Below are positions 1 to 64,000 of a stretch of DNA of 64,000 bases, piece by piece. This DNA is from Aerosticca soli (lineage in GTDB: Bacteria > Pseudomonadota > Gammaproteobacteria > Xanthomonadales > Rhodanobacteraceae): NCBI RefSeq assembly GCF_003967035.1, contig NZ_AP018560.1, positions 395,001-459,000 of the forward strand, given 5' to 3'. Each line of letters begins with the position of its first letter. Within the stretch, counting starts at the first letter, position 1. The notes beneath the pieces are model-generated. The model had not been told where the DNA came from. It made no database searches and saw only the letters and a list, made by a program, of their open reading frames with translations. Both the position numbers and the translations under genes were made by a program.

Positions 1-1
1 G

Positions 2-130
2 AACCAGCTCGGCACGCACGGTCGCTGGGCGTTTGCCGAGTTTGCGGACGTGTGGCAGATCCAGGCCGACTTTGCCGGCAAGGTCGGGGCCGCGTTCAAC
101 CACATGATCGAACAGATCGCCGGAGCCTGA
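2..130 (+). CDS. C-terminal end of a Res-like restriction helicase (partial)
   Basis: Only the last 42 residues lie in the window; the gene starts upstream. The tail contains a GTHGRWAFAEF stretch followed by DVWQIQADF and a short helix, which I recall as typical of the C-terminus of large DEAD/DEAH helicase-type restriction subunits that pair with adenine methyltransferases. The methyltransferase gene about 1 kb downstream on the same strand supports this. If right, the protein would be the ATP-dependent cleavage subunit of a type III-like system. The assignment rests on a short tail and on memory of the family, so another helicase-nuclease is possible. Confidence 0.45.
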   Translation, partial: NQLGTHGRWAFAEFADVWQIQADFAGKVGAAFNHMIEQIAGA

Positions 131-153
131 CGCTATGGGCGCCTGCGGCGGTA

Positions 154-171
154 GCTATCATTGCTATCATC
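154..171 (+). promoter_or_regulatory. Tandem 9-bp repeat upstream of fitA-like gene; possible operator
   Basis: Two adjacent copies, GCTATCATT and GCTATCATC, match at 8 of 9 positions and form an AT-richer patch in GC-rich DNA. They end 28 bp before the antitoxin start. Toxin-antitoxin pairs of this type are normally repressed by their own antitoxin at such a place, so this is a plausible FitA binding site or overlaps the promoter. This is inference from position and repetition. Confidence 0.35.
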
Positions 172-199
172 AACGAGCCGTTCGCAACCGGAGACCGCC

Positions 200-433
200 A
201 TGGCCAATCTGATCGTGCGCAATGTCGACGATGCCATCGCCAACGCGCTGAAACAGCGCGCGAGCCGCCACGGCATCAGCGCCGAGGCCGAGCACCGCCG
301 CATTCTGGAACAGGTGCTGCTGCGACCGCGCCGCAAATCCTTCCTCGAAGTGTTGCGCCAGATGCCGGACGTCGGCCGCGACGAGGACTTCGCACGGCAG
401 GATGGGCAGCCCGCAGCGAAGGTCTTCGACTGA
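200..433 (+). CDS. FitA/VapB-type ribbon-helix-helix antitoxin
   Basis: A 77-residue protein. The N-terminus (NLIVRNVDDAIANALKQRA) is a classic ribbon-helix-helix DNA-binding fold of FitA-like antitoxins: one beta strand, then two helices. The C-terminal 35 residues (LRQMPDVGRDEDFAR) would wrap the toxin. Its stop overlaps the start of the PIN toxin by one base, the normal arrangement for these pairs. It is expected to bind its toxin and repress its own promoter. An upstream in-frame start at 161 is possible, but the ATG at 200 matches the family start. The pair sits between restriction genes. Confidence 0.85.
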   Translation: MANLIVRNVDDAIANALKQRASRHGISAEAEHRRILEQVLLRPRRKSFLEVLRQMPDVGRDEDFARQDGQPAAKVFD

Positions 434-861
434 TGTATCTGCTCGACACCAACGTCGTCAGCGAGCTGCGCAAGGGTGCGCGCGCCAACGCTGGTGTCAT
501 CGGCTTCGTCGAGCGCGTCGCGAGCGAAGACGCCCCGACCTACATCAGTGTCATCACGCTGGGCGAGCTGCGCCGCGGCGTCGAGCTGATTCGCCACCGC
601 GGCGACCTGCCGCAGGCCGAAGCGCTGGAAAGCTGGCTGCAAGTGCTGCTGGACGACTACGCCGATCAGATCCTGGAGTTCGGTGCCGAGGAGGCCCAGG
701 TGTGGGGCCGGCTGCGCGTGCCCCAGCCCGAGAACGCGCTCGACAAGCAGATCGCCGCCACTGCGCTCACCTGCGGGCTGACGCTGGTGACGCGCAATTT
801 GCGCGACTTCGCCGCCACCGGCGCGCCCTTGCTCAACCCCTTCGAGGAGACACCCGCATGA
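433..861 (+). CDS. FitB/VapC-type PIN-domain toxin ribonuclease
   Basis: A 142-residue PIN-domain protein. It shows the ordered acidic residues of the fold: the first Asp in YLLDTNV, a Glu in TLGELRRG, and later acidic residues around ENALDKQIAATAL before LVTRNLRDF. These residues bind the metal that drives RNA cleavage. The length fits FitB/VapC toxins. Translation is coupled to the antitoxin through a one-base overlap, and its own stop overlaps the next small gene by 4 bases. No catalytic residue appears lost, so it is probably active. Its RNA target cannot be told from sequence. Confidence 0.85.
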   Translation: MYLLDTNVVSELRKGARANAGVIGFVERVASEDAPTYISVITLGELRRGVELIRHRGDLPQAEALESWLQVLLDDYADQILEFGAEEAQVWGRLRVPQPENALDKQIAATALTCGLTLVTRNLRDFAATGAPLLNPFEETPA

Positions 862-1007
862 ACATCACCCTGCCGCTGCAAGAGATGCCATCGCCGGATT
901 GGCATGCGCAGGAACTCGTCGCGCGCGAGGCAGCCATCGCCCGTGGCGAGGACACCTTCGAGGACTGGGAAACCGCGCGACGACAAATCGAACAGAGCAT
1001 CCGGTGA
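858..1007 (+). CDS. Small antitoxin-like (stability determinant) protein
   Basis: A 49-residue acidic protein starting in an ATGA overlap with the PIN toxin stop. The sequence (QELVAREAAIARGEDTFEDWETARRQI) is helical and resembles the small antitoxins or stability determinants encoded just before ParE/RelE toxins. It overlaps a short GTG reading frame that looks like the start of such a toxin. It may be an orphan antitoxin now that the partner is truncated. The family call is from memory and context. Confidence 0.5.
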   Translation: MNITLPLQEMPSPDWHAQELVAREAAIARGEDTFEDWETARRQIEQSIR

Positions 1008-1102
1008 AGGCCATCCGCATTCTCGCCGCCGCGCGCGGCGATCTGCTGGCCGGACACAGCCGTCATCCAGGCCGCATCCAAAAGCGCCTGAGCCCTCGCT
1101 GA
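1004..1102 (+). pseudogene. Truncated ParE/RelE-like toxin remnant
   Basis: A 32-codon GTG frame that begins in a 4-base overlap with the preceding antitoxin-like gene. Its first 18 codons (VKAIRILAAARGDLLAGH) look like the beginning of ParE/RelE toxins, which are normally about 90-100 residues. After that the sequence no longer matches the family and stops. The remaining fold and all catalytic residues are missing, so it should be inactive. The break probably arose when the methyltransferase gene, which begins 22 bp later, or its upstream flank was joined here. Confidence 0.45.
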
Positions 1103-1124
1103 CCCACGACAAGGAAGCTGCCGC

Positions 1125-3998
1125 GTGGCCCAACAGAAATCCGACAAGACCATCGCCGCCTTCACCCACACCGACGCCACGCGCAAGAACATCCCCACCG
1201 CCGAATACCAGTCGGTGGTGGACGCGCAGACCAAGACGCCGATCCAGGTCGCCTACGAGCGCCGCAACAAAGACCTCGACCCGCAGCTCGTCTGGCGCGG
1301 CAAGGACGTGCAGGACTGGTCCGACCTCGTGGTCCACGCCCCGCCGGTCTACATCCAGGAAAAGATCCACCCCAAGGCGCTGATCGACGACCTGCGCCGC
1401 CAGACCGAGGCCGGCGCGGCGCAGCAGGCGGGCGCGGTGGCGGACCTGTTCGCCGACTTCAACGGCCTGCCCGAGGGCGCCGAGCGCACCGACTTCTACC
1501 AGCACGACGCCCACTGGTCGAACCGCATGATCCTGGGCGACAGCCTGCAGGTGATGGCCAGCCTCGCCGAGCGCGAGGGCCTGCGCGGGCAGGTGCAGTG
1601 CATCTATTTCGATCCGCCCTACGGCATCAAATTCAACAGCAACTTCCAGTGGTCCACCACCAGCCGCGATGTCAAGGACGGCAACGCGGAGCACATCACC
1701 CGCGAGCCGGAACAGGTGAAGGCCTTTCGCGACACCTGGCGCGATGGCATCCACTCCTACCTCACGTATCTGCGCGACCGGCTCACCGTGGCGCGCGACC
1801 TGCTCACCGAATCCGGCTCGATCTTCGTGCAGATCGGCGAAGAAAACGTCCACCGTGTTCGTGCTGTTCTGGATGAAGTGTTTGGCGATACAAATTTCGT
1901 CAGCCAGATCAACTTCAAGACCACGGGTGGGGCCGGTTCTCCAACTGGGGGTACTGAAACCCTGGCGTCCGTCAACAACTTCATACTTTGGTACGCCAAG
2001 AATGGGGCGGCAATCAAGTATCGGCAGCCTTATCGCCCCAAAAAAGATTTGGGTGGGGGCGCAGCGGCGTACAACAAGCTTGACTTCTTCGATGCGTCTG
2101 ACCGCAGAACGGCTACAGAAGAAGAACGTGAGCGCATTCCTGTTGGTGCGAGGCTTTACTGCGTTGACAACTTGACGAGTCAGAGTTCGGGAGGACCGCA
2201 ATTTTTTGATGTCCCATTTCGAGGGAAAGTTATTCCAGTTGGGAAAAGCGGCTGGAAGACGACCGTGGCTGGAATGGTGAGGCTTGGCCAATCACAGCGG
2301 TTAGAGCTTGCAGGTCAGACGCTGCGCTACGTTCGTTATGTTGACGACTTTCCGGTGTATCCCTTGAATAACTCTTGGGACGATACAGTCACGGCAGGCT
2401 TCTCTTCGGACAAGCTGTATGTCGTGCAAACAAATCCGAAGGTGATCGAACGCTGCATTCTGATGGCCACCGACCCCGGCGACCTCGTCCTCGACCCGAC
2501 CTGCGGTTCCGGTACCACCGCCTATGTCGCCGAGCAATGGGGCCGGCGCTGGATCACGCTCGACACCTCGCGCGTGGCCCTCGCCTTGGCCCGCGCCCGC
2601 ATCATGGGCGCGCGCTATCCGTACTACCTGCTGGCCGACAGCCCGGAAGGCCAGCGCAAGGAGGCCGAGGTCACCCGCGCCGCGCCCTCCACGCGGCCCA
2701 CCCACGGCAGCATCCGCCAGGGTTTCGTCTACGAGCGCGTGCCGCACATCACGCTCAAATCCATCGCCAACAACGCCGAGATCGACGTCATCTGGGAGCG
2801 CTTCGAGGCCGAGCTTAAGCCACTGCGCGAGCGGCTCAGCGCGGCACTGCCGGTCGGCTGGCTGGCCCGCTACCGCCAGCAACAGAAATACACCGCGCCG
2901 GTGCCCGACACGATCCAGGAATGGGAAATCCCGCGCGAGGCGCCGGCCGATTGGCTGGATGCGGCCAAAACACTGCTGGCCGAGTTCTGGCGCCTGCGTA
3001 TCGCTCGCCAACAGGAGATCGACGCATCCATCGCCGCCAAGGCGGAGTTCGAATACCTCTACGACCGGCCGTATGAGGACAAAAAACGCGTGCGCGTGGC
3101 CGGGCCGTTCACGGTGGAGAGCCTCTCGCCGCACCGCGTGCTGGGCGTGGACGAAAACGACGAGCTGATCGACCCGGCCAAGCAGATCGCCGAACCGGGC
3201 GGCAGCTACGGCCAGGTGCGCGATTTCGTGTCCATCATCCTGGAGAACCTGCGCACCGCCGGCGTGCAGCAGGCGCACAAGCAGGACAAGATCGACTTCA
3301 CCGCGCTCAACCCCTGGCCGGGCGACCTGGTCTGCGCCGAGGGGCGGTATCTGGAAGGCGAGACCGAGCGCCGCGCGGCGATCTTCATCGGCCCCGAGTT
3401 CGGCACCGTGTCGCGGCCCGATCTGGTGGAGGCCGCGCGCGAGGCCGCCGACGCTGGCTTCGACGTGCTGATCGCCTGCGCGTTCAGCTTCGACGCCCAC
3501 GCCGGCGAGTTCAGCAAGCTCGGCCGCGTGCCGGTGCTGAAAGCCCGCATGAACGCCGACCTGCACATGGCCGAAGACCTCAAGAACACCGGCAAGGGCA
3601 ACCTGTTCGTGATCTTCGGCGAGCCGGACATCACCCTGATCGAAGCCGCCGACGGCCAGCTCCAGGTGCGCGTGAACGGCGTCGACGTGTTCGATCCCTC
3701 AACCGGCGAAGTGCGCAGTGACGGGGCGGAGGGCATCGCCTGCTGGTTCATCGACACCGACTACAACCAAGAGAGCTTCTTCGTGCGCCACGCCTACTTC
3801 CTGGGCGCGGGCGACCCCTACAAGGCGCTCAAGACCACGCTCAAGGCCGAGATCGATGCCGACGCCTGGGCCACGCTGAACAGCGACACCTCGCGGCCCT
3901 TCCCCAAGCCCAAGAGCGGCCGCATCGCGGTGAAGGTGATCAACCACCTGGGGGATGAGGTGATGAAGGTGTTTAGGGTGTCAGGAGACATGCAATGA
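1125..3998 (+). CDS. Site-specific adenine DNA methyltransferase (Mod, beta class, type III-like)
   Basis: A 957-residue protein. The catalytic DPPY motif (residues 163-166) precedes the SAM-binding DPTCGSG motif (457-463), the order of beta-class amino-methyltransferases such as type III Mod. The interval between them should hold the target recognition domain. It is clearly AT-richer: two sampled 60-base lines at 2041 and 2341 are 53% and 50% GC, against 70% at 2581. The C-terminal 400 residues form an extension seen in large Mod-like enzymes partnered with helicases. It starts at GTG with AAGGAAG about 9 bases upstream, and its stop overlaps the next gene (ATGA). It would methylate adenine and protect host DNA from the partner nuclease. 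Confidence 0.85.
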   Translation: MAQQKSDKTIAAFTHTDATRKNIPTAEYQSVVDAQTKTPIQVAYERRNKDLDPQLVWRGKDVQDWSDLVVHAPPVYIQEKIHPKALIDDLRRQTEAGAAQQAGAVADLFADFNGLPEGAERTDFYQHDAHWSNRMILGDSLQVMASLAEREGLRGQVQCIYFDPPYGIKFNSNFQWSTTSRDVKDGNAEHITREPEQVKAFRDTWRDGIHSYLTYLRDRLTVARDLLTESGSIFVQIGEENVHRVRAVLDEVFGDTNFVSQINFKTTGGAGSPTGGTETLASVNNFILWYAKNGAAIKYRQPYRPKKDLGGGAAAYNKLDFFDASDRRTATEEERERIPVGARLYCVDNLTSQSSGGPQFFDVPFRGKVIPVGKSGWKTTVAGMVRLGQSQRLELAGQTLRYVRYVDDFPVYPLNNSWDDTVTAGFSSDKLYVVQTNPKVIERCILMATDPGDLVLDPTCGSGTTAYVAEQWGRRWITLDTSRVALALARARIMGARYPYYLLADSPEGQRKEAEVTRAAPSTRPTHGSIRQGFVYERVPHITLKSIANNAEIDVIWERFEAELKPLRERLSAALPVGWLARYRQQQKYTAPVPDTIQEWEIPREAPADWLDAAKTLLAEFWRLRIARQQEIDASIAAKAEFEYLYDRPYEDKKRVRVAGPFTVESLSPHRVLGVDENDELIDPAKQIAEPGGSYGQVRDFVSIILENLRTAGVQQAHKQDKIDFTALNPWPGDLVCAEGRYLEGETERRAAIFIGPEFGTVSRPDLVEAAREAADAGFDVLIACAFSFDAHAGEFSKLGRVPVLKARMNADLHMAEDLKNTGKGNLFVIFGEPDITLIEAADGQLQVRVNGVDVFDPSTGEVRSDGAEGIACWFIDTDYNQESFFVRHAYFLGAGDPYKALKTTLKAEIDADAWATLNSDTSRPFPKPKSGRIAVKVINHLGDEVMKVFRVSGDMQ
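3871..3973 (+). repeat. Left copy of 103-bp direct repeat (3' end of mod)
   Basis: The last coding part of the methyltransferase, from CCACGCT to GGTGTT, recurs at 5663-5765 with a single mismatch (3878 G versus 5670 C). The copies are 1792 bp apart in the same orientation and bracket a three-gene cassette. Beyond 3973 the two sequences diverge at once. The near identity implies a recent duplication or recombination. Confidence 0.95.
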
Positions 3999-4750
3999 CC
4001 GATGCCTGGCCGAAACTCGCCAAGCCGCCTATCGTCGAGGCCGTGCTCGATTTCGATTGCGACGTGCCGCCCGACAAAACGCTCAAGCTGCTGGAGCAGC
4101 CGGCCCGGGAGGCCTTTGCCGATCGATACTCCGATGTCGTGCCGCGTTACCTGCAGGAAATGCAGGTCGGTTCTGACCAGGACGGCATGTTGAACTCGTC
4201 ACTGCGACAGTCATTGGAGGCCTGGATGTTTCGCCAAGCCGATGGCAAGCAACTGGTCCAAATACGGCAAGCCGGTTTTTCGTTCAACCGGCTTGCACCC
4301 TACGACGGTTTCGAAACCTACCTTCCGGAGATCGAGAGGGTCTGGAATCTTTATCGGGAGCTTGCCGCGCCCATATCGGTTCGAACCCTGCGACTTCGCT
4401 ACATCAACCGCATTCTCTTGCCACTGGTCGGAGGCCGGGTGGACCTCCACGTGTATTTGGGTTCGCAGCCGACACTGCCCGACGAGGCTCGTCTGACGCT
4501 GTCTGGCTTCATCAATCAATATTTCGCCGTGGATGCTGTTACGGGGCATCAGGTGGCGGTCACGTTCGCGGCGCAGCCACCCGAAGATGATAAGCTGCCG
4601 GTTATTTTCGACAATGCAGTATCGGCAAGTGGAGAATGGGAGCCTGCGGACTGGAGCGCCATGTACAGTGTTCTGGAATCCTTGCGTGACCTAAAGAACA
4701 TGATTTTTTTCAAGACGGTGAAACAGCCATGTTTGGATTTGTTTCAATGA
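3995..4750 (+). CDS. TIGR04255 family protein
   Basis: A 251-residue soluble protein. The opening (LAKPPIVEAVLDFDCDVPP) and the later segment on an RLRYINRI strand match my recollection of the TIGR04255 family, whose members are about 250-270 residues, have no known reaction, and often lie near restriction or other defence genes. It starts in an ATGA overlap with the methyltransferase and ends in an ATGA overlap with the next gene, so it is translationally coupled at both ends. GC is lower than in the flanking housekeeping genes. The role is unknown; a defence accessory is an inference from position. Confidence 0.7.
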   Translation: MTDAWPKLAKPPIVEAVLDFDCDVPPDKTLKLLEQPAREAFADRYSDVVPRYLQEMQVGSDQDGMLNSSLRQSLEAWMFRQADGKQLVQIRQAGFSFNRLAPYDGFETYLPEIERVWNLYRELAAPISVRTLRLRYINRILLPLVGGRVDLHVYLGSQPTLPDEARLTLSGFINQYFAVDAVTGHQVAVTFAAQPPEDDKLPVIFDNAVSASGEWEPADWSAMYSVLESLRDLKNMIFFKTVKQPCLDLFQ

Positions 4751-5256
4751 CCGCCGCACCCGCTGTGGACTACGTCGTTCCGCCAGCTCTGGTACAGGGC
4801 AGTGCGGTGTCCGAGGCAGCCACCTTGGTGCAGCGTTTGCTGGGCGACGTTGCCCGTGGCAACGAACGCGCGCTGTCGTTGTCCGGCCGGGAGGTCGAAT
4901 TCCAGGCGCAGCTGCGCGCGGCCCTGCATGATGTGATAACTGACGAAGATCAGCACCCCGCGACCACCGCTGCGGTCCGAAGTGCTTCGCGCTTCGTTCG
5001 CGCTCTGCCACACAGCCTGCCGCTGCCGCAGGTAGCCATCGATCCCGACGGGGCGATTTCGTTGGATTGGATGCCATCCCGAACCCGCGCGTTCTCGATC
5101 AGCGTGGACGAATCGGGCAGATTGGCTTATGCGTGGATAAAAGGTTCCGACCGAGGGCACGGAGTGGTCCGCTTCGTGGATTCGATTCCGACAGTGTTGC
5201 TTTCGCAGCTGACCGATGTGATCGATGCCGACAGAACTGCCGTCCGGGCTGCCTGA
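4747..5256 (+). CDS. Hypothetical protein, second gene of the repeat-flanked cassette
   Basis: A 169-residue protein of unknown function. I chose the ATG at 4747 because it overlaps the previous stop (ATGA); an in-frame ATG at 4729 would add six residues inside that gene. A helical N-terminal half (residues 20-80) is followed by a beta-rich part around AISLDWMPSRTRAFSISVDE and GRLAYAWIKG. No signal peptide, membrane segment or catalytic motif is evident. The next gene starts 32 bases before its end, so the three genes are tightly coupled. The conserved spacing suggests the product works with its two neighbours. Confidence 0.6.
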   Translation: MTAAPAVDYVVPPALVQGSAVSEAATLVQRLLGDVARGNERALSLSGREVEFQAQLRAALHDVITDEDQHPATTAAVRSASRFVRALPHSLPLPQVAIDPDGAISLDWMPSRTRAFSISVDESGRLAYAWIKGSDRGHGVVRFVDSIPTVLLSQLTDVIDADRTAVRAA

Positions 5257-5644
5257 AACGGTCGATGCCACCGAGGACCTGGCGCGCTTTTTGACTCAAA
5301 GCGGCCATTATTCCGGCCGCACCGTGAAACCCGGAGCTTTCCTGCCGAGCCCGAAGGATCGGGCCACGTCCGTCTCGCGACACGGTAGTGAACCCATCGA
5401 AACCCTGTACCAGCTCGGGTTGGCTGCGGCCGGCAACCGCGCGCTCCACGGGGCGGCGATTATCAAGTGTGGCGCGGTCCGTGATGCTGGCCTTGGCGTG
5501 GATGCCGATGAGCCGCCCGCACGCCACGCGCTGATCCGTGGCTGGCCTTGGTTCGAAAACGACAAGCAGCTCGAAAAGGCGCAGCAGAAGGAAAAAGCCC
5601 TGCAGCTTGTGGCCACTACCGAGCTAGTTCTGTTTAGGACATGA
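5225..5644 (+). CDS. Hypothetical protein, third gene of the repeat-flanked cassette
   Basis: A 139-residue protein that I do not recognise as a named family. It begins with an acidic segment (LPETVDATEDLARFL), continues with VKPGAFLPSPKDRATSVSRHG, and contains HGAAIIK and DEPPARHALIRGWPW stretches with charged and aromatic residues that could form a nucleic-acid or nucleotide site; this last point is speculation. The C-terminus is a basic-acidic helix (KQLEKAQQKEKALQL). It starts inside the previous gene, and its stop overlaps the ATG of a chimeric mini-gene. The tight packing suggests one functional cassette. Confidence 0.6.
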   Translation: MPTELPSGLPETVDATEDLARFLTQSGHYSGRTVKPGAFLPSPKDRATSVSRHGSEPIETLYQLGLAAAGNRALHGAAIIKCGAVRDAGLGVDADEPPARHALIRGWPWFENDKQLEKAQQKEKALQLVATTELVLFRT

Positions 5645-5775
5645 ACTTCCGCATCGCCGACACCACGCTCAACAGCGACACCTCGCGGCCCTTCCCCAAG
5701 CCCAAGAGCGGCCGCATCGCGGTGAAGGTGATCAACCACCTGGGGGATGAGGTGATGAAGGTGTTCAAACTATGA
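5641..5775 (+). pseudogene. Chimeric 44-codon frame: foreign start joined to a second mod tail
   Basis: The frame begins with MNFRIADT in an ATGA overlap with the previous gene and then passes in frame into the duplicated methyltransferase C-terminus (TLNSDTSRPFPKP...), ending VFKL. The first eight codons resemble the start of UvrD-type helicases with a RelE-like N-terminus, as I recall them. If so, the fourth gene of the cassette was deleted down to its first codons by recombination with a mod tail. The native mod gene ends differently (VFRVSGDMQ), so this copy may carry the older C-terminus. A functional product is unlikely. Confidence 0.6.
5663..5765 (+). repeat. Right copy of 103-bp direct repeat (mod 3' end)
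   Basis: Second copy of 3871-3973 with one mismatch in 103 bases. It starts right after the eight foreign codons of the chimeric frame, with a few bases of shared sequence (ACC) at the junction, and ends two codons before that frame's stop. Confidence 0.95.
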
Positions 5776-5795
5776 AAGGAAGCATCGTGGCGCAT

Positions 5796-5832
5796 CCACG
5801 AAAAAGCCGCGCGGTGCGCGGCTTTTTCGTGG
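5796..5832. terminator. Bidirectional rho-independent terminator
   Basis: A perfect 17-bp stem (5796-5812 with 5816-5832) and a 3-base loop. The arms contain AAAAAGCCGCGC and its complement, so both strands give a GC stem followed by a U run. It separates the restriction region (+) from the cytochrome gene (-) and serves both. Confidence 0.9.
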
Positions 5833-5859
5833 GTCTCGAAGGATGGCGCGTGAGCCGGC

Positions 5860-6393
5860 TTACTTGGCCTGGTCGACGATCCACTGCACGGCGTTCTTCA
5901 CCTGCTCGTCGGTCAGGGCCGGGTTGCCGCCCTTGGGCGGCATGAAGTTGCCGTCGGGGCCGTGGTAGCCCTCGATGGCATGCTTGACCAGGGTGTCGAT
6001 GCCCTGCGCGATGCGCGGCGCCCAGGCGGCCTTGTCGCCCAGCTTGGGCGCGCCGGCCACGCCGGCGGTGTGGCAGCTGTGGCACAGGTTGTCGTAGATG
6101 GTCTTGCCGTCGGTGGTGCCGCCGTAGGCGACCTGCGAGGCGGCGGCCTTGGCGGCGGCTTCCTGCGCGGCCTGCATGGCGGCCCGGCCGGTGTCGCCGG
6201 CATACACCGCGCCATCGGGGGCGATGCGCATGGCGACCTGACGGCTGGAGGCGTGGTCGGTTTCCTTCGGCTGGTGGCTGTAGATGGTGTAGCCGGCGAA
6301 GATCAGCACGATGGTCAGCACCACCAGTCCGCCGATCAGCAGCGAAAACTGGCGCAGGAAACCCTGGTCGGATGGGCTCATGGAACCGCTCAC
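5860..6393 (-). CDS. Membrane-anchored cytochrome c5 family protein
   Basis: A 177-residue monohaem cytochrome. One N-terminal transmembrane segment (LLIGGLVVLTIVLIFAGY, about residues 18-35) anchors it, an Ala/Gln-rich linker follows, and the C-terminal domain carries the haem site CHSCH. The methionine of NFMPPKGG is the likely sixth ligand. It would carry electrons in the periplasm, probably to the terminal oxidase. The GTG at 6393 is preferred because AGGGAG lies 7 bases upstream; an ATG four codons later is the alternative. The terminator at 5796-5832 ends the transcript. Confidence 0.9.
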   Translation of the reverse strand: MSGSMSPSDQGFLRQFSLLIGGLVVLTIVLIFAGYTIYSHQPKETDHASSRQVAMRIAPDGAVYAGDTGRAAMQAAQEAAAKAAASQVAYGGTTDGKTIYDNLCHSCHTAGVAGAPKLGDKAAWAPRIAQGIDTLVKHAIEGYHGPDGNFMPPKGGNPALTDEQVKNAVQWIVDQAK

Positions 6394-6651
6394 GCGCGTA
6401 CTCCCTGGAAGGTCGGTGGATGGCCCGCGGGCATGGCCTGTCAGCTGGCGGCCAAGGCGGCAAGCGCCCGATTATAGACGAAAGCCGGCGGCGAGTTTCA
6501 GCCCTCGCCCCTGCCATCGGTCATGCTCGACCCCTGTCAACCGGCATTGTCCAATGACGTTCCGTTGTCCTTATGCTTGGGTTCTTCGGCGTTCACGGCA
6601 GCCTGGCCTCGGCGGACGTCCCAAGCCCTCCTTCTGCGGAGTCTCGACCCA

Positions 6652-7872
6652 ATGTCGCGTTTTTGGAAGATCGCGCTGATCGTCATCGCGGTGCTCGTCG
6701 TGCTGGCGCTCGGCGCACGCCTGCTGCACCGGCCCGGGGCGAAGCCGGGCGCCGGCACGGCCCAGGAAGGGGCCGGGGCCGATGCGACGCCGGTGCCGGT
6801 GACGGTGGAACCGGTGCAGCGCCAGGACGTGCCGATCTACCTCACCGCGCTGGGCACGGTGCAGGCGCTCAATACGGTGTCGGTGACGCCGCAGGTGAGC
6901 GGCCAGCTGCTCAAGCTGTTCTTCGTCGAGGGCCAGGAGGTGAAGGCCGGCGAGCTGATCGCGCAGATCGATCCGCGCACGTTCCAGGCCGCCTATGACC
7001 AGGCGGTGGCCAACAAGGCCCGCGACGAGGCCCAGCTCGCCACCGCGCGCGGCAATTACGCGCGCAGCCGCAACCTGGCGCCGCAGGGCTACATCTCCAA
7101 GCAGGATCTGGACAATCTGCGCAACACCGTGAGCCAGCTCGAGGGCACGGTGGCGGCCGATGCGGCGGCGATCCGCGATGCGCAGGTGCAGCTCGGCTAC
7201 ACCCGCGTGCTCTCGCCGATCGACGGCGTGGCCGGCATCCGCAACGTCGATCCGGGCAACCTGGTCAACACCAGCACCACCCTGGTCACGCTGACCCAGC
7301 TGCGTCCGATCAACGTGATCTTCAAACTGCCCGAGCAGAACCTCGCCGAGGTGCGCGACGCCTTCCGCGGCGGCACGCCGCTCGAGGTACAGGCGGTGGA
7401 CCGCACCGACGCGCACGTGATCGCCGGCGGCGGCGTGCTCAAGGTGATCGACAACCAGATCGACAGCAGCACCGGCACGTTCAAGCTGAAGTCGGAGTTT
7501 CCCAATGCCGACAACGCGTTGTGGCCGGGGCAGTTCGTCAACGTGCGGCTCAAGGTGCGCACGGTGAAGGGCGGGCTGGTGATCCCGGCGCAGGCGGTGC
7601 AGCGCGGGCCGGACGGCGATTACGTGTACCAGGTGCAGGCCGATAGCACGGTCAAGACGCAGCCGGTGACGGTGGCGGCCGAGGTGGACGAAAGCCACGT
7701 GATGGTGTCCACCGGGCTGGCCGCGGGCGACCGGGTGGTCACCGAGGGCCAGTTCCGGTTGAAACCGGGCAGCAAGGTCAAGGCGCTCAAGCCCGGCGAG
7801 GTGCCGCAGGCGCCGGTGGATGCCGCCAAGGACAAGGGCCAGGGCCGGCGCGGCGCGCGCGGGCACGGCTGA
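6652..7872 (+). CDS. mdtA: RND efflux periplasmic adaptor, MdtA-like
   Basis: A 406-residue membrane fusion protein. An N-terminal membrane anchor (IALIVIAVLVVLALGARLL) precedes the biotinyl-lipoyl half-motif VSVTPQVSGQLLKLFFVEGQEVKAGELIAQIDP, described here as two parts around residues 75-105, a helical hairpin, and the beta-barrel with GLVIPAQAVQRGPDGDYVY. It links inner-membrane RND pumps to an outer-membrane channel. Two RND pumps follow at once, the MdtABC arrangement. The ATG at 6652 gives a normal length; upstream in-frame codons would add an unlikely N-terminus. No outer-membrane channel gene lies beside the operon, so a TolC-type partner elsewhere is likely. Confidence 0.88.
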   Translation: MSRFWKIALIVIAVLVVLALGARLLHRPGAKPGAGTAQEGAGADATPVPVTVEPVQRQDVPIYLTALGTVQALNTVSVTPQVSGQLLKLFFVEGQEVKAGELIAQIDPRTFQAAYDQAVANKARDEAQLATARGNYARSRNLAPQGYISKQDLDNLRNTVSQLEGTVAADAAAIRDAQVQLGYTRVLSPIDGVAGIRNVDPGNLVNTSTTLVTLTQLRPINVIFKLPEQNLAEVRDAFRGGTPLEVQAVDRTDAHVIAGGGVLKVIDNQIDSSTGTFKLKSEFPNADNALWPGQFVNVRLKVRTVKGGLVIPAQAVQRGPDGDYVYQVQADSTVKTQPVTVAAEVDESHVMVSTGLAAGDRVVTEGQFRLKPGSKVKALKPGEVPQAPVDAAKDKGQGRRGARGHG

Positions 7873-7893
7873 CGGCTGGCGGCTGACGATTCC

Positions 7894-10800
7894 ATGGGCT
7901 TTTCCACCCTTTTCATCCGCCGGCCGATCGCCACCTCGCTGCTGATGGTGGCGGTGCTCTTGCTCGGCGTGCTGGGTTACCGCCAGCTGCCGGTGTCCGC
8001 GCTGCCGGAGATCGACGCGCCCAGTCTGGTCGTCACCACGCAATATCCCGGCGCGAGCGCGAGCACCATGGCGGCGCTGGTGACCACGCCGCTGGAACGC
8101 CAGTTCGGCCAGATCTCGGGCCTTGCGATCATGAGCTCGGACTCGTCGGCGGGGCTGTCGACGATCATCCTGCAGTTCAACATGGACCGCGACATCGACA
8201 TCGCCGCGCAGGACGTGCAGGCGGCGATCAAGCAGGCCATCCTGCCCTCCAGCCTGCCTTATCCGCCGGTCTACAACCGGGTCAATCCGGCCGATGCGCC
8301 AATTCTCACGCTGATGCTCACCTCCGACACGGTGGCGCTGCGCGACGTCAACAACCTTGCCGACTCGATCCTGGCGCAGAAGCTCGCCCAGGTGCAGGGC
8401 GTGGGGCTGGTGTCGATCGCCGGCAACGTGCGTCCGGCGGTGCGCATCCAGGTCAACCCGGCGCAGCTGTCCAACCTCGGCCTCACCCTGGAGGACGTGC
8501 GCAGCGCGCTCACCATGGCCAACGTCAACGCGCCCAAGGGCACGTTGAACGGCGCCGTGCAGAGCTATTCGATCGGCACCAACGACCAGCTCGCCGACGC
8601 CGCCGCCTACAAGGACACCATCATCAGCTACAAGAACGACGCGCCGGTGCGGCTGTCGGACGTGGCCGCGGTGGTCGACGGGGTGGAGAACGACCAGCTC
8701 GCCGCCTGGGCCAACGGCAAGCCGGCGGTGCTGTTGGACGTGCGCCGTCAGCCCGGCGCCAACATCGTCGAGACGGTGCAGCGCATCCGCGCGATCCTGC
8801 CCGAGCTGCGCGGCGTGCTGCCGGCGAACGTCAAGCTCGACGTGTTCGCCGACCGCACGGTGACCATCCGCGCCTCGGTCAAGGACGTGCAGTTCACCCT
8901 GCTGCTCACCATCGGTCTGGTGGTGGCGGTGATCTTCGTGTTCCTGCGCCGGCTGTGGGCGACGGTGATTCCCTCGGTGGCGGTGCCGCTGTCGCTGCTG
9001 GGCACCTTCGGCGTGATGGCTTTCGCCGGCATGTCGCTGGACAACCTCTCGCTGATGGCGCTGACCGTGGCCACCGGCTTCGTGGTGGACGATGCGATCG
9101 TGATGATCGAGAACATCGTGCGCTACATCGAGCAGGGCAGGGACGGCAAGGAAGCGGCCGAGGTCGGGGCGAAGGAAATCGGCTTCACCGTGCTCTCGCT
9201 CACCATCTCGCTGATCGCGGTGTTCCTGCCGCTGCTCTTGATGCCCGGCGTCACCGGCCGGCTGTTCCACGAGTTCGCCTGGGTGCTGACCATCGCGGTG
9301 GCGATCTCCATGCTGGTGTCGCTGACGCTGACGCCGATGATGTGCGCCTACCTGCTCAAGCCCGACGCCTTGCCGGAGGCCGAGGACGCGCACGAGCGGC
9401 AGGCCGCCGCCGGCCAGCGCACGCTGTGGATGCGCACGGTGGCGCTGTACGAGCGCTCACTGGACCGCGTGCTCGCGCATCCGCGCACCATGCTGCTGGT
9501 CGCCGCGGCCACCGTGGCGGTCACCGTGGTGCTGTACGTGGTGATTCCCAAGGGCCTGTTGCCCGAGCAGGACACCGGCCTCATCACCGGCGTGGTGCAG
9601 GCCGACCAGAACGTCGCCTTTCCGCAGATGGAGCGGCACACGCAGACCGTGGCCGAGGTGCTGCGCCGCGATCCGGCGGTGGCCGGCGTGGCCGCGTTCA
9701 TCGGCGCCGGCACCATCAATCCCACGCTCAACCAGGGCCAGCTGTCCATCGTGCTCAAGGACCGCGGCCAGCGCGAGGGCCTGGACGAGGTGCTGGCGCG
9801 CCTGCAGCGCGCGGTGGCGGGGCTGCCGGGCGTGGCGCTGTATCTCAAGCCCGTGCAGGACGTGACGCTGGACACGCGGGTCGCCTCGACCGAGTACCAG
9901 TACACGCTCTCGGAGGTCGATTCCGCCGAGCTTGCCGGCTATGCCACGCGCATGACCCAGGCGCTGCGCCGGCTGCCGGAGCTGGCCGACGTCGACAACA
10001 ACCTCGCCGACGCCGGCAACGCGCTCAAGCTCACCGTCGACCGCGACAAGGCCAGCCGCCTGGGCGTGCCGATGCAGACCATCGACGACACCCTCTATGA
10101 CGCCTTCGGTCAGCGCCAGATCTCGACCATCTTCACCCAGCTCAACCAGTACCGCGTGGTGCTGGAGGTGGCACCCAAGTTCAGGAACGGCCCCGATCTT
10201 TTGAACAAGCTCACCGTGCGCGGCAACGGCTCGGGTGCGCTCACCGGCAGCAACGCCACCACCTTCGGCCAGCTGGTGTCGAGCAACTCGGCGACCACCA
10301 CCGGCATCGGCCAGGCCAACACCGGGCTGCAGCTCGGTTCCGGCGGCAGCATTCCGATGGCCGCGCTGGCCGAGGCGGTCTACACCCGCGCGCCGCTGGT
10401 GATCAGCCACCAGAACCAGCTGCCGGCGGTCACCCTCTCGTTCAATCTCGCGCCCGGCCACTCGCTGTCGCAGGCGGTGGCGGCGATCCACGAGGTGGAG
10501 CGGCAGATGGTCTTCCCGCCGCAGCTGCGCGGCGAGTTCGTCGGCAAGGCGGCGGAGTTTTCCGCCTCGCTCAGCAACGAGGTGCTGCTACTGCTCGCCG
10601 CGATCGTGGTGATCTACATCGTGCTCGGCGTGCTGTACGAGAGCTACATCCACCCGCTGACGATCATCTCGACGCTGCCACCGGCCGGCGTCGGCGCGCT
10701 GCTGGCGCTGATCCTGTGCGGCATGAGCCTGTCGGTGGACGGCATCGTCGGCATCGTGCTGCTGATCGGCATCGTCAAGAAGAACGCGATCATGATGATC

Positions 10801-11127
10801 GACTTCGCCATCGAGGCGCAGCGCCAGGGCTTGAGCGCGCAGCAGGCGATCCGCCGCGCCTGCCTGCTGCGCTTCCGCCCGATCATGATGACCACCGCCG
10901 CGGCGATGCTCGGCGCGCTGCCGCTCGCGCTCGGCAACGGTATCGGCGCGGAGCTGCGCCGGCCGCTCGGGGTGTCGATCGTCGGCGGCCTGCTGCTCTC
11001 GCAGCTGGTGACGCTGTACACCACGCCGGTGATCTACCTCTACATGGAGCGGTTCTCCGACTGGCTGCGGCTGCGCCGCGAGCGGCGGCTGCTGCGCCAG
11101 GCGCCGTCGGGCGGCACGGCGGGGTGA
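7894..11127 (+). CDS. mdtB: RND multidrug transporter, MdtB-like
   Basis: A 1077-residue inner-membrane proton-driven pump. It has the RND plan: TM1 after FIRRPIATSLLMVAV, a periplasmic porter loop, TM2-6 with the proton-relay region GFVVDDAIVMIENI, a second periplasmic loop, and TM7-12 with GIVKKNAIMMIDFA near the end. It lies 21 bp after the adaptor gene and 68 bp before a second pump gene, matching MdtB, which forms a heterotrimer with MdtC. A periplasmic insertion rich in Gly/Ser/Thr (about residues 775-815) is slightly longer than I expect. Likely substrates are bile-salt-like or amphiphilic drugs. Confidence 0.9.
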   Translation: MGFSTLFIRRPIATSLLMVAVLLLGVLGYRQLPVSALPEIDAPSLVVTTQYPGASASTMAALVTTPLERQFGQISGLAIMSSDSSAGLSTIILQFNMDRDIDIAAQDVQAAIKQAILPSSLPYPPVYNRVNPADAPILTLMLTSDTVALRDVNNLADSILAQKLAQVQGVGLVSIAGNVRPAVRIQVNPAQLSNLGLTLEDVRSALTMANVNAPKGTLNGAVQSYSIGTNDQLADAAAYKDTIISYKNDAPVRLSDVAAVVDGVENDQLAAWANGKPAVLLDVRRQPGANIVETVQRIRAILPELRGVLPANVKLDVFADRTVTIRASVKDVQFTLLLTIGLVVAVIFVFLRRLWATVIPSVAVPLSLLGTFGVMAFAGMSLDNLSLMALTVATGFVVDDAIVMIENIVRYIEQGRDGKEAAEVGAKEIGFTVLSLTISLIAVFLPLLLMPGVTGRLFHEFAWVLTIAVAISMLVSLTLTPMMCAYLLKPDALPEAEDAHERQAAAGQRTLWMRTVALYERSLDRVLAHPRTMLLVAAATVAVTVVLYVVIPKGLLPEQDTGLITGVVQADQNVAFPQMERHTQTVAEVLRRDPAVAGVAAFIGAGTINPTLNQGQLSIVLKDRGQREGLDEVLARLQRAVAGLPGVALYLKPVQDVTLDTRVASTEYQYTLSEVDSAELAGYATRMTQALRRLPELADVDNNLADAGNALKLTVDRDKASRLGVPMQTIDDTLYDAFGQRQISTIFTQLNQYRVVLEVAPKFRNGPDLLNKLTVRGNGSGALTGSNATTFGQLVSSNSATTTGIGQANTGLQLGSGGSIPMAALAEAVYTRAPLVISHQNQLPAVTLSFNLAPGHSLSQAVAAIHEVERQMVFPPQLRGEFVGKAAEFSASLSNEVLLLLAAIVVIYIVLGVLYESYIHPLTIISTLPPAGVGALLALILCGMSLSVDGIVGIVLLIGIVKKNAIMMIDFAIEAQRQGLSAQQAIRRACLLRFRPIMMTTAAAMLGALPLALGNGIGAELRRPLGVSIVGGLLLSQLVTLYTTPVIYLYMERFSDWLRLRRERRLLRQAPSGGTAG

Positions 11128-11195
11128 GGCGGCACGGTGATGGCGAGTCTGGCGATGGCTGATCGGCGCCAAGCGCAGCTGCCGGGCGGGTGCGC

Positions 11196-14100
11196 ATGAA
11201 TCCGTCCGGCCCGTTCATCCGCCGGCCGATCGGCACCTCGCTGCTGGCCATCGGCGTGCTGCTCGCCGGCATCCTCTGCTATGGCCTGCTCGGCGTCGCC
11301 GCGCTGCCGCAGATCCAATTCCCGGTGATCTTCGTGCAGGCGGCGCAGGCCGGCGCCGACGCCAGCACCATGGCCTCCACCGTGGCGGCGCCGCTGGAGC
11401 GGCACCTGGGCCAGGTGCCCGGCATCGACTTCATGCGCTCGCGCAGTACCGAGGGCACCGCCTTCGTGTTCATGATGCTGCAGGGCGGCCGCAACGTGGA
11501 CGATGCCGCGCGCGACGTGCAGGCGGCGATCAATGCCGCGCAGCCGGATCTGCCGAGCGGCCTCAACAATCCGCCGAGCTACCAGAAGGCCAATCCCAAC
11601 GACGACCCGGTGATCGCCTTCGCGCTCACCTCCGACACCCAGGATGCGACCACGCTCTACAACCTAGCCGATTCGCTGCTGGCGCAGCGGCTGCGCCAGT
11701 TGGACGGGGTGTCCTCGGTGGAGATCGCCGGCGCGGCCACGCCGGCCGTGCGCGTGGACGTCAACCTGCGCGCGCTCAATGCGATGGGGCTGTCGATGGA
11801 CCAGCTGCGCAACGCGCTGAGCGCGGCCAACGTCACCTCGCCGCAGGGTTTCCTCTCCGACGGCAAGATCACCATCGCGATCACCGCCAACGACCAGCTG
11901 CACACCGCCGAGGAATTCGCCAGCCTGATCATCGCCAACCAGAACGGCACGCCGATCAGGCTGAGCGACATCGCGCGGGTCTACTCCGGGCCGCAGGACG
12001 CCTACCAGGCGGCGTGGTTCCAGCACAAGACCGCCGTGCTGATGTACGTCTACAAGAAGGCCGACGCCAACGTCATCGCCACCGTGGATGCGGTCAAGGG
12101 CATGCTGCCGGAGCTGCGCAATTACTTGAGCCCGGGCAGCGAGCTCACGCCCTTCTTCGATGGCACGCCGACCATCCGCGCCTCGCTGCACGAGGTGCAG
12201 GCCACGCTGCTGATCTCGCTGGCGATGGTGGTGCTGACCATGGCGCTGTTCCTGCGCCGGCTGGCGCCGACGCTGATCGCCGCGGTCACCGTGCCGCTGT
12301 CGCTGGCCGGCGCGTTCGCGGTGATGTACGTGCTCGGCTACACGCTCAACAACCTCACCCTGCTCGCGCTGGTGATCGCGATCGGTTTCGTGGTCGACGA
12401 CGCCATCGTGGTGATCGAGAACGTGATCCGCCACATCGACGAAGGCACGCCGCGCTTGCAGGCGGCGCTGACCGGCGCGCGCGAGATCGGCTTCACCATC
12501 ATTTCGATCACCGCCTCGCTGGTGGCGGTGTTCATCCCGCTGCTGTTCGCGCAGGGTTTCGTCGGGCTGTTCATGCACGAGTTCACGGTGACCCTGATCG
12601 CCGCGATCGTGATGTCGGCGGTGATTTCGCTGACGCTGACACCCTCGCTGTGCGGGCGCTTCCTGAGCGGCCACCGCGGCGCGGCCGAACCCGGCCGGCT
12701 GGCCCGTGCGCTGGACCGCCTGCATGCCGGCATGCTCGCGCTGTACGTGCGCGCGCTGGACTTCTCGCTGCGGCACGCGCTGGCGCTGGCGCTCACGCCG
12801 CTGGCGCTGCTCGCGGTCACGGTGCTGCTGTTCGGCATGGTCAAGACCGGGCTGTTCCCGCCGCAGGACACCGGCCTCCTGGTCGGCCGCGCCAGTGCCA
12901 GCGCCACGGTCTCGTTCCAGGAGAGCCTGACCCGCATGCGCCGGCTCACCGACATGCTGCTCACCGATCCGGACGTGAAGACGGTCAGCGCGCGCCTGGG
13001 CACCAGCCGCATGGGCGCCAGCGGTACCTTCAACATCGATCTCAAGACCCGCGCGGAAGGCCGGCGTGACGACACCTTCAAGGTGCTCGACCGGCTGGCC
13101 GCCAAGGCCGATGCCTACCCCGACCTCGACCTGCGCCTGCGCGCGGTGCAGGACCTGCCGAGCGGCGGTTTCGGCGGCGGCGGGCAGGGCGCGCAGTATC
13201 AGGTCTCGCTGGTGGGCGATGATCTGGACGAGCTGCAGTACTGGCTGCCCAAGGTGGTCGAACAGCTGAAGAAGGACCACCGGCTGCTCGACGTCGGCTC
13301 GGACATCGACGATGCGGGCCTGCGCCAGAACATCATCGTCGACCGCGACAAGGCCGCGCGGCTGGGCATCGGCATGGGCACCATCGACGCGGCGCTCTAC
13401 AACGCCTTCGGCCAGCGCCAGGTGTCGACCATCTATTCGGATCTCAACCAGTACAAGGTGGTGATCACCGCGCTGCCCAACCAGACCGCGAGTCCGGCGG
13501 CGCTCGATCGCATCTACATACGCTCGGGCAACGGGCAGATGGTGCCGATCACCGCCATCGCCCGGCAGCAGCCGGGCCTGGCGCCGGCGATGGTGGTGCA
13601 CGAAAACCAGCAGACGGTGATGGATCTCAGCTTCAACCTCGCGCCGGGCATCAGCATGGGCGAGGGCATGGCGATCGTGCAGCACACCATCGACAACATG
13701 CGCATGCCCGGCGACATCAAGCTCAGCATGGGCAACGATTTCCGCCGTTTCCAGCAGTCGCAGAGCGGCATGCTGTGGCTGCTGCTGGCCGCGGTGGTGG
13801 TGGTCTACATCGTGCTCGGCATGCTCTACGAGAGCCTGATCCACCCGCTGACCATCCTCTCCACGCTGCCGGCGGCGGGCGCGGGCGCGCTGCTTGCGCT
13901 GTGGATCACCGACACCGAGCTGTCGGTGGTCTCGCAGATCGCGCTGGTGCTCTTGATCGGCATCGTCAAGAAGAACGCGATCATGATGATCGACTTCGCC
14001 CTGGTCGCCGAGCGCGAACACGGCAAGAGCCCGCTGGAAGCCGTGCGCGAGGCCTGCATCGTGCGCTTCCGGCCGATCATGATGACGACGATGGTGGCGA

Positions 14101-14315
14101 TCCTCGCTGCGCTGCCGATCGCGATCGGCCTCGGCGAAGGTTCGGAGCTGCGCCGGCCGCTCGGCATCGCCATGATCGGCGGCCTGTTGATCTCGCAGAG
14201 CCTGACCCTGCTCAGCACGCCGGCGCTGTACGTGATCTTCTCCTACCTGGCCGCGCGGGCCAAGGCGCGGCGTGCGGCGCGGCGCGCGCGCCGGCTGGGG
14301 CTGCGCGCCGGCTGA
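11196..14315 (+). CDS. mdtC: RND multidrug transporter, MdtC-like
   Basis: A 1039-residue RND pump, third gene of the adaptor-pump-pump operon. It shows FIRRPIGTSLLAIGV at TM1, GFVVDDAIVVIENVI in the proton-relay helix, and GIVKKNAIMMIDFA in the C-terminal half. The ATG at 11196 is favoured; a GTG two codons earlier also fits. A Gly-rich loop (GGFGGGGQGAQY) occurs in the second porter region. With the preceding MdtB-like protein it should form the mixed trimer that exports drugs together with the MdtA-like adaptor. Confidence 0.9.
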   Translation: MNPSGPFIRRPIGTSLLAIGVLLAGILCYGLLGVAALPQIQFPVIFVQAAQAGADASTMASTVAAPLERHLGQVPGIDFMRSRSTEGTAFVFMMLQGGRNVDDAARDVQAAINAAQPDLPSGLNNPPSYQKANPNDDPVIAFALTSDTQDATTLYNLADSLLAQRLRQLDGVSSVEIAGAATPAVRVDVNLRALNAMGLSMDQLRNALSAANVTSPQGFLSDGKITIAITANDQLHTAEEFASLIIANQNGTPIRLSDIARVYSGPQDAYQAAWFQHKTAVLMYVYKKADANVIATVDAVKGMLPELRNYLSPGSELTPFFDGTPTIRASLHEVQATLLISLAMVVLTMALFLRRLAPTLIAAVTVPLSLAGAFAVMYVLGYTLNNLTLLALVIAIGFVVDDAIVVIENVIRHIDEGTPRLQAALTGAREIGFTIISITASLVAVFIPLLFAQGFVGLFMHEFTVTLIAAIVMSAVISLTLTPSLCGRFLSGHRGAAEPGRLARALDRLHAGMLALYVRALDFSLRHALALALTPLALLAVTVLLFGMVKTGLFPPQDTGLLVGRASASATVSFQESLTRMRRLTDMLLTDPDVKTVSARLGTSRMGASGTFNIDLKTRAEGRRDDTFKVLDRLAAKADAYPDLDLRLRAVQDLPSGGFGGGGQGAQYQVSLVGDDLDELQYWLPKVVEQLKKDHRLLDVGSDIDDAGLRQNIIVDRDKAARLGIGMGTIDAALYNAFGQRQVSTIYSDLNQYKVVITALPNQTASPAALDRIYIRSGNGQMVPITAIARQQPGLAPAMVVHENQQTVMDLSFNLAPGISMGEGMAIVQHTIDNMRMPGDIKLSMGNDFRRFQQSQSGMLWLLLAAVVVVYIVLGMLYESLIHPLTILSTLPAAGAGALLALWITDTELSVVSQIALVLLIGIVKKNAIMMIDFALVAEREHGKSPLEAVREACIVRFRPIMMTTMVAILAALPIAIGLGEGSELRRPLGIAMIGGLLISQSLTLLSTPALYVIFSYLAARAKARRAARRARRLGLRAG

Positions 14316-14331
14316 GGGCGGCTGGCGGCTT

Positions 14332-15015
14332 TCAGTCGCGCGCGACCACTTCGTCGATGTGGCGCAAGAGGTCGGCCGGGTCGTCGTAGACGCGGAAGGC
14401 GCCGGCGCGGACCAGCTCTTCCTCGCCGTAGCCGCCCGAGAGCAGGCCGACGCCGAGCGCCCGGGCGCGCTGCGCGGCGAGCATGTCCCAGATGCTGTCG
14501 CCGATCACCAGCGCCTGGCGGATGTCCGCGCCGAGCCGTTCGGCGGCGGCCAGGAACAGGTCGGGGTCGGGCTTGGCATGGCGCACCATGTCGCGCGTCA
14601 CCACCGGCACCTTGGCCGGGTCGATGCCGAGCGCGGCCAGGCTGGGCCCGGCGGTGGCCATGCGCCCGCTGGTGGCGACCGTCCACGGGATGCCCTGCTC
14701 GGTGAGGAAGGCGAGCAGCTCGCGCGCGCCCGGCAGCGGCTGCACCGCGCCCTGCGCATGCTGGCGGTTGAAGGCGTCGGTGTGCCGCTGCTGCAGCCGC
14801 GCCAGACGCTCCTCGGTGATCTCGAGCCCGGTCTCGCGCAGCAGGATGTTGGTGAACAGGCCGCCGCTCATGCCGATCTTGCGGTGGATGCGCCACACCG
14901 CGAGCTCGACGCCCTCGGCGTCCAGGGCTTCCTTCCAGGCCAGCACGTGCTGGTAGACGCTGTCGATCAGGGTGCCGTCGAGGTCGAACAGCAGGGCGTT
15001 GCTGGCGCGGGACAT
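14332..15015 (-). CDS. HAD-superfamily phosphatase (CbbY/beta-PGM-like)
   Basis: A 227-residue HAD hydrolase. The motifs are in order: DLDGT with the nucleophile Asp near residue 11, the TSG threonine/serine motif near 110, a Lys in HAKPDPD, and the acidic pair in GDSIWDM. A helical cap domain lies between residues 20 and 85, as in phosphoglycolate phosphatase and beta-phosphoglucomutase relatives. It sits 50 bp downstream of glucokinase on the same strand, so it may act on a sugar phosphate in the same pathway. The true substrate cannot be set from sequence. The start ATG gives a standard N-terminus. Confidence 0.85.
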   Translation of the reverse strand: MSRASNALLFDLDGTLIDSVYQHVLAWKEALDAEGVELAVWRIHRKIGMSGGLFTNILLRETGLEITEERLARLQQRHTDAFNRQHAQGAVQPLPGARELLAFLTEQGIPWTVATSGRMATAGPSLAALGIDPAKVPVVTRDMVRHAKPDPDLFLAAAERLGADIRQALVIGDSIWDMLAAQRARALGVGLLSGGYGEEELVRAGAFRVYDDPADLLRHIDEVVARD

Positions 15016-15065
15016 GGCTCTTTCCGGACAGGGCGATGGGGCTCGTGAATATGCCGGCGCGGACG

Positions 15066-16085
15066 TCAAACCGGCGGCAACAGCGGCTTGCCGGCGTCGA
15101 TCATGGCCAGCGCGGCGACGCCGAGCAGGCCGGTTTCGGCATGCTGCATGGCGATCGTCGGCACCTGCTCCATGGTTTCGCGGAAGCGGCCCTTGGCCTC
15201 GAAGCGTTCGCGGAAATCGCCTTCGCGCATCCACGGCAGCAGGGTGGGCAGCACGCCGCCGGTGAGGAACACGCCGTCCCAGCCGCCGAGCGTCAGCACC
15301 AGGTCGCCGGCGACGCTGCCGAAGATGCCGGTCAGGGTCTTGACCGTGCGCACGCACAAGGGGTCGCTGCCGTCCACCGCGCGGGCGGTGATGTCCTCGG
15401 GGGTGTAGTCCGCGGCCGGCTGGCCGGTGATGTCGGCGAGCGCCAGATACAGGTTGACCAGGCCGTTGCCGCAGATCATGCGCTCGTTGGAGACGCGGCC
15501 GAAGCGTGCGTTGAGGCGCATCAGGATCGCCACGTCCTCGGCGGTGTGGGCGGCGAAGCCGGCGTGGCCGCCCTCGGTCTCCAGCACCATCCAGCGCCCT
15601 TCGCGCAGCAGCAGCCCGGCCACGCCCAGGCCGGTGCCCGGACCGGTGACCACGAAGGTCTGCGTCGGCCGGCTGCCGAGCCGGGGCAGGGTGCCGGGGC
15701 CAACCAGGCTGAGGTCGCCGGGCTTGAGCAGCGTCACTGCCATCGCCTGGGCGGCGAAGTCGTTGACCAGATGCACGCGCTCCATGCCGAGCTCAGTCTC
15801 GAGCTCGCGCGCGGAGACCGTCCACGGATTGTTGGTGATATGCACCGTCTGGCCATCGGCGATGCGGCCGGCGGCGGCGATGATCGCGCGGCGGGCGGTG
15901 TGCCCGCTGTCGGCGAAGTATTGCCGGATCGCCTCGGCGAGGGAGGAGAAATCCTTGACCCGATAGCGCCGGATGCTGTCGGTCAAGAGCGGATCGGGCC
16001 GCGTGGTGTCGGCCAGCGCGAAGCGCACGTTGGTGCCGCCGAGATCGGCGAGCAGGGTCGGGGCGGCCTGGGAGGAAGCGCTCAT
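15066..16085 (-). CDS. glk: Glucokinase
   Basis: A 339-residue ATP-dependent glucokinase of the Glk (non-ROK) family. The phosphate-binding LLADLGGTNVRFAL near the N-terminus, the sugar-binding ITNNPW and LVNDFAAQA region, and the second phosphate motif FVVTGPGTGLGVAGL are all visible, plus E(T)EGGHAGF. It phosphorylates glucose to glucose-6-phosphate in the cytoplasm. The gene lies directly downstream of a GH1 beta-glucosidase, which would release the glucose it uses. The ATG at 16085 gives the family start; an upstream extension of 17 codons overlaps the intergenic gap and is unlikely. Confidence 0.93.
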   Translation of the reverse strand: MSASSQAAPTLLADLGGTNVRFALADTTRPDPLLTDSIRRYRVKDFSSLAEAIRQYFADSGHTARRAIIAAAGRIADGQTVHITNNPWTVSARELETELGMERVHLVNDFAAQAMAVTLLKPGDLSLVGPGTLPRLGSRPTQTFVVTGPGTGLGVAGLLLREGRWMVLETEGGHAGFAAHTAEDVAILMRLNARFGRVSNERMICGNGLVNLYLALADITGQPAADYTPEDITARAVDGSDPLCVRTVKTLTGIFGSVAGDLVLTLGGWDGVFLTGGVLPTLLPWMREGDFRERFEAKGRFRETMEQVPTIAMQHAETGLLGVAALAMIDAGKPLLPPV

Positions 16086-16139
16086 CGGGATACCGTCGCG
16101 TTTTTTATTGAAATGATCTGGGCAAGCCTGCCGCACTCC

Positions 16140-17495
16140 TCAGGCTTCGTCCAGCGCGGCGCCGTGGCTGGCGATGATCTGCGCATAGCGCAGCGCGCTG
16201 CGTTTGGGCGTGCGCCGCTGGGTGGAAAAATCCACGTGGTAGAGCCCGAAGCGCTTGGCGAAGCCGAGCGACCACTCGAGGTTGTCCAGCAGCGACCAGG
16301 CGTAGTAGCCGCGCACGTCCACCCCGGCGTCGATGGCGCGGCGCAGGGTTTTGAGGTGTCGTTCCAGATAGTCGACCCGCAGCGGGTCCTCCACCACCGG
16401 CCCCGCGGCCTGCGGCGGATCGTAGAAGGCGGCGCCGTTCTCGGTGAGATAGACCGGCACCGTGCCGTAGCGATCGCGGAACCAGAGCAGGGTGTCGATG
16501 AGGCCCTGCTCGTAGACCTCCCAGCCGGTTTCGGTATGCGTGCGCTGCCGCTGCGGCACACCCGCGGCGCGCAGCGGCGGCTGCGTGGGATCGTCGCGCA
16601 CCACCTGGCGGGTGTAGTAGTTGATGCCGACGAAATCCACCGGCTGGCGGATGCACTCGAGGTCGGCGGCGGGAAAGTCCGGCCAGGCCGCGCCGTAGAG
16701 GGCGGCCAGGGCTTCCGGGTAGACGCCGCGCAGGACCGGGTCGGTGAACTGGGTGTTCATGTAGGCATGGGCGCGGCGCGTGGCGTCGCGGTCTTCCTGC
16801 CGCGTGCTGGCCGGATACTTGGGTTCGAGGTTGAACACCACGCCGATCCGGTGGCGGCCTTCGGCGCGGTAGGCCGCCACCGCCGCGCCGCTCGCGCGCA
16901 GCAGGTTGTGCGTCACGCGCGGGGCCTCGTACAGGTTGCGGTGGCCGGGCGCGATGGTGCCGCGCAGGTAGCCGCCGTCGACCACCACCCACGGCTCGTT
17001 GAGCGTGGTCCACAACGGCACGCGGTCGTCCAGCGCGCGGAACATCACCTGCGCGTACTCGGCGAACCAGTCGGCGCTGTCGCGGTTGAGCCAGCCGCCG
17101 CGATCGTCCAGCGCGGCCGGCAGATCCCAGTGGAACAGGGTGACGTTGGGCGTGATGCCGTGTTCGAGCAGGTCGTCGACCAGGCGCGCGTAGAAGTCCA
17201 GGCCCTTGGCATTCACCCGTCCGGTGCCTTCGGGCAGCACCCGTGACCAGGCGATGCTGAAACGGTAGCTGGTGAGTCCGAGCGCCTGCATCAGGCGCAC
17301 GTCCTCGGCATGGCGGCGATAGTGGTCGCAGGCGATGTCGCCGGTGTCGCCGTCGGCCATCAGGCCCGGCGTGTGTGCGAAGCGCTCCCAGATGCTGGGG
17401 CCGGCGCCATCGGCCAGCGGCGAGCCCTCGATCTGATAGGCGGCGGTGGCCGCGCCCCACAGAAAACCATCGGGAAAGCGCAGACTGCGGGTCAT
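16140..17495 (-). CDS. GH1 beta-glucosidase
   Basis: A 451-residue family 1 glycoside hydrolase. The acid/base glutamate lies in TLNEPW and the nucleophile glutamate in YLTENGAAF. The N-terminal FPDGFLWGAATAAYQIEG signature and the C-terminal GYYAWSLLDNLEWSLG are also present. It has no signal peptide, so it should act in the cytoplasm on imported beta-glucosides such as cellobiose, feeding glucose to the glucokinase 54 bp downstream. The divergent gene at 17613 encodes a sugar-type ABC ATPase, supporting an uptake and hydrolysis unit, although no permease is present here. Confidence 0.95.
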   Translation of the reverse strand: MTRSLRFPDGFLWGAATAAYQIEGSPLADGAGPSIWERFAHTPGLMADGDTGDIACDHYRRHAEDVRLMQALGLTSYRFSIAWSRVLPEGTGRVNAKGLDFYARLVDDLLEHGITPNVTLFHWDLPAALDDRGGWLNRDSADWFAEYAQVMFRALDDRVPLWTTLNEPWVVVDGGYLRGTIAPGHRNLYEAPRVTHNLLRASGAAVAAYRAEGRHRIGVVFNLEPKYPASTRQEDRDATRRAHAYMNTQFTDPVLRGVYPEALAALYGAAWPDFPAADLECIRQPVDFVGINYYTRQVVRDDPTQPPLRAAGVPQRQRTHTETGWEVYEQGLIDTLLWFRDRYGTVPVYLTENGAAFYDPPQAAGPVVEDPLRVDYLERHLKTLRRAIDAGVDVRGYYAWSLLDNLEWSLGFAKRFGLYHVDFSTQRRTPKRSALRYAQIIASHGAALDEA

Positions 17496-17612
17496 CGGGC
17501 GGGATTTCCTTACCATGCCGCGCTGCGGCTTGCTCGGGGTGACGCGGCTGCAGAATATCCGAGCCCATCCGGCCGCGCAGCCCGCGCCCTGGCCGGCGAT
17601 GAGGTTTCCCGC

Positions 17613-18719
17613 ATGACGCGCGTCGCGCTCCACCAGCTGCGCAAGGTGTATCCCGACGGCCAGGTCGCGGTCGAGGCGGCCACGTTCACCATCGAAAGCG
17701 GCGAGCTCATGGTGCTGGTTGGCCCTTCCGGCTGCGGCAAGACCACCTTGCTGCGCATGATCGCCGGGCTCGAGCAGGCCAGCGCCGGCACCCTGCGCAT
17801 CGGCGATCGCGTGGTCGATCAGCTGCCGCCGGCCGCGCGCGACATCGCCATGGTGTTCCAGAACTATGCGCTCTACCCGCACATGACCGTGGCCGGCAAT
17901 CTCGGCTTCGGCCTGCGCCTGCGCGGCATGGGCAAGGCCGAGGTCGCCAGGCGCGTGCGTGAGGTGGCCGTGCTGCTCGAGCTTGACGATCGGCTGGATG
18001 CCCTGCCTTCCGCACTCTCCGGTGGCCAGCGCCAGCGCGTCGCGCTCGGCCGCGCGCTGGTGCGCGAGCCCAAGGTGTTCCTGCTGGACGAGCCGCTGTC
18101 CCACCTCGATGCCCGCCTGCGCGTGGCCATGCGGCTGGAGATCGCGCGCCTGCACCAGCGGCTGGGCGCGACCATGATCTACGTGACCCACGACCAGATC
18201 GAGGCGATGACGCTGGGCCAGCGCATCGTGGTGTTCGATCGCGGCCGCATCCAGCAGATCGACACGCCGATGAACCTCTACCGGCGGCCGTGCAACCTGT
18301 TCGTCGCCGGCTTCATCGGCAGCCCGGCGATGAATTTCCTGCCGGGAAGGCTGCGCCGCGACGAGGGGCGGTGGTGGCTGGATACCGCGCACGGCGCCGT
18401 GCCGCTCGCAGAGGCCGCGCCATGGCCGGAGGACTGGCGCGGGCGCGAGGTGGTGCTCGGCGTGCGTCCGGAGGACCTCGCCCCGGCCACGCCCGCCGAG
18501 GCGATGCTGCAGGCTTACGTGGAAGTGGTCGAGCCGGTCGGCAACGAGGTCTTCCTCAACCTGCGCTTCGACGGCCGCCCGCTGGTGGTGCGACTGCCGC
18601 CGCGGCTGATGCCCGCGCCCGGCGAGCGGTTGCCGCTGCGTTTCGACCCGGTCCACGTGCACCTGTTCGATGCGGCCGATGGCGCGAGGCTTGAATGCGA
18701 CGCTGGGCGGACCCACTGA
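17613..18719 (+). CDS. Sugar ABC transporter ATPase (MalK/UgpC family)
   Basis: A 368-residue ATP-binding protein. The Walker A (GPSGCGKTT), Q-loop (MVFQNYALYPHMT), ABC signature (LSGGQRQRVALGRAL), Walker B (VFLLDEPLSHLD) and H-loop (VTHDQ) are in order. A C-terminal OB/TOBE region (about residues 235-368, with VLGVRPEDL) is typical of MalK and UgpC ATPases that energise sugar importers. It is transcribed divergently from the beta-glucosidase with a 117-bp shared gap. Binding protein and permease genes are absent from the window, so it probably works with components encoded elsewhere. Confidence 0.9.
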   Translation: MTRVALHQLRKVYPDGQVAVEAATFTIESGELMVLVGPSGCGKTTLLRMIAGLEQASAGTLRIGDRVVDQLPPAARDIAMVFQNYALYPHMTVAGNLGFGLRLRGMGKAEVARRVREVAVLLELDDRLDALPSALSGGQRQRVALGRALVREPKVFLLDEPLSHLDARLRVAMRLEIARLHQRLGATMIYVTHDQIEAMTLGQRIVVFDRGRIQQIDTPMNLYRRPCNLFVAGFIGSPAMNFLPGRLRRDEGRWWLDTAHGAVPLAEAAPWPEDWRGREVVLGVRPEDLAPATPAEAMLQAYVEVVEPVGNEVFLNLRFDGRPLVVRLPPRLMPAPGERLPLRFDPVHVHLFDAADGARLECDAGRTH

Positions 18720-18755
18720 ACGAAGCCCGTTTCATTTTTTTCGAGGAGACGCCCC

Positions 18756-19520
18756 ATGCGCAGGCTGGAAAATCACGTCGCACTCGTCACCGGCGGCGGA
18801 CGCGGCATCGGCAAGGCCATCGCCGCCCGCGTCCACCAGGAAGGCGCAAAAGTGGCCATCTGCGGCACCACGCCCGACGTGCTGGAATCTGCCGCGCGCG
18901 AGATCGGCCCCGACGTACTCCCGCTCGTTTGCGACGTGTCGCAGGCCGATCAGGTCGAGGCGACGGTGCGGCGCATCCGCGAGCGCTTCGGCAAGGTCGA
19001 CATCCTCGTCAACAATGCCGCCGTGATGCTGCGCCACGTCGGCCTGGAACGGGCCGCGCGCCCCTTCACCGAACTGGAAGAAGAGGTCTGGGACCAGGTG
19101 ATGGCGGTCAACGTCAAAGGCCAGTGGCTGTGCGCCCGCGCCGTCTTTCCCGACATGCAGGCACAGCGCTGGGGACGTATCATCAACATCGCCTCGGACA
19201 CCGTCTTCATCGGCCGCGGCAACGGTGCCCAGTACATCACGTCCAAGGCCGCCGTCATCGGACTCACGCACGCCCTTGCCTGCGAGGTCGGCCGCCACGG
19301 CATCACGGTCAACGCCATCTCGCCGGGTCTGACGCAAAGTGAAACGGTCCGCGAGCATGGTTTCGAGGCCATGGCCAAACAGCTCGCCGAACAGTCGGCC
19401 ATCCCGCGGCTCGAGGTTCCCGAAGATCTGGTCGGCACCGCCGCCTGGCTCGCTTCCGACGACGCGGCCTTCGTCACCGGCCAGACGGTCTGCGTCAATG
19501 GCGGACTGGTGTTGCGTTGA
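18756..19520 (+). CDS. Short-chain dehydrogenase/reductase (SDR)
   Basis: A 254-residue classical SDR. The cofactor motif TGGGRGIG is at residues 13-20, NNAA supports the central sheet, the catalytic Ser lies in NIASDT, and the Tyr-Lys pair in QYITSKAA. The C-terminus has the usual VTGQTVCVNGG. No acidic residue stands at the end of the second strand (VAICGTT), which leans towards NADPH, but this is uncertain. It lies 36 bp behind the sugar ATPase and may share its transcript. Related enzymes reduce sugar or hydroxy-keto compounds; the substrate is unknown. Confidence 0.88.
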   Translation: MRRLENHVALVTGGGRGIGKAIAARVHQEGAKVAICGTTPDVLESAAREIGPDVLPLVCDVSQADQVEATVRRIRERFGKVDILVNNAAVMLRHVGLERAARPFTELEEEVWDQVMAVNVKGQWLCARAVFPDMQAQRWGRIINIASDTVFIGRGNGAQYITSKAAVIGLTHALACEVGRHGITVNAISPGLTQSETVREHGFEAMAKQLAEQSAIPRLEVPEDLVGTAAWLASDDAAFVTGQTVCVNGGLVLR

Positions 19521-19579
19521 ACGAGGCTTCGTGGTCCGTAAGCGCGGCTGCGGCGGCGATGCCGGAGCCGCGCGAGTAA

Positions 19580-20605
<1,026 letters not shown>

Positions 20606-20627
20606 AACGGCGGCACCTCCCGCAGTG

Positions 20628-21404
20628 TCAGCGTTGCAGGCTCGGTCCGGTCAGCTCGATCTGGTAGATCGTCGGCCAGCGCTTGCCGGTGACGAACAGA
20701 CGGTCGTGCTCGGCGTCGTAGGCGATGCCGTTCAGCACGTCGTTGGCCGGATCGGCGGTTTCGCCCGGTTTCGGCCCCAGGCCGCCGAGGTCGATCCAGG
20801 CGGTGACTTTCCCGCTGGCCGGGTCGATGCGCGCGATGCGCGAGGTCAGCCAGACGTTGGCGTAGAGCTCGCCCTTGACCCATTCGAGTTCGTTCAGCCG
20901 TTCGACCGGCGCGCCCTCGGCGGTGACGTGGATGCGCGCGGTTTCGTCCAGCGTGACCGGATCGAGCACGCGGATGTCGGCGCTGCCGTCGCTCATGTAC
21001 AGGCGGCTGCCGTCGCAGGTCAGCGCCCAGCCCTCGCCCGGATAGGTGAAGCTGCCGAGCGGGGCGAAGGTTTTGAGGTCGTAGATGTAGCCGTGCCCGG
21101 ACTGCCAGGTGAGCTCGTACAGCCGGTTCTTCCAGGCGGCGATGCCTTCGCCGTAATCGGGCGGCGGCAGCGCGCGCCGGCGCAGCACGCGGCCGGTGGC
21201 GGGATCCACCTCGCGGATGTCCGAGGCGCCGACGGTGCCGGTGCTCTCATAGAAACGGCCGTCGAGATAGAACAGCCCCTCGGTGTAGGCCTGCGTGTCG
21301 TGCGGAAGTTCGCGCACCACGCGATAGCCGTAGACCGGCAGCGCCGCATGGGCGCCCGCGGCGGCGAGCAGCGACAGCAAGACGAGACCAAGACGCAGGT
21401 TCAT
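20628..21404 (-). CDS. Glutaminyl-peptide cyclotransferase (secreted beta-propeller)
   Basis: A 258-residue protein with a clear signal peptide (LGLVLLSLLAAAGAHA, cleaved before LPVYGY). The mature part has the repeated beta-propeller pattern of bacterial glutamine cyclotransferases: AYTEGLFYLDGRFYESTG, the GEGIAAWKNRLYELTW blade, and NELEWVKGELYANVW near the end. These enzymes cyclise N-terminal glutamine to pyroglutamate in the periplasm. The chosen ATG puts the signal peptide at the N-terminus; further ATGs up to 9-12 bases upstream are possible. It converges on hemB. Confidence 0.9.
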   Translation of the reverse strand: MNLRLGLVLLSLLAAAGAHAALPVYGYRVVRELPHDTQAYTEGLFYLDGRFYESTGTVGASDIREVDPATGRVLRRRALPPPDYGEGIAAWKNRLYELTWQSGHGYIYDLKTFAPLGSFTYPGEGWALTCDGSRLYMSDGSADIRVLDPVTLDETARIHVTAEGAPVERLNELEWVKGELYANVWLTSRIARIDPASGKVTAWIDLGGLGPKPGETADPANDVLNGIAYDAEHDRLFVTGKRWPTIYQIELTGPSLQR

Positions 21405-21466
21405 GCGATCCATCATCCCATGGACGGGGCCGTGAAATAATCGCCCCACCGACCCGGGCCCGTTGC

Positions 21467-23305
21467 GTGGAACACCACCATACCCTCGCCACCGCGCTGG
21501 TGCTGCTGCTGGCCACCGTGGTCATCGTGCCGTTGACCCGCCGCCTGCGGCTGGGCGCGGTGCTCGGCTTCCTGCTCGCCGGCATGCTGCTCGGGCCGCA
21601 GGTGCTCGGGCTCATGACCGATACCAGCGGCATCGAGACGCTCTCCGAGCTCGGCGTGGTGCTGATGCTGTTCGTGATCGGCCTGGAACTCTCGCCACAG
21701 CGGCTGTGGGTGATGCGGCGCGCGGTGTTCGGCACCGGGCTGGTGCAGGTGCTCGCCTGCGGCCTGGCGATCGGCGCGCTGGCCTGGGCCGGGCTCGGGC
21801 TGCCGCGCAATGCCGCGGTGATCGTCGGCGGCAGTCTGGCGCTGTCGTCCACCGCCTTCGGCCTGCAGATCCTCGCCGAGCGCAAGGAAGCCGGCAGCGC
21901 GTATGGCCGCCAGGCCTTCGCCATCTTGCTGTTCCAGGACCTGGCCGCGATTCCGCTGCTCGCCGCGGTGCCGCTGCTGGCACCGAGCGCCGCCGGCCCC
22001 GGACTCGGGCCCGCGGCCGTGCTCAGGCTGGCCGCCGCCATCCTGGCGGTGGTGGTGGGCGGTCGCTATCTGCTGCGGCCAGTGTTCCGTTTCGTCGCCA
22101 AGGCGGGCATCACCGAGGTGTCCACCGCCACGGCGCTGCTGGTGGTGCTCGGCACCGCCTGGCTGATGGGCCTGGCCGGCGCCTCGGTGACCCTGGGCGC
22201 CTTCCTCGCCGGCGTGCTGCTGGCCGATTCCGAATACCGCCACGAGCTCGAATCCCAGCTCGAGCCCTTCAAGGGCCTGCTGCTCGGCTTGTTCTTCGTC
22301 AGCGTCGGGCTGTCGATGGATTTCCGCCTGCTGCTCGAGCAGCCGCTGACGGTGCTCGCCCTGGTCGGCCTGTTGCTGCTGGTCAAGGGCGCGCTGCTGT
22401 GGCCGCTCGGACGCGTGCTCGGCCGCCTGGGCCGCGCCGATGCGCTGCGGCTGGCGGTGCTGCTCGCCGGTGGCGGCGAGTTCGCCTTCGTCACCTTGCG
22501 CCAGGCCGCCGCGCGGGGCTTGCTCGAGCCGTCCCTGCAGCAGCTGCTGGTGCTGGCGATCACGCTGTCGATGGCGCTGACGCCGCTGCTGGTCGCGCTC
22601 GTCGGGCGGCTGCTCGCCCGCGTGGAGGCGTCGCCACGGCGCGAGTACGACACCATCACCGCCGATGCGCCGCGCGTGATCATCGCCGGCTACGGACGCA
22701 TGGGCCAGATCGTCGCCCGCGTGCTGCGCGCGCAGGGCGTGCCGTTCGTCGCCCTGGACCATTCCGTCGAGCAGCTCGACCTGGTGCAGCGTTTCGGCCG
22801 CTGGAACGACATCTTCTACGGCGATCCGGCGCGCCCGGAACTGCTGCGGGCCGCCGGCGCCGGACAGGCCGAGGTGTTCGTGCTGGCCGGCGACGATCCG
22901 GAATCCAGCCTGCGCATCGCCCGGGTGGTACGCCGGCTGTTCCCGCATCTCAAGATCGTCGCCCGCGCGCGCAACCGCCAGCACGTGTGGCGGCTCATGG
23001 ATCTGGGCGTGGAAGAGCCGGTGCGCGAGACCTACTACTCCAGCCTCAAGATGACCGAACAGACGCTCACCGCGCTCGGCCTTTCCGCGGCCGAGGCCGC
23101 CGAGCGCGTGCGGCGCTTCGACCGGCACGACAACGAGCTGCTGCGCCGCCAGTATCTCGTCTACGACGACGAGGCGAAGATCCGCCAGACCTCGCGCGAG
23201 GCACTGGCGGACCTGGAGCAGCTGTTCCGCGCCGACGCCGCGCCGGAAGCGGCGCAGGACGAGGACGGATCGAGCTTGGACGAGGAGCCGTCGCCACCGC
23301 GCTGA
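21467..23305 (+). CDS. Kef-type potassium/proton antiporter (CPA2) with RCK domain
   Basis: A 612-residue membrane protein. About twelve hydrophobic segments fill residues 1-385 (a Na/H exchanger-type fold with LLAGMLLGPQVLG and GVVLMLFVIGLELS). A cytoplasmic TrkA-N/RCK domain starts near residue 400, with the nucleotide-binding GYGRMGQ at 408-414 and the typical FGRWNDIFYGDPARPELL. It matches KefB/KefC, which release potassium to acidify the cell under electrophilic stress. The gene begins at GTG. No KefF/KefG ancillary gene is adjacent. The C-terminus is an acidic tail. Confidence 0.9.
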   Translation: MEHHHTLATALVLLLATVVIVPLTRRLRLGAVLGFLLAGMLLGPQVLGLMTDTSGIETLSELGVVLMLFVIGLELSPQRLWVMRRAVFGTGLVQVLACGLAIGALAWAGLGLPRNAAVIVGGSLALSSTAFGLQILAERKEAGSAYGRQAFAILLFQDLAAIPLLAAVPLLAPSAAGPGLGPAAVLRLAAAILAVVVGGRYLLRPVFRFVAKAGITEVSTATALLVVLGTAWLMGLAGASVTLGAFLAGVLLADSEYRHELESQLEPFKGLLLGLFFVSVGLSMDFRLLLEQPLTVLALVGLLLLVKGALLWPLGRVLGRLGRADALRLAVLLAGGGEFAFVTLRQAAARGLLEPSLQQLLVLAITLSMALTPLLVALVGRLLARVEASPRREYDTITADAPRVIIAGYGRMGQIVARVLRAQGVPFVALDHSVEQLDLVQRFGRWNDIFYGDPARPELLRAAGAGQAEVFVLAGDDPESSLRIARVVRRLFPHLKIVARARNRQHVWRLMDLGVEEPVRETYYSSLKMTEQTLTALGLSAAEAAERVRRFDRHDNELLRRQYLVYDDEAKIRQTSREALADLEQLFRADAAPEAAQDEDGSSLDEEPSPPR

Positions 23306-23437
23306 AAGCGCCGCTGCGGTCGCGATGCGCGCGTTGGCGAGAGATGTGGCGGATTCCGGGCGATGCGTGCCGCCTCGCCGCGCTCGCGCAGGCAGTGCCG
23401 GCAAGGACGCTTTGCGGTGGACTTGATCGATCGCGCG

Positions 23438-26400
23438 CTATTCGGCCGGCCGCGCCGGCTGGCGCAGCGTCTGCCGTACGCTGGGCGTCGGCGGTGCATG
23501 GCGTGCGGCCAGCTCGTGGGCGATGTCGATATACCCGAGCTGACGCGCCACGTCCGCGGCGGTACGGCCGAAGGCGTCGACCGCGGCGCGCTCGGCACCG
23601 CGGGCAAGGAGCACCCGCGCCGGGGCGAGCAGGGCATGCATGGCGCAGGCGTGCAGCGGACCGACCCCGCGCCGGTCGGCCCGGCGCAGGTCGGCGCCGG
23701 CATCCAGCAGCACCGGCACCAGCGCGCCCAGATGGGTGGGGTCGCCATCGTTGCCCGGCCGCTGGTGCGCGCCGAGCAGCAACAGCAGCGGCGTCATGCC
23801 GTCGCTGTCGACGACATCCACCGCGGCGCCGTGCCTGAGCAGCACGTCGAACAAACGGCGCGCGCGCAGGCTGTCGGAGGCTTCGAAGGCGTAGCGGGCG
23901 GCGGCATGCAGGGCGGTGTGGCCGGCTTCGTCGGCGGCGGCGAGGTTGGCGCCGGCGGCGAGCAGCCGCTCGACCAGGTCGGCATGGCCCAGGCCCGCCG
24001 CCAGGATCAGCGCGGTGGCGCCGCCGGGCAGGCGTTGATCGACCGGTGCGCCGGCCGCGAGCAGGGTATCGACCAGCGCCTCGCGCCGCGCCATCACCGC
24101 CGCGGCCAGGGCGCTGACGCCGCGCGTGGAGGTCTGCGCCGGATCGGCGCCGGCGGCGAGCAGACGCACGGCGATGTCGCGATGGCCGGCCCCGGCGGCA
24201 TGCAGCAGAGCGCTGGCGCCCTGGGCGTCGCGCGTATCGACGGGAAAGCCCAGTTCCAGCAGCCGCTCGACGGCCGGCCCGGCGCCGGCGCGGGCGGCCG
24301 CGGGCAGGTCCTCGGCACGCAACGGCCGGCGCGGTCGCGGCCAGTCGCCCCAGTCCAGCCAGCGCTGGACCGCGGCATGTTCGAGCGCCCGGCCGAGCGG
24401 TGTCTCGCCGTGCATGTCGGCTGCTTCCGCATCGGCGCCGTGCGCGATCAGTGCGCGCACCAACGGCAGCGCGGCATCGCCGTGGGCGAGCGCCGCCATC
24501 AGCGGCGTGCGGCCCCGGGCATCGCGCGCATTGGGGTCGGCGCCGCGTTCGAGCAGGTCCTCGAGCAGCGCCGCCCGACCGAAATGGGCGGCCAGATGCA
24601 GCGGCGTGCGGCCATCGGCCTCGGCACCGAAGGCGTCGGCGCCGCGTTCCAGGCAGGCGCGGGTCAGGGCATCGTCGGCGGCCGCGCCCGCACGGGCGAG
24701 CAGGCGCGCGAACAGGCCGCCGCCGGCCGGGCTGGCGCCGGCGTCGAGCACCTCCCCGAGCGCCGCGCGCGATGCGGGTAGGCGTTCGAGCAGTGCGTCG
24801 AACAACCGCGGACCGTGCGCCCCGTCCATGGCCGGCAAGCGCGCCTCCGCTTGCAGGCCGTGGCGCAGCAGCCATTGCCGTGCCGCGCCGGCGTCCGCGG
24901 CGGCCAGCTCCAGGAACAGCCGCGCCAGCGTCTCCTGCGGCCAGCCGCCGACGACGGTGGCGAAGCCTGCCACGGTGGTCCAATGGCCGAAACGCAGCGC
25001 ATCGAGCAGATGTTCGGCGTCGTGACCGTCCGCGGCCTCGGCCCCATGCGGTTCGGACGGTTGCGGCGCGTGCGGGTCGAGCAAGGCGACCAGATCCCAG
25101 CGCCCGGCGGTGGCGGCGTGGTCGCGCGCGCTGCGCCCGTCGGCATCGACCAGCGCAGGATCGGCTCCCCGCGCGATCAGCGCGCCCACCAGCGCGAGGC
25201 TGGCGCGCGAGGACTGGCAGGCGAGCGCCAGCGCGTCCTGGCCGCGTCCGTCGCGCGCGCGCGCGTCGGCACCGGCTTCGAGCAGGGCGGCCGCAACGTC
25301 GCCGGCGCCGACCGCGGCGGCTTCCATCAGCGCGGTGCGGCCGTGGTCGTCGGTCTGGTTGGGGTCGGCGCCGGCCGCGAGCAGGACGCCGACGATCAGC
25401 GCGTGCCCCTCGCCGGCGGCCAACTGCAGCGCGCTGCGGCCCTGGGCGTCGCGCGCATTCACCGCGACGCGGCGTTCGAGCAGCAGGCGCACGCCCTGCG
25501 GGTCGTCCTCGGCGATGGTCGCCGCGGCATGCAGCGCCGGTTCGCCACCGGCAGGCATCGGCTGCGCGCCGCGGGCGAGCAGAAAACGCGCCAGGGGCCA
25601 GTTGGCGGCCCGGCAGGCGGCGACGAGCGGGGTGACGCCCTCGGCGTCCTGGGCATCGAGCGGTGCACCGGCATCGATCAGCATGGCGGCGATGCCGGCA
25701 TCCGCGCACAGGGCGGCGCCATGGAGCGGCGTGACGCCCCGCGCATCGGCCAGGGCCGGGTCGGCGCCGTTGCTGAGCAGGGTCAGCACGGCCTCGGCGC
25801 GTCCGTGCCAACTGTCGCGGGTGGCGGCGAGCAGGGCGGTGAGACCGCCCGCGGCGGCGTTGACGCGGGCGCCGCGGACGATCAGCGCGCGCAGCAGGCG
25901 CGTGTCCGGCAGCAAGGCGGCGAGCACCAGTGCCGAGCGACGGTCGCGCGCGTCCGCGGCCGGCACGGCATCGGGGTCGGCGCCGGCCTCGAGCAAGGCC
26001 AGCGCGCGCTCGACGTCACCGCCGCGCGCGGCTTCGAGCAGCGCGGCATCGCGCGCGGCCGGCGCGAGTGCGGCCAGGGCGGCGACCTCCGTCGTGGCGG
26101 CCGCCGGCGCCCTGGCTGCGCGTCGCGCCGGCCGCTGCCGCTCGCACAGCAGGGCGCGCAGCGTGCGGTTGGCGATCACCAGACAGCCCACCGGCAGCAG
26201 CAGCAGGCCGTAGGCCACCAGCGCCGCGGTGCGCAGCTCGTCGGGCAGCACGCCGTAAAGGCCGGCCAGCACCAGCGCGGTGAAGGCGAGCATGAGGAGC
26301 GCCAGCGCGGCCGGCAGGAAATGGGTGAAGAAGCGCTCCTCGCGGGCCAGGTGGCGACCGAAGGCGAGGCTGCGCGCCATCGCGGTGAAGATCCACGAGC

Positions 26401-26830
26401 CATCGCTCTGGGCGGGATAGGCGTCGTCCCAGACGAACAGCAGCCCGAACGCAGGCCACACCCGCCACAGCGCGACGAGGGCGACGACCAGCGCGGTGGC
26501 CAGCGCCAGCGCCGCGCCCAGGCTGGGCGCGCGATGCAGCCACAGCATCGGTCCGGCGATCAGCACGAACAGCAGGGCCACATAGGCGACGAGCAAGACC
26601 AGATGCGCCGCGCCGCGCCGCAGCACGGTGCGCAGGAAACGTGGCTCGGGATCGAAGCCGATCGCATGGCAGACCGCCGCCATGGTCAGCGTCTGCGCGG
26701 CCAGCAAGGGGATCAGCGTCAGCGGATGCGCACCGAGCGCGGCGATCGCCACCGCGGCCCAGCCGGGCACGAACCAGAGCAGGGCCTGCCACAGGGCAGG
26801 ACGACGGCGGGGCGATTTGGGCTCGATCAT
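23438..26830 (-). CDS. Large membrane-anchored ankyrin-repeat protein
   Basis: A 1130-residue protein. The first 240 residues contain about five hydrophobic segments (for example ALLWFVPGWAAVAIAALGA and HLVLLVAYVALLFVLIAGP). The rest is roughly twenty ankyrin repeats with the G-TPLHLAA and LLEAGADPNARD signatures, interrupted near residues 600-690 and 790-820 by non-canonical segments. It is probably an inner-membrane protein presenting a very long ankyrin array for protein binding in the cytoplasm. The ATG at 26830 opens the membrane part; an in-frame extension upstream lacks support. No secretion signal suggests a host effector. Confidence 0.85.
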   Translation of the reverse strand: MIEPKSPRRRPALWQALLWFVPGWAAVAIAALGAHPLTLIPLLAAQTLTMAAVCHAIGFDPEPRFLRTVLRRGAAHLVLLVAYVALLFVLIAGPMLWLHRAPSLGAALALATALVVALVALWRVWPAFGLLFVWDDAYPAQSDGSWIFTAMARSLAFGRHLAREERFFTHFLPAALALLMLAFTALVLAGLYGVLPDELRTAALVAYGLLLLPVGCLVIANRTLRALLCERQRPARRAARAPAAATTEVAALAALAPAARDAALLEAARGGDVERALALLEAGADPDAVPAADARDRRSALVLAALLPDTRLLRALIVRGARVNAAAGGLTALLAATRDSWHGRAEAVLTLLSNGADPALADARGVTPLHGAALCADAGIAAMLIDAGAPLDAQDAEGVTPLVAACRAANWPLARFLLARGAQPMPAGGEPALHAAATIAEDDPQGVRLLLERRVAVNARDAQGRSALQLAAGEGHALIVGVLLAAGADPNQTDDHGRTALMEAAAVGAGDVAAALLEAGADARARDGRGQDALALACQSSRASLALVGALIARGADPALVDADGRSARDHAATAGRWDLVALLDPHAPQPSEPHGAEAADGHDAEHLLDALRFGHWTTVAGFATVVGGWPQETLARLFLELAAADAGAARQWLLRHGLQAEARLPAMDGAHGPRLFDALLERLPASRAALGEVLDAGASPAGGGLFARLLARAGAAADDALTRACLERGADAFGAEADGRTPLHLAAHFGRAALLEDLLERGADPNARDARGRTPLMAALAHGDAALPLVRALIAHGADAEAADMHGETPLGRALEHAAVQRWLDWGDWPRPRRPLRAEDLPAAARAGAGPAVERLLELGFPVDTRDAQGASALLHAAGAGHRDIAVRLLAAGADPAQTSTRGVSALAAAVMARREALVDTLLAAGAPVDQRLPGGATALILAAGLGHADLVERLLAAGANLAAADEAGHTALHAAARYAFEASDSLRARRLFDVLLRHGAAVDVVDSDGMTPLLLLLGAHQRPGNDGDPTHLGALVPVLLDAGADLRRADRRGVGPLHACAMHALLAPARVLLARGAERAAVDAFGRTAADVARQLGYIDIAHELAARHAPPTPSVRQTLRQPARPAE

Positions 26831-26961
26831 GCGCCCGAGTATAGAAAGCCCGCGCGCGGCGGACGGTAACCTCGCGTTAACGCCGCCGGCACGACGCATG
26901 CCGGCGCTGTATCACGTCCGACCGGGTGGGGCGCGCCGGTGCCCGCTCATCCCCGAGAGTT

Positions 26962-27264
26962 TCAATCCTCGTCGCGGCGCTCGCTCATCGGCGCCTGCCG
27001 GGCTCCGGCCAGCATCGGCCCCACCGCCAAGGTCTCGCCCGGCGGCAGCTGCAGATGCCAGCCCTGCTCGCGCAGATGGGCCAGTACGAGGCGGCTGTCC
27101 TCGTGCGGCAGCTGGCGGCGCTCGTCGAGATCGACCTCGAGCACGAAACGCAGGTCGCCGAGCAAGAGCGCCAGGGCTTCGGGCAGCACGGTGAAGTCGT
27201 CGCGCGCGAGCAGCCACACGTAGGTGTCGCGCTTGTGCTGACTTGCATAGACGTAGCAATGCAT
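26962..27264 (-). CDS. YcgL domain-containing protein
   Basis: A 100-residue small protein of the YcgL family (DUF709). It starts MHCYVYASQHKRDTYVWL and contains the conserved FTVLPEALALLLGDLRFVLEVDL segment, ending in an acidic, arginine-rich tail. The family is widespread in gammaproteobacteria, with no proven reaction; in relatives the gene often lies near RNase D. The ATG at 27264 gives the family start, seven codons inside a longer possible frame. It is divergent from the fadL-like gene; the 185-bp gap should hold both promoters. Confidence 0.85.
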   Translation of the reverse strand: MHCYVYASQHKRDTYVWLLARDDFTVLPEALALLLGDLRFVLEVDLDERRQLPHEDSRLVLAHLREQGWHLQLPPGETLAVGPMLAGARQAPMSERRDED

Positions 27265-27449
27265 GGCGGCTGACTCCGGTGGCATGGTTCGAGCTTATCG
27301 ACGCGATGTCGCGGTCGAGTGCATAAAATGTTGCAACGATCCTTGCATGGTTTCCGGTTGCTCGGCACAGTGCGCGCACCCGGGCGTCAAACAAGCGTAT
27401 GAAACCGGTGACGTTGCGTTACGTCCTGCCCAATATCAAGGAGCCTTCC

Positions 27450-28404
27450 ATGTCGCACTTTGCTTCCCATCGTCGGTCGCTGATGTTGACCGCCCTTGCG
27501 CTGGCCACCGCCATGGCCCTGCCGCAGGCGGGTCACGCGAGCGCCTTCCAGCTCAAGGAGAACAGTGCCAAGGGCATGGGGCGTGCCTATGCCGGCTCCA
27601 CCACGGCCGGCGGCGATGCCTCGGTGGTGGTCAACAACCCGGCGGCGATGACGCTGCTGGACGGTACCTATTTCCAGGCCGACTTGAGTGCCGTCAATTT
27701 CAGCGCCAAGTTCCACGGCAGCGCGCAGGATGCGCTGGGCCGGCCGATCGGCGGCGGCCTTGGCGGCGATGCGGGCACCACGGTGCCGGTGCCGGCCTTC
27801 TTCATCGCCACCAAGATCGCCGACCGCTGGCACCTGGGTCTGGGCTTCAGCGTGCCGTTCGGCTTCAAGACGGACTACGACAACGACTGGGTCGGCCGCT
27901 ACAACGCGATCAAGTCCAAGTTCCAGTCGCTGGATGCCACCCTGTCGGCCTCCTACGACGTCACCGATGCCTTCACGCTCGGCGTGAGCGCGATCGCGCA
28001 GAAGACCTCCGCCGAACTCACCTCGGCGGTCAATTTCAATACGGTGGCGCTGGGCCTGGCACAGCAGGGCGTGCAGGCTGGCGCCTTGCCGCCGGCGTTC
28101 CTGCAGCAGGTCGGCCTGCTGGTGCCGCCCGGCAGCGACGGCTACGCCAAGATCAAGGGCGACGACTGGGATTACGGCTGGCAGGTCGGCGCGTTCTGGA
28201 AGATCAGCCCGCAGGACCGTCTGGCGCTGAGCTACCGCTCCAAGATCGACCACAAGCTGGACGGCACCGGCAACTTCAAAGTGCCGACCAACGTCGCCGT
28301 GTTGCTCGGCAGCCCGCTGGTCGCGCCGCTGCTGGCCGGCGCGGGTGGCGTGCCGTTCACCCACAGCGGCGGCACCGCGGCATTCACCACGCCGGCGGTG
28401 CCAG
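27450..28404 (+). pseudogene. fadL-type outer-membrane transporter, 3' truncated and joined to aldehyde dehydrogenase
   Basis: The gene opens normally: AAGGAG lies 7 bases before the ATG at 27450, a signal peptide (MLTALALATAMALPQAGHA) precedes SAFQLKENSAKGMGRAYAG, and the FadL hatch with NNPAAMT follows. Strand patterns continue for about 317 residues up to GTAAFTTPA. There the homology stops in mid-barrel and the DNA switches to the middle of an aldehyde dehydrogenase gene in another frame. FadL proteins are usually 420-480 residues, so about 100-150 are missing, including the last barrel strands. The frame stays open for kilobases by chance, so no quick stop marks the damage. The product should be non-functional. 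Confidence 0.8.
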
Positions 28405-29790
<1,386 letters not shown>

Positions 29791-29897
29791 GCACCATGCG
29801 GCCGTTTGCCCCTTCAATGGACATCCCAGTCACACGCCAGATGCAATGCCGGAACCGACAGGCAGGGGACGAGGGCAACCGCACGCCACACACGGCG

Positions 29898-29920
29898 GCA
29901 TGTCGCGTGATGCGACATGC
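29898..29920 (+). promoter_or_regulatory. 9-bp inverted repeat over the TonB receptor start
   Basis: A perfect inverted repeat, GCATGTCGC and GCGACATGC, with a 5-base spacer. The proposed ATG at 29910 falls in the spacer, so in mRNA the start codon would sit in a hairpin loop; as DNA it could be an operator. It is the only obvious signal in the 119-bp gap after the aldehyde dehydrogenase. Confidence 0.4.
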
Positions 29921-32339
29921 CCGTGGCGGTATCTTGTCCGGATACTGGCTGGAACGCCCCGTCGCGCTGGTCGACAAAGCGGTCGTGCTGCTGTCCGCGA
30001 TGCTGCTGCCGTGTGTGGCCCTGGCCGACCAGCCGGTGCAGCAGTTGGGCGAAGTCGTGGTGGTCGGCGTGACACCGTTGCCGGGGTTGGGCGTTCCGCT
30101 GGCGCAGATGCCGCTTAACGTGCAGGTCGCGCAGGCCGACGATCTGGTACAGATCCACGGCCAGTCGATCACCGACCTGCTGCAGCGGGATTTCCAGGGC
30201 GTCAACCTGACGCAGTCGCAGGGCAATCCGTGGCAGGCCAACCTGTATTTCCACGGCTTCACGCTGTCGCCGCTGCAGGGTTCGCCCTCGGGCATGTCCA
30301 TCTACTTCGATGGCGTGCGTCAGAACGAGCCGTTCGCCGAGACGATGAACTGGGATGCGATTCCCGATTTCGCCATCCGCAATCTTGCCCTGATCCCCAG
30401 TTCCAACCCGCTGTATGGACTCAACACGCTGGGCGGCGCCCTGGTGCTGACCAGCAAGAGCGGTTTCACCGATCCAGGCGGCTCGTTCGATGTGTCTGGC
30501 GGCTCGTGGGGCCGCATTCAGGCCGACGCAGACTTCGGCGCGCACGGCCACACGCTGGGCATCTACGCCGGCGTGGGCAGCGACTACGAAAGTGGCTGGC
30601 GCGACCATTCGTCTAGCCGGGTGCAGCAAGGCTTCGTGCGGCTTGACTGGCATCCTGACGACGCCACCGCGGTCGCGCTGAGTTGGCTGGGCTCGCACGG
30701 CCGGCTGTTCGGCACCCAGACCATTCCGGTCGAGTGGGCCGACACGCCGAAAACTGCTTTCACCTGGCCGGACTATTTCACCGACAACCTCAACCAGTTC
30801 ACCTTGCGCGGCACGCGCGAGCTGGGCGGCGGCTGGTCGCTGCAGGCGTCAGCCTACCTGCGTATCTCGCAAAGCCGAAGCTTCAACAGCAACACCAACG
30901 ACTACGATGAATATGACCCGGCTCGCGATGGCCCACTGGGCTACACCGCGAACGGGCCGTTCGATCCGGATTCGGTCGGCCAGTATTACTACTCTGGATT
31001 GACACCGGCCTACGACCCCAGCAACCCAGGCGCGACGATCAACAACGTGCCGGCCTCTAACGTGCTTGGCAACGTGCACACGCGCGGCTATGGCAGCTCG
31101 CTGCAGGTGGTGGACGACGGGCAGCTGGGCAGCCACGACAATCGCTTCACCATGGGCGTCAGCCTCGACGCCGGCAGCAGCCGTTTCACCCAGTATGGCC
31201 AGCCGGCCTATTTTCCCTACGACATCGCATGGCGCGGCGACAGCATCGGCTTGCTGCCTTTCGCGTTCGACCCGATGACGGCGGCCGACACTGGCACACG
31301 CAGTTACGGCTTGTATTTCCTCGACGTGCTGGCGTTGACCGATGCCGTACACGTCAGCGCCGGCGCCCGCTACGACCACAGCCGGGTCGTCGTGAGCGAC
31401 CTTTCGGGCGACGAGCCAAACATCAATGGACGCAACAGCTTCCACCGCTTCAATCCCAGTCTGGGCGTGACCTGGGCGCTGACACCCACCTTCGGTGCCT
31501 ACCTCAACTACGACGAGGGTATGCGTACACCCACGCCGATCGAGCTGGAGTGCGCCGATCCGGCCGCGCCCTGTGCGTTGCCAAATGATTTCACCGGAGA
31601 CCCGCCGCTGAAGCCGGTGATTGCGCACACGTTGGATGGCGGCCTGCGAGGCACGCTGGACGACGGTCGGCTGCACTGGAACGTCTCGCCGTATTACAGC
31701 CGCGTCACCAACGACATCCTCACCATCTACACAGGCGGCAGTTCGCGGGGCTATTTCGCTAACGTCCCGAAGACGGTGCGCAAGGGCGTCGATCTCGGCC
31801 TCGGCGGTCAGCTCGGCCAGCTCGAATGGCAGTTCAACTACAGCTTGGTCGACGCCACCTACGGTGCCTCATTCGATGAGCAGAGTGGCGACAACTCCAG
31901 CGCCGATGACGACGGTGTGATCCGGGTGCGCAGCGGCAACCGTATCCCCGGGATCCCGCGGCACATGGCCACGCTGGCCGGTCAATACCATTTCACGCCG
32001 CGGTGGTCGCTTGGCGCCAACCTGCGCGCCTATTCGAGCCAATACGGGACGGGCGATGAGAATAACCAGGACGTGCACGGCCCGCTGCCCGGCTACGCGC
32101 TGCTTGATCTCGACCTGCACTGGCATCCAGTGCCGAAGCTCACGCTGTTCGTGCAGGTGCAGAACGTATTCGACCGGCATTACTTCGTCAGCGGTCAGCT
32201 CGGCCACGACGTGTTCGATACGCCGCAGCGGCTGATCGACGTCGATGGCCCGGGCACTTCGACCCAATTCGTGGCGCCGGGCGCGCCGCGCGCCTGGTTC
32301 GCTGGTTTCCAGTACGACTTCGGCTCGGGGCGCGACTGA
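29910..32339 (+). CDS. TonB-dependent outer-membrane receptor (first of the PQQ cluster)
   Basis: About 809 residues. A long N-region leads to the hydrophobic signal AVVLLSAMLLPCVALA, then a plug domain (LVQIHGQSITDLLQRDFQGVNL, NLYFHGFTLSPLQG, GLNTLGGALVLTSKSGF) and a 22-strand barrel ending in the aromatic tail WFAGFQYDFGSGRD. Such receptors import scarce metals or organic ligands across the outer membrane with TonB energy. The start is uncertain; an ATG at 29817 is in frame too. It lies immediately before the PQQ dehydrogenase gene group, so uptake of a lanthanide chelate, PQQ or a substrate is a reasonable but unproven idea. Base composition is less GC-rich than in the upstream dehydrogenase. 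Confidence 0.85.
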   Translation: MRHARGGILSGYWLERPVALVDKAVVLLSAMLLPCVALADQPVQQLGEVVVVGVTPLPGLGVPLAQMPLNVQVAQADDLVQIHGQSITDLLQRDFQGVNLTQSQGNPWQANLYFHGFTLSPLQGSPSGMSIYFDGVRQNEPFAETMNWDAIPDFAIRNLALIPSSNPLYGLNTLGGALVLTSKSGFTDPGGSFDVSGGSWGRIQADADFGAHGHTLGIYAGVGSDYESGWRDHSSSRVQQGFVRLDWHPDDATAVALSWLGSHGRLFGTQTIPVEWADTPKTAFTWPDYFTDNLNQFTLRGTRELGGGWSLQASAYLRISQSRSFNSNTNDYDEYDPARDGPLGYTANGPFDPDSVGQYYYSGLTPAYDPSNPGATINNVPASNVLGNVHTRGYGSSLQVVDDGQLGSHDNRFTMGVSLDAGSSRFTQYGQPAYFPYDIAWRGDSIGLLPFAFDPMTAADTGTRSYGLYFLDVLALTDAVHVSAGARYDHSRVVVSDLSGDEPNINGRNSFHRFNPSLGVTWALTPTFGAYLNYDEGMRTPTPIELECADPAAPCALPNDFTGDPPLKPVIAHTLDGGLRGTLDDGRLHWNVSPYYSRVTNDILTIYTGGSSRGYFANVPKTVRKGVDLGLGGQLGQLEWQFNYSLVDATYGASFDEQSGDNSSADDDGVIRVRSGNRIPGIPRHMATLAGQYHFTPRWSLGANLRAYSSQYGTGDENNQDVHGPLPGYALLDLDLHWHPVPKLTLFVQVQNVFDRHYFVSGQLGHDVFDTPQRLIDVDGPGTSTQFVAPGAPRAWFAGFQYDFGSGRD

Positions 32340-32479
32340 TGCCGAGCCTGGGTCCACGTCATCGTCACATTGGCGGCTATGACCGGGCACGGTGCGCTTT
32401 GTCGTAGGGCACGGCGGCGTCGGCATCACCAGCGGCTCAGCCAAGGCAACGCCGCAACCACGCGGGGGAGAATCACCGA

Positions 32480-32820
32480 TGAATCACGAGACGGCATCAC
32501 CACGGCAACATCAACAGCACTTCCGGTCGCGGCATTGGCATTACCGACGACGATCAAGGTCGGGCATGCGGTATCAACCACCTGCCGCAAGGCATCTGCG
32601 CGGCGACCAGCAAGCTCAAGCCAGTCCTCAGCCGCAACCGCGACGATCTATCCGAGAGTTCGTACACCAAATCCAACGGCGGCGTCACCGCCGGTATTAC
32701 GCGCTCACCAAGAGCGTGACGCTCAGCATCGAGCTTTCGCAAACCCGTTCCCGCTCCTACGGCGAGACCGACCACCCCAGACAGAGCGACGCCTCAGCTG
32801 GCGGCAGCCTGTTCTTCTGA
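32480..32820 (+). pseudogene. Degraded outer-membrane beta-barrel gene fragment with frameshift
   Basis: The 517-bp gap between the TonB receptor and the PQQ dehydrogenase holds a decayed coding remnant. One frame reads RGIGITDDDQGRACGINHL ... SSYTKSNGGVTAGI and stops at 32717. A frame offset by one continues the same sense as YALTKSVTLSIELSQTRSR and SDASAGGSLFF up to the stop at 32818. The two join at about 32693-32698 if a single T was lost (GTATTAC from GTATTTAC). The alternating pattern and the final Phe look like the end of an outer-membrane barrel protein, perhaps a transporter. The N-terminal part is missing or scrambled. I do not recognise the exact family. Confidence 0.5.
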
Positions 32821-32856
32821 CCTGCACTGCAACCTGCGCACGAGAGAGGAATCGAC

Positions 32857-34557
32857 ATGAAATCACGTTCATGGCATCGACACACCGCATTGTTTGTCGC
32901 ACTGCTCGCCTTTTCGGGCGGTGCCTTGGCTGCGGATCAATACGAACCGGTGACTAACGCGCGCCTGATGAAGGCCGCCAGTGACCAGGGTTGGCTGATG
33001 TATCGCCGCGACTATGCCAGCTCCGGCTATGCGCCTTTCGACCAGATCAACGCATCCAACGTGACCGGCCTCAAGCAGGTCTGGGACTACCAGACCGGTT
33101 TCCAGCAGGGCCACGAGGCGCCGCCGGTGGTCAATGGCAACTACATGTTCATCACTACGCCCAAGGACGAACTGCTCGCCTTCGAGGCCAGCAGCGGCAA
33201 GCTGTTATGGAAATACCAGCATGATCTTTCGCACGTCGGCCTGAAAACGGTTTGCTGCGACGTGGTCAATCGTGGCGTCGCGCTATATGACAAAAACGTC
33301 TACATGGCCACGCTGGACAACCGGGTGGTGGCGCTGGATGCGAAGACCGGCAAGGTGCAATGGAGCAAGCAGCTGATGGATCCAGACTTGGGCTATGCGA
33401 TGACGCTGGCGCCGCTGATATTGCAGGGCAAGGTCATCGTCGGCGAATCCGGCGGCGAGTATGGCGCACGTGGCTTCATCGAAGCGCTGGACGCGAAGAC
33501 CGGCCATCAGGTGTGGCGGCGTTACACCATCCCGGCGCCGGGCGAACCTGGTGGTGAAACCTGGCCCAAAGGCGCCTATAAGACCGGCGGCGGTGGGGCC
33601 TGGCTCACTGGCAGCTATGACGAGGTCACCGACACGCTGTTCTGGGGCGTGGGCAATCCCAGCCCGTGGCTGGCCAAGCTGCGCCCGGGCGATAATCTCT
33701 ACACCGATTCGGTGCTGGCGCTGGATCCAGCCACCGGAAAGATCAAGTGGCACTTCCAGTACACGCCACATGACACTTGGGATTACGACGGCACCAATGA
33801 GACGGTGCTCACCGACATCAACTATCAGGGCAAGTCCTACAAGGCGATTGTCAGCGCCAGCCGCAACGGTTGGTTCTATGCCATCGATCGCACCAACGGC
33901 AAGCTGATCTACGCGAAGAAATTCGCCACGGCCACCTCGGTCACGGGTGTCAAGGATGGCCGGATGGTCACCGATGCTTCGTTGTATCCCGACGTGGACA
34001 AGGAGATCTTCACTTGCCCAAGTTTCCTGGGCGGCAAGAACTGGTGGCCGATCTCGGTCGACCCGCAGACCCACATGGCCTACGTGCCGACCCTGCACTC
34101 CTGCATGACCATGAAGGGGACCACTGTCGGCTACAAGGCCGGCCTGCCGTTCCTGGGCGAGACCTTCAACGTGGTAGCCGACCCGGCGTTCAAAGACACC
34201 TGGGGGGCGGTGCAGGCCATCGACGTCAACACCGGCGATCAGGTGTGGAACTTCCCGTCCAAGCTGCCATGGAACAGCGGCATGCTGACCACGGCCGGTG
34301 GTCTGGTGTTCTCCGGCGGTGCGGACGGCCATCTGTACGCGTTCGATGCCAAGACTGGCAAGGTGCTTTGGAAGAGTCCGGAACTTTCCTCGGGCATCGA
34401 AGGGGTGCCGAGCACCTGGGTGGTCGACGGTAAGCAATACGTGGGTGTGTATGCCGGCTGGGGCGGCGCCACCCCGATCTGGGGCGGTGACATGGCCAAG
34501 GATCCGGCAGTCGCCAACATCCCAACCGGCGGCCATTTGTACGTCTTTTCACTTTGA
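32857..34557 (+). CDS. PQQ-dependent alcohol dehydrogenase with lanthanide-type metal site
   Basis: A 566-residue periplasmic quinoprotein with signal peptide (FVALLAFSGGALA). It has the eight-bladed propeller tryptophan motifs (ALDAKTGKVQW, AFDAKTGKVLWK), the vicinal disulfide CC at 133-134, and the catalytic Asp at 309 in WDYDG. A second Asp lies two residues later (311). In known enzymes this extra Asp marks the lanthanide-dependent XoxF/PedH group; calcium enzymes carry Ala or Ser there. It would oxidise an alcohol to an aldehyde and pass electrons to a cytochrome c, for which the next gene codes. The substrate (methanol, ethanol or larger) is not clear. GAGAGGAA lies upstream of the ATG. 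Confidence 0.88.
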   Translation: MKSRSWHRHTALFVALLAFSGGALAADQYEPVTNARLMKAASDQGWLMYRRDYASSGYAPFDQINASNVTGLKQVWDYQTGFQQGHEAPPVVNGNYMFITTPKDELLAFEASSGKLLWKYQHDLSHVGLKTVCCDVVNRGVALYDKNVYMATLDNRVVALDAKTGKVQWSKQLMDPDLGYAMTLAPLILQGKVIVGESGGEYGARGFIEALDAKTGHQVWRRYTIPAPGEPGGETWPKGAYKTGGGGAWLTGSYDEVTDTLFWGVGNPSPWLAKLRPGDNLYTDSVLALDPATGKIKWHFQYTPHDTWDYDGTNETVLTDINYQGKSYKAIVSASRNGWFYAIDRTNGKLIYAKKFATATSVTGVKDGRMVTDASLYPDVDKEIFTCPSFLGGKNWWPISVDPQTHMAYVPTLHSCMTMKGTTVGYKAGLPFLGETFNVVADPAFKDTWGAVQAIDVNTGDQVWNFPSKLPWNSGMLTTAGGLVFSGGADGHLYAFDAKTGKVLWKSPELSSGIEGVPSTWVVDGKQYVGVYAGWGGATPIWGGDMAKDPAVANIPTGGHLYVFSL

Positions 34558-34571
34558 GCAGAACTTGGACC

Positions 34572-35783
34572 ATGAAACAACATTCTTTGCGTTGTTCTCT
34601 GTGGAAAGGAGTCCTCGCAATCGCCGCCGTACTCGTGTACGGCGGCACCGCGAGAGCCGCCGATGTGACCCTGTGCGTGGACAAGAGCAGTCCCAGCGCA
34701 CCCATGGATCGACGCCTCGCCGAAGCCGTCGCGCAGCACGAAGGCGCGGTGCTGAATCTGCACTATTTCGACGGTAGCGGGGATGACGATGGTTTCGACA
34801 TGGGGGATTTCGTCAAGTTGGCCGCGCACTGCGACCTGGTGCTCGGTTTCCCGGTCGATGCCGACGCCCGCAGTGTCCCATCTGGTCTGCGGATGACCGA
34901 ACCCTATGGCCATACTGGCTTCGTACTGGTCACGCCACACGGTCGTGCGCATGGTTCGCTGGCGCAGTTGCCCCCGGGCACCAGAGTGGCCGTTACCTAC
35001 CAGACCATACCCAACCTCTACTTCGCCGATCATCCCGGCCTGCAGGCGGATGTCGAACTGAGCGATACCGCATCACTGCAGGCACTGCAAACCGGCAAGG
35101 TCGACGCGGCCATGCTTTGGCAACCGACCGTGGCAAGTTACTTGGCCGCGCATGATCTTGCCCGTCGCTACGACGTGCACGAGTTGAACGAACCCCACGC
35201 GCGCTTCAACCTGGTGGCGCTCTATGACGAAGCGCACGCGGCGGAGGCACGACGCTTCGAACTGGCGGTGGCGAAGATGGCCGCTTCGGGCGAACTGGCG
35301 CGTACGCTGGCGCCCTACGCGCAAGCCGGTAGTGCGACGCCGGACCGGCGCGCCGGGATGACCGTGAATCCGTGGCGGCACACGGCCAGCCGTACCTGCG
35401 ATGCGACCAGGGGCAAAGGTAATAAAAGCAAGGGCAAGGGCCATCTTCCGGCGCTGTACACCCAGGCACAGGCGGATAGTGGCAAGCAGAAGTTTCTGGA
35501 TAACTGCTCGCGCTGTCATGGCCGTGACCTCGCCGGCATAGCCGGGCCTGCGCTGAAGGGGCCGAACTTCGCTTCGCCCTCCATGCACTTCACCGTCGGT
35601 GACATATTCACCATCGTGTCGCAGAACATGCCTGCGACCCAGCCGGGCAGCCTGCCGCAGCAGGACTACGTGGAGATCATGGCCTTCCTGCTGCAACAGA
35701 ACGGCTATCCGGCCGGCTCCACACCGTTGACCTACGAAGCTGCAAAGCAGTCGAAGGCGAACTTCGTCTATCACGGGGATTGA
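34572..35783 (+). CDS. Fusion of XoxJ-like periplasmic binding protein and XoxG-like cytochrome c
   Basis: A 403-residue protein that begins 14 bp after the PQQ dehydrogenase stop. After a signal peptide (AIAAVLVYGGTARA), residues 25-255 form a substrate-binding-protein fold (DVTLCVDKSSPSAPMDRRLAEAV, TEPYGHTGFVLV, ALQTGKVDAAMLWQP), like XoxJ/MxaJ. A Lys/Gly-rich linker near residue 285 leads to a monohaem cytochrome c domain with CSRCH at 312-316 and a likely Met ligand at 353 (QNMPA). XoxJ and the cytochrome XoxG are normally separate proteins next to the dehydrogenase; here they form one chain. It is the likely electron acceptor and activator of the dehydrogenase. No stop or frameshift separates the halves. 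Confidence 0.8.
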   Translation: MKQHSLRCSLWKGVLAIAAVLVYGGTARAADVTLCVDKSSPSAPMDRRLAEAVAQHEGAVLNLHYFDGSGDDDGFDMGDFVKLAAHCDLVLGFPVDADARSVPSGLRMTEPYGHTGFVLVTPHGRAHGSLAQLPPGTRVAVTYQTIPNLYFADHPGLQADVELSDTASLQALQTGKVDAAMLWQPTVASYLAAHDLARRYDVHELNEPHARFNLVALYDEAHAAEARRFELAVAKMAASGELARTLAPYAQAGSATPDRRAGMTVNPWRHTASRTCDATRGKGNKSKGKGHLPALYTQAQADSGKQKFLDNCSRCHGRDLAGIAGPALKGPNFASPSMHFTVGDIFTIVSQNMPATQPGSLPQQDYVEIMAFLLQQNGYPAGSTPLTYEAAKQSKANFVYHGD

Positions 35784-35790
35784 GGGAGAA

Positions 35791-37959
35791 ATGCTGCCGC
35801 ATGGGTTCAACGCCGCAGTGCCGCAGGCCAGCACCGGCTGCCGGCTCGCGCTGGCGATATCGGTGCTGGCATCGGGCGTCGGCGTGGCGCGTCAGGGCGA
35901 CGCCCAGGACGCCGCGCCCGCGACCATGCCCGTGGTGCAGGTGAATGCGAGCCGGCTGCGTGTTGATCCACGCGACGTGCCGGCTGCGCTCAGTGTTGTT
36001 GAAGTGAACCCGGCGCAGGCCGGGCAACCCGGCGTGAACTTATCCGAGGTGCTGGTCGGCGTGCCAGGCGTGCTGGCGCGCGACCGGCAGAACTACGCAC
36101 AGGACGAGCAGTTCTCGATACGCGGCTTTGGTGCGCGCTCGACCTTCGGCGTGCGCAGCATGCGCCTGTTCATCGATGGCATCCCCGCCACCCTGCCGGA
36201 CGGGCAGGGGCAGGTTTCCAACTTCGTCCTCAACATGGGTGGACGGCTGGAAGTGTTGCGTGGGCCGTTCTCGGTGCTCTATGGCAATGCCGCTGGCGGC
36301 GTGGTGCAGCTGTGGACCGCACAGGGCACGGCGGTGCCGCAGACCACGCTGAGTGTGTACGCTGGCAGTTACGACAGCTTTCGCTACAGCGCCGACATGC
36401 GCGGCATGCTCGGCAGCCTGGACTACAACGTGGCGGCCGGTCAGTTCCTCTCCGGTGGTTACCGTGCGCACAGCCGTGTCAATCGGCAGTCGGCGCACGC
36501 GCGCTTCGGTATCCCACTGGGTGCGCAGCGCAAGCTCACCGTGGTGCTTGACCGCTTCGACCAGCCGCGTGCGGGCGACCCAATGGGGCTCACACGCGCG
36601 CAGCTTGATGCCGACCCGCGCCAGGCTTCGCCGGCTGCGCTGCAGTACAACACCCGCAAAAGCATTCTGCAGAACCAGCTGGGCCTGTTGTACGACCAGG
36701 TATTTGATGACGCCGATCGGCTGCATGTCGCCGGGTATTTCGGCCGGCGCGACATCCTGCAGTATCAGTCCATCCCTAAGGCCACGCAGGCCAATCCCTT
36801 ACAGCCCGGTGGTGTGGTGGCGCCCGACACCAACTACGGCGGCCTCGACCTGCGCTTGACTCACGATGGCGAGTTTCTCGGCCGTGACAGCGAGTTCGTG
36901 TTCGGTGGCGGCGGCGATGCGCAGTGGCAGCGCCGTCGCGGTTACCAGAACTTTGTCGGCAACGCACTGGGTGTGAAGGGAGCGTTGCGTCGCGACGAGA
37001 AGGACGATGTCGACAACCTCGACGTCTATGCACAGTGGTACTGGTATTTCGCCGAACACTGGTCGCTGCTATTGGGTATGCGCCACGATAAGGTGCATTT
37101 CAACGAGCACGATTTCTACATCACGGCGAAAAACCCAGACGACAGCGGACACGTCGATTATTCGGCCACGACGCCAGTGCTGGGCATATTGTTCCATCCG
37201 CGCGACAACGTGCAGCTCTACGCGAGCTTCGGCCGCGGCTTCGAGACGCCCACCTACAATGAACTTGGCTATCGCAGCGACGGCCAGCCCGGGCTGGCAT
37301 TCAACCTGCGAGCCTCGCGCAGCCTCAATAAGGAGGTGGGCGCAAAGTGGCAGCCCACGACAGCGTTGGACGTGGAGCTGGCCGCCTTCCGCGCTGATAC
37401 ACGCGACGAGCTGGCCGTGGCCACCAATCAAAACGGACGCTCTACTTACCAAAACGTCGGTGCCGCGCGCCGGCAGGGCGTCGAGCTGTCGGCAAACGGC
37501 ACGCTTGCGCCGGAGTGGCAGATCGCAGTGGGTTTCACTCATCTGCAGGCGGTGTTCCGCAGCGGTTTCCTCACCTGCACCACCACACCGTGCGCGGCGC
37601 CCTCCACGCCGATACCGTCCGGCTCACGTATCCCGGGCGTGCCAGAAAACTACGGCTCGCTGCGCTTGCAACACGGCGCAACCCTGGGCTGGCGCGAGGG
37701 CGTTACGCTCACCGGCATCGGCAGCGTGATGGCCAATGACACGAACACGGCCCGCGCCGCCGGCTACGGCCTGATAGGCGCGGACGTCACCTATGCGTTC
37801 GCGCTGGGTGCCTCGGCCCACCTGCAGTTGAGCGGCCGTATCGACAACCTCGCCGACCGCCGTTACGTGGGCACGGTCATCGTCAACGACAGCAACGGTC
37901 GCTATTACGAACCCGGTCCTGGCCGCAGTTACATGCTGGGCGCGCAACTGACCTTCTGA
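35791..37959 (+). CDS. TonB-dependent outer-membrane receptor (second of the PQQ cluster)
   Basis: A 722-residue receptor starting 7 bp after the fusion gene, with GGGAGA ahead of the ATG, so it is in the same operon. A short signal region (LALAISVLASGVGVARQGDA) and a plug (GVNLSEVLVGVPGVLARDRQ, FSIRGFGARSTFGVRSMRLFIDG, VLRGPFSVLYGNAAGG) lead to a barrel ending in MLGAQLTF. It belongs to the siderophore-receptor type. A ligand linked to the dehydrogenase, such as a lanthanide chelate, is suggested by operon position only. Base composition is relatively low: one sampled 60-base line at 37021 is 52% GC. Confidence 0.87.
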   Translation: MLPHGFNAAVPQASTGCRLALAISVLASGVGVARQGDAQDAAPATMPVVQVNASRLRVDPRDVPAALSVVEVNPAQAGQPGVNLSEVLVGVPGVLARDRQNYAQDEQFSIRGFGARSTFGVRSMRLFIDGIPATLPDGQGQVSNFVLNMGGRLEVLRGPFSVLYGNAAGGVVQLWTAQGTAVPQTTLSVYAGSYDSFRYSADMRGMLGSLDYNVAAGQFLSGGYRAHSRVNRQSAHARFGIPLGAQRKLTVVLDRFDQPRAGDPMGLTRAQLDADPRQASPAALQYNTRKSILQNQLGLLYDQVFDDADRLHVAGYFGRRDILQYQSIPKATQANPLQPGGVVAPDTNYGGLDLRLTHDGEFLGRDSEFVFGGGGDAQWQRRRGYQNFVGNALGVKGALRRDEKDDVDNLDVYAQWYWYFAEHWSLLLGMRHDKVHFNEHDFYITAKNPDDSGHVDYSATTPVLGILFHPRDNVQLYASFGRGFETPTYNELGYRSDGQPGLAFNLRASRSLNKEVGAKWQPTTALDVELAAFRADTRDELAVATNQNGRSTYQNVGAARRQGVELSANGTLAPEWQIAVGFTHLQAVFRSGFLTCTTTPCAAPSTPIPSGSRIPGVPENYGSLRLQHGATLGWREGVTLTGIGSVMANDTNTARAAGYGLIGADVTYAFALGASAHLQLSGRIDNLADRRYVGTVIVNDSNGRYYEPGPGRSYMLGAQLTF

Positions 37960-37983
37960 AGGGCGCCGTAGGAGAGCTTCGCC

Positions 37984-38124
37984 ATGCCACGCAATCACCC
38001 CGGCCGCGTCGTGGCCACGCCGGCCGCCGCAGAGCGCCTGCGCCCATCTCACGGCCCGCTGTTGTTCACCAACCCGGCGGATGCTGCGACTCTTCGCGCG
38101 GGCTGGCGGCACCGCGTGGGTTAA
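37984..38124 (+). pseudogene. Short fragment resembling the N-terminus of DUF779
   Basis: A 46-codon frame, with TAGGAGAG about 10 bases before its ATG. Its first 28 residues (GRVVATPAAAERLRPSHGPLLF) resemble the start of DUF779 proteins, which are encoded directly after acetaldehyde dehydrogenase genes. The next expected segment, a conserved Gly/Cys-rich motif, is missing and unrelated sequence ends the frame. If the resemblance is real, this is the broken partner of the aldehyde dehydrogenase located 8 kb upstream, separated by the PQQ block. Recognition is from memory and the match is short. Confidence 0.4.
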
Positions 38125-38262
38125 TGGATGGGAATGGGCAATGGCCTCGCGACCATTGCGATCAAGCTATGCGGATCTTGTGATGAAGCGATGACTGGAG
38201 TGTTTCAAGAAAAGACGTTTAGACGTCTACACGCAGACATCGTTAATACACGATAGGCGTAG

Positions 38263-38284
38263 ATCCGCCCCTTCAGGGGCGGAT
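38263..38284. terminator. GC hairpin, possible terminator
   Basis: A perfect 9-bp stem, ATCCGCCCC with GGGGCGGAT, and a TTCA loop. It lies in the 243-bp gap between the DUF779-like fragment and the convergent glycerophosphodiesterase gene. There is no strong T run on either side, so it is a weak or rho-assisted terminator at best. Apart from it, 38125-38367 shows nothing coding. Confidence 0.45.
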
Positions 38285-38367
38285 GGCTGTATGAGGCAGC
38301 TGTCGCCGGGGTTGCGCTGTCCTGCCTTGAAGGCCGCGCGATAGCGGTGAAGAAGCCCCGAAAAAAA

Positions 38368-39483
38368 TCAACCGCCGTCCACTGCGCGCCGACCGGCGGC
38401 CGGGTCGTCAGTGAAGAAGGCATCGATGCCGGCGTCGAGATAGGCGCGGATCTGGGCCGCCAGGCCATCGGCGTTGTAGGTGCGCGGGTCGCTGCCCTTC
38501 CAGAAATCCTTGGCCAGAAAATAATTCTCTGGACGGAAGGTGTACGGATGCACTTCCAGCCCCGCGGCGTGCGCATCGTGCACCAGCGTGGTAGGCGCGC
38601 CCAGCATGCCGTCGGTGCGATAGGGGATGATCGCGTGGTAGTCCGGGCCGATGGCGTCGGCGTACCGCGCGATCTCGCGCAGTCCCGCCGGCGTCAGCAT
38701 CTGCGCGTAAGTGAGTGTGCCGCCCGCGGCGGCGACGTCGGCCGGTCGTTTGCCCGGCTCGTCGATCAGTTGCAGCAGGCGGATGTTGGGATGGTCCTTG
38801 CCCAGCTTGTCGTACAGGTATTTCAGGTTGCCGATCTCGAACGACTGGATTTCCACCGGCGCGTGACGTGTGTAGGCATGCGCGGCGAGCGCGGCGAGCA
38901 CTTTGTCTTCCATCGCCAAGCCGCGTGCGGCGAAGTAAGTGCCGTGCTTGATCTCCGGAATGATGCCGATGACGCGATCGCGCGCGGCCGACTCGGCGGC
39001 GACGAAGTCGATGAACTCATCGAAGGTGACCAGCTGGAACGCGCCGTCGTAGCGCGTGCCGCGCAGTTGCGGCAGGCGTTCACGCGCCCGCAGCGTCTTG
39101 AGTTCGTCCAGCGTGAAGTCCTCGGTGAACCAGCCGCTCACCGTTTCGCCGTCCACCGTGCGCGTGGTCTTGCGCGCGGAAAATTCGGGGTGTTGCGCGA
39201 CGTCGGTGGTCGAGCCGATCTCGTTCTCGTGGCGGATCAGCAGCACGCCGTCCTTGCTGGAGACGAGATCGGGCTCGACGAAGTCGGCGCCGTCCGCGAT
39301 CGCCTTGGCGTAGGAGGCCAGCGTGTGCTCGGGGCGCAAGGCACTGGCGCCGCGATGGCCGATCACCGACACCTGCGCGGCCAGCGGTCGTTCGTGCGCG
39401 GTCAGGCTGATCGGCAAGGCGAGGGCTCCGGCAACCAGGGGCAGCGCGACGAGCCGCCGCGCGGCTTGCATGAGACGTTCCAT
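38368..39483 (-). CDS. glpQ: Periplasmic glycerophosphodiester phosphodiesterase
   Basis: A 371-residue GDPD-family enzyme with signal peptide (LVALPLVAGALALPISLTAH). The catalytic HRG in VIGHRGASALRPEHTLASY and the acidic FVEPDLVSSKDGVLLIRHE segment mark the metal-binding TIM barrel. The length and overall layout fit GlpQ, which splits glycerophosphodiesters into glycerol-3-phosphate and an alcohol in the periplasm. Its ATG overlaps the stop of the upstream TonB receptor gene, so the two are translationally coupled. Coupling suggests that the receptor brings in the phosphodiester substrate. Confidence 0.9.
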   Translation of the reverse strand: MERLMQAARRLVALPLVAGALALPISLTAHERPLAAQVSVIGHRGASALRPEHTLASYAKAIADGADFVEPDLVSSKDGVLLIRHENEIGSTTDVAQHPEFSARKTTRTVDGETVSGWFTEDFTLDELKTLRARERLPQLRGTRYDGAFQLVTFDEFIDFVAAESAARDRVIGIIPEIKHGTYFAARGLAMEDKVLAALAAHAYTRHAPVEIQSFEIGNLKYLYDKLGKDHPNIRLLQLIDEPGKRPADVAAAGGTLTYAQMLTPAGLREIARYADAIGPDYHAIIPYRTDGMLGAPTTLVHDAHAAGLEVHPYTFRPENYFLAKDFWKGSDPRTYNADGLAAQIRAYLDAGIDAFFTDDPAAGRRAVDGG

Positions 39484-41783
39484 CAGAACTTGGCCTCCAG
39501 GGTGAGGAAACTCTGCCGCGGCGCGCTGGCATGGAAGGCGAGCTGCCTGCCCTTGGGGTCGCTGTTGGCGAAGGCGGTGAGGTTGGATGCGTAGCGTTTG
39601 TCGGTGAGATTGCTCACATTGAGGGTGAGGCGGATGTCCCGGGCGAACCAGGCCGCGCCAAAGTCGTAGCCTGCGCCCAGGTCGAACACGGTGAAACCGC
39701 CGAAGCCGCGATCATTGGTGTAGGTGTAGTAGCGCTTGCCGGTGTATTTGCCGCGCAGAGAGGCGAACCACGGTCCGAAGCTGTACTGCAGCTCGCTGGC
39801 GAAGAGCTTGGTCGGCGTGTCCACCGTATGCCTGCCGCGGGTGGGTACGACCACGCCGTTCTGCACGTAGTTGTTGTCATAGGTGGAGCGGTTGAACGAG
39901 GCCGAGTTGTACCACTGGAAGTGCTGCACGGGCTTCCAGATGAAGGTGAGTTCCACGCCGTGGCTGCTCACCGAACCCACGTTGTAGAAGCGTGTGGTGC
40001 ATTCCGGTGTCGTGCCCTGCTGGATGCTAGGACACGGGTTGAGCGCGAGCAGGCGGTTGTCGAACTTGACCTTGTAGGCCGCGGCCGAGGCCTCGAACTG
40101 CGGCTTGACGATGCGCCAGCCACCTTCCAGCGTGCGCGATTGCTCGGGCTTGAGATTGCCGTGGGTGGCATCGAAAGCGCTTTGCGAGACCAGCAGCGGG
40201 CCACCGGCGCCGCCGCCCTGGAAAGCGGCGATGTTCTTGGCGAAGGAGAGAAACACCTCCTGTCCGCCGCCCAGCTGATAGCCGAGGCCAAGCTGCGGCA
40301 GGAATGCCTTGCCGGCATCGAGGCGTCCGTTGGCCACCGGCGCCTCGTAGGGTCCGGGCGGCTGATGGGCCTGCATGCTGGTGTGCGGGCTCTTGACGCC
40401 CAGATCGATGCTCAGGCGATCGTCCAGCAGCTTGATGCTGTCCTGCAGATAAGCCTGGCGGGTGATGATGAGATAAAACTGATCGAACAGCCGACGATTG
40501 GGATGGGCGAGGTATTTGTCGTCGTTGATCGGACCGGTGATCCAATAGAAGTTCCGCTGCACCTCGTGGTGGTTGTTCTCGTACCACACACCGCCTTCCA
40601 GGTGATGCGCGCCAAGGTTCCACGACAGCGAGGCGATCGCGCCGCTGCGGTTGATCACGTAGTTGGTGCTGCGGATCGAGATGGGCAGCGCCTGCGGCGT
40701 ACCGGGATAGGAAGCTTGTCCCGGTGCCCACCAGTGGCCCTGGCCGGCGTTCTCGTGGTGGTAGACCTGGGCGTGGGCGGTGAGGCCGTCGGCGGGATAG
40801 AAATCGCCGGCAAGGTAGTACAGGTCGTCGCGACGCAGCGCGCGACTCTGGTAGTAGGCATCGTCGATGTTGTCCACGCCGCCGCTGAAGGCGCAGCGCG
40901 TGCGGTCGAACGTGGCCGGCGCGCAATAGGCGGCGGCGAGTGCGCGCTGCCAGTCCGGCGCGTACAGGTTCCAGTCCCAGCCGAGCCCGCGCGCCATGCC
41001 GCTCTTGGAGAGATAGGCATAGTCCGCCTGCGAGGTGCGCGAGGTATCGGCAAAGCCGGTGAGGCGCCCACCCTCGAACTCATACACCGCCTTGGCGTTG
41101 AACTGCTTGGCGGTGGTGGGCGAATACGGCCGGGCCCACATGTCGGCGGTGGCGCGCAGGCCGGAGAGGTACAGCGCAAGGCCGTGCCAGTCGCCGGTAT
41201 CCAGGCGCAGATAGGTGCGCCGGTTCTGGTCGCTGCCGAAGGTCTGCGCGAAGCGTCCGCCCGCGGTCGTGGCCGGGTCGTCGGAGTAGTACTGGATGGT
41301 GCCGCCCAGGTTGCTGGTGGAGGCCGTGCCCAATCCGCCGATGCCTTCGGCCAGCTCGGCGCCGCCGAAGTTCTCCGCGATCAGCGCGCGGTTGATGTTG
41401 AGGCCGTTGTAGTTGCCGTAGGCGTTGTCGCCGAGCGGCAGGCCGTCCAGGGTATAGCCCAGGCGCGTGGTGTTGAAGCCGCGCAGGCTGATCGACTGTG
41501 ACTCCTCGTTGGCGCCGAAGGCGTCGTTGGACTGTACGTTCACGCCGGGCAGACGGTTCAGCACCTTCTGCAGCGATCCGGGCGGCAGGACTCGCACGTC
41601 CTGTGCGGTCACCCGCTGCACCTGGCGCGTTTCACCCTGGCCGATCACCGAGACGGCGGCGAGATCCTTGGTCGTGGTCGGTGGGGGCGATGCGGTCGAA
41701 GCATCGGTATCGGAGGCCGAGGCGGGCCAGGCGGTGGTCAACAGAACGGCAGCCAGCGCTGCCGCGAGCGGGGACGTACGCAC
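39483..41783 (-). CDS. TonB-dependent receptor coupled to GlpQ
   Basis: A 766-residue outer-membrane receptor starting at GTG with a signal peptide (LAAALAAVLLTTAWPASA). The plug shows LAAVSVIGQGETRQVQRV, LPPGSLQKVLNRLPGVNV, SQSISLRGFNTTRLGYTLDG and ENFGGAELAEGIGGLGTAS; the barrel ends in FLTLEAKF. The next gene, glpQ, starts within its stop codon. Related receptors carry phosphate-containing or sugar ligands, so glycerophosphodiesters are the suggested ligand. The ligand is inference from coupling. No dedicated regulator is adjacent. Confidence 0.88.
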   Translation of the reverse strand: MRTSPLAAALAAVLLTTAWPASASDTDASTASPPPTTTKDLAAVSVIGQGETRQVQRVTAQDVRVLPPGSLQKVLNRLPGVNVQSNDAFGANEESQSISLRGFNTTRLGYTLDGLPLGDNAYGNYNGLNINRALIAENFGGAELAEGIGGLGTASTSNLGGTIQYYSDDPATTAGGRFAQTFGSDQNRRTYLRLDTGDWHGLALYLSGLRATADMWARPYSPTTAKQFNAKAVYEFEGGRLTGFADTSRTSQADYAYLSKSGMARGLGWDWNLYAPDWQRALAAAYCAPATFDRTRCAFSGGVDNIDDAYYQSRALRRDDLYYLAGDFYPADGLTAHAQVYHHENAGQGHWWAPGQASYPGTPQALPISIRSTNYVINRSGAIASLSWNLGAHHLEGGVWYENNHHEVQRNFYWITGPINDDKYLAHPNRRLFDQFYLIITRQAYLQDSIKLLDDRLSIDLGVKSPHTSMQAHQPPGPYEAPVANGRLDAGKAFLPQLGLGYQLGGGQEVFLSFAKNIAAFQGGGAGGPLLVSQSAFDATHGNLKPEQSRTLEGGWRIVKPQFEASAAAYKVKFDNRLLALNPCPSIQQGTTPECTTRFYNVGSVSSHGVELTFIWKPVQHFQWYNSASFNRSTYDNNYVQNGVVVPTRGRHTVDTPTKLFASELQYSFGPWFASLRGKYTGKRYYTYTNDRGFGGFTVFDLGAGYDFGAAWFARDIRLTLNVSNLTDKRYASNLTAFANSDPKGRQLAFHASAPRQSFLTLEAKF

Positions 41784-41884
41784 GGATGGGAGCTCCCTGG
41801 ATAGACTAGACGCCTGCCCGTGGCGAGGCGTCCGCCGATCGTGGTCGGCCCGGATGACATGCGCTTGACGTCGGGATGACAGGA

Positions 41885-41914
41885 CGCCTGCGACGAGGTT
41901 GTCCGTCGCAGGCG
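41885..41914 (-). terminator. Hairpin downstream of putA
   Basis: A perfect 10-bp inverted repeat, CGCCTGCGAC with GTCGCAGGCG, and a 10-base loop. It begins 54 bp after the putA stop on the minus strand. There is no clear T run, so it is either a rho-dependent site or a 3' stabilising hairpin. Confidence 0.55.
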
Positions 41915-41967
41915 AGCCGGCTCATTGCGTGGCGCTGCCGTCCCGTGGCGGCGCGGGTGCGAGGGGG

Positions 41968-44900
41968 TTATTCGCCCAAGGTCAGCAGCGAGGCGTTGCC
42001 GCCGGCCGCGGTGGTGTTGATGGTCAGCGTGCGCTCGCTGGCGAAGCGCAGCAGGTAATGCGGGCCGCCGGCCTTGGGCCCGGTGCCGGAGAGTCCTTCG
42101 CCGCCGAACGGCTGCACGCCGACCACCGCGCCGATCTGGTTGCGGTTGACGTAGCAGTTGCCCACGCGCGCGTGGCTGCGGATGTATTCCACGGTGTCGT
42201 CGATGCGGCTGTGCACGCCCAGCGTCAGGCCGTAGCCGGTGGCGTTGATCTGCTCGATAACCTTGGGCAGGTCCTCGCCCTTCCAGCGGATCACGTGCAG
42301 CACCGGGCCGAACACCTCGCGCGTGAGCAGGTCGAGCGCGGGAATCTCGTAGGCGCGCGGCGCGAAGAAGGTGCCGTGCGCGGTCTCGGCCGCATCGAGT
42401 GCGACCTCGGCGATCTTCCTCGTGGCTTCGCGGTCCATGCGCGCGGCGTGCTCGACGAGCAGCTTGCGCGCGTCCTCGTCGATCACCGGGCCGACGTCGG
42501 TGGACAGCTGGCCCGGGTCGCCCACTTTCAGCTCCGCCATCGCGCCGGCCAGCATGTCGATCACCTTGTCGGCGATGTCCTCCTGCACGAACAGCACGCG
42601 TGCGGCCGAGCAGCGCTGGCCGGCGGATTGGAACGCCGAGGCGATCACGTCCTTGACCACCTGCTCGGGCAGCGCGGAGGAGTCGGCGATCATCGCGTTC
42701 TGGCCGCCGGTCTCGGCGATCAGCGCGGCGATCGGCGCGTTGCGCGCGGCGAGCGTGCGGTTGATCGCCCAGGCGGTGTCGGTGGAACCGGTGAAGGCCA
42801 CGCCGGCCACGCGCGGATCGCGGGTCAGCGCGGCGCCGACCACCGCGCCGTCGCCCGGCAGGTACTGCAGCACCTTCGGCGGCACGCCGGCCTCGTGCAG
42901 CAGCTTCACCGCGACGTGACCGATCAGACTGGTCTGTTCGGCCGGCTTGGCGATCACGCTGTTGCCGGCGGCGAGCGCGGCCGACACCTGGCCAAGGAAG
43001 ATCGACAGCGGGAAGTTCCACGGGCTGATGCAGACGAACACGCCGCGGCCGTTCAAGTAGAGCCGGTTGCGCTCGCCGGTCGGGCCGGGCAGTTCCTCCG
43101 GCTGACCGAACAGCCGGCGCGCCATGGTCGCGTAGTAGCGCAGGAAATCGACCGCCTCGCGCAGCTCGGCCACGGCGTCGGGCAGGGTCTTGCCGGCCTC
43201 GCGCACGCACAGGGCGAGGAACTCGCCGCGCCGCGCCTCCAGGCGGTCGGCGGCTTCCTCGAGGATGGCGGCGCGGCTCGCCGCCGGCAGCCGGTCCCAC
43301 TCGGGCTGGGCGGCGACGGCGTTGGCCAGCGCCTGGTCCACCAGTGCGGCGTCGGCGCTGACGTAGCTGCCGACCACATCGCGGCGGTCGGCCGGATTGG
43401 TCACGGTGACGGCCGCGCCGCCGCCTGCGCCACCCGGCACCAGCGGTGTGGCGTGCCACGGGCCCGGATGGGCGTTGATGGCGGCGGCCAGTGCCTTGAG
43501 TTCATTGTCGTCGGCGAAGTTCACGCCCATGGAATTTTTCCGTAAGTCACCGTAGAGATTGACCGGCAGCGGGATGCGCGGATGCGGGATGGAAGCGAAG
43601 CTGCGCACTTTCTCGCAGGGATCGGCCACCAGCTCCTCGACCGGCAGGCGCTCGTCGCTGATGCGATTGACGAAACTGGTATTGGCGCCGTTTTCCAGCA
43701 GTCGGCGCACCAGGTAGGGCAGCAGGTCCTCGTGCGTGCCGACCGGCGCATACACGCGGCAGGGCACGTCGAGTTTGTCCTTGCCGATCACTTCGGCGTA
43801 CAGATCGGTGCCCATGCCGTGTAGGCGCTGGAACTCGAACGGCCGCCCGGCGGCCAGGTGATACACCGCGGCGATGGTGTGCGCATTGTGGGTGGCGAAC
43901 TGTGGATAGATGAGCTCGCTGCCGGCCTCGAACAGCTTGCGCGCACAGGCGAGGTAAGACACGTCGGTGTTCGGCTTGCGCGTGTACAGCGGGTAGCCGG
44001 CCAGGCCCTGTTCCTGCGCGCGCTTGATCTCGGCGTCCCAGTAGGCGCCCTTGACCAGCCGCACGTACCAGCGCCGGCCGCTGCTGCGGGCGGTCTCGAC
44101 CAGCCAGTCGATCACGAACGGCGTGCGCTTGGAATAGGCCTGGATCACGATGCCCAGGCCATTCCAGCCGGCCAGCGAAGGATGGGCGAACACCTCGCCG
44201 AGGATGTCGAGCGAGAGCTCCAGCCGGTCGGCCTCCTCGGCGTCCACCGAGAGCGCGATGCCCTGCCGCATGGCCAGCTGCGAGAGTTCGAGCAGTTTTG
44301 CCGTGAGCCGGCGCCTGCTCTGCGCGCGCTTGGCCACTTCATAGCGCGGATCGAGCGCGGACAGCTTGACCGAGATCGACGGCGCCTCGGTGTGGTTGGC
44401 GAACGGGCCGCGCGCGCCGATGCGTACGATCGCGCGGCGGTAATCCTCCTGGTAGCGCTCGGCGGTGGCGGCGGTGAGCGCCGACTCGCCCAGCATGTCG
44501 TAGGAATAGCGGTACATCGCGTATTCCTTCTTCGCGCAGCGGTCCAGCGCCTCGTCGATGGTGCGTCCCATCACGAACTGATGGCCCATGATGCGCATCG
44601 CCTGGCGCACGGCCAGGCGGATCGCCGGCTCGCCGGCACGCCCGACCAGGCGCTTGAGTGCGCCGGTGAAGTCGTGGCGCGTCTCCTCGGCGAGGTTGAC
44701 CAGCTTGCCGGTCAGCATCAGCCCCCACGTCGAGGCGTTGACGAACAGCGACTCGCTGCGCCCCAGATGCTTCTTCCAGTCGGCCTCGCCCAGCTTGTCG
44801 CGGATCAGGCGGTCGGCCGTGGCCTTGTCCGGGATGCGCAGCAGCGCCTCGGCCACGCACATCAGCAGCACGCCTTCCTCGCTGGAGAGGTCGTACTGAC

Positions 44901-45150
44901 GCATGAACGACTCGATCGCGCTCTGGTCCTTGGCCCGTTCGCGCACCCGCGTGACCAGCGAGGCGGCCAGGGCGATCACCCGCTCGCGCTCGTGCGCGGG
45001 CAGGCTGGCCTGGGCGAGAAGGTCGGTGACCGCCTCGGTTTCGTCGCGCAACCAGGCGGCGGTGATGCGCGCGCGAACGGGCGCGGGATCGGCGGGCAGT
45101 TCCGGGATCAGGATGGGCTGGTTCACGGCTCGGGGTAGTGCGGAAAGCAT
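41968..45150 (-). CDS. putA: Bifunctional proline dehydrogenase / P5C dehydrogenase
   Basis: A 1060-residue enzyme that oxidises proline to glutamate in two steps, at the membrane surface with FAD and then NAD. The proline dehydrogenase barrel occupies about residues 80-440 (FVNASTWGLMLTG, SISVKLSALDPRYE, RLVKGAYWDAEIKRAQ). The P5C dehydrogenase part follows from about 520, with ISPWNFPLSIFLGQ, AETGGQNAMI and the catalytic Cys in SAGQRCSAARVLF. There is no N-terminal ribbon-helix-helix domain as in the E. coli 1320-residue protein, so it should not repress its own gene. The ATG at 45150 is chosen over a TTG two codons earlier. A hairpin at 41885-41914 ends the gene. Confidence 0.95.
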   Translation of the reverse strand: MLSALPRAVNQPILIPELPADPAPVRARITAAWLRDETEAVTDLLAQASLPAHERERVIALAASLVTRVRERAKDQSAIESFMRQYDLSSEEGVLLMCVAEALLRIPDKATADRLIRDKLGEADWKKHLGRSESLFVNASTWGLMLTGKLVNLAEETRHDFTGALKRLVGRAGEPAIRLAVRQAMRIMGHQFVMGRTIDEALDRCAKKEYAMYRYSYDMLGESALTAATAERYQEDYRRAIVRIGARGPFANHTEAPSISVKLSALDPRYEVAKRAQSRRRLTAKLLELSQLAMRQGIALSVDAEEADRLELSLDILGEVFAHPSLAGWNGLGIVIQAYSKRTPFVIDWLVETARSSGRRWYVRLVKGAYWDAEIKRAQEQGLAGYPLYTRKPNTDVSYLACARKLFEAGSELIYPQFATHNAHTIAAVYHLAAGRPFEFQRLHGMGTDLYAEVIGKDKLDVPCRVYAPVGTHEDLLPYLVRRLLENGANTSFVNRISDERLPVEELVADPCEKVRSFASIPHPRIPLPVNLYGDLRKNSMGVNFADDNELKALAAAINAHPGPWHATPLVPGGAGGGAAVTVTNPADRRDVVGSYVSADAALVDQALANAVAAQPEWDRLPAASRAAILEEAADRLEARRGEFLALCVREAGKTLPDAVAELREAVDFLRYYATMARRLFGQPEELPGPTGERNRLYLNGRGVFVCISPWNFPLSIFLGQVSAALAAGNSVIAKPAEQTSLIGHVAVKLLHEAGVPPKVLQYLPGDGAVVGAALTRDPRVAGVAFTGSTDTAWAINRTLAARNAPIAALIAETGGQNAMIADSSALPEQVVKDVIASAFQSAGQRCSAARVLFVQEDIADKVIDMLAGAMAELKVGDPGQLSTDVGPVIDEDARKLLVEHAARMDREATRKIAEVALDAAETAHGTFFAPRAYEIPALDLLTREVFGPVLHVIRWKGEDLPKVIEQINATGYGLTLGVHSRIDDTVEYIRSHARVGNCYVNRNQIGAVVGVQPFGGEGLSGTGPKAGGPHYLLRFASERTLTINTTAAGGNASLLTLGE

Positions 45151-45316
45151 CCGCAAAGGGGCAGGGGCAAAGCCCGCGATTGTACGCCTGCCCTAACGGC
45201 ATGCGTACCCGCGCCGGCGCGGCGGCTTTTGATCGCAGTCAAGCCACTGCGACATCCTTGCCGCCCGTCTTCCACAGGCCTATCATGCCGCCATTGCCAG
45301 GCGTATCCGTGATCCC

Positions 45317-45802
45317 ATGATCGTGCTTCGACCTGCCGACGACGGCCAAACAGCCGTCACGCTTTGGCTGAGGCCGAACCGGGCCTTGAGCCGGCGCGGC
45401 ATGCGATACCTGATCGGGTGGCTGGTGCTGCTGGTGGCGATGACGGCGGGTCTGGGTGCATGGCAGGGCAATGTGTTCGCTCCGCTGTTCGCCCTGGTGG
45501 AGTCGGCGGCCATGATCTGGGCCCTGGGCCTGGCCTGGCGCTCCGGCAACCGCAGCGAGCGCATCACGCTGGACGATGCCTCGCTGGAGGTGCGCAGCCT
45601 GCCGGGAAGGCATCGCGCCAGCTTCCAGTCCTACTGGGTGCGGGTGCGGCTGGCACCGGGGCACGACCGCCATCGACTCCTGCTGCGCTCACACGGACGC
45701 GAGCTGGAAATCGGCAGTTTCCTCGCCGAGGAGGAGCGTGCCGCGGTGGCGGGAAAACTCAAGCTTCTGCTCGCCGACCGGCAAGGCCCGCCGCGCGGGT
45801 AG
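45317..45802 (+). CDS. DUF2244 membrane protein of the oxidase cluster
   Basis: A 161-residue protein with two closely spaced membrane segments (residues about 32-52 and 55-75, YLIGWLVLLVAMTAGLGAW) and a soluble C-terminal part (ERITLDDASLEVRSLPG). It fits DUF2244, a family found beside cytochrome c oxidase subunit II genes in proteobacteria. The role is unproven but likely connected with oxidase assembly. It begins 166 bp from the divergent putA start, so this gap should carry both promoters. CoxB starts 23 bp after its stop. Confidence 0.8.
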   Translation: MIVLRPADDGQTAVTLWLRPNRALSRRGMRYLIGWLVLLVAMTAGLGAWQGNVFAPLFALVESAAMIWALGLAWRSGNRSERITLDDASLEVRSLPGRHRASFQSYWVRVRLAPGHDRHRLLLRSHGRELEIGSFLAEEERAAVAGKLKLLLADRQGPPRG

Positions 45803-45825
45803 TCCATACCAAGGGTGCGACACAC

Positions 45826-46731
45826 ATGACTTCTGGCGGCATCAGGATCACGGTAGCGGCACTCGCCATGGCCTTGGCCAGCGGCGCTGCATGGGCCAAC
45901 CCACGGCCGTGGCAGCTCAACATGACCCCGGGCGTGTCCGAGTGGTCGCATTGGCCCTACATGCTCAACAACGTCGCGCTTGGCGTATGCGTGGTCATCG
46001 GCCTGCTCGTGTTCGGCGCCATGTTCATTGCCGTGCTGCGCTTTCGCAAGTCGCGCGGCGCCGTGGCCGAGAAGTGGTCGCACAACACCAAGCTCGAGAT
46101 CGTCTGGACCACGATCCCGGTGCTGATCCTCATCGTGCTCGGCTATCTCGCCACCGGCGGGCTGGTCTCCTTTGCCGACACCACCGGCGCGCAGATGACC
46201 ATCAAGGTCACCGGCTACCAGTGGAAATGGCGCTACGACTATGTCGATTACCAAGGCAAGCCGGTCGACCGGGTCGGCTTCATGTCGCGCCTGGACCCGT
46301 TGAGCGACGAAACCCGCCAGCTGCACTCCGGACTCGATCCGAAGGCGGTGCAGGCCAACGGTGAAAACACCTATCTGCTCGACGTCGATCATCCGCTGGT
46401 GGTGCCGGTCAACACCAAGATCCGTTTCGTCATCACCGGCGCCGACGTGATCCATTCCTGGTGGGTGCCGCAGCTGGGCTGGAAGATGGATGCCATTCCC
46501 GGCATCGCCAACGCCGCGTGGACCAACATCAAGGAGCCCGGCATCTATCGTGGCCAGTGCGCCGAGCTGTGTGGCCAGGACCACGGCTTCATGCCGATCG
46601 TGGTCAAAGCGGTGTCCAAGGCCGAGTTCGAGCAGTGGCTGGCGGCCCAGCAGCAGGCCAAGTCGCCGGCCGATGGCGCGGCGCCGGCCACCGCGCAAGT
46701 GTCCGTCGCCCGCGTGGCACCGCAGGGTTGA
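45826..46731 (+). CDS. coxB: Cytochrome c oxidase subunit II
   Basis: A 301-residue subunit with a signal peptide (TVAALAMALASGAAWA), two transmembrane helices (around 40-62 and 87-107) and a C-terminal cupredoxin domain. The CuA ligands are visible: a His in ADVIHSWWVP and the GQCAELCGQDHGFM cluster with Cys-x3-Cys, His and Met. It accepts electrons from cytochrome c at the periplasmic face and passes them to subunit I. The C-terminal tail is Ala/Pro-rich and not conserved. A 101-bp gap separates it from coxA. Confidence 0.95.
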   Translation: MTSGGIRITVAALAMALASGAAWANPRPWQLNMTPGVSEWSHWPYMLNNVALGVCVVIGLLVFGAMFIAVLRFRKSRGAVAEKWSHNTKLEIVWTTIPVLILIVLGYLATGGLVSFADTTGAQMTIKVTGYQWKWRYDYVDYQGKPVDRVGFMSRLDPLSDETRQLHSGLDPKAVQANGENTYLLDVDHPLVVPVNTKIRFVITGADVIHSWWVPQLGWKMDAIPGIANAAWTNIKEPGIYRGQCAELCGQDHGFMPIVVKAVSKAEFEQWLAAQQQAKSPADGAAPATAQVSVARVAPQG

Positions 46732-46832
46732 GTTCTTGAGATATCCCCGGGCATGGGCTTTAAGCACCATGCGTCGGCTGAAAAGACCGCAGCAATCGTT
46801 GCAGTAAACGTCCAGGCAAGAGGTGCAGGCCC

Positions 46833-48449
46833 ATGGCTCACGCAGACACCCACGATCATCACGACGAGCATCACGGCGCGCCGTCCAATTTCTTCGTCCG
46901 TTGGTGCATGTCCACCAACCACAAGGACATCGGCACCCTGTACCTGGTGTTTTCGCTGCTGATGTTCTTCATCGGCGGCGCCTTCGCCATGGTCATCCGC
47001 GCCGAGCTGTTCAAGCCGGGCATGCAGCTGGTGCAGCCGTATTTCTTCAATGAGATGACCACGCTGCATGCGCTGGTGATGATCTTCGGTGCGGTCATGC
47101 CGGCCTTCGTCGGCCTCGGCAACTGGATGATCCCGCTCATGATCGGCGCGCCGGACATGGCGCTGCCGCGCATGAACAACCTCTCGTTCTGGATCCTGCC
47201 GTTCGCCTTCGCGCTGATGTTGTCCACCCTGTTCACCGCCGGCGGCGGCCCGGCCGGCGGCTGGACGATGTATCCGCCGCTGTCGTTGCAGACCGACTCG
47301 CTGGCCTACGTGGTGTTCGCCATCCATCTGATGGGCATCAGCTCGATCATGGGCGCGATCAACATCATCGCCACCATCCTCAACATGCGCGCGCCGGGCA
47401 TGGATCTTTTGAAGATGCCGGTGTTCGTGTGGAGCTGGCTGATCACGGCCTTCCTGCTGATCGCGGTGATGCCGGTGCTGGCCGGCGCGGTGACCATGCT
47501 GCTCACCGACAAGTATTTCGGCACCAGCTTCTTCAATGCGGCCGGCGGCGGTGATCCGGTGCTCTACCAGCATGTGTTCTGGTTCTTCGGGCACCCCGAG
47601 GTCTACATCATGATCCTGCCGGCTTTCGGCGTGATCTCGGAGATCATCCCGACCTTCGCCCGCAAGCCGATCTTCGGTTACAAGGCGATGGTGTTCGCCA
47701 TCGCCTCGATCGCGTTCCTGTCCTTCATCGTCTGGGCGCACCACATGTTCGCCGTCGGCCTGCCGTTGGGGGCCGAGGTGTTCTTCATGTACGCGACGAT
47801 GTTGATCGCGGTGCCCACCGGCGTGAAGGTGTTCAACTGGGTCTCGACCATGTGGGGCGGCTCGATGACCTTCGAGACGCCGATGCTGTTCGCGATCGCC
47901 TTCGTGGTCCTGTTCACCATCGGCGGCTTCTCCGGCCTGATGGTGGCCCTGGCACCGGCCGACTTCCAGTACCAGGACTCCTACTTCGTGGTGGCGCATT
48001 TCCATTACGTGCTGGTGACCGGCGCCGTGTTCGCCATCATCGCCGCCACCTACTACTGGCTGCCCAAGTGGAGCGGGCACATGTATTCGGAGTTCTGGGG
48101 CAAGATGCACTTCTGGAACAGCGTGATCTGGGTGAACGTGCTGTTCTTCCCGCAGCACTTCCTGGGACTCGCCGGCATGCCGCGCCGCATCCCCGACTAC
48201 AACGTCGCCTTCGCCAACTTCAACATGATCAGCTCGATCGGCGGGTTCCTGTTCGGCGCCTCGCAGCTGATCTTCCTCGGCGTGATCATCCACTGCGTGT
48301 TCTTCTCCAAGCAGAAGGCCGCCGATCGTGCCTGGGAAGGTGCCAAGGGTCTGGAATGGACGGTGCCGTCGCCCGCGCCTTTCCACACCTTCGAAGTGCC
48401 GCCGGTGATCCATGACGAAGAACTGGCCCACGGACACGTGACGGACTGA
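46833..48449 (+). CDS. coxA: Cytochrome c oxidase subunit I (aa3 type)
   Basis: A 538-residue catalytic subunit with twelve transmembrane helices. The CuB-Tyr centre is in WFFGHPEVYIMILP; the histidine pair AHHMF and the later haem ligands in VVAHFHYVLVTGAVF are also visible. The N-terminal NHKDIGTLYLVF is typical of aa3 oxidases, and the GNWMIPLMIGAPDMALPRMNNLSFW segment (an oxygen and proton channel region) is intact. It reduces oxygen to water while pumping protons. It is followed by a small membrane peptide and CoxC. Confidence 0.97.
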   Translation: MAHADTHDHHDEHHGAPSNFFVRWCMSTNHKDIGTLYLVFSLLMFFIGGAFAMVIRAELFKPGMQLVQPYFFNEMTTLHALVMIFGAVMPAFVGLGNWMIPLMIGAPDMALPRMNNLSFWILPFAFALMLSTLFTAGGGPAGGWTMYPPLSLQTDSLAYVVFAIHLMGISSIMGAINIIATILNMRAPGMDLLKMPVFVWSWLITAFLLIAVMPVLAGAVTMLLTDKYFGTSFFNAAGGGDPVLYQHVFWFFGHPEVYIMILPAFGVISEIIPTFARKPIFGYKAMVFAIASIAFLSFIVWAHHMFAVGLPLGAEVFFMYATMLIAVPTGVKVFNWVSTMWGGSMTFETPMLFAIAFVVLFTIGGFSGLMVALAPADFQYQDSYFVVAHFHYVLVTGAVFAIIAATYYWLPKWSGHMYSEFWGKMHFWNSVIWVNVLFFPQHFLGLAGMPRRIPDYNVAFANFNMISSIGGFLFGASQLIFLGVIIHCVFFSKQKAADRAWEGAKGLEWTVPSPAPFHTFEVPPVIHDEELAHGHVTD

Positions 48450-48495
48450 CCGTGGCAATGCCCTGACCGGGCCGCCAGACGGCCCGGTCAGGGCG

Positions 48496-48633
48496 ATGGA
48501 CACTTGGATGGCAGCGGAAGATTCCTGGCGGGAGACGCGTCGGCGCGGTGTGCGCCGGACGCTGTGGGTGACCGGCACGATCGCCGTGCTGATCTTCCTG
48601 CTCTCGATATGGCGGATGTTGAAGACGGGCTAG
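48496..48633 (+). CDS. 45-residue single-helix membrane peptide between coxA and coxC
   Basis: A 45-codon frame starting MDTWMAAEDSWRE, with an Arg-rich stretch (RRRGVRRTL) and one transmembrane helix (WVTGTIAVLIFLLSIWRML). It lies 46 bp after coxA and 82 bp before coxC. Its size, topology and place match small oxidase-associated peptides that some proteobacteria encode before ctaG; here ctaG itself is missing. The arginine-rich cytosolic side suggests an N-in orientation. A role in assembly or stability of the oxidase is inferred from position only. Confidence 0.65.
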   Translation: MDTWMAAEDSWRETRRRGVRRTLWVTGTIAVLIFLLSIWRMLKTG

Positions 48634-48715
48634 AAAGCGGGTTGCATGGCCTGCGTTGCCATGCCTGCCGGGCCGACCGGCGGATTTTTTCAGGACATCA
48701 CGGGGATTTTCCACC

Positions 48716-49603
48716 ATGGGTCAGCAGCAAGGCGTTTATTTCGTACCGTCCAAGAGCCAGTGGCCGATCGTGGCCGCGGTGGTGCTGGCGGTCACCGTGT
48801 ACGGCGCCGCGCATTGGTTGAATGCGGAACCCGGTCAAGAAGGGCTTGGCAAGGCGTTGTTCGGCCTTGGCATGCTCGGCGTACTGGCGATGTTCTTCGG
48901 CTGGTTCGGTTCGGTGATACGCGAATCGCTGGCGGGCCGCTACAACGATCAGGTGGACCGCTCGTTCCGCATGGGCATGATGTGGTTCATCTTTTCCGAG
49001 GTGATGTTCTTCGCCGCCTTCTTCGGCGCGCTGTTCTACACCCGCATGTTTGCGGTGCCGTGGCTGGGCGGCGCCGGTCACGGCGCGCTGACCCACGAGT
49101 TCCTGTGGAGCGACTACGTCGCGGCCTGGGGCGCCAACGGCGGCAATGGGCCCGCGCACGTGGGCGGTGATTTCCAGACCATCGCGCCGTGGGGCCTGCC
49201 GCTGCTCAACACGCTGATCCTGCTTTCCTCCAGCGTCACCATCACCATTGCGCACCATGCGCTCAAGGCCGGCCACCGCGGCCGCGTGCTGGCCTTCCTG
49301 GGCCTGACCGTCCTGCTCGGCGCCACCTTCCTGTGGTTCCAGGCCCATGAGTACATGGAGGCCTACAAGGAACTCAACCTCACCCTGCAGACCGGCGTCT
49401 ACGGGTCGACCTTCTTCATGTTGACCGGCTTCCATGGTCTGCACGTCACCCTGGGTACGATCATGCTGGCGGTGATCTGGGTGCGCGTACTCAAGGGGCA
49501 TTTCGATCCCCAGCATCATTTCGGCTTTGAGGCGGCGGCCTGGTACTGGCATTTCGTCGACGTGGTCTGGCTGGCGCTGTTCATGTTCGTCTACATCCTC
49601 TAA
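48716..49603 (+). CDS. coxC: Cytochrome c oxidase subunit III
   Basis: A 295-residue membrane protein with seven hydrophobic helices. It includes MWFIFSEVMFFAAFFGALFYTR, ALKAGHRGRVLAFLGLTVLLG, WFQAHEYMEAY, and the final FGFEAAAWYWHFVDVVWLALF motif of aa3 oxidase subunit III. It stabilises the active site of subunit I and helps oxygen delivery. The ATG at 48716 is chosen because the product then starts at MGQQQGVYFVPSKS, as in relatives; in-frame codons further up would add 20 residues with no family support. Confidence 0.95.
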   Translation: MGQQQGVYFVPSKSQWPIVAAVVLAVTVYGAAHWLNAEPGQEGLGKALFGLGMLGVLAMFFGWFGSVIRESLAGRYNDQVDRSFRMGMMWFIFSEVMFFAAFFGALFYTRMFAVPWLGGAGHGALTHEFLWSDYVAAWGANGGNGPAHVGGDFQTIAPWGLPLLNTLILLSSSVTITIAHHALKAGHRGRVLAFLGLTVLLGATFLWFQAHEYMEAYKELNLTLQTGVYGSTFFMLTGFHGLHVTLGTIMLAVIWVRVLKGHFDPQHHFGFEAAAWYWHFVDVVWLALFMFVYIL

Positions 49604-49648
49604 AGCGCAGGCGCGCCGTCGCGGCGCGCTTGGGTTGTCCGCCTACGC

Positions 49649-49677
49649 AAAAAGCCCGCCGAACGGCGGGCTTTTTT
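49649..49677 (+). terminator. Rho-independent terminator after coxC
   Basis: A stem of AAAAAGCCCGCC with GGCGGGCTTTTTT and a GAAC loop, followed by further T residues. It lies 45 bp after the coxC stop and ends the oxidase structural operon. The A run on the other arm makes it usable in reverse for the convergent small gene at 49734. Confidence 0.93.
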
Positions 49678-49733
49678 TTCGAGACCTGGCGAATGCACGG
49701 GCTATGGAGGCGGTGCCTGCCGCTACAATCGCC

Positions 49734-49964
49734 TCATGCGCCGACGCCGTGCGGATGCAGCCAGCCCATCCAGATGCCGAACACGACCATCAGGATGAGC
49801 AGCACGGAAAAGCCGATGCGGCGCGTGAGCGCCCAGACCGTGCGCCGGCTGCCATCCTTGTCGGTCATCATGAAATAGAGCGCCTGGCCGAGGTTGAACA
49901 GGACGACCAGCAACAACACGACCAGCGCATATTTGTAGACGGTTTCCACGTGAGCGATCCGCAC
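49734..49964 (-). CDS. Two-helix membrane protein (DUF2909/twin transmembrane type)
   Basis: A 76-residue protein with two hydrophobic helices (YALVVLLLVVLFNLGQALYFM and ISVLLILMVVFGIWMGWL, given approximately) and a short basic hairpin TDKDGSRRTVWALTRRI between them. It resembles the small twin-transmembrane proteins encoded beside cytochrome oxidase genes in Xanthomonadales and relatives. Starts are GTG: either 49964 or 49949, five codons inside. It is opposite in direction to coxC and SURF1 and lies between them. The function is unknown. Confidence 0.7.
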   Translation of the reverse strand: MRIAHVETVYKYALVVLLLVVLFNLGQALYFMMTDKDGSRRTVWALTRRIGFSVLLILMVVFGIWMGWLHPHGVGA

Positions 49965-50008
49965 AATTACGATGCAGGCAGTATAGCCCCGGGCTGCGGA
50001 GGCGATGC

Positions 50009-50743
50009 GTGAGCGGCTGGCGCCGTCCTTCGTGGTGGTCGGTGTTGCTGACGCTCGCCGCCGCCTTGCTGTTCACACGTTTGGGCCTGTGGCAGCTCGA
50101 TCGCGCGGCGCAGAAGGAGCAGCTGTTGCGACGCTATGCCGCGGCACAGACCGCCCCGCCCGAGGACTTCGCGGCGGCGGTGCGCCGCGGCGATGCCTTC
50201 GCCCACGTGCGCGTGCGCGGCAGGTTCCTCGCCGACCGTCTCTATCTGCTCGACAATCCGCATCACGACCGCCGCGGCGGCGTCGAGGCGTACGTGCCGC
50301 TGACGCTGCCGGGCGATCAGCGCCTGCTGCTCGTCGACCTGGGTTTTCTGCCGCGCGAGGGGCCCGACCGGACGCCGCAGCCGCTGCCCCTGCCGGAGGG
50401 GGAGGTCGCGCTCGTCGGCGTGTATCTGCCGCCGCCGGGCGTCGGCATCGAGATGGGCGGCGATGCGCTGGCGCGCCAGCGGCGGTGGCCCAAGACCACC
50501 GTCTATCTCGATCTGGCCGAGGTGGCCCGCGATCTCGGCCGGCCGCTCTATCCCCAGGTGCTGGCGCTGGACGCCGATCCCGCGTCGGTCTACGTGCGCG
50601 AGCATGCCTACGACTTTTCCGCGATGCCGCCGGCACGGCATCGCGCCTATGCCTTCCAGTGGTTCACCTTCGCCGTTGCCGTCGTGGTGATTCTGGTGGT
50701 TGTGCACCGGCCACGCCGTTCCGTTGAGCGTATCGACCGATGA
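50009..50743 (+). CDS. SURF1 family oxidase assembly protein
   Basis: A 244-residue protein with an N-terminal transmembrane helix (VLLTLAAALLFTRLGLWQLDRA), a long periplasmic middle, and a C-terminal helix (FTFAVAVVVILVVVHRP), the SURF1/Shy1 plan. The family motifs LGLWQLDRAAQKEQLL, VRVRGRFLADRLYLLDN and the RHRAYAFQWF near the second helix are seen. SURF1 helps insert haem a into subunit I. It starts at GTG. Its stop overlaps the start of the next gene by 4 bases. Confidence 0.93.
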   Translation: MSGWRRPSWWSVLLTLAAALLFTRLGLWQLDRAAQKEQLLRRYAAAQTAPPEDFAAAVRRGDAFAHVRVRGRFLADRLYLLDNPHHDRRGGVEAYVPLTLPGDQRLLLVDLGFLPREGPDRTPQPLPLPEGEVALVGVYLPPPGVGIEMGGDALARQRRWPKTTVYLDLAEVARDLGRPLYPQVLALDADPASVYVREHAYDFSAMPPARHRAYAFQWFTFAVAVVVILVVVHRPRRSVERIDR

Positions 50744-51306
50744 AGCAGACCGTTCCGGCACCGCGCGCGAGCCGCGCCAAGCTCCTTCTGATCATGGCGG
50801 TGTTCGCCGCGCCCATGCTGGCCGCGGCCTTGCTGGTCGCCTTGGGCTGGCAGCCCGGCGGGCGCGGCCATGGCCTGCCGGTACTGCCGCAGCGCAATTT
50901 CGCCGGCGAGCGCGTCCTCGTCACGCTGGCCGACGGCCGGGCCTATCCCTGGCGGGATGTCTCGCCGCGGATGACGCTCGTCGCGCTGGCCGGGCCGGAC
51001 TGTGCGACGCGTTGCCTGGATGTGTTGACCAAGATGGCCGCGGCACGCGTCACTCTCAACCAGAACGCGCCACGCCTGCGCCTCCTCTACGTCGGCCGAC
51101 CGCCGGCCGATGCCGAGCGCACCGGCATGACCCGTTTCTGGCAGGTCGGTCAGGATACCGAGGGGCGGCTGACGCCCTGGACGCCGAAGACGCCCGACAG
51201 CGTCGGCGCATTGCTGGTGGAATCGGACGGCACCGTGCTTGCGTATTATCCGCCCGGTTTCGACCCGACCGGCCTGCGCCAGGATTTGCAGAAGGTGATT
51301 CGTTGA
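50740..51306 (+). CDS. Sco-like thioredoxin-fold oxidase assembly protein
   Basis: A 188-residue membrane-tethered protein. One N-terminal helix ([24 protein letters not shown]) is followed by a periplasmic thioredoxin-like domain with CATRC, the Cys-x3-Cys arrangement of Sco1 copper chaperones, in the expected position after a strand (TLVALAGPD). The usual distal histidine of Sco1 is not obvious. It lies between SURF1 and haem A synthase, with a 4-base and a one-base overlap, so it belongs to the oxidase assembly operon. It could deliver or reduce copper at the CuA centre. Confidence 0.75.
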
Positions 51307-52454
51307 TGCGTTCGAGCCTGAAAGTGTTGCGCTGGTTGTCCGCGCTCGCCGCGCTGTTCGCCTTCGGCGTGGTGATGTTCGGCGCCTTCGTGCGCCTGTC
51401 CAATGCGGGACTGTCCTGCCCCGACTGGCCGACCTGCTACGGCAAGGTCACCTGGCCGCAACAGACGCACGAGATCGCCGAGGCCACGGCGGCCTTCCCG
51501 GACCGGCCGTACGAAGACCACAAGGCCTGGCGCGAGCAGGTGCACCGTTTCCTCGCCGGCACACTCGGCACGGCGGTGTTCGCGTTGGCGCTGATCGCCG
51601 CCTGGCGTCCGCGTGCGGCGCGGCTGGCGGTGATTGCCGGCGCATGCTGCGCGGCGATCGGGGTAGCGCTCTATGTGCGCGGCGATCGCGACGCGTCACT
51701 GGCCGTTTCGGCGCTGGCGATCGCCTTGCCGCTCGGGACCGCGCTCGTGCTGCCGCGTCCCGGGGCCTGGCGCGCCAGCGTGCTCGCGCTCGCCGTGGTG
51801 ATCTTCCAGGCCATGCTCGGCATGTGGACGGTCACGTTGCTGCTCAAGCCGATCGTGGTGATGGGGCATCTGCTCGGCGGCCTGGCGACCTTCGCATTGC
51901 TGGCCTGGGCGGCGTTGCGCTATGCCGGCGTCGGCGCCGTGGATCTGCGTTTTGCCGATCTGCGCCGCGCGGTGATCCTGGGCCTGGTGTTGCTCGTCGT
52001 GCAAATCGCCCTCGGCGGCTGGACCTCGTCCAACTATGCCGCGCTGGCCTGCGGCGCCGATTTTCCCCGGTGCCTGGGCCAGTGGCTGCCGGCGACCGAT
52101 TTCCACGAGGGTTTCGTGCTCTGGCGTGGCATCGGCGTGAATTACGAGGGCGGCGTGCTCGACCTGCCGGCGCGCAGCGCGATCCAGCTCGCGCATCGGC
52201 TGGGTGCGCTGGTGGTGTTCTGCTACCTCGCCTGGCTGGCCCATCGCGTGGCGCGCCGCGGCCTGCGTGCGCAGGGCATCGCCATCGGCCTGGTGCTGGT
52301 CGCGCAGGTGCTGCTCGGCATCGCCAACGTGCATTTCGGCCTACCGTTGCCGGTGGCCACCGCGCACAACGGCGTGGCCGCCTTGCTGCTGTTCACCCTG
52401 CTCGCCACGCTGGCGCGCACGCAACGACGCGTGGCGCCGGAGCGCTGGCGATGA
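51306..52454 (+). CDS. ctaA: Haem A synthase
   Basis: A 382-residue membrane protein with about eight helices in two related halves. Each half carries haem-ligand histidines, including MGHLLGG and [11 protein letters not shown], and [20 protein letters not shown] is characteristic of CtaA/Cox15. It oxidises the methyl group of haem O to the formyl of haem A, needed by the aa3 oxidase. It starts inside the stop codon of the previous gene and its own stop overlaps ctaB, so the enzymes that make and modify haem O are co-expressed. Confidence 0.95.
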
Positions 52455-53359
52455 GCGTGCATCTGCGCGAATACCTGGAGCTGACCAAGCCACGCGTGGT
52501 CGCGCTGCTGGTGTTCTGCGCGGTGATCGGCATGTTCCTGGCGGTGCCGGGCCTGCCGCCATGGCGCGCGCTGGTGTTCGGCACGCTGGGCATCTGGCTG
52601 GCCTCGGCCTCGGCGGCGGCGTTCAACCATCTGATCGACGAGCGTATCGACAAGCTGATGGCGCGCACCGCGCGGCGACCGCTGGCGACCGGCGCCTTGC
52701 GCGCGCGCCAGGTGCTGGTCTTCGCCATCGTGCTCGGCATCGCCTCGATGCTGGTGCTGGCCCTGCTGGTCAATCCGCTCACCGCCTGGCTCACCTTCGG
52801 CGGGCTGATCGGCTATGCGCTGATCTACACCGCGTATCTCAAGCGCGCCACGCCGCAGAACATCGTCATCGGTGGCCTGGCCGGGGCGATCCCGCCGGTG
52901 CTCGGCTGGACCGCGGTGACCGGCCATCTGCATCCCTATGCCCTGCAACTGTGCCTGATCATCTTCGTGTGGACGCCGCCGCATTTCTGGGCGCTGGCCA
53001 TCTTCCGCCGCGAGGATTACGCCCGCGCCGGCGTGCCGATGATGCCGGTGACGCACGGCGTGGCCTACACCCGCTGGCAGGTGTTGCTGTACACGGTGCT
53101 GCTGGTGCTGGTGACGCTGCTGCCGGCGCTGACCGGTTTCAGCGGGCCGGTGTATCTGGGCGGCGCGCTGGTGCTGGGCGGTGGTTTTCTTTATTACGCG
53201 GTACGTCTGCTGCACCCGCCGGACGAATATTTCGCCATGCGCGTGTTCAAGTATTCGGTGGTGTACCTGATGGCGCTGTTCGCGTTCCTGCTCGTCGACC
53301 ACTGGCTGGCCGCACCGCTTCGGACCTCCAGCGGCCTGGAACGACTGGCGCCGTACTGA
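52451..53359 (+). CDS. ctaB: Protohaem IX farnesyltransferase (haem O synthase)
   Basis: A 302-residue UbiA-family prenyltransferase with about nine helices. The first Asp-rich site is [20 protein letters not shown] and the second has [19 protein letters not shown] and [21 protein letters not shown]. It adds a farnesyl group to haem B, giving haem O for CtaA. It overlaps ctaA by 4 bases. It is the last of the oxidase assembly genes; the next gene begins 13 bp later and belongs to a two-component system. Confidence 0.95.
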
Positions 53360-53371
53360 TAAGGGCCGGCC

Positions 53372-54037
53372 ATGCGTCTTTTGATCGTCGAGGATTCGCC
53401 GAGCCTTGGCACGCACCTGCGCAGCGCGCTCACCCGCGACGGACATGCGGTGGACGTGGCCGCCGATGGCGAGACCGCGCTCGGCTTCCTCGCCGCGTAC
53501 CACTACGACGTGATGCTGCTCGATCTCATGCTGCCGCGGATGGACGGCTGGGCGGTGCTGCGCTGGCTGAAGGGGCGCGAGGAGAAACCGCGCGTGCTGG
53601 TGTTGTCGGCGCGCGACCAGGTGGCCGATCGCGTCGAGGCGCTCGATCTCGGTGCCGATGACTACCTGGTCAAGCCGTTCGAATACGCCGAACTGCTCGC
53701 CCGCGTGCATGCGCTGGCGCGGCGCGGCGAGCGGCCGGCGCCGCTGCTTGTCGCCGGTGCGCTGACGCTCGATCCGCGCGCGCGGCTGGCGCGGGTGGAC
53801 GGCAAGGTGCTCGCCTTGAGTCCCAAGGAATACGCATTGCTCGAGGTGCTGCTGTCCCAGCGCGGTCGCGTGCTCTCGCGGCTGGCCTTGTTCGAGCGTC
53901 TGTACGATGCCCGCAGCGAGGCCTCCGACAAGGTCATCGAGGTGTTGATGAGCACGTTGCGCGGCAAGCTGGCCCAGGCCGGCATCCGCGACCTGATCGA
54001 GACCCGCCGGGGCTTCGGCTATGTCGTGGCCGAGTGA
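53372..54037 (+). CDS. OmpR/PhoB-type response regulator
   Basis: A 221-residue regulator. The receiver domain has the phosphoacceptor Asp in VMLLDLMLPRMDGW near residue 51 and the conserved Lys in DDYLVKPFEYAEL near 101. The C-terminal winged helix (from about residue 125) contains VLALSPKEYALLEVLL and the recognition region SDKVIEVLMSTLRGKLAQAG. Its 3' end overlaps the histidine kinase by 17 bases. The kinase and an RND metal efflux operon follow, so it likely activates that operon in response to metal. Confidence 0.92.
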   Translation: MRLLIVEDSPSLGTHLRSALTRDGHAVDVAADGETALGFLAAYHYDVMLLDLMLPRMDGWAVLRWLKGREEKPRVLVLSARDQVADRVEALDLGADDYLVKPFEYAELLARVHALARRGERPAPLLVAGALTLDPRARLARVDGKVLALSPKEYALLEVLLSQRGRVLSRLALFERLYDARSEASDKVIEVLMSTLRGKLAQAGIRDLIETRRGFGYVVAE

Positions 54038-55439
54038 GCGGCTGCTCGGCTCGATCCGCGCGCGATTGCTGTTGTTCCTGTGCGGCGGACTGGGGCTCTT
54101 GATGCTCGGCCTGTTCGCGCTGCTCGACTATGCGATCGACCGGCAGATCTACGGTCGCCTGGACCGTGTCCTGCTGGAGCGGGCCCATGACATCGCCCGA
54201 TCGCTGGAAGCCCAACCCGGCGTGGTCGCGCTGACCCGGCTCGGCGTCTTGCAGCCATCGGCCGCAAGTACCGGCCACGGTGAGTTTTTCGAGGTGCGCG
54301 ACGCCGCGGGCCGGGTGTTGCTGGGTTCGCCTGCCGCCGGCGGTGCGGCGCTGACGGCGGCGCCGGCGGCGGTGAGCGCCAACGCGCCGTATTTCTTCGA
54401 CCTGCGCCTGCCCGACGGACACCACGGCCGCGCGGTCGCCCTGCGCATGGATCTGCCCGGCGGCGCGAGCCACGAGGCCACCCTGATCGTCGCCCAGGAG
54501 CGCGAATTCGCCGACGAACTGGAAGGTCGGGTGCACGTCGCGCTGGTCGTCGGCGCCTTCGGCGCGGGCACGCTCGCCGCCTTGCTCGCGGTGCTCGCGG
54601 TGCGCGGTGGCTTGCGTCCGCTGATCGACTTCGGCCACAATGCCACGACGGGCGCGGCGGTGTTTGCGCAGGCCTTGCCGGTGGCGCGCATGCCGCGCGA
54701 GCTCAAGCCCTTTGCTCGGCGCCTCAATAGCGCGCTGGAAGGGCTCGAGCAGGCGCTCATGCGCGAGCGCCGCTTCGCCCGCGATGTCGCCCATGAGCTG
54801 CGCACGCCGCTGGCCGAACTCAAGATGGCCACCGAGCTCGCCCGGCGCGATGCCGAGGATCCGGCGCCGCTCGACGATGCGCTGACGGCGATCGAACGCA
54901 TGCGCCGCTGCATCGACGCCCTGCTCGCCCTCTCGCGCTACGAGGCGGGGCTGGATTCGCCGCAGGCCGAGCCGCTCGAGTTGGCCGCCAAGGTGCGCCA
55001 GTCGCTCGCCGGCGCCGGCAGCCTCATCGCGCGGCGCGGGCTCGACGTCGCGGCCGCCTTGCCGGAGGAATGCTGGGTGAGCACCGACCCGGCCCTGCTC
55101 GAGCGCATCCTCGACAACCTGCTGCTGAACGCCGCCGAATACGCCCCGCCCCACGGCCGCCTGTGCGTGCTGCTGGAGCCGGATGCGGACGGTTGGCGGC
55201 TGCGCATCGGCAATCCCGCGCCCGAGCTCGATGCCGAGGACCTGGCCCATCTGGGCGAGCGTTTCTGGCGCAAGTCGGCCGCGCGCGAGGCCAGCCGGCA
55301 CGGCGGGCTGGGCCTGGCCCTGGCGCGCACGCTGGCCGGCGTGCTCGGCCTCGAACTCACCTTCGTCTTGGAGGACGGCATGCTGTGGGCCCGCCTGGCG
55401 CGGCTGCGCGGGATCGCCACGGAAGCGCCTTCCGTTTAA
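54021..55439 (+). CDS. Sensor histidine kinase of the metal-efflux operon
   Basis: A 472-residue membrane kinase with two transmembrane helices (about 15-35 and 170-195, flanking a periplasmic sensor domain of some 135 residues), a short HAMP-like linker, and a catalytic core with H258 in DVAHELRTPLAELK. The N box is ILDNLLLNAAEYA and the G box is HGGLGLALARTL. It should phosphorylate the regulator encoded just upstream. The sensor domain contains no obvious metal cluster of His or Cys. Control of the following efflux genes is inferred from adjacency. Confidence 0.9.
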   Translation: MSWPSERLLGSIRARLLLFLCGGLGLLMLGLFALLDYAIDRQIYGRLDRVLLERAHDIARSLEAQPGVVALTRLGVLQPSAASTGHGEFFEVRDAAGRVLLGSPAAGGAALTAAPAAVSANAPYFFDLRLPDGHHGRAVALRMDLPGGASHEATLIVAQEREFADELEGRVHVALVVGAFGAGTLAALLAVLAVRGGLRPLIDFGHNATTGAAVFAQALPVARMPRELKPFARRLNSALEGLEQALMRERRFARDVAHELRTPLAELKMATELARRDAEDPAPLDDALTAIERMRRCIDALLALSRYEAGLDSPQAEPLELAAKVRQSLAGAGSLIARRGLDVAAALPEECWVSTDPALLERILDNLLLNAAEYAPPHGRLCVLLEPDADGWRLRIGNPAPELDAEDLAHLGERFWRKSAAREASRHGGLGLALARTLAGVLGLELTFVLEDGMLWARLARLRGIATEAPSV

Positions 55440-55475
55440 GCCGGTCCAAAGCCGGCCGCTGCAAAACTTGACGGT

Positions 55476-56534
55476 ATGAGCCAAACCACCTTGAAAGCCT
55501 TGCGGCACGGGCTGCTGTGCCTGCTTCTGTCGGCGCCGGCGGTGTCCGCGCAGCAATGGGTGCTGACGCCGGCGCAACGCCAGGCGCTCGGCATCGAGCT
55601 CGGCCCGGCCAAGGCCGCCGAGGGTCTGCCGCTCGACGGCCTGCCGGCGCGGGTCATGATCGCCCCGGACGCCGCCGCCGTGGTCACCGTGCCGTTTGCC
55701 GGCGTGGTGGCGCAGGTGCTGGTGCGGGAAGGCGCCACGGTCCGCCACGGCGAGCCGCTGGCGCGGCTGCAGAGCCGCGAGGCGATGAGCCTGGCCGCCG
55801 ATCTCGCCGCCGCGCGCAGTCAGCAGCGGGTGGCCGCCGCCCAGGCCGCGCGCGATCGCGCCCTGCTCGCCGAGGGCATCATTCCCGCCGCCCGTGCGCA
55901 GGCCTCCGCGGCCCAGGCCGAGGCCGCCGCCGCGCGCTGGCGGGAACTCGAGACCGCCGCCGCGCTGGCGCCGCCGGCCGCCGGCGCGCCGGGGCTGTAC
56001 GAGCTGCGTGCGCCGGTCGACGGGCGGGTGATCGAGCGCACGCTGCTGCCCGGCGCCGCGGTCGAGCCGCTCGCCAAGGCTTTCGTGATCGCCCGCGGCA
56101 GCCAGGTGCTGGTCGAGCTGCGCGTGCCGGCCCGCCATGCGGCGGCGCTGCGGCCGGGCCTCGTCGTGCGCCTGGCCGACGGTCACCAGGGGCGCCTGGT
56201 CGAGGCCGCCGGTGCGGTCGATCCGGGCAGCCAGAGCGTGCCGGCGCGGGCGATCTTCACCGATGCGCCGCTGTTGCCCGGCCAGCAGCTCGCCGTCACC
56301 CTGTGGCTGCCGGCGCCGAGCGGCGCGGTGATGGTGCCGACTTCGGCATTGGCCGAGCGCGAGGGCGGCAACGTGGTGTTCGTCGCCGATAACCGCGGCT
56401 TTTCCGCGGTGCCGGTGCGTATCCTCGCGCAGACCGTCGCCGGCCAGAGCGTGGTCACCGGCGTGCAGTCCGGTGCCACCGTGGTGGTCGCCGGGGCCGG
56501 CGCACTGAGCGCGCTGCCGGCCGCGGGGCACTAA
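55476..56534 (+). CDS. RND periplasmic adaptor for heavy-metal efflux (CzcB/CusB-like)
   Basis: A 352-residue adaptor with signal sequence (LLCLLLSAPAVSA). The lipoyl halves are VVTVPFAGVVAQVLVREGATVRHGEPLARLQS and YELRAPVDGRVIERTLLPGAAVEPLAKAF, described in two parts; a coiled-coil hairpin of Ala/Gln lies between them (about residues 95-150). The beta-barrel part ends in MVPTSALAEREGGNVVF. It joins the inner-membrane pump encoded 4 bp downstream to the outer-membrane factor. No extra metal-binding N-domain of Cys, His or Met is visible. Confidence 0.87.
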   Translation: MSQTTLKALRHGLLCLLLSAPAVSAQQWVLTPAQRQALGIELGPAKAAEGLPLDGLPARVMIAPDAAAVVTVPFAGVVAQVLVREGATVRHGEPLARLQSREAMSLAADLAAARSQQRVAAAQAARDRALLAEGIIPAARAQASAAQAEAAAARWRELETAAALAPPAAGAPGLYELRAPVDGRVIERTLLPGAAVEPLAKAFVIARGSQVLVELRVPARHAAALRPGLVVRLADGHQGRLVEAAGAVDPGSQSVPARAIFTDAPLLPGQQLAVTLWLPAPSGAVMVPTSALAEREGGNVVFVADNRGFSAVPVRILAQTVAGQSVVTGVQSGATVVVAGAGALSALPAAGH

Positions 56535-56538
56535 AGCC

Positions 56539-59500
56539 ATGCTGGGCCGACTGGTCGAACTGTCCCTCTCGCAGCGCCTGATGGTGTTGCTGGTGGCGCT
56601 CGCCGCCATCGGCGCGGGCGTGTGGTCCTATCTGCAGCTGCCGATCGACGCTTATCCCGACATCGCACCGGCCCAGGTCAAGCTGATCCTGAAGGCGCCG
56701 GGGATGACGCCCGAGGAAGTCGAGACGCGCGTGGTGACGCCGCTGGAAATGGAGCTGCTCGGCATTCCGCACGCGGTGATGCTGCGTTCCACCGCCAAGT
56801 ACGGCATCGCCGACGTCACCCTCGACTTCACCGACGGCACCGACATCTACTGGGCGCGCCAGCAGGTCGCCGAGCGCTATGCCGCCGCCGCCGACCAGCT
56901 GCCGCCGGATCTGGCGGGCGGGCTCGCGCCGATCGCGACGCCGCTGTCGGACATGTTCATGTTCACCCTGGAGGGCGGCAACCTCACCCTGGCCGAACGG
57001 CGCACGCTGCTCGACTGGACCCTCCGCCCGGCGCTGCGCACCATCCCCGGCGTGGCCGATCTCAACGCGCTGGGCGGGCAGGTGCGCAGCTTCGTGGTCG
57101 AGCCCGACCCGGTGCGGCTGGCCGCGGCCGGCCTGCGCATCGCCGACCTGAGCGACGCGCTCGCCCGCAACAACCGCAACGACGGCGCCGGCCGCCTGCG
57201 CCAGGGCGACGATGCGCTGATCGTGCGGGTCGAAGGCGCGGTGCGCACGCTGGACGATCTGCGCCGGGTGGTGGTGGCGCGTCGCGACGGCGTGCCGATC
57301 CAGGTCGCCGACGTGGCCGAAGTGCGCTACGGCAGCCTGACCCGCTACGGTGCCGTCACCCGCGACGGCAACGGCGAGGCGGTGGAGGGCCTGGTGGTCG
57401 GCCTGCGTGGTGCCGATGCCTCCAAGGTGGTGACCCAGGTGCGCGCCAAGCTCGCCCAGCTGGCGTCCGCGCTGCCGCCCGGCGTGCGGGTGGAGGTGTT
57501 CTACGACCGCAGCACGCTGATCGAACGCGCGGTCGGCACGGTCAAGGAGGCGCTGCTCGAGGCCGTGGTGCTGGTAGTGGTGTTGCTGCTGCTGTTCCTG
57601 GGCGATGCGCGCGCCGCGCTGGTGGTCGCGCTGACCCTGCCGATGGCCGCGCTGCTCACTTTCCTGCTGATGCACCTGGTCGGCATGAGCGCCAATCTGA
57701 TGAGTCTGAGCGGGCTGGCCATCGCCATCGGCATGCTGGTCGATGGCGCGGTGGTGGTGGTGGAAAACGCGGTGACCCGGCTGGCTCCGCAGGCGGGCGA
57801 GGGCGTCGAGCTGCCGCGGCTCAACCGCATCTACCGCGCGGTGCTCGAAGTGGCCACGCCGGTGGTTGCCGGGGTGGTCATCATCTGCCTGGTGTTCCTG
57901 CCGCTGCTCACCCTGGAGGGGCTGGAAGGCAAGCTGTTCGGACCGGTCGCGCTCACCATCGTGTTCGCGCTCGCCGCCTCGCTGCTGCTCGCGGTGACGC
58001 TGATCCCGGTGCTGTGCTCGCTCCTGCTGCGCGAGCGCGCGCATCGCGAGCCGTGGCTGATGCGCCAGCTCGAGCGCGGCTACCGGCCGCTGCTCGACGC
58101 CGCGCTCGCCCATGGCCGGCTGATGATCGTGGTGGCCGGCGTGGCGCTGGCGCTGGGCGTGCTGGCCTACCTGGGGAGCGGCAAGACCTTCATGCCGACC
58201 ATGGACGAGGGCGATCTGCTGATCCAGCTGGTCAAGCGTCCCTCGGTGAGCCTGGCCGCCTCGCGCGACCAGGACCTCGCCATCGAGCGGGCGATCCGCG
58301 CGCGTCTGCCCGAGGTCGAGCACGTGGTCGCCCGGCTGGGTTCGGACGAGCTCGGCCTCGACCCGATGGGCCTCAACGAGACCGACATGTTCCTCAAGCT
58401 CAAGCCGCGCGCGCAGTGGCGCGTGCCCGAGCGCGGCTGGCTGGAGGATCAGCTGCGCGCGGTGATGCAGGACTTCCCCGGCATCGATTACGGCTTCACC
58501 CAGCCGATCGAGATGCGGGTGTCGGAAATGCTCACCGGCAGCCGCGGCGATGTCGCGGTCAAGGTGTTCGGCACCGAGCTGGCCACTATCAACCGCCTCG
58601 CCAACCACATCGCCGCGATCATCGAACGCACCCGCGGCAGCCAGGACGTGATCGCGCAGACCCAGGAGGGCGTGCGTTATCTCGGCGTGCGCCTCGACCG
58701 CGCCGCGGCAGGCCGCTACGGGCTGGATGTCACCGAAGTCCAGGACGAACTGCGTGGCGTGCTCGAGGGCCGTCAGGCCGGCGTCGTGATCGAGGAGCAG
58801 CGGCGCACGCCGGTACTGGTGCGCGCCCCTTCGAGCTGGGGCGAGACCCCCGAACTGCTCGCCCGGCTCGAGCTCGCGCGCGGGGATGGCATGGGCACGG
58901 TGCCGCTGGACGCCGTGGCCGCGCTGGCGCCGACCAGCGGGCCGATGCAGGTGCGGCGCGAGAACGGCTCGCGCTTCGCCCTGGTGCAGGCCAACGTGAG
59001 CGGGCGCGATCTGGTCGGCTTCGTCGAGGAGGCCCGCGCGGCGGTCGAGCGCGAGGTCCACCTGCCGGCTGGCTACAGCGTCACCTGGGGCGGCCAGTTC
59101 GAGAACCAGCAGCGTGCGGCGGCGCGGCTGGCCGTGGTGGTGCCGATCGCGCTCGGCCTGATCTTCCTGGTCCTGTTCATGAGCTTCGGCTCGCTGCGCC
59201 AGGCCCTGCTCATCCTGTGCAACGTGCCGTTCGCGCTGGTCGGCGGCATCGTCGCCCTGTGGCTGTCGCGCGAGTACCTGTCGGTGCCGGCCTCGGTCGG
59301 CTTCATCGCCCTGCTCGGCATTGCCGTGCTCAACGGCGTGGTGCTGGTCACCTACTTCAACCAACTGCGTGCGCAGGGACTGGCACTGGACGAGGCCGTC
59401 CGCCACGGCGCGCAGCGGCGCCTGCGGCCGGTGCTGATGACCGCCTCGATCACCGCGCTCGGCTTGGTGCCGCTGTTGTTTGCCAGCGGCCCGGGGGCGG

Positions 59501-59616
59501 AGATCCAGCGGCCGCTCGCCATCGTCGTCATCGGCGGGCTGGTGAGCTCGACCGCATTGACCTTGCTGCTGCTGCCGGTGCTGTTCCGCCGCTTCGGCGA
59601 GGAGAGGGCAGGATGA
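56539..59616 (+). CDS. Heavy-metal RND efflux pump, CzcA/CusA family
   Basis: A 1025-residue HME-type RND pump with twelve helices and two porter loops. The proton-relay helix reads AIAIGMLVDGAVVVVENAV. Divalent-cation CzcA pumps have an Asp-Phe-Gly in the first half of this motif; here it is Ala-Ile-Gly, closer to copper/silver CusA or less studied HME pumps, so the metal is uncertain. The C-terminal half has GIAVLNGVVLVTYFNQL and an HGAQRRLRPVLMT motif. It is 4 bp from its adaptor and its stop overlaps the DUF3240 gene. Export of a metal cation or chelate through the TolC-type partner is expected. Confidence 0.9.
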   Translation: MLGRLVELSLSQRLMVLLVALAAIGAGVWSYLQLPIDAYPDIAPAQVKLILKAPGMTPEEVETRVVTPLEMELLGIPHAVMLRSTAKYGIADVTLDFTDGTDIYWARQQVAERYAAAADQLPPDLAGGLAPIATPLSDMFMFTLEGGNLTLAERRTLLDWTLRPALRTIPGVADLNALGGQVRSFVVEPDPVRLAAAGLRIADLSDALARNNRNDGAGRLRQGDDALIVRVEGAVRTLDDLRRVVVARRDGVPIQVADVAEVRYGSLTRYGAVTRDGNGEAVEGLVVGLRGADASKVVTQVRAKLAQLASALPPGVRVEVFYDRSTLIERAVGTVKEALLEAVVLVVVLLLLFLGDARAALVVALTLPMAALLTFLLMHLVGMSANLMSLSGLAIAIGMLVDGAVVVVENAVTRLAPQAGEGVELPRLNRIYRAVLEVATPVVAGVVIICLVFLPLLTLEGLEGKLFGPVALTIVFALAASLLLAVTLIPVLCSLLLRERAHREPWLMRQLERGYRPLLDAALAHGRLMIVVAGVALALGVLAYLGSGKTFMPTMDEGDLLIQLVKRPSVSLAASRDQDLAIERAIRARLPEVEHVVARLGSDELGLDPMGLNETDMFLKLKPRAQWRVPERGWLEDQLRAVMQDFPGIDYGFTQPIEMRVSEMLTGSRGDVAVKVFGTELATINRLANHIAAIIERTRGSQDVIAQTQEGVRYLGVRLDRAAAGRYGLDVTEVQDELRGVLEGRQAGVVIEEQRRTPVLVRAPSSWGETPELLARLELARGDGMGTVPLDAVAALAPTSGPMQVRRENGSRFALVQANVSGRDLVGFVEEARAAVEREVHLPAGYSVTWGGQFENQQRAAARLAVVVPIALGLIFLVLFMSFGSLRQALLILCNVPFALVGGIVALWLSREYLSVPASVGFIALLGIAVLNGVVLVTYFNQLRAQGLALDEAVRHGAQRRLRPVLMTASITALGLVPLLFASGPGAEIQRPLAIVVIGGLVSSTALTLLLLPVLFRRFGEERAG

Positions 59617-59921
59617 TGTCCGCCGCATACCAACGCCTCACCCTGGTCGCCCCGCGCGAGCTGGAGGAAGCGCTCGTCGAGACTCTGCTGGAGCTGACCT
59701 CGACCGGGTTCACCGCGATCAATGTCGCGGGGCATGGCGAGGGGTTCGACCAGGCCGGTATCCGCGAGCGCGTGCGCGGGCGTGTCGACCGGCTGATGCT
59801 GTGGCTGCTGCTGCCCGACGGGCAGGCCGACCGCGTGCTGGCCGAAGTCGAGAAACGCCTGCCGCACAGCCGTATCGTCTGGTGGCTGGAGCCGGTCCAG
59901 GCCCGCGGGAGGCTGGCGTGA
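59613..59921 (+). CDS. DUF3240 small protein of the efflux operon
   Basis: A 102-residue soluble protein (LTLVAPRELEEALVETLLELTSTGFTAIN, described here in short) with a PII-like ferredoxin fold pattern of strand, helix, strand. It matches DUF3240, found next to heavy-metal RND pumps. Two ATGs in tandem (59613 and 59616) are both possible; the first overlaps the pump stop by 4 bases. It ends in a 4-base overlap with the outer-membrane factor gene, so all four genes are coupled. A role in metal sensing or pump control is only inferred. Confidence 0.75.
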   Translation: MMSAAYQRLTLVAPRELEEALVETLLELTSTGFTAINVAGHGEGFDQAGIRERVRGRVDRLMLWLLLPDGQADRVLAEVEKRLPHSRIVWWLEPVQARGRLA

Positions 59922-61219
59922 GACGGCTCGGCTGCATATTCGCGTTGATCTGTCTGCCGGTCTTCGCGCAGACCGGTGCCGACACCAGCCTGCCGCCGCG
60001 CGAGCTCGTGCTCGATGCGATCGAGTCCGCGCCCGAGGTGCGTGCCGCCGAAGCCGGCGTGGCCCGCGCCGAGGCCGAGGAACGCATGCGCCGCGCAGGC
60101 CCGCACGAGGCCCAGTTCACCGTCATCCCGCAACGGCGCCGGGTCGACCAGGAGGGTCGCTACCACGAATGGGAGGTCGATCTTTCACGCGGCGTGCGCT
60201 GGCCCGGCAAGGCCCGGCTCGACCGCGAGATCGGCGCGACCGGCCGCGAAGCGGCGCAGCTGATGCTGGAGGACGCCCACCATGCCGCCGCGCGCCGTCT
60301 GCTGGCGTTGTGGACGGACTGGCAGCGCGCCGCCGCCGCCACCGCGTTGCGCCAGCAGCAGGCGCAGCTCTGGCAGCAGGAACTCGCCAGCGTGGATCGG
60401 CGGGTGGCCTTGGGCGACGCCGCCCAGCGCGATCGACTGGCCGTGGACGCCGCGCTGGCGCAGGCCCAGGTCGCCGTGCTCCAGGCCCAGGCCGAGGAAA
60501 CCCGTGCCCGCCTTGCCCTGCAGGCGCAGTTCCCGGGACTGCCGCTGCCCGCCCAGGTGCGCTTGCCGCCGCAGCCGGATCCGCTGCCGGGACAGGATGC
60601 GCACTGGCAGGCGCTGATCGTGGCGCGCAGCCATGAAATCGGCGCGGCCGATGCCCGTGCGCGGCAGAAGGACGCCGAAGCCCGGCGCGCGCAGGCCGAT
60701 CGCACGCCCGATCCCGTCCTCGGCCTGCGCATGCTCGACGAGCGCGGCGGCCGCGAACACACGCTGGGCGTGACCATGACCATCCCCTTCGGCATTGCCT
60801 ACCGCGGCGCCGCCGCCGCGGCTGCCGGCGCCGACGCGATGGCCGCCGCCGCCGACCTTGCCATCACCCGCCGCGACATCGAGGAGGGCGCGCACCAGGT
60901 GGTCGCCGCGGCGCGCGCGGCATTCGCGGTCTGGCAGCGTCAGCGCGAGGCGCGCGATGCCGCCGAGACCAGCGCGGCCAAGACCGAGCGTGCCTATGCG
61001 CTCGGCGAACTCGGCCTGGTCGACGTGCTCGCCGCGCGCCGCTTGGCCGAAGACAGTGCGCTTGCCGAGCAGCGCGCGCTGCTCGACGCCATCGAGGCGG
61101 TCACCCGTGTCCAGGTGGACGCACACGAGGTGTGGCACGCCCACGCGCCGGGCGATACCGACGAGGATGCCCCCGTCCGGCCCGGCCAGCCGGCGCTGCC
61201 GACCGTCGGCGGCGGCTGA
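59918..61219 (+). CDS. Outer-membrane efflux channel, TolC/CzcC family
   Basis: A 433-residue outer-membrane factor starting at GTG in a 4-base overlap. A short signal peptide (CIFALICLPVFAQ) is followed by two repeated halves rich in long alpha helices with Ala, Glu and Arg, and by RDRLAVDAALAQAQVAVLQAQAEETRARLALQ-type coiled coil around residues 170-205, given in part. The barrel strands carry PDPVLGLRMLDERGGREHTLGV. It completes the tripartite pump with the adaptor and the RND protein. The C-terminal 30 residues are Asp/Pro-rich and variable. Confidence 0.88.
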   Translation: MRRLGCIFALICLPVFAQTGADTSLPPRELVLDAIESAPEVRAAEAGVARAEAEERMRRAGPHEAQFTVIPQRRRVDQEGRYHEWEVDLSRGVRWPGKARLDREIGATGREAAQLMLEDAHHAAARRLLALWTDWQRAAAATALRQQQAQLWQQELASVDRRVALGDAAQRDRLAVDAALAQAQVAVLQAQAEETRARLALQAQFPGLPLPAQVRLPPQPDPLPGQDAHWQALIVARSHEIGAADARARQKDAEARRAQADRTPDPVLGLRMLDERGGREHTLGVTMTIPFGIAYRGAAAAAAGADAMAAAADLAITRRDIEEGAHQVVAAARAAFAVWQRQREARDAAETSAAKTERAYALGELGLVDVLAARRLAEDSALAEQRALLDAIEAVTRVQVDAHEVWHAHAPGDTDEDAPVRPGQPALPTVGGG

Positions 61220-61269
61220 ACGACGGCCCGTCGCCAGCATCCAGCACGCGCGAATCAGCCTGGGAGCGG

Positions 61270-61299
61270 TTGACACTTGCGCGTCGCAGCACGAAAATG
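61270..61299 (+). promoter_or_regulatory. Candidate promoter for the mgtA leader
   Basis: A perfect TTGACA hexamer at 61270-61275 is followed 18 bases later by an AT-rich AAAATG at 61294-61299, a weak match to the -10 box. It would start transcription at about 61305, upstream of the structured leader. The weak -10 keeps the call tentative. Confidence 0.3.
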
Positions 61300-61306
61300 C
61301 GCGACG

Positions 61307-61332
61307 CCCCGCGGCGCACTTTTGCCGCGGGG
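61307..61332 (+). terminator. Hairpin after the efflux operon
   Basis: A perfect 9-bp stem, CCCCGCGGC with GCCGCGGGG, and an 8-base loop (GCACTTTT). It lies 87 bp after the outer-membrane factor stop. It has no T run after it, so it may end the efflux operon weakly or be the first element of the leader RNA. A second 7-bp inverted repeat (GCGTCGC at 61281 with GCGACGC at 61301) overlaps it. Confidence 0.45.
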
Positions 61333-61368
61333 TCTCGTCCGACCAAACCAAGGCATATGGACACCTAC

Positions 61369-61520
61369 CCTAGTCGCAACGCCGCCATCCGCGAGCATCG
61401 GATGACGGCGTCGCCGGAACCATCGAACGCCTGCGGCGACCGCCTGCGGTCGGCCGGCGCCTTCCTCGACTAGGAAGCCCGGCCACCCAAAGACGGCGCT
61501 CAAGGCACCGTCTTTAGGAG
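61369..61520 (+). ncRNA. Structured 5' leader, candidate metal riboswitch for mgtA
   Basis: An apparent three-way-junction RNA upstream of a short gene and mgtA. P1 is a perfect 8-bp pair (CCTAGTCG 61369-61376 with CGACTAGG 61467-61474). P2 is CGCCG-C-CATCCG with CGGATG-A-CGGCG (61380-61410). P3 is CGCCGG 61412-61417 with CCGGCG 61454-61459, containing a sub-hairpin GACCG/CGGTC (61438-61451). Next comes an 8-bp stem, AAAGACGG 61489-61496 with CCGTCTTT 61508-61515, directly abutting the AGGAG ribosome site (61516-61520), an arrangement that could mask or free the site. It does not look like the M-box or the enterobacterial mgtA leader. All pairing was found by eye. Confidence 0.6.
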
Positions 61521-61528
61521 CTGGGCTT

Positions 61529-61702
61529 ATGAAACTCCTGCGCGATCTCCTTCGCCTGCACCTGCTGCGCCGCCGGACCGTGCGTCGCGAATGGACCATC
61601 ACCGTGCCGGCGCCGCTCGAGCGGACGCATCCGGCCGAATCGCTCTCCCGTCGGCATCACCACGAGCCCGTGCTGACGGTCGTCCAGCGCCGGGCAGCCT
61701 GA
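61529..61702 (+). CDS. 57-residue basic leader protein upstream of mgtA
   Basis: A 57-residue frame with AGGAG 8 bases before its ATG. It is strongly basic: MKLLRDLLRLHLLRRRTVR opens an amphipathic Arg/Leu helix, followed by a Pro-rich middle and RRHHHEP. There is no clear transmembrane segment. It lies between a candidate riboswitch and mgtA, the place where small regulatory or leader peptides occur in Mg transport operons. I do not recognise the family. Its Arg/Leu-rich start and histidine cluster could sense metal or affect translation, but this is conjecture. Confidence 0.6.
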   Translation: MKLLRDLLRLHLLRRRTVRREWTITVPAPLERTHPAESLSRRHHHEPVLTVVQRRAA

Positions 61703-61858
61703 AAGCTCGCCGTCATGGCCGGGTGCTATCTCTGCCCGGCTTGGCGCTGACGTCATTCCTCCTGCCGCACCAGGCCGGTGCGGCGCCCCAGCGCAAGCCT
61801 GCGTGCCGGACATGCCGCGTGTCCGGCCGGTCCCTCTCTGCCCAAGAGTCCTGCCGCG

Positions 61859-64000
61859 ATGAGCAAGCACGCCCCAGCCGATCAAGGCCATGCCGCGACC
61901 CGCGCGATCGGTCTGCGCGAGGCCTTGCGACCCAACGATGAACTGCTCGCCGCGCTCGGCACCAGCCTGGCCGGGCTCGACGAGCAGGAGATCGCCGAGC
62001 GGCTGGACCGGGACGGCCTCAACGAGGTCTCGCACGAAAAGGCGCCGCACTGGGCGCTGCAGCTGCTGCACGCGTTCGCCAATCCGTTCATCGTCGTGCT
62101 GCTGGTGCTGGCCGGCGTGCAGCTGGCCACCGATCCGGACAACCTGACCAGCCCGAGCATCATCGCGGTGATGGTGTCGATCAGCGTGTTCCTGAGCTTC
62201 GTGCAGGAATACCGCTCGTCGAAGGCGGCGGACAAGCTCAAGGCCATGGTGCGCAACACCGCCACGGTGACCCGCCGCGCCTCGGACGGTCACAGCGAGC
62301 GCATCGAGGTGCCGGTCGAGGAGCTGGTGGTCGGCGACATCGTGCATCTGGCCGCCGGCGACATGGTGCCGGCCGACCTGCGCCTGCTCACGGCCAAGGA
62401 CCTGTTCGTCAGCCAGGCGATCCTCACCGGTGAATCGCTGCCGGTGGAAAAATCCCCGCCCGGGCAGGCCGTCGCCACCGACGAACTGGCCGGCAGCAAG
62501 CCGTCGGATAACCCGCTCGACCAGCCCTCGCTGTGCTTCATGGGCACCAACGTGGTGAGCGGCACCGCCACCGCGGTGGTGATCGCCACCGGCGCGCGCA
62601 CGTACTTGGGCTCGCTCGCGCGCACCGTGGTCGGCCAGCGCGTGCAGACCAGCTTCGACCGCGGCGTCAAGAGCGTGAGCTGGCTGCTGATCCGCTTCAT
62701 GGCGGTGATGGTGCCGGTGGTGTTCGTCATCAACGGGCTGGACAAGCACGACTGGCTGCAGGCGTTCCTGTTCGCGCTGTCGGTGGCGGTCGGGCTGACG
62801 CCGGAAATGCTGCCCTTGATCGTCACCGCCAACCTCGCCAAGGGCGCGATCGCGATGTCGCGGCACAAGGTGGTGGTCAAGCGGCTCAACGCGATCCAGA
62901 ACTTCGGCGCGATGGACGTGCTGTGCACCGACAAGACCGGCACGCTCACGCTGGACCGCATCGTGCTCAAGCGGCATCTGGACCTGCAGGGCGAGCCTTC
63001 CGACGAGGCGCTCACCTACGGCTACCTCAACAGCCGCTTCCAGACCGGGCTCAAGAACCTGATGGACAAGGCGGTGCTGGAGCATCGCGACCTGGAAACG
63101 GTCGCCGAGCGCTATCACATCGTCGACGAGATTCCCTTCGACTTCCAGCGCCGGCGCATGTCGGTGGTGGTGAACGACGGCAGCGGCGAGGATCTCCTGG
63201 TCTGCAAGGGCGCGGTCGAGGAGATGCTCGGCATCTGCACCAGGGCCAAGTGGGGCGAGGAGGTGCTGCCGATGACCGACGCCATGCGCGCGGAAATCAA
63301 GGCGATGACACGCCGGCTCAACGAGGACGGGCTGCGCGTGCTGGTGGTGGCGATCAAGCGCCAGCCGCCGAGCGGGCGCGCCTATGGCGTGGCCGACGAG
63401 AACGATCTCATCGCGATCGGCTGCCTGGCCTTCCTCGATCCGCCCAAGGACACCGCCGCCACCGCGATCGCCGCGCTGCGCCAGCACGGCGTGACGGTGA
63501 AGGTGCTGACCGGCGACAACGAGGCGGTGACGCGCAAGATCTGCCGCGAGGTCGGCCTGGACGTCGCGCATTCGGCGCAGGGCCGCGACATCGAACCGCT
63601 CGACGACGACGCGCTCGACGCGCTGGTCGCGCGCACCACCGTATTCGCCAAGATGTCGCCGCTTGAGAAGGCGCGCGTGGTCAAGTCGCTGCAGCGCCAG
63701 GGCCACACCGTCGGTTTCCTCGGCGACGGCATCAACGACGCGCCGGCCCTGCGCGAGGCGGACGTCGGCATCTCGGTGGACACCGCCACCGACATCGCCA
63801 AGGAGTCGGCCGACATCATCCTGCTGGAAAAGAACCTGATGGTGCTGGAGGAGGGCGTGCTGGAGGGGCGCGTCACCTTCGGCAACATCATCAAGTACAT
63901 CAAGATGACCGCCAGCTCCAACTTCGGCAACATGTTCTCGGTGCTGGTGGCGAGCGCGTTCCTGCCGTTCCTGCCGATGCTGCCGCTGCACCTGCTGGTG
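61859..64000 (+). CDS. mgtA: Magnesium-translocating P-type ATPase (partial, 3' end outside window)
   Basis: 714 residues of a P3B-type ATPase are present; the end is cut by the window (full length is about 900). The phosphorylated Asp is D358 in CTDKTGTLT. Earlier are two helices, the actuator motif LTGESLPVEKS, and the PEM(L) membrane motif GLTPEMLPLIV; later are KGAVEEML, KVLTGDN and the hinge GDGINDAPALREADVGISV. It imports magnesium with the electrochemical gradient. A 156-bp gap separates it from the 57-residue gene; I see no separate terminator there. Expression is probably set by the structured leader at 61369-61520. Confidence 0.94.
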   Translation, partial: MSKHAPADQGHAATRAIGLREALRPNDELLAALGTSLAGLDEQEIAERLDRDGLNEVSHEKAPHWALQLLHAFANPFIVVLLVLAGVQLATDPDNLTSPSIIAVMVSISVFLSFVQEYRSSKAADKLKAMVRNTATVTRRASDGHSERIEVPVEELVVGDIVHLAAGDMVPADLRLLTAKDLFVSQAILTGESLPVEKSPPGQAVATDELAGSKPSDNPLDQPSLCFMGTNVVSGTATAVVIATGARTYLGSLARTVVGQRVQTSFDRGVKSVSWLLIRFMAVMVPVVFVINGLDKHDWLQAFLFALSVAVGLTPEMLPLIVTANLAKGAIAMSRHKVVVKRLNAIQNFGAMDVLCTDKTGTLTLDRIVLKRHLDLQGEPSDEALTYGYLNSRFQTGLKNLMDKAVLEHRDLETVAERYHIVDEIPFDFQRRRMSVVVNDGSGEDLLVCKGAVEEMLGICTRAKWGEEVLPMTDAMRAEIKAMTRRLNEDGLRVLVVAIKRQPPSGRAYGVADENDLIAIGCLAFLDPPKDTAATAIAALRQHGVTVKVLTGDNEAVTRKICREVGLDVAHSAQGRDIEPLDDDALDALVARTTVFAKMSPLEKARVVKSLQRQGHTVGFLGDGINDAPALREADVGISVDTATDIAKESADIILLEKNLMVLEEGVLEGRVTFGNIIKYIKMTASSNFGNMFSVLVASAFLPFLPMLPLHLLV

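Follow-up and report, generated by a model that had tools for sequence, protein, structure and literature searches.

Leaders of magnesium transporter genes

The systems closest to the element presented here are MgtQ of Salmonella and MgtL of E. coli. MgtQ is an 8-codon ORF that resides on stem-loop 1:2 and harbors Asp2, Pro4, and Glu5; destabilization of the ribosome favors stem-loop 2:3 and frees the ribosome-binding site (RBS) of mgtB from stem-loop 3:4 (PMC8092293). In the case of MgtL, ribosomes are dropped at the motif EPDP when Mg2+ is low, and the leader acts via Rho-dependent termination (PMC11282234).

The leader discussed in the following precedes mgtA in a 64 kb stretch of Aerosticca soli DNA, denoted here as the window. 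It has in common with MgtQ a short ORF that carries Asp2 with a Pro close to it, stem-loops predicted to exclude each other (1:2 and 3:4 versus 2:3), the RBS of the next gene within 3:4, and an Mg2+ P-type ATPase as target. They differ in lineage, in the length of the ORF (38 codons in the window versus 8), and in its position, which is a 5' leader and not the space between two genes; moreover, the Rhodanobacteraceae leader has many further targets and a second ORF (ORF2) before mgtA. No sequence relation to MgtQ is apparent, with MgtQ and MgtL set apart here by their descriptions (8 codons; EPDP). With MgtL, the leader shares an ORF located 5' of mgtA and an acidic residue plus proline at the peptide start, whereas Rho-dependent termination and EPDP on the side of MgtL contrast with a masked Shine-Dalgarno (SD) sequence and one Asp accompanied by one or, in some cases, two Pro here. 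The attributes of the MgtQ/MgtL type found at the locus are thus a short ORF 5' of an Mg2+ transporter gene that is predicted to be translated, an acidic residue and a proline in its first codons, and, as in MgtQ, a putative alternation of 1:2/3:4 with 2:3 that involves a masked RBS and of which P1 is the least supported helix.

Cation transporter genes are also controlled by riboswitches. The M-box and the mgtA leader are the magnesium riboswitches of Rfam, and these two as well as the manganese riboswitch yybP-ykoY are likewise cis leader RNAs of cation transporter genes; unlike them, the Rhodanobacteraceae leader gives no covariance-model match. Rfam yielded no match at gathering scores in the whole window, nothing credible among the matches up to E 10 in 61000-61900 (no M-box, mgtA leader, or yybP-ykoY), and no match on any leader of 12 loci. 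On the basis of these searches, assignment to a known RNA family is rejected, in agreement with the initial annotation, which could not match the leader to the M-box, the enterobacterial mgtA leader, or yybP-ykoY. One diverged copy (L167) has a yybP-ykoY manganese riboswitch (RF00080, 81.9 bits, 1579-1744 on the minus strand) about 6 kb downstream of the leader. Full-text literature searches (mgtA leaders, MgtL, NRMT, riboswitches in Rhodanobacter, Dyella, and Luteibacter) returned no title or abstract start describing this leader.

Sampling and distribution of the leader

The comparison is based on 102 close loci obtained by two routes. Twenty-two, the window's own included, stem from a DNA comparison with 61 genomes (E 5.3e-9 or better), and 80 were kept from 104 relatives found by a peptide-pattern scan of GTDB contigs. 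Since some genomes were retrieved by both routes, the 102 loci represent 90 distinct leaders; loci L023-L030 (E 3.6e-4 and weaker, short matches) are excluded from all counts. To these, 21 diverged copies are added, which are weak-scoring second copies (20 regions and L114). Two alignments are used, A3 with the 90 distinct leaders and A4 with 47 leaders (26 of those 90 and the 21 diverged copies).

Kept records with a genus name belong to Rhodanobacter, Dyella, Frateuria, Fulvimonas, and Luteibacter; all others are MAGs. In the NCBI taxonomy, Rhodanobacter and Luteibacter are members of Rhodanobacteraceae. A covariance model built from the 90 leaders has matches in 157 of 233 genomes of this family and in 99 of 398 genomes order-wide, where all among the matches listed lie in Rhodanobacteraceae. 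A second model from the 47 leaders again matches 99 of these 398 genomes, and with either model no match falls outside the family. Class-wide (369 genomes), the 47-leader model matches the window's own genome alone. All matches found are therefore confined to one family and the leader is lineage-restricted, although remote relatives could have escaped these searches, in which filters were strict and six or seven candidates were scored per genome. Of 23 genomes checked, five harbor mgtA at E <= 1e-150; all five belong to Rhodanobacteraceae and have no leader match, and no similar ORF is located upstream of these genes (L169-L173).

Organization of the locus

The features of the locus are compiled in Table 1. 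Scanning of 61150-61900 revealed TTGACA-17-GAAAAT as the sole promoter-like site, compared with a mean of 0.0 in shuffled sequences. In all 102 close loci, the best site 5' of the leader ORF consists of TTGAC followed by A, T, G, or C and a 17-nt spacer, with a median distance of 59 nt from the end of the -10 element to the ATG of the leader ORF. The predicted promoter is conserved and of the sigma70 type. At the place of the hairpin 61307-61332, G+C-rich inverted repeats are seen by eye in several relatives.

Table 1. Features of the leader and its surroundings in window coordinates (A3 and A4, alignments of 90 and 47 leaders)
Feature	Position	Strand	Remarks
Outer-membrane efflux gene	59801-61219		5' of leader; Pfam OEP
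Promoter TTGACA-N17-GAAAAT	61270-61298	+	predicted transcription start ~61305
Perfect 9-bp G+C-rich hairpin, CCCCGCGGC / GCCGCGGGG	61307-61332	+	at predicted mRNA 5' end, before uORF
Leader ORF (uORF), 38 codons, MDTYPSRNAAIREHRMTASPEPSNACGDRLRSAGAFLD	61357-61473	+	ATG to TAG; TAG at 61471-61473
P1 5' strand, CCTAGTCG	61369-61376	+	codons 5-7; pairs with 61467-61474
P2 hairpin	61379-61411	+	double changes in 9/10 modelled pairs (A4)
P3 hairpin, conserved form	61438-61451	+	97.4% of cells paired (A3); double changes in 3/6 pairs (A4)
S hairpin around uORF stop codon	61452-61484	+	predicted to exclude P1 and outer mask; double changes in 6/11 pairs (A4)
P1 3' strand, CGACTAGG	61467-61474	+	overlaps uORF stop codon
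Mask hairpin	61475-61528	+	covers SD AGGAG 61516-61520
Mask, outer arms and tip	61475-61483 / 61520-61528; tip 61489-61515	+	
ORF2, 57 aa, Arg-rich	61529-61702	+	between mask and mgtA; small protein or second leader ORF
mgtA	61859-64000	+	ATG at 61859; cut by window end

The gene 3' of the leader encodes an Mg2+ P-type ATPase, as already stated in the initial annotation; its match to TIGR01524 (1003.5 bits) lies well above the cut-off of 610.75, and PRK15122 is above its cut-off, too. It had further been proposed that mgtA is controlled via a masked SD. A cis leader with a putatively masked SD does precede mgtA, but since ORF2 lies between this SD and mgtA, the masked SD at the window locus is not mgtA's own. 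The 8-bp stem AAAGACGG (61489-61496) / CCGTCTTT (61508-61515), which ends at the SD, is present in the sequence and in the minimum-energy fold; rather than a separate masking stem, it is the tip of a longer hairpin.

ORF2 is read in all 102 close loci with the consensus MKLLRDF...TVTVPAPL, of which the motif TVTVPAPL is conserved. Its dN/dS amounts to 0.62, and no match was obtained in Pfam and NCBIfam. In two diverged copies (L157 and L162), ORF2 is replaced by a transporter gene and the last ATG of the leader is the start of a Na/Pi gene, so that in these copies the masked SD belongs to the transporter gene itself.

Just 5' of the leader, the region 56539-61219 of the window harbors a gene for a CusA/CzcA-family RND permease (TIGR00914, 1045.9 bits), a small ORF, and the OEP gene. 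RND operons of the same family follow diverged leaders elsewhere.

A conserved ORF within the leader

The initial annotation overlooked the uORF, which runs through P1 and both arms of the domain described there. In every one of the 102 close loci, which represent 90 distinct leaders, this frame is open, comprises 37-39 codons, and ends with TAG; 80 of the loci were chosen by peptide pattern and are therefore biased toward an open frame, and 22 were chosen by DNA. Among the diverged copies, 20 of 21 uORFs extend over 33-41 codons and have their stop codon (TAG or TGA) at an equivalent position of the structure. The exception, L163 (leader at 7524-7715, minus strand), has an extra base before the stop, due to which the frame runs for 58 codons and ends overlapping the ORF2 ATG (ATGA); here translational coupling apparently takes the place of termination.

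Selection on the frame is visible in gaps and codons. Distinct gap patterns in A3 are divisible by three in 4 of 4 cases within the uORF, compared with 1 of 23 from its stop codon to the following ATG (Fisher p 2.8e-4, patterns not being strictly independent events). The dN/dS ratio, calculated from 90 rows with gap-split codons (in 12 of 90 rows) skipped, is 0.17 for codons 1-7, 1.95 for P2, 0.76 for the linker, 0.55 for the rest, and 0.79 overall. This profile argues that selection preserves the frame and its N-terminus, whereas RNA pairing dictates P2; among 21 leaders, for example, codon 13 reads GAG, CTG, AAG, TCG, GTG, ACG, or TTG. Met-Asp-x(0-2)-Pro opens all 123 frames, 43 of which were found without the peptide pattern, and Asp2 is located outside the helices of both states. 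A function of the uORF product as secreted or membrane micropeptide is thought unlikely because the codons past the first seven lack strong purifying selection and the product has no match in NCBIfam.

Mutually exclusive helices

The window leader folds with -88.9 kcal/mol (z -5.41), a stability reached by 0 of 200 shuffles. The 8-bp long-range pair reported in the initial annotation, denoted here as P1, is present in the sequence and in the minimum-energy fold. For the comparison of relatives, state A was defined as P1, P2, P3, mask, and tip hairpin, with the S hairpin outside the model. The A4 alignment was fitted to state A, hence its counts lean to this state, and because the shuffles keep no phylogeny, all covariation results serve as indications only. 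In A3, 95.6% of state A cells are paired and 12 pairs show double changes (0/500 shuffles as high by any measure); in A4, the values are 93.5% and 28 of 41 pairs (0/500). The mask is represented in A4 by 9 pairs in two helices, 6 of them with double changes. For S, 97.4% of cells are paired in A3, with double changes in 3 of 12 pairs (6/500 shuffles) and a covariation score reached by 23/500, and 91.3% in A4, with double changes in 6 of 11 pairs (4/500) and 12 cells (0/500). The helices thus covary in relatives, as had been suggested for checking, with P2, P3, and the mask doing so strongly and P1 alone being weakest. Regarding the two well-paired arms that had been described, P2 covaries and stands; the second arm (~61412-61459) is not the conserved form and is rejected as a conserved helix, the conserved one being the small hairpin P3.

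P1 deserves separate consideration. In A3, 5 of its 8 pairs are invariant and one double change occurs (43/500 shuffles); 43-46 of 500 shuffles reach four of the five measures, and 7/500 reach the score. In A4, double changes are found in 3 pairs (69/500) and 10 cells (0/500), further pair types are reached by 216/500 and the score by 0/500, with three of the five measures at 0/500. The clearest change is U-A to C-G in six copies, of which five pair CAGTCG with CGACTG and have the stop changed to TGA. Covariation accordingly appears weak in the close set and stronger but mixed with the diverged copies; P1 is not accepted as proven by covariation on the former, and is accepted only in part with the latter.

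P1 and S share bases around the stop codon, and S and the outer mask share GGCC, which results in a 1:2, 2:3, 3:4 arrangement: P1 (1:2), S (2:3), and mask (3:4) are, as predicted from their pairing, three mutually exclusive helices in the layout of an attenuator. In folding calculations, covering of codons 1-10 removes P1, raises the mean pairing probability of lower S from 0.03 to 0.43, and reduces that of the outer mask from 0.73 to 0.55. With transcripts that end before the 3' strand of the mask, lower S pairing rises from 0.27 to 0.95 when codons 1-10 are covered. The window leader's own mask values are uninformative here because its mask registers differ from the alignment. The mean unpaired probability of the SD at equilibrium (90 leaders) is 0.251 for the free RNA, 0.245 with codon 6 covered, and 0.220 with the stop covered; 110 of 111 leaders were scored, with L153 left out. 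Release of the SD by a stalled ribosome at thermodynamic equilibrium is therefore not reproduced (0.251 versus 0.245), since the inner mask persists; for the SD to be freed, kinetic effects, pressure exerted by the ribosome, or another step would be required. Altogether, the data support a cis-acting leader RNA before mgtA that is absent from Rfam and carries covarying helices and a putatively masked ribosome site.

Target genes

MgtA is encoded downstream in 97 of 102 close loci (tblastn). Of the remaining five, L074 ends 285 nt after the frame, and an adaptor-like ORF is next in L012, L091, L102, and L103. The operon at L012 codes for an HlyD-type adaptor, a CusA/CzcA-family RND protein, and OEP, and the same genome has two further leader copies, both before mgtA. 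In genome G021, three close copies (L111, L112, L113) are present: an RND operon follows one of them, and the other two precede different mgtA genes, with a Na/Pi transporter gene behind one of these mgtA genes.

The targets of the diverged copies were taken as the first long ORFs downstream, with family searches confirming one or two per kind. Eight of the 21 copies precede an NRAMP-type gene (L148, L149, L151, L154, L158, L161, L163, L167), six adaptor and RND genes (L114, L150, L159, L160, L164, L165), four a TonB receptor-like gene (L152, L153, L155, L156), three a Na/Pi transporter gene (L157, L162, also L160), and one a Na+/H+ antiporter gene (L166). Confirmed were Nramp and OprB in L148, Na_Pi_cotrans in L157, ACR_tran in L150, TonB_dep_Rec in L152 and L153, and TIGR00831 in L166.

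The NRAMP-type protein of L148 scores below cut-off against the NCBIfam NRAMP models. Among solved structures, chain 7qia comes closest to it (184 bits, E 3.9e-53), with the runner-up at 74 bits. Both proteins show D-A-G versus D-P-G-N and G-T-T-x-A-P-W versus A/M-P-H of ordinary NRAMPs. A report on the Mg2+ transporter EleNRMT contains the code 7QIA twice and describes changes of Asn to Gly, Ala to Thr, Met to Ala, and His to Trp; EleNRMT also carries Mn2+ (PMC8806188). The same Gly, Thr, Ala, and Trp residues occur in the L148 protein, the one copy tested. Mainly because two unrelated kinds of Mg2+ importer share one leader, Mg2+ is taken as the signal.

Proposed mechanism and alternative explanations

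We favor, with a probability of roughly 0.55, the reading that the leader is a translation-dependent attenuator similar to MgtQ, which sets the amount of Mg2+ importer made. A strong sigma70-type promoter would produce the leader RNA, and a ribosome would start the uORF at 61357. With plentiful Mg2+, the ribosome would run through the uORF, P1 and the mask would re-form, and the next ORF would be off. When Mg2+ is scarce, the ribosome would pause or drop early at the invariant Met-Asp-x-x-Pro start, and P1 could not form. Without P1, S may form while RNA polymerase is still downstream, which would weaken the outer mask and allow translation of the next ORF. At mgtA loci the ORF concerned is ORF2, and its being translated probably shields the transcript as far as mgtA. 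While sequence comparison shows the uORF with its frame, the helices with their mutual exclusion, the promoter, and the target genes, we infer low Mg2+ as signal, an abort of the ribosome at Asp2-Pro5, and a coupling of ORF2 to mgtA, which suggests that Mg2+ shortage is reported by the ribosome itself in these bacteria. Against this reading speak the equilibrium folding, which predicts no SD release, the weak covariation of P1 alone, and the motif, which with one Asp and usually one Pro is weaker than EPDP. For the RND pump, the Na+/H+ antiporter, and the TonB receptor, a link to Mg2+ is not obvious, and EleNRMT carries Mn2+ as well.

The initial annotation proposed a candidate riboswitch. In such a reading, P1-P2-P3 would be the domain for Mg2+ or another ligand and the mask the expression platform; the ORF would then be translated but incidental. 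The two-armed domain closed by P1, the strong covariation of P2, P3, and mask, and the ion-transport genes among the targets would fit, yet indels inside the uORF are in-frame and Rfam offers no match. Ligand domains usually keep an unpaired core, and none was found conserved across the 47 aligned leaders. Conservation in 44 or more of the 47 leaders is seen in 46 columns, and those of them that lie outside the state A and S helices are AUGGAC, the last AUG, and four isolated positions; moreover, the P2 loop varies in length and sequence among copies. As the proposed ligand domain is a conserved in-frame ORF without a near-invariant unpaired core, a riboswitch is not supported and appears unlikely; the predicted regulatory logic resembles that of a leader-peptide attenuator.

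The ribosome might also be held late, in a manner like TnaC, by the C-terminus (..RSAGAFLD) or slow release at the stop, covering the S and outer-mask strands and freeing the next SD. The stop lies in the S loop at a fixed place in the same 20 of 21 diverged copies, be it TAG or TGA, RSAGAFLD ends 58 of 123 copies, and covering the stop in folding reduces lower mask pairing from 0.73 to 0.00. The SD, however, does not become more accessible by this, the C-terminal residues vary (AFLD, AFR, AFH, AFPG, LFLD, and others), and this part is less constrained than the N-terminus (0.55 versus 0.17), which makes a late stall rather improbable. It is even harder to credit that the leader senses general translation stress (ribosome-targeting drugs, low charged tRNA), with importer and efflux genes as response. 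Leader ORFs that sense several ribosome-targeting antibiotics have reportedly been described (PMC12121999), and an RND efflux operon is among the targets; its proteins, however, belong to the CusA/CzcA heavy-metal and not to a drug family (TIGR00914, one copy tested), and mgtA and the NRMT-like gene dominate the targets.

Implications for ion homeostasis in Rhodanobacteraceae

Extended to all copies, the favored attenuator reading becomes more tentative, falling somewhat short of an even chance: about 190 bases may combine a 33-41-codon ORF and a three-state attenuator into a ribosome-read Mg2+ sensor for an ion regulon (MgtA, NRMT-type transporter with porin, Na/Pi transporter, RND, receptors), independent of the enterobacterial MgtQ/MgtL and converged on a Met-acidic-...-Pro start and the 1:2/2:3/3:4 logic. 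If this is true, Mg2+ sensing via ribosome stability was reached more than once, beyond enterobacteria, and has spread over several kinds of ion transporter. The leader also illustrates that, when a single sequence is examined, an ORF may be mistaken for the aptamer of a riboswitch. With natural copies before at least five kinds of genes and rich covariation, signal codons and pairs are directly testable, and the leader would offer a first point of access to the regulation of Mg2+ and metal homeostasis in Rhodanobacter and Dyella.
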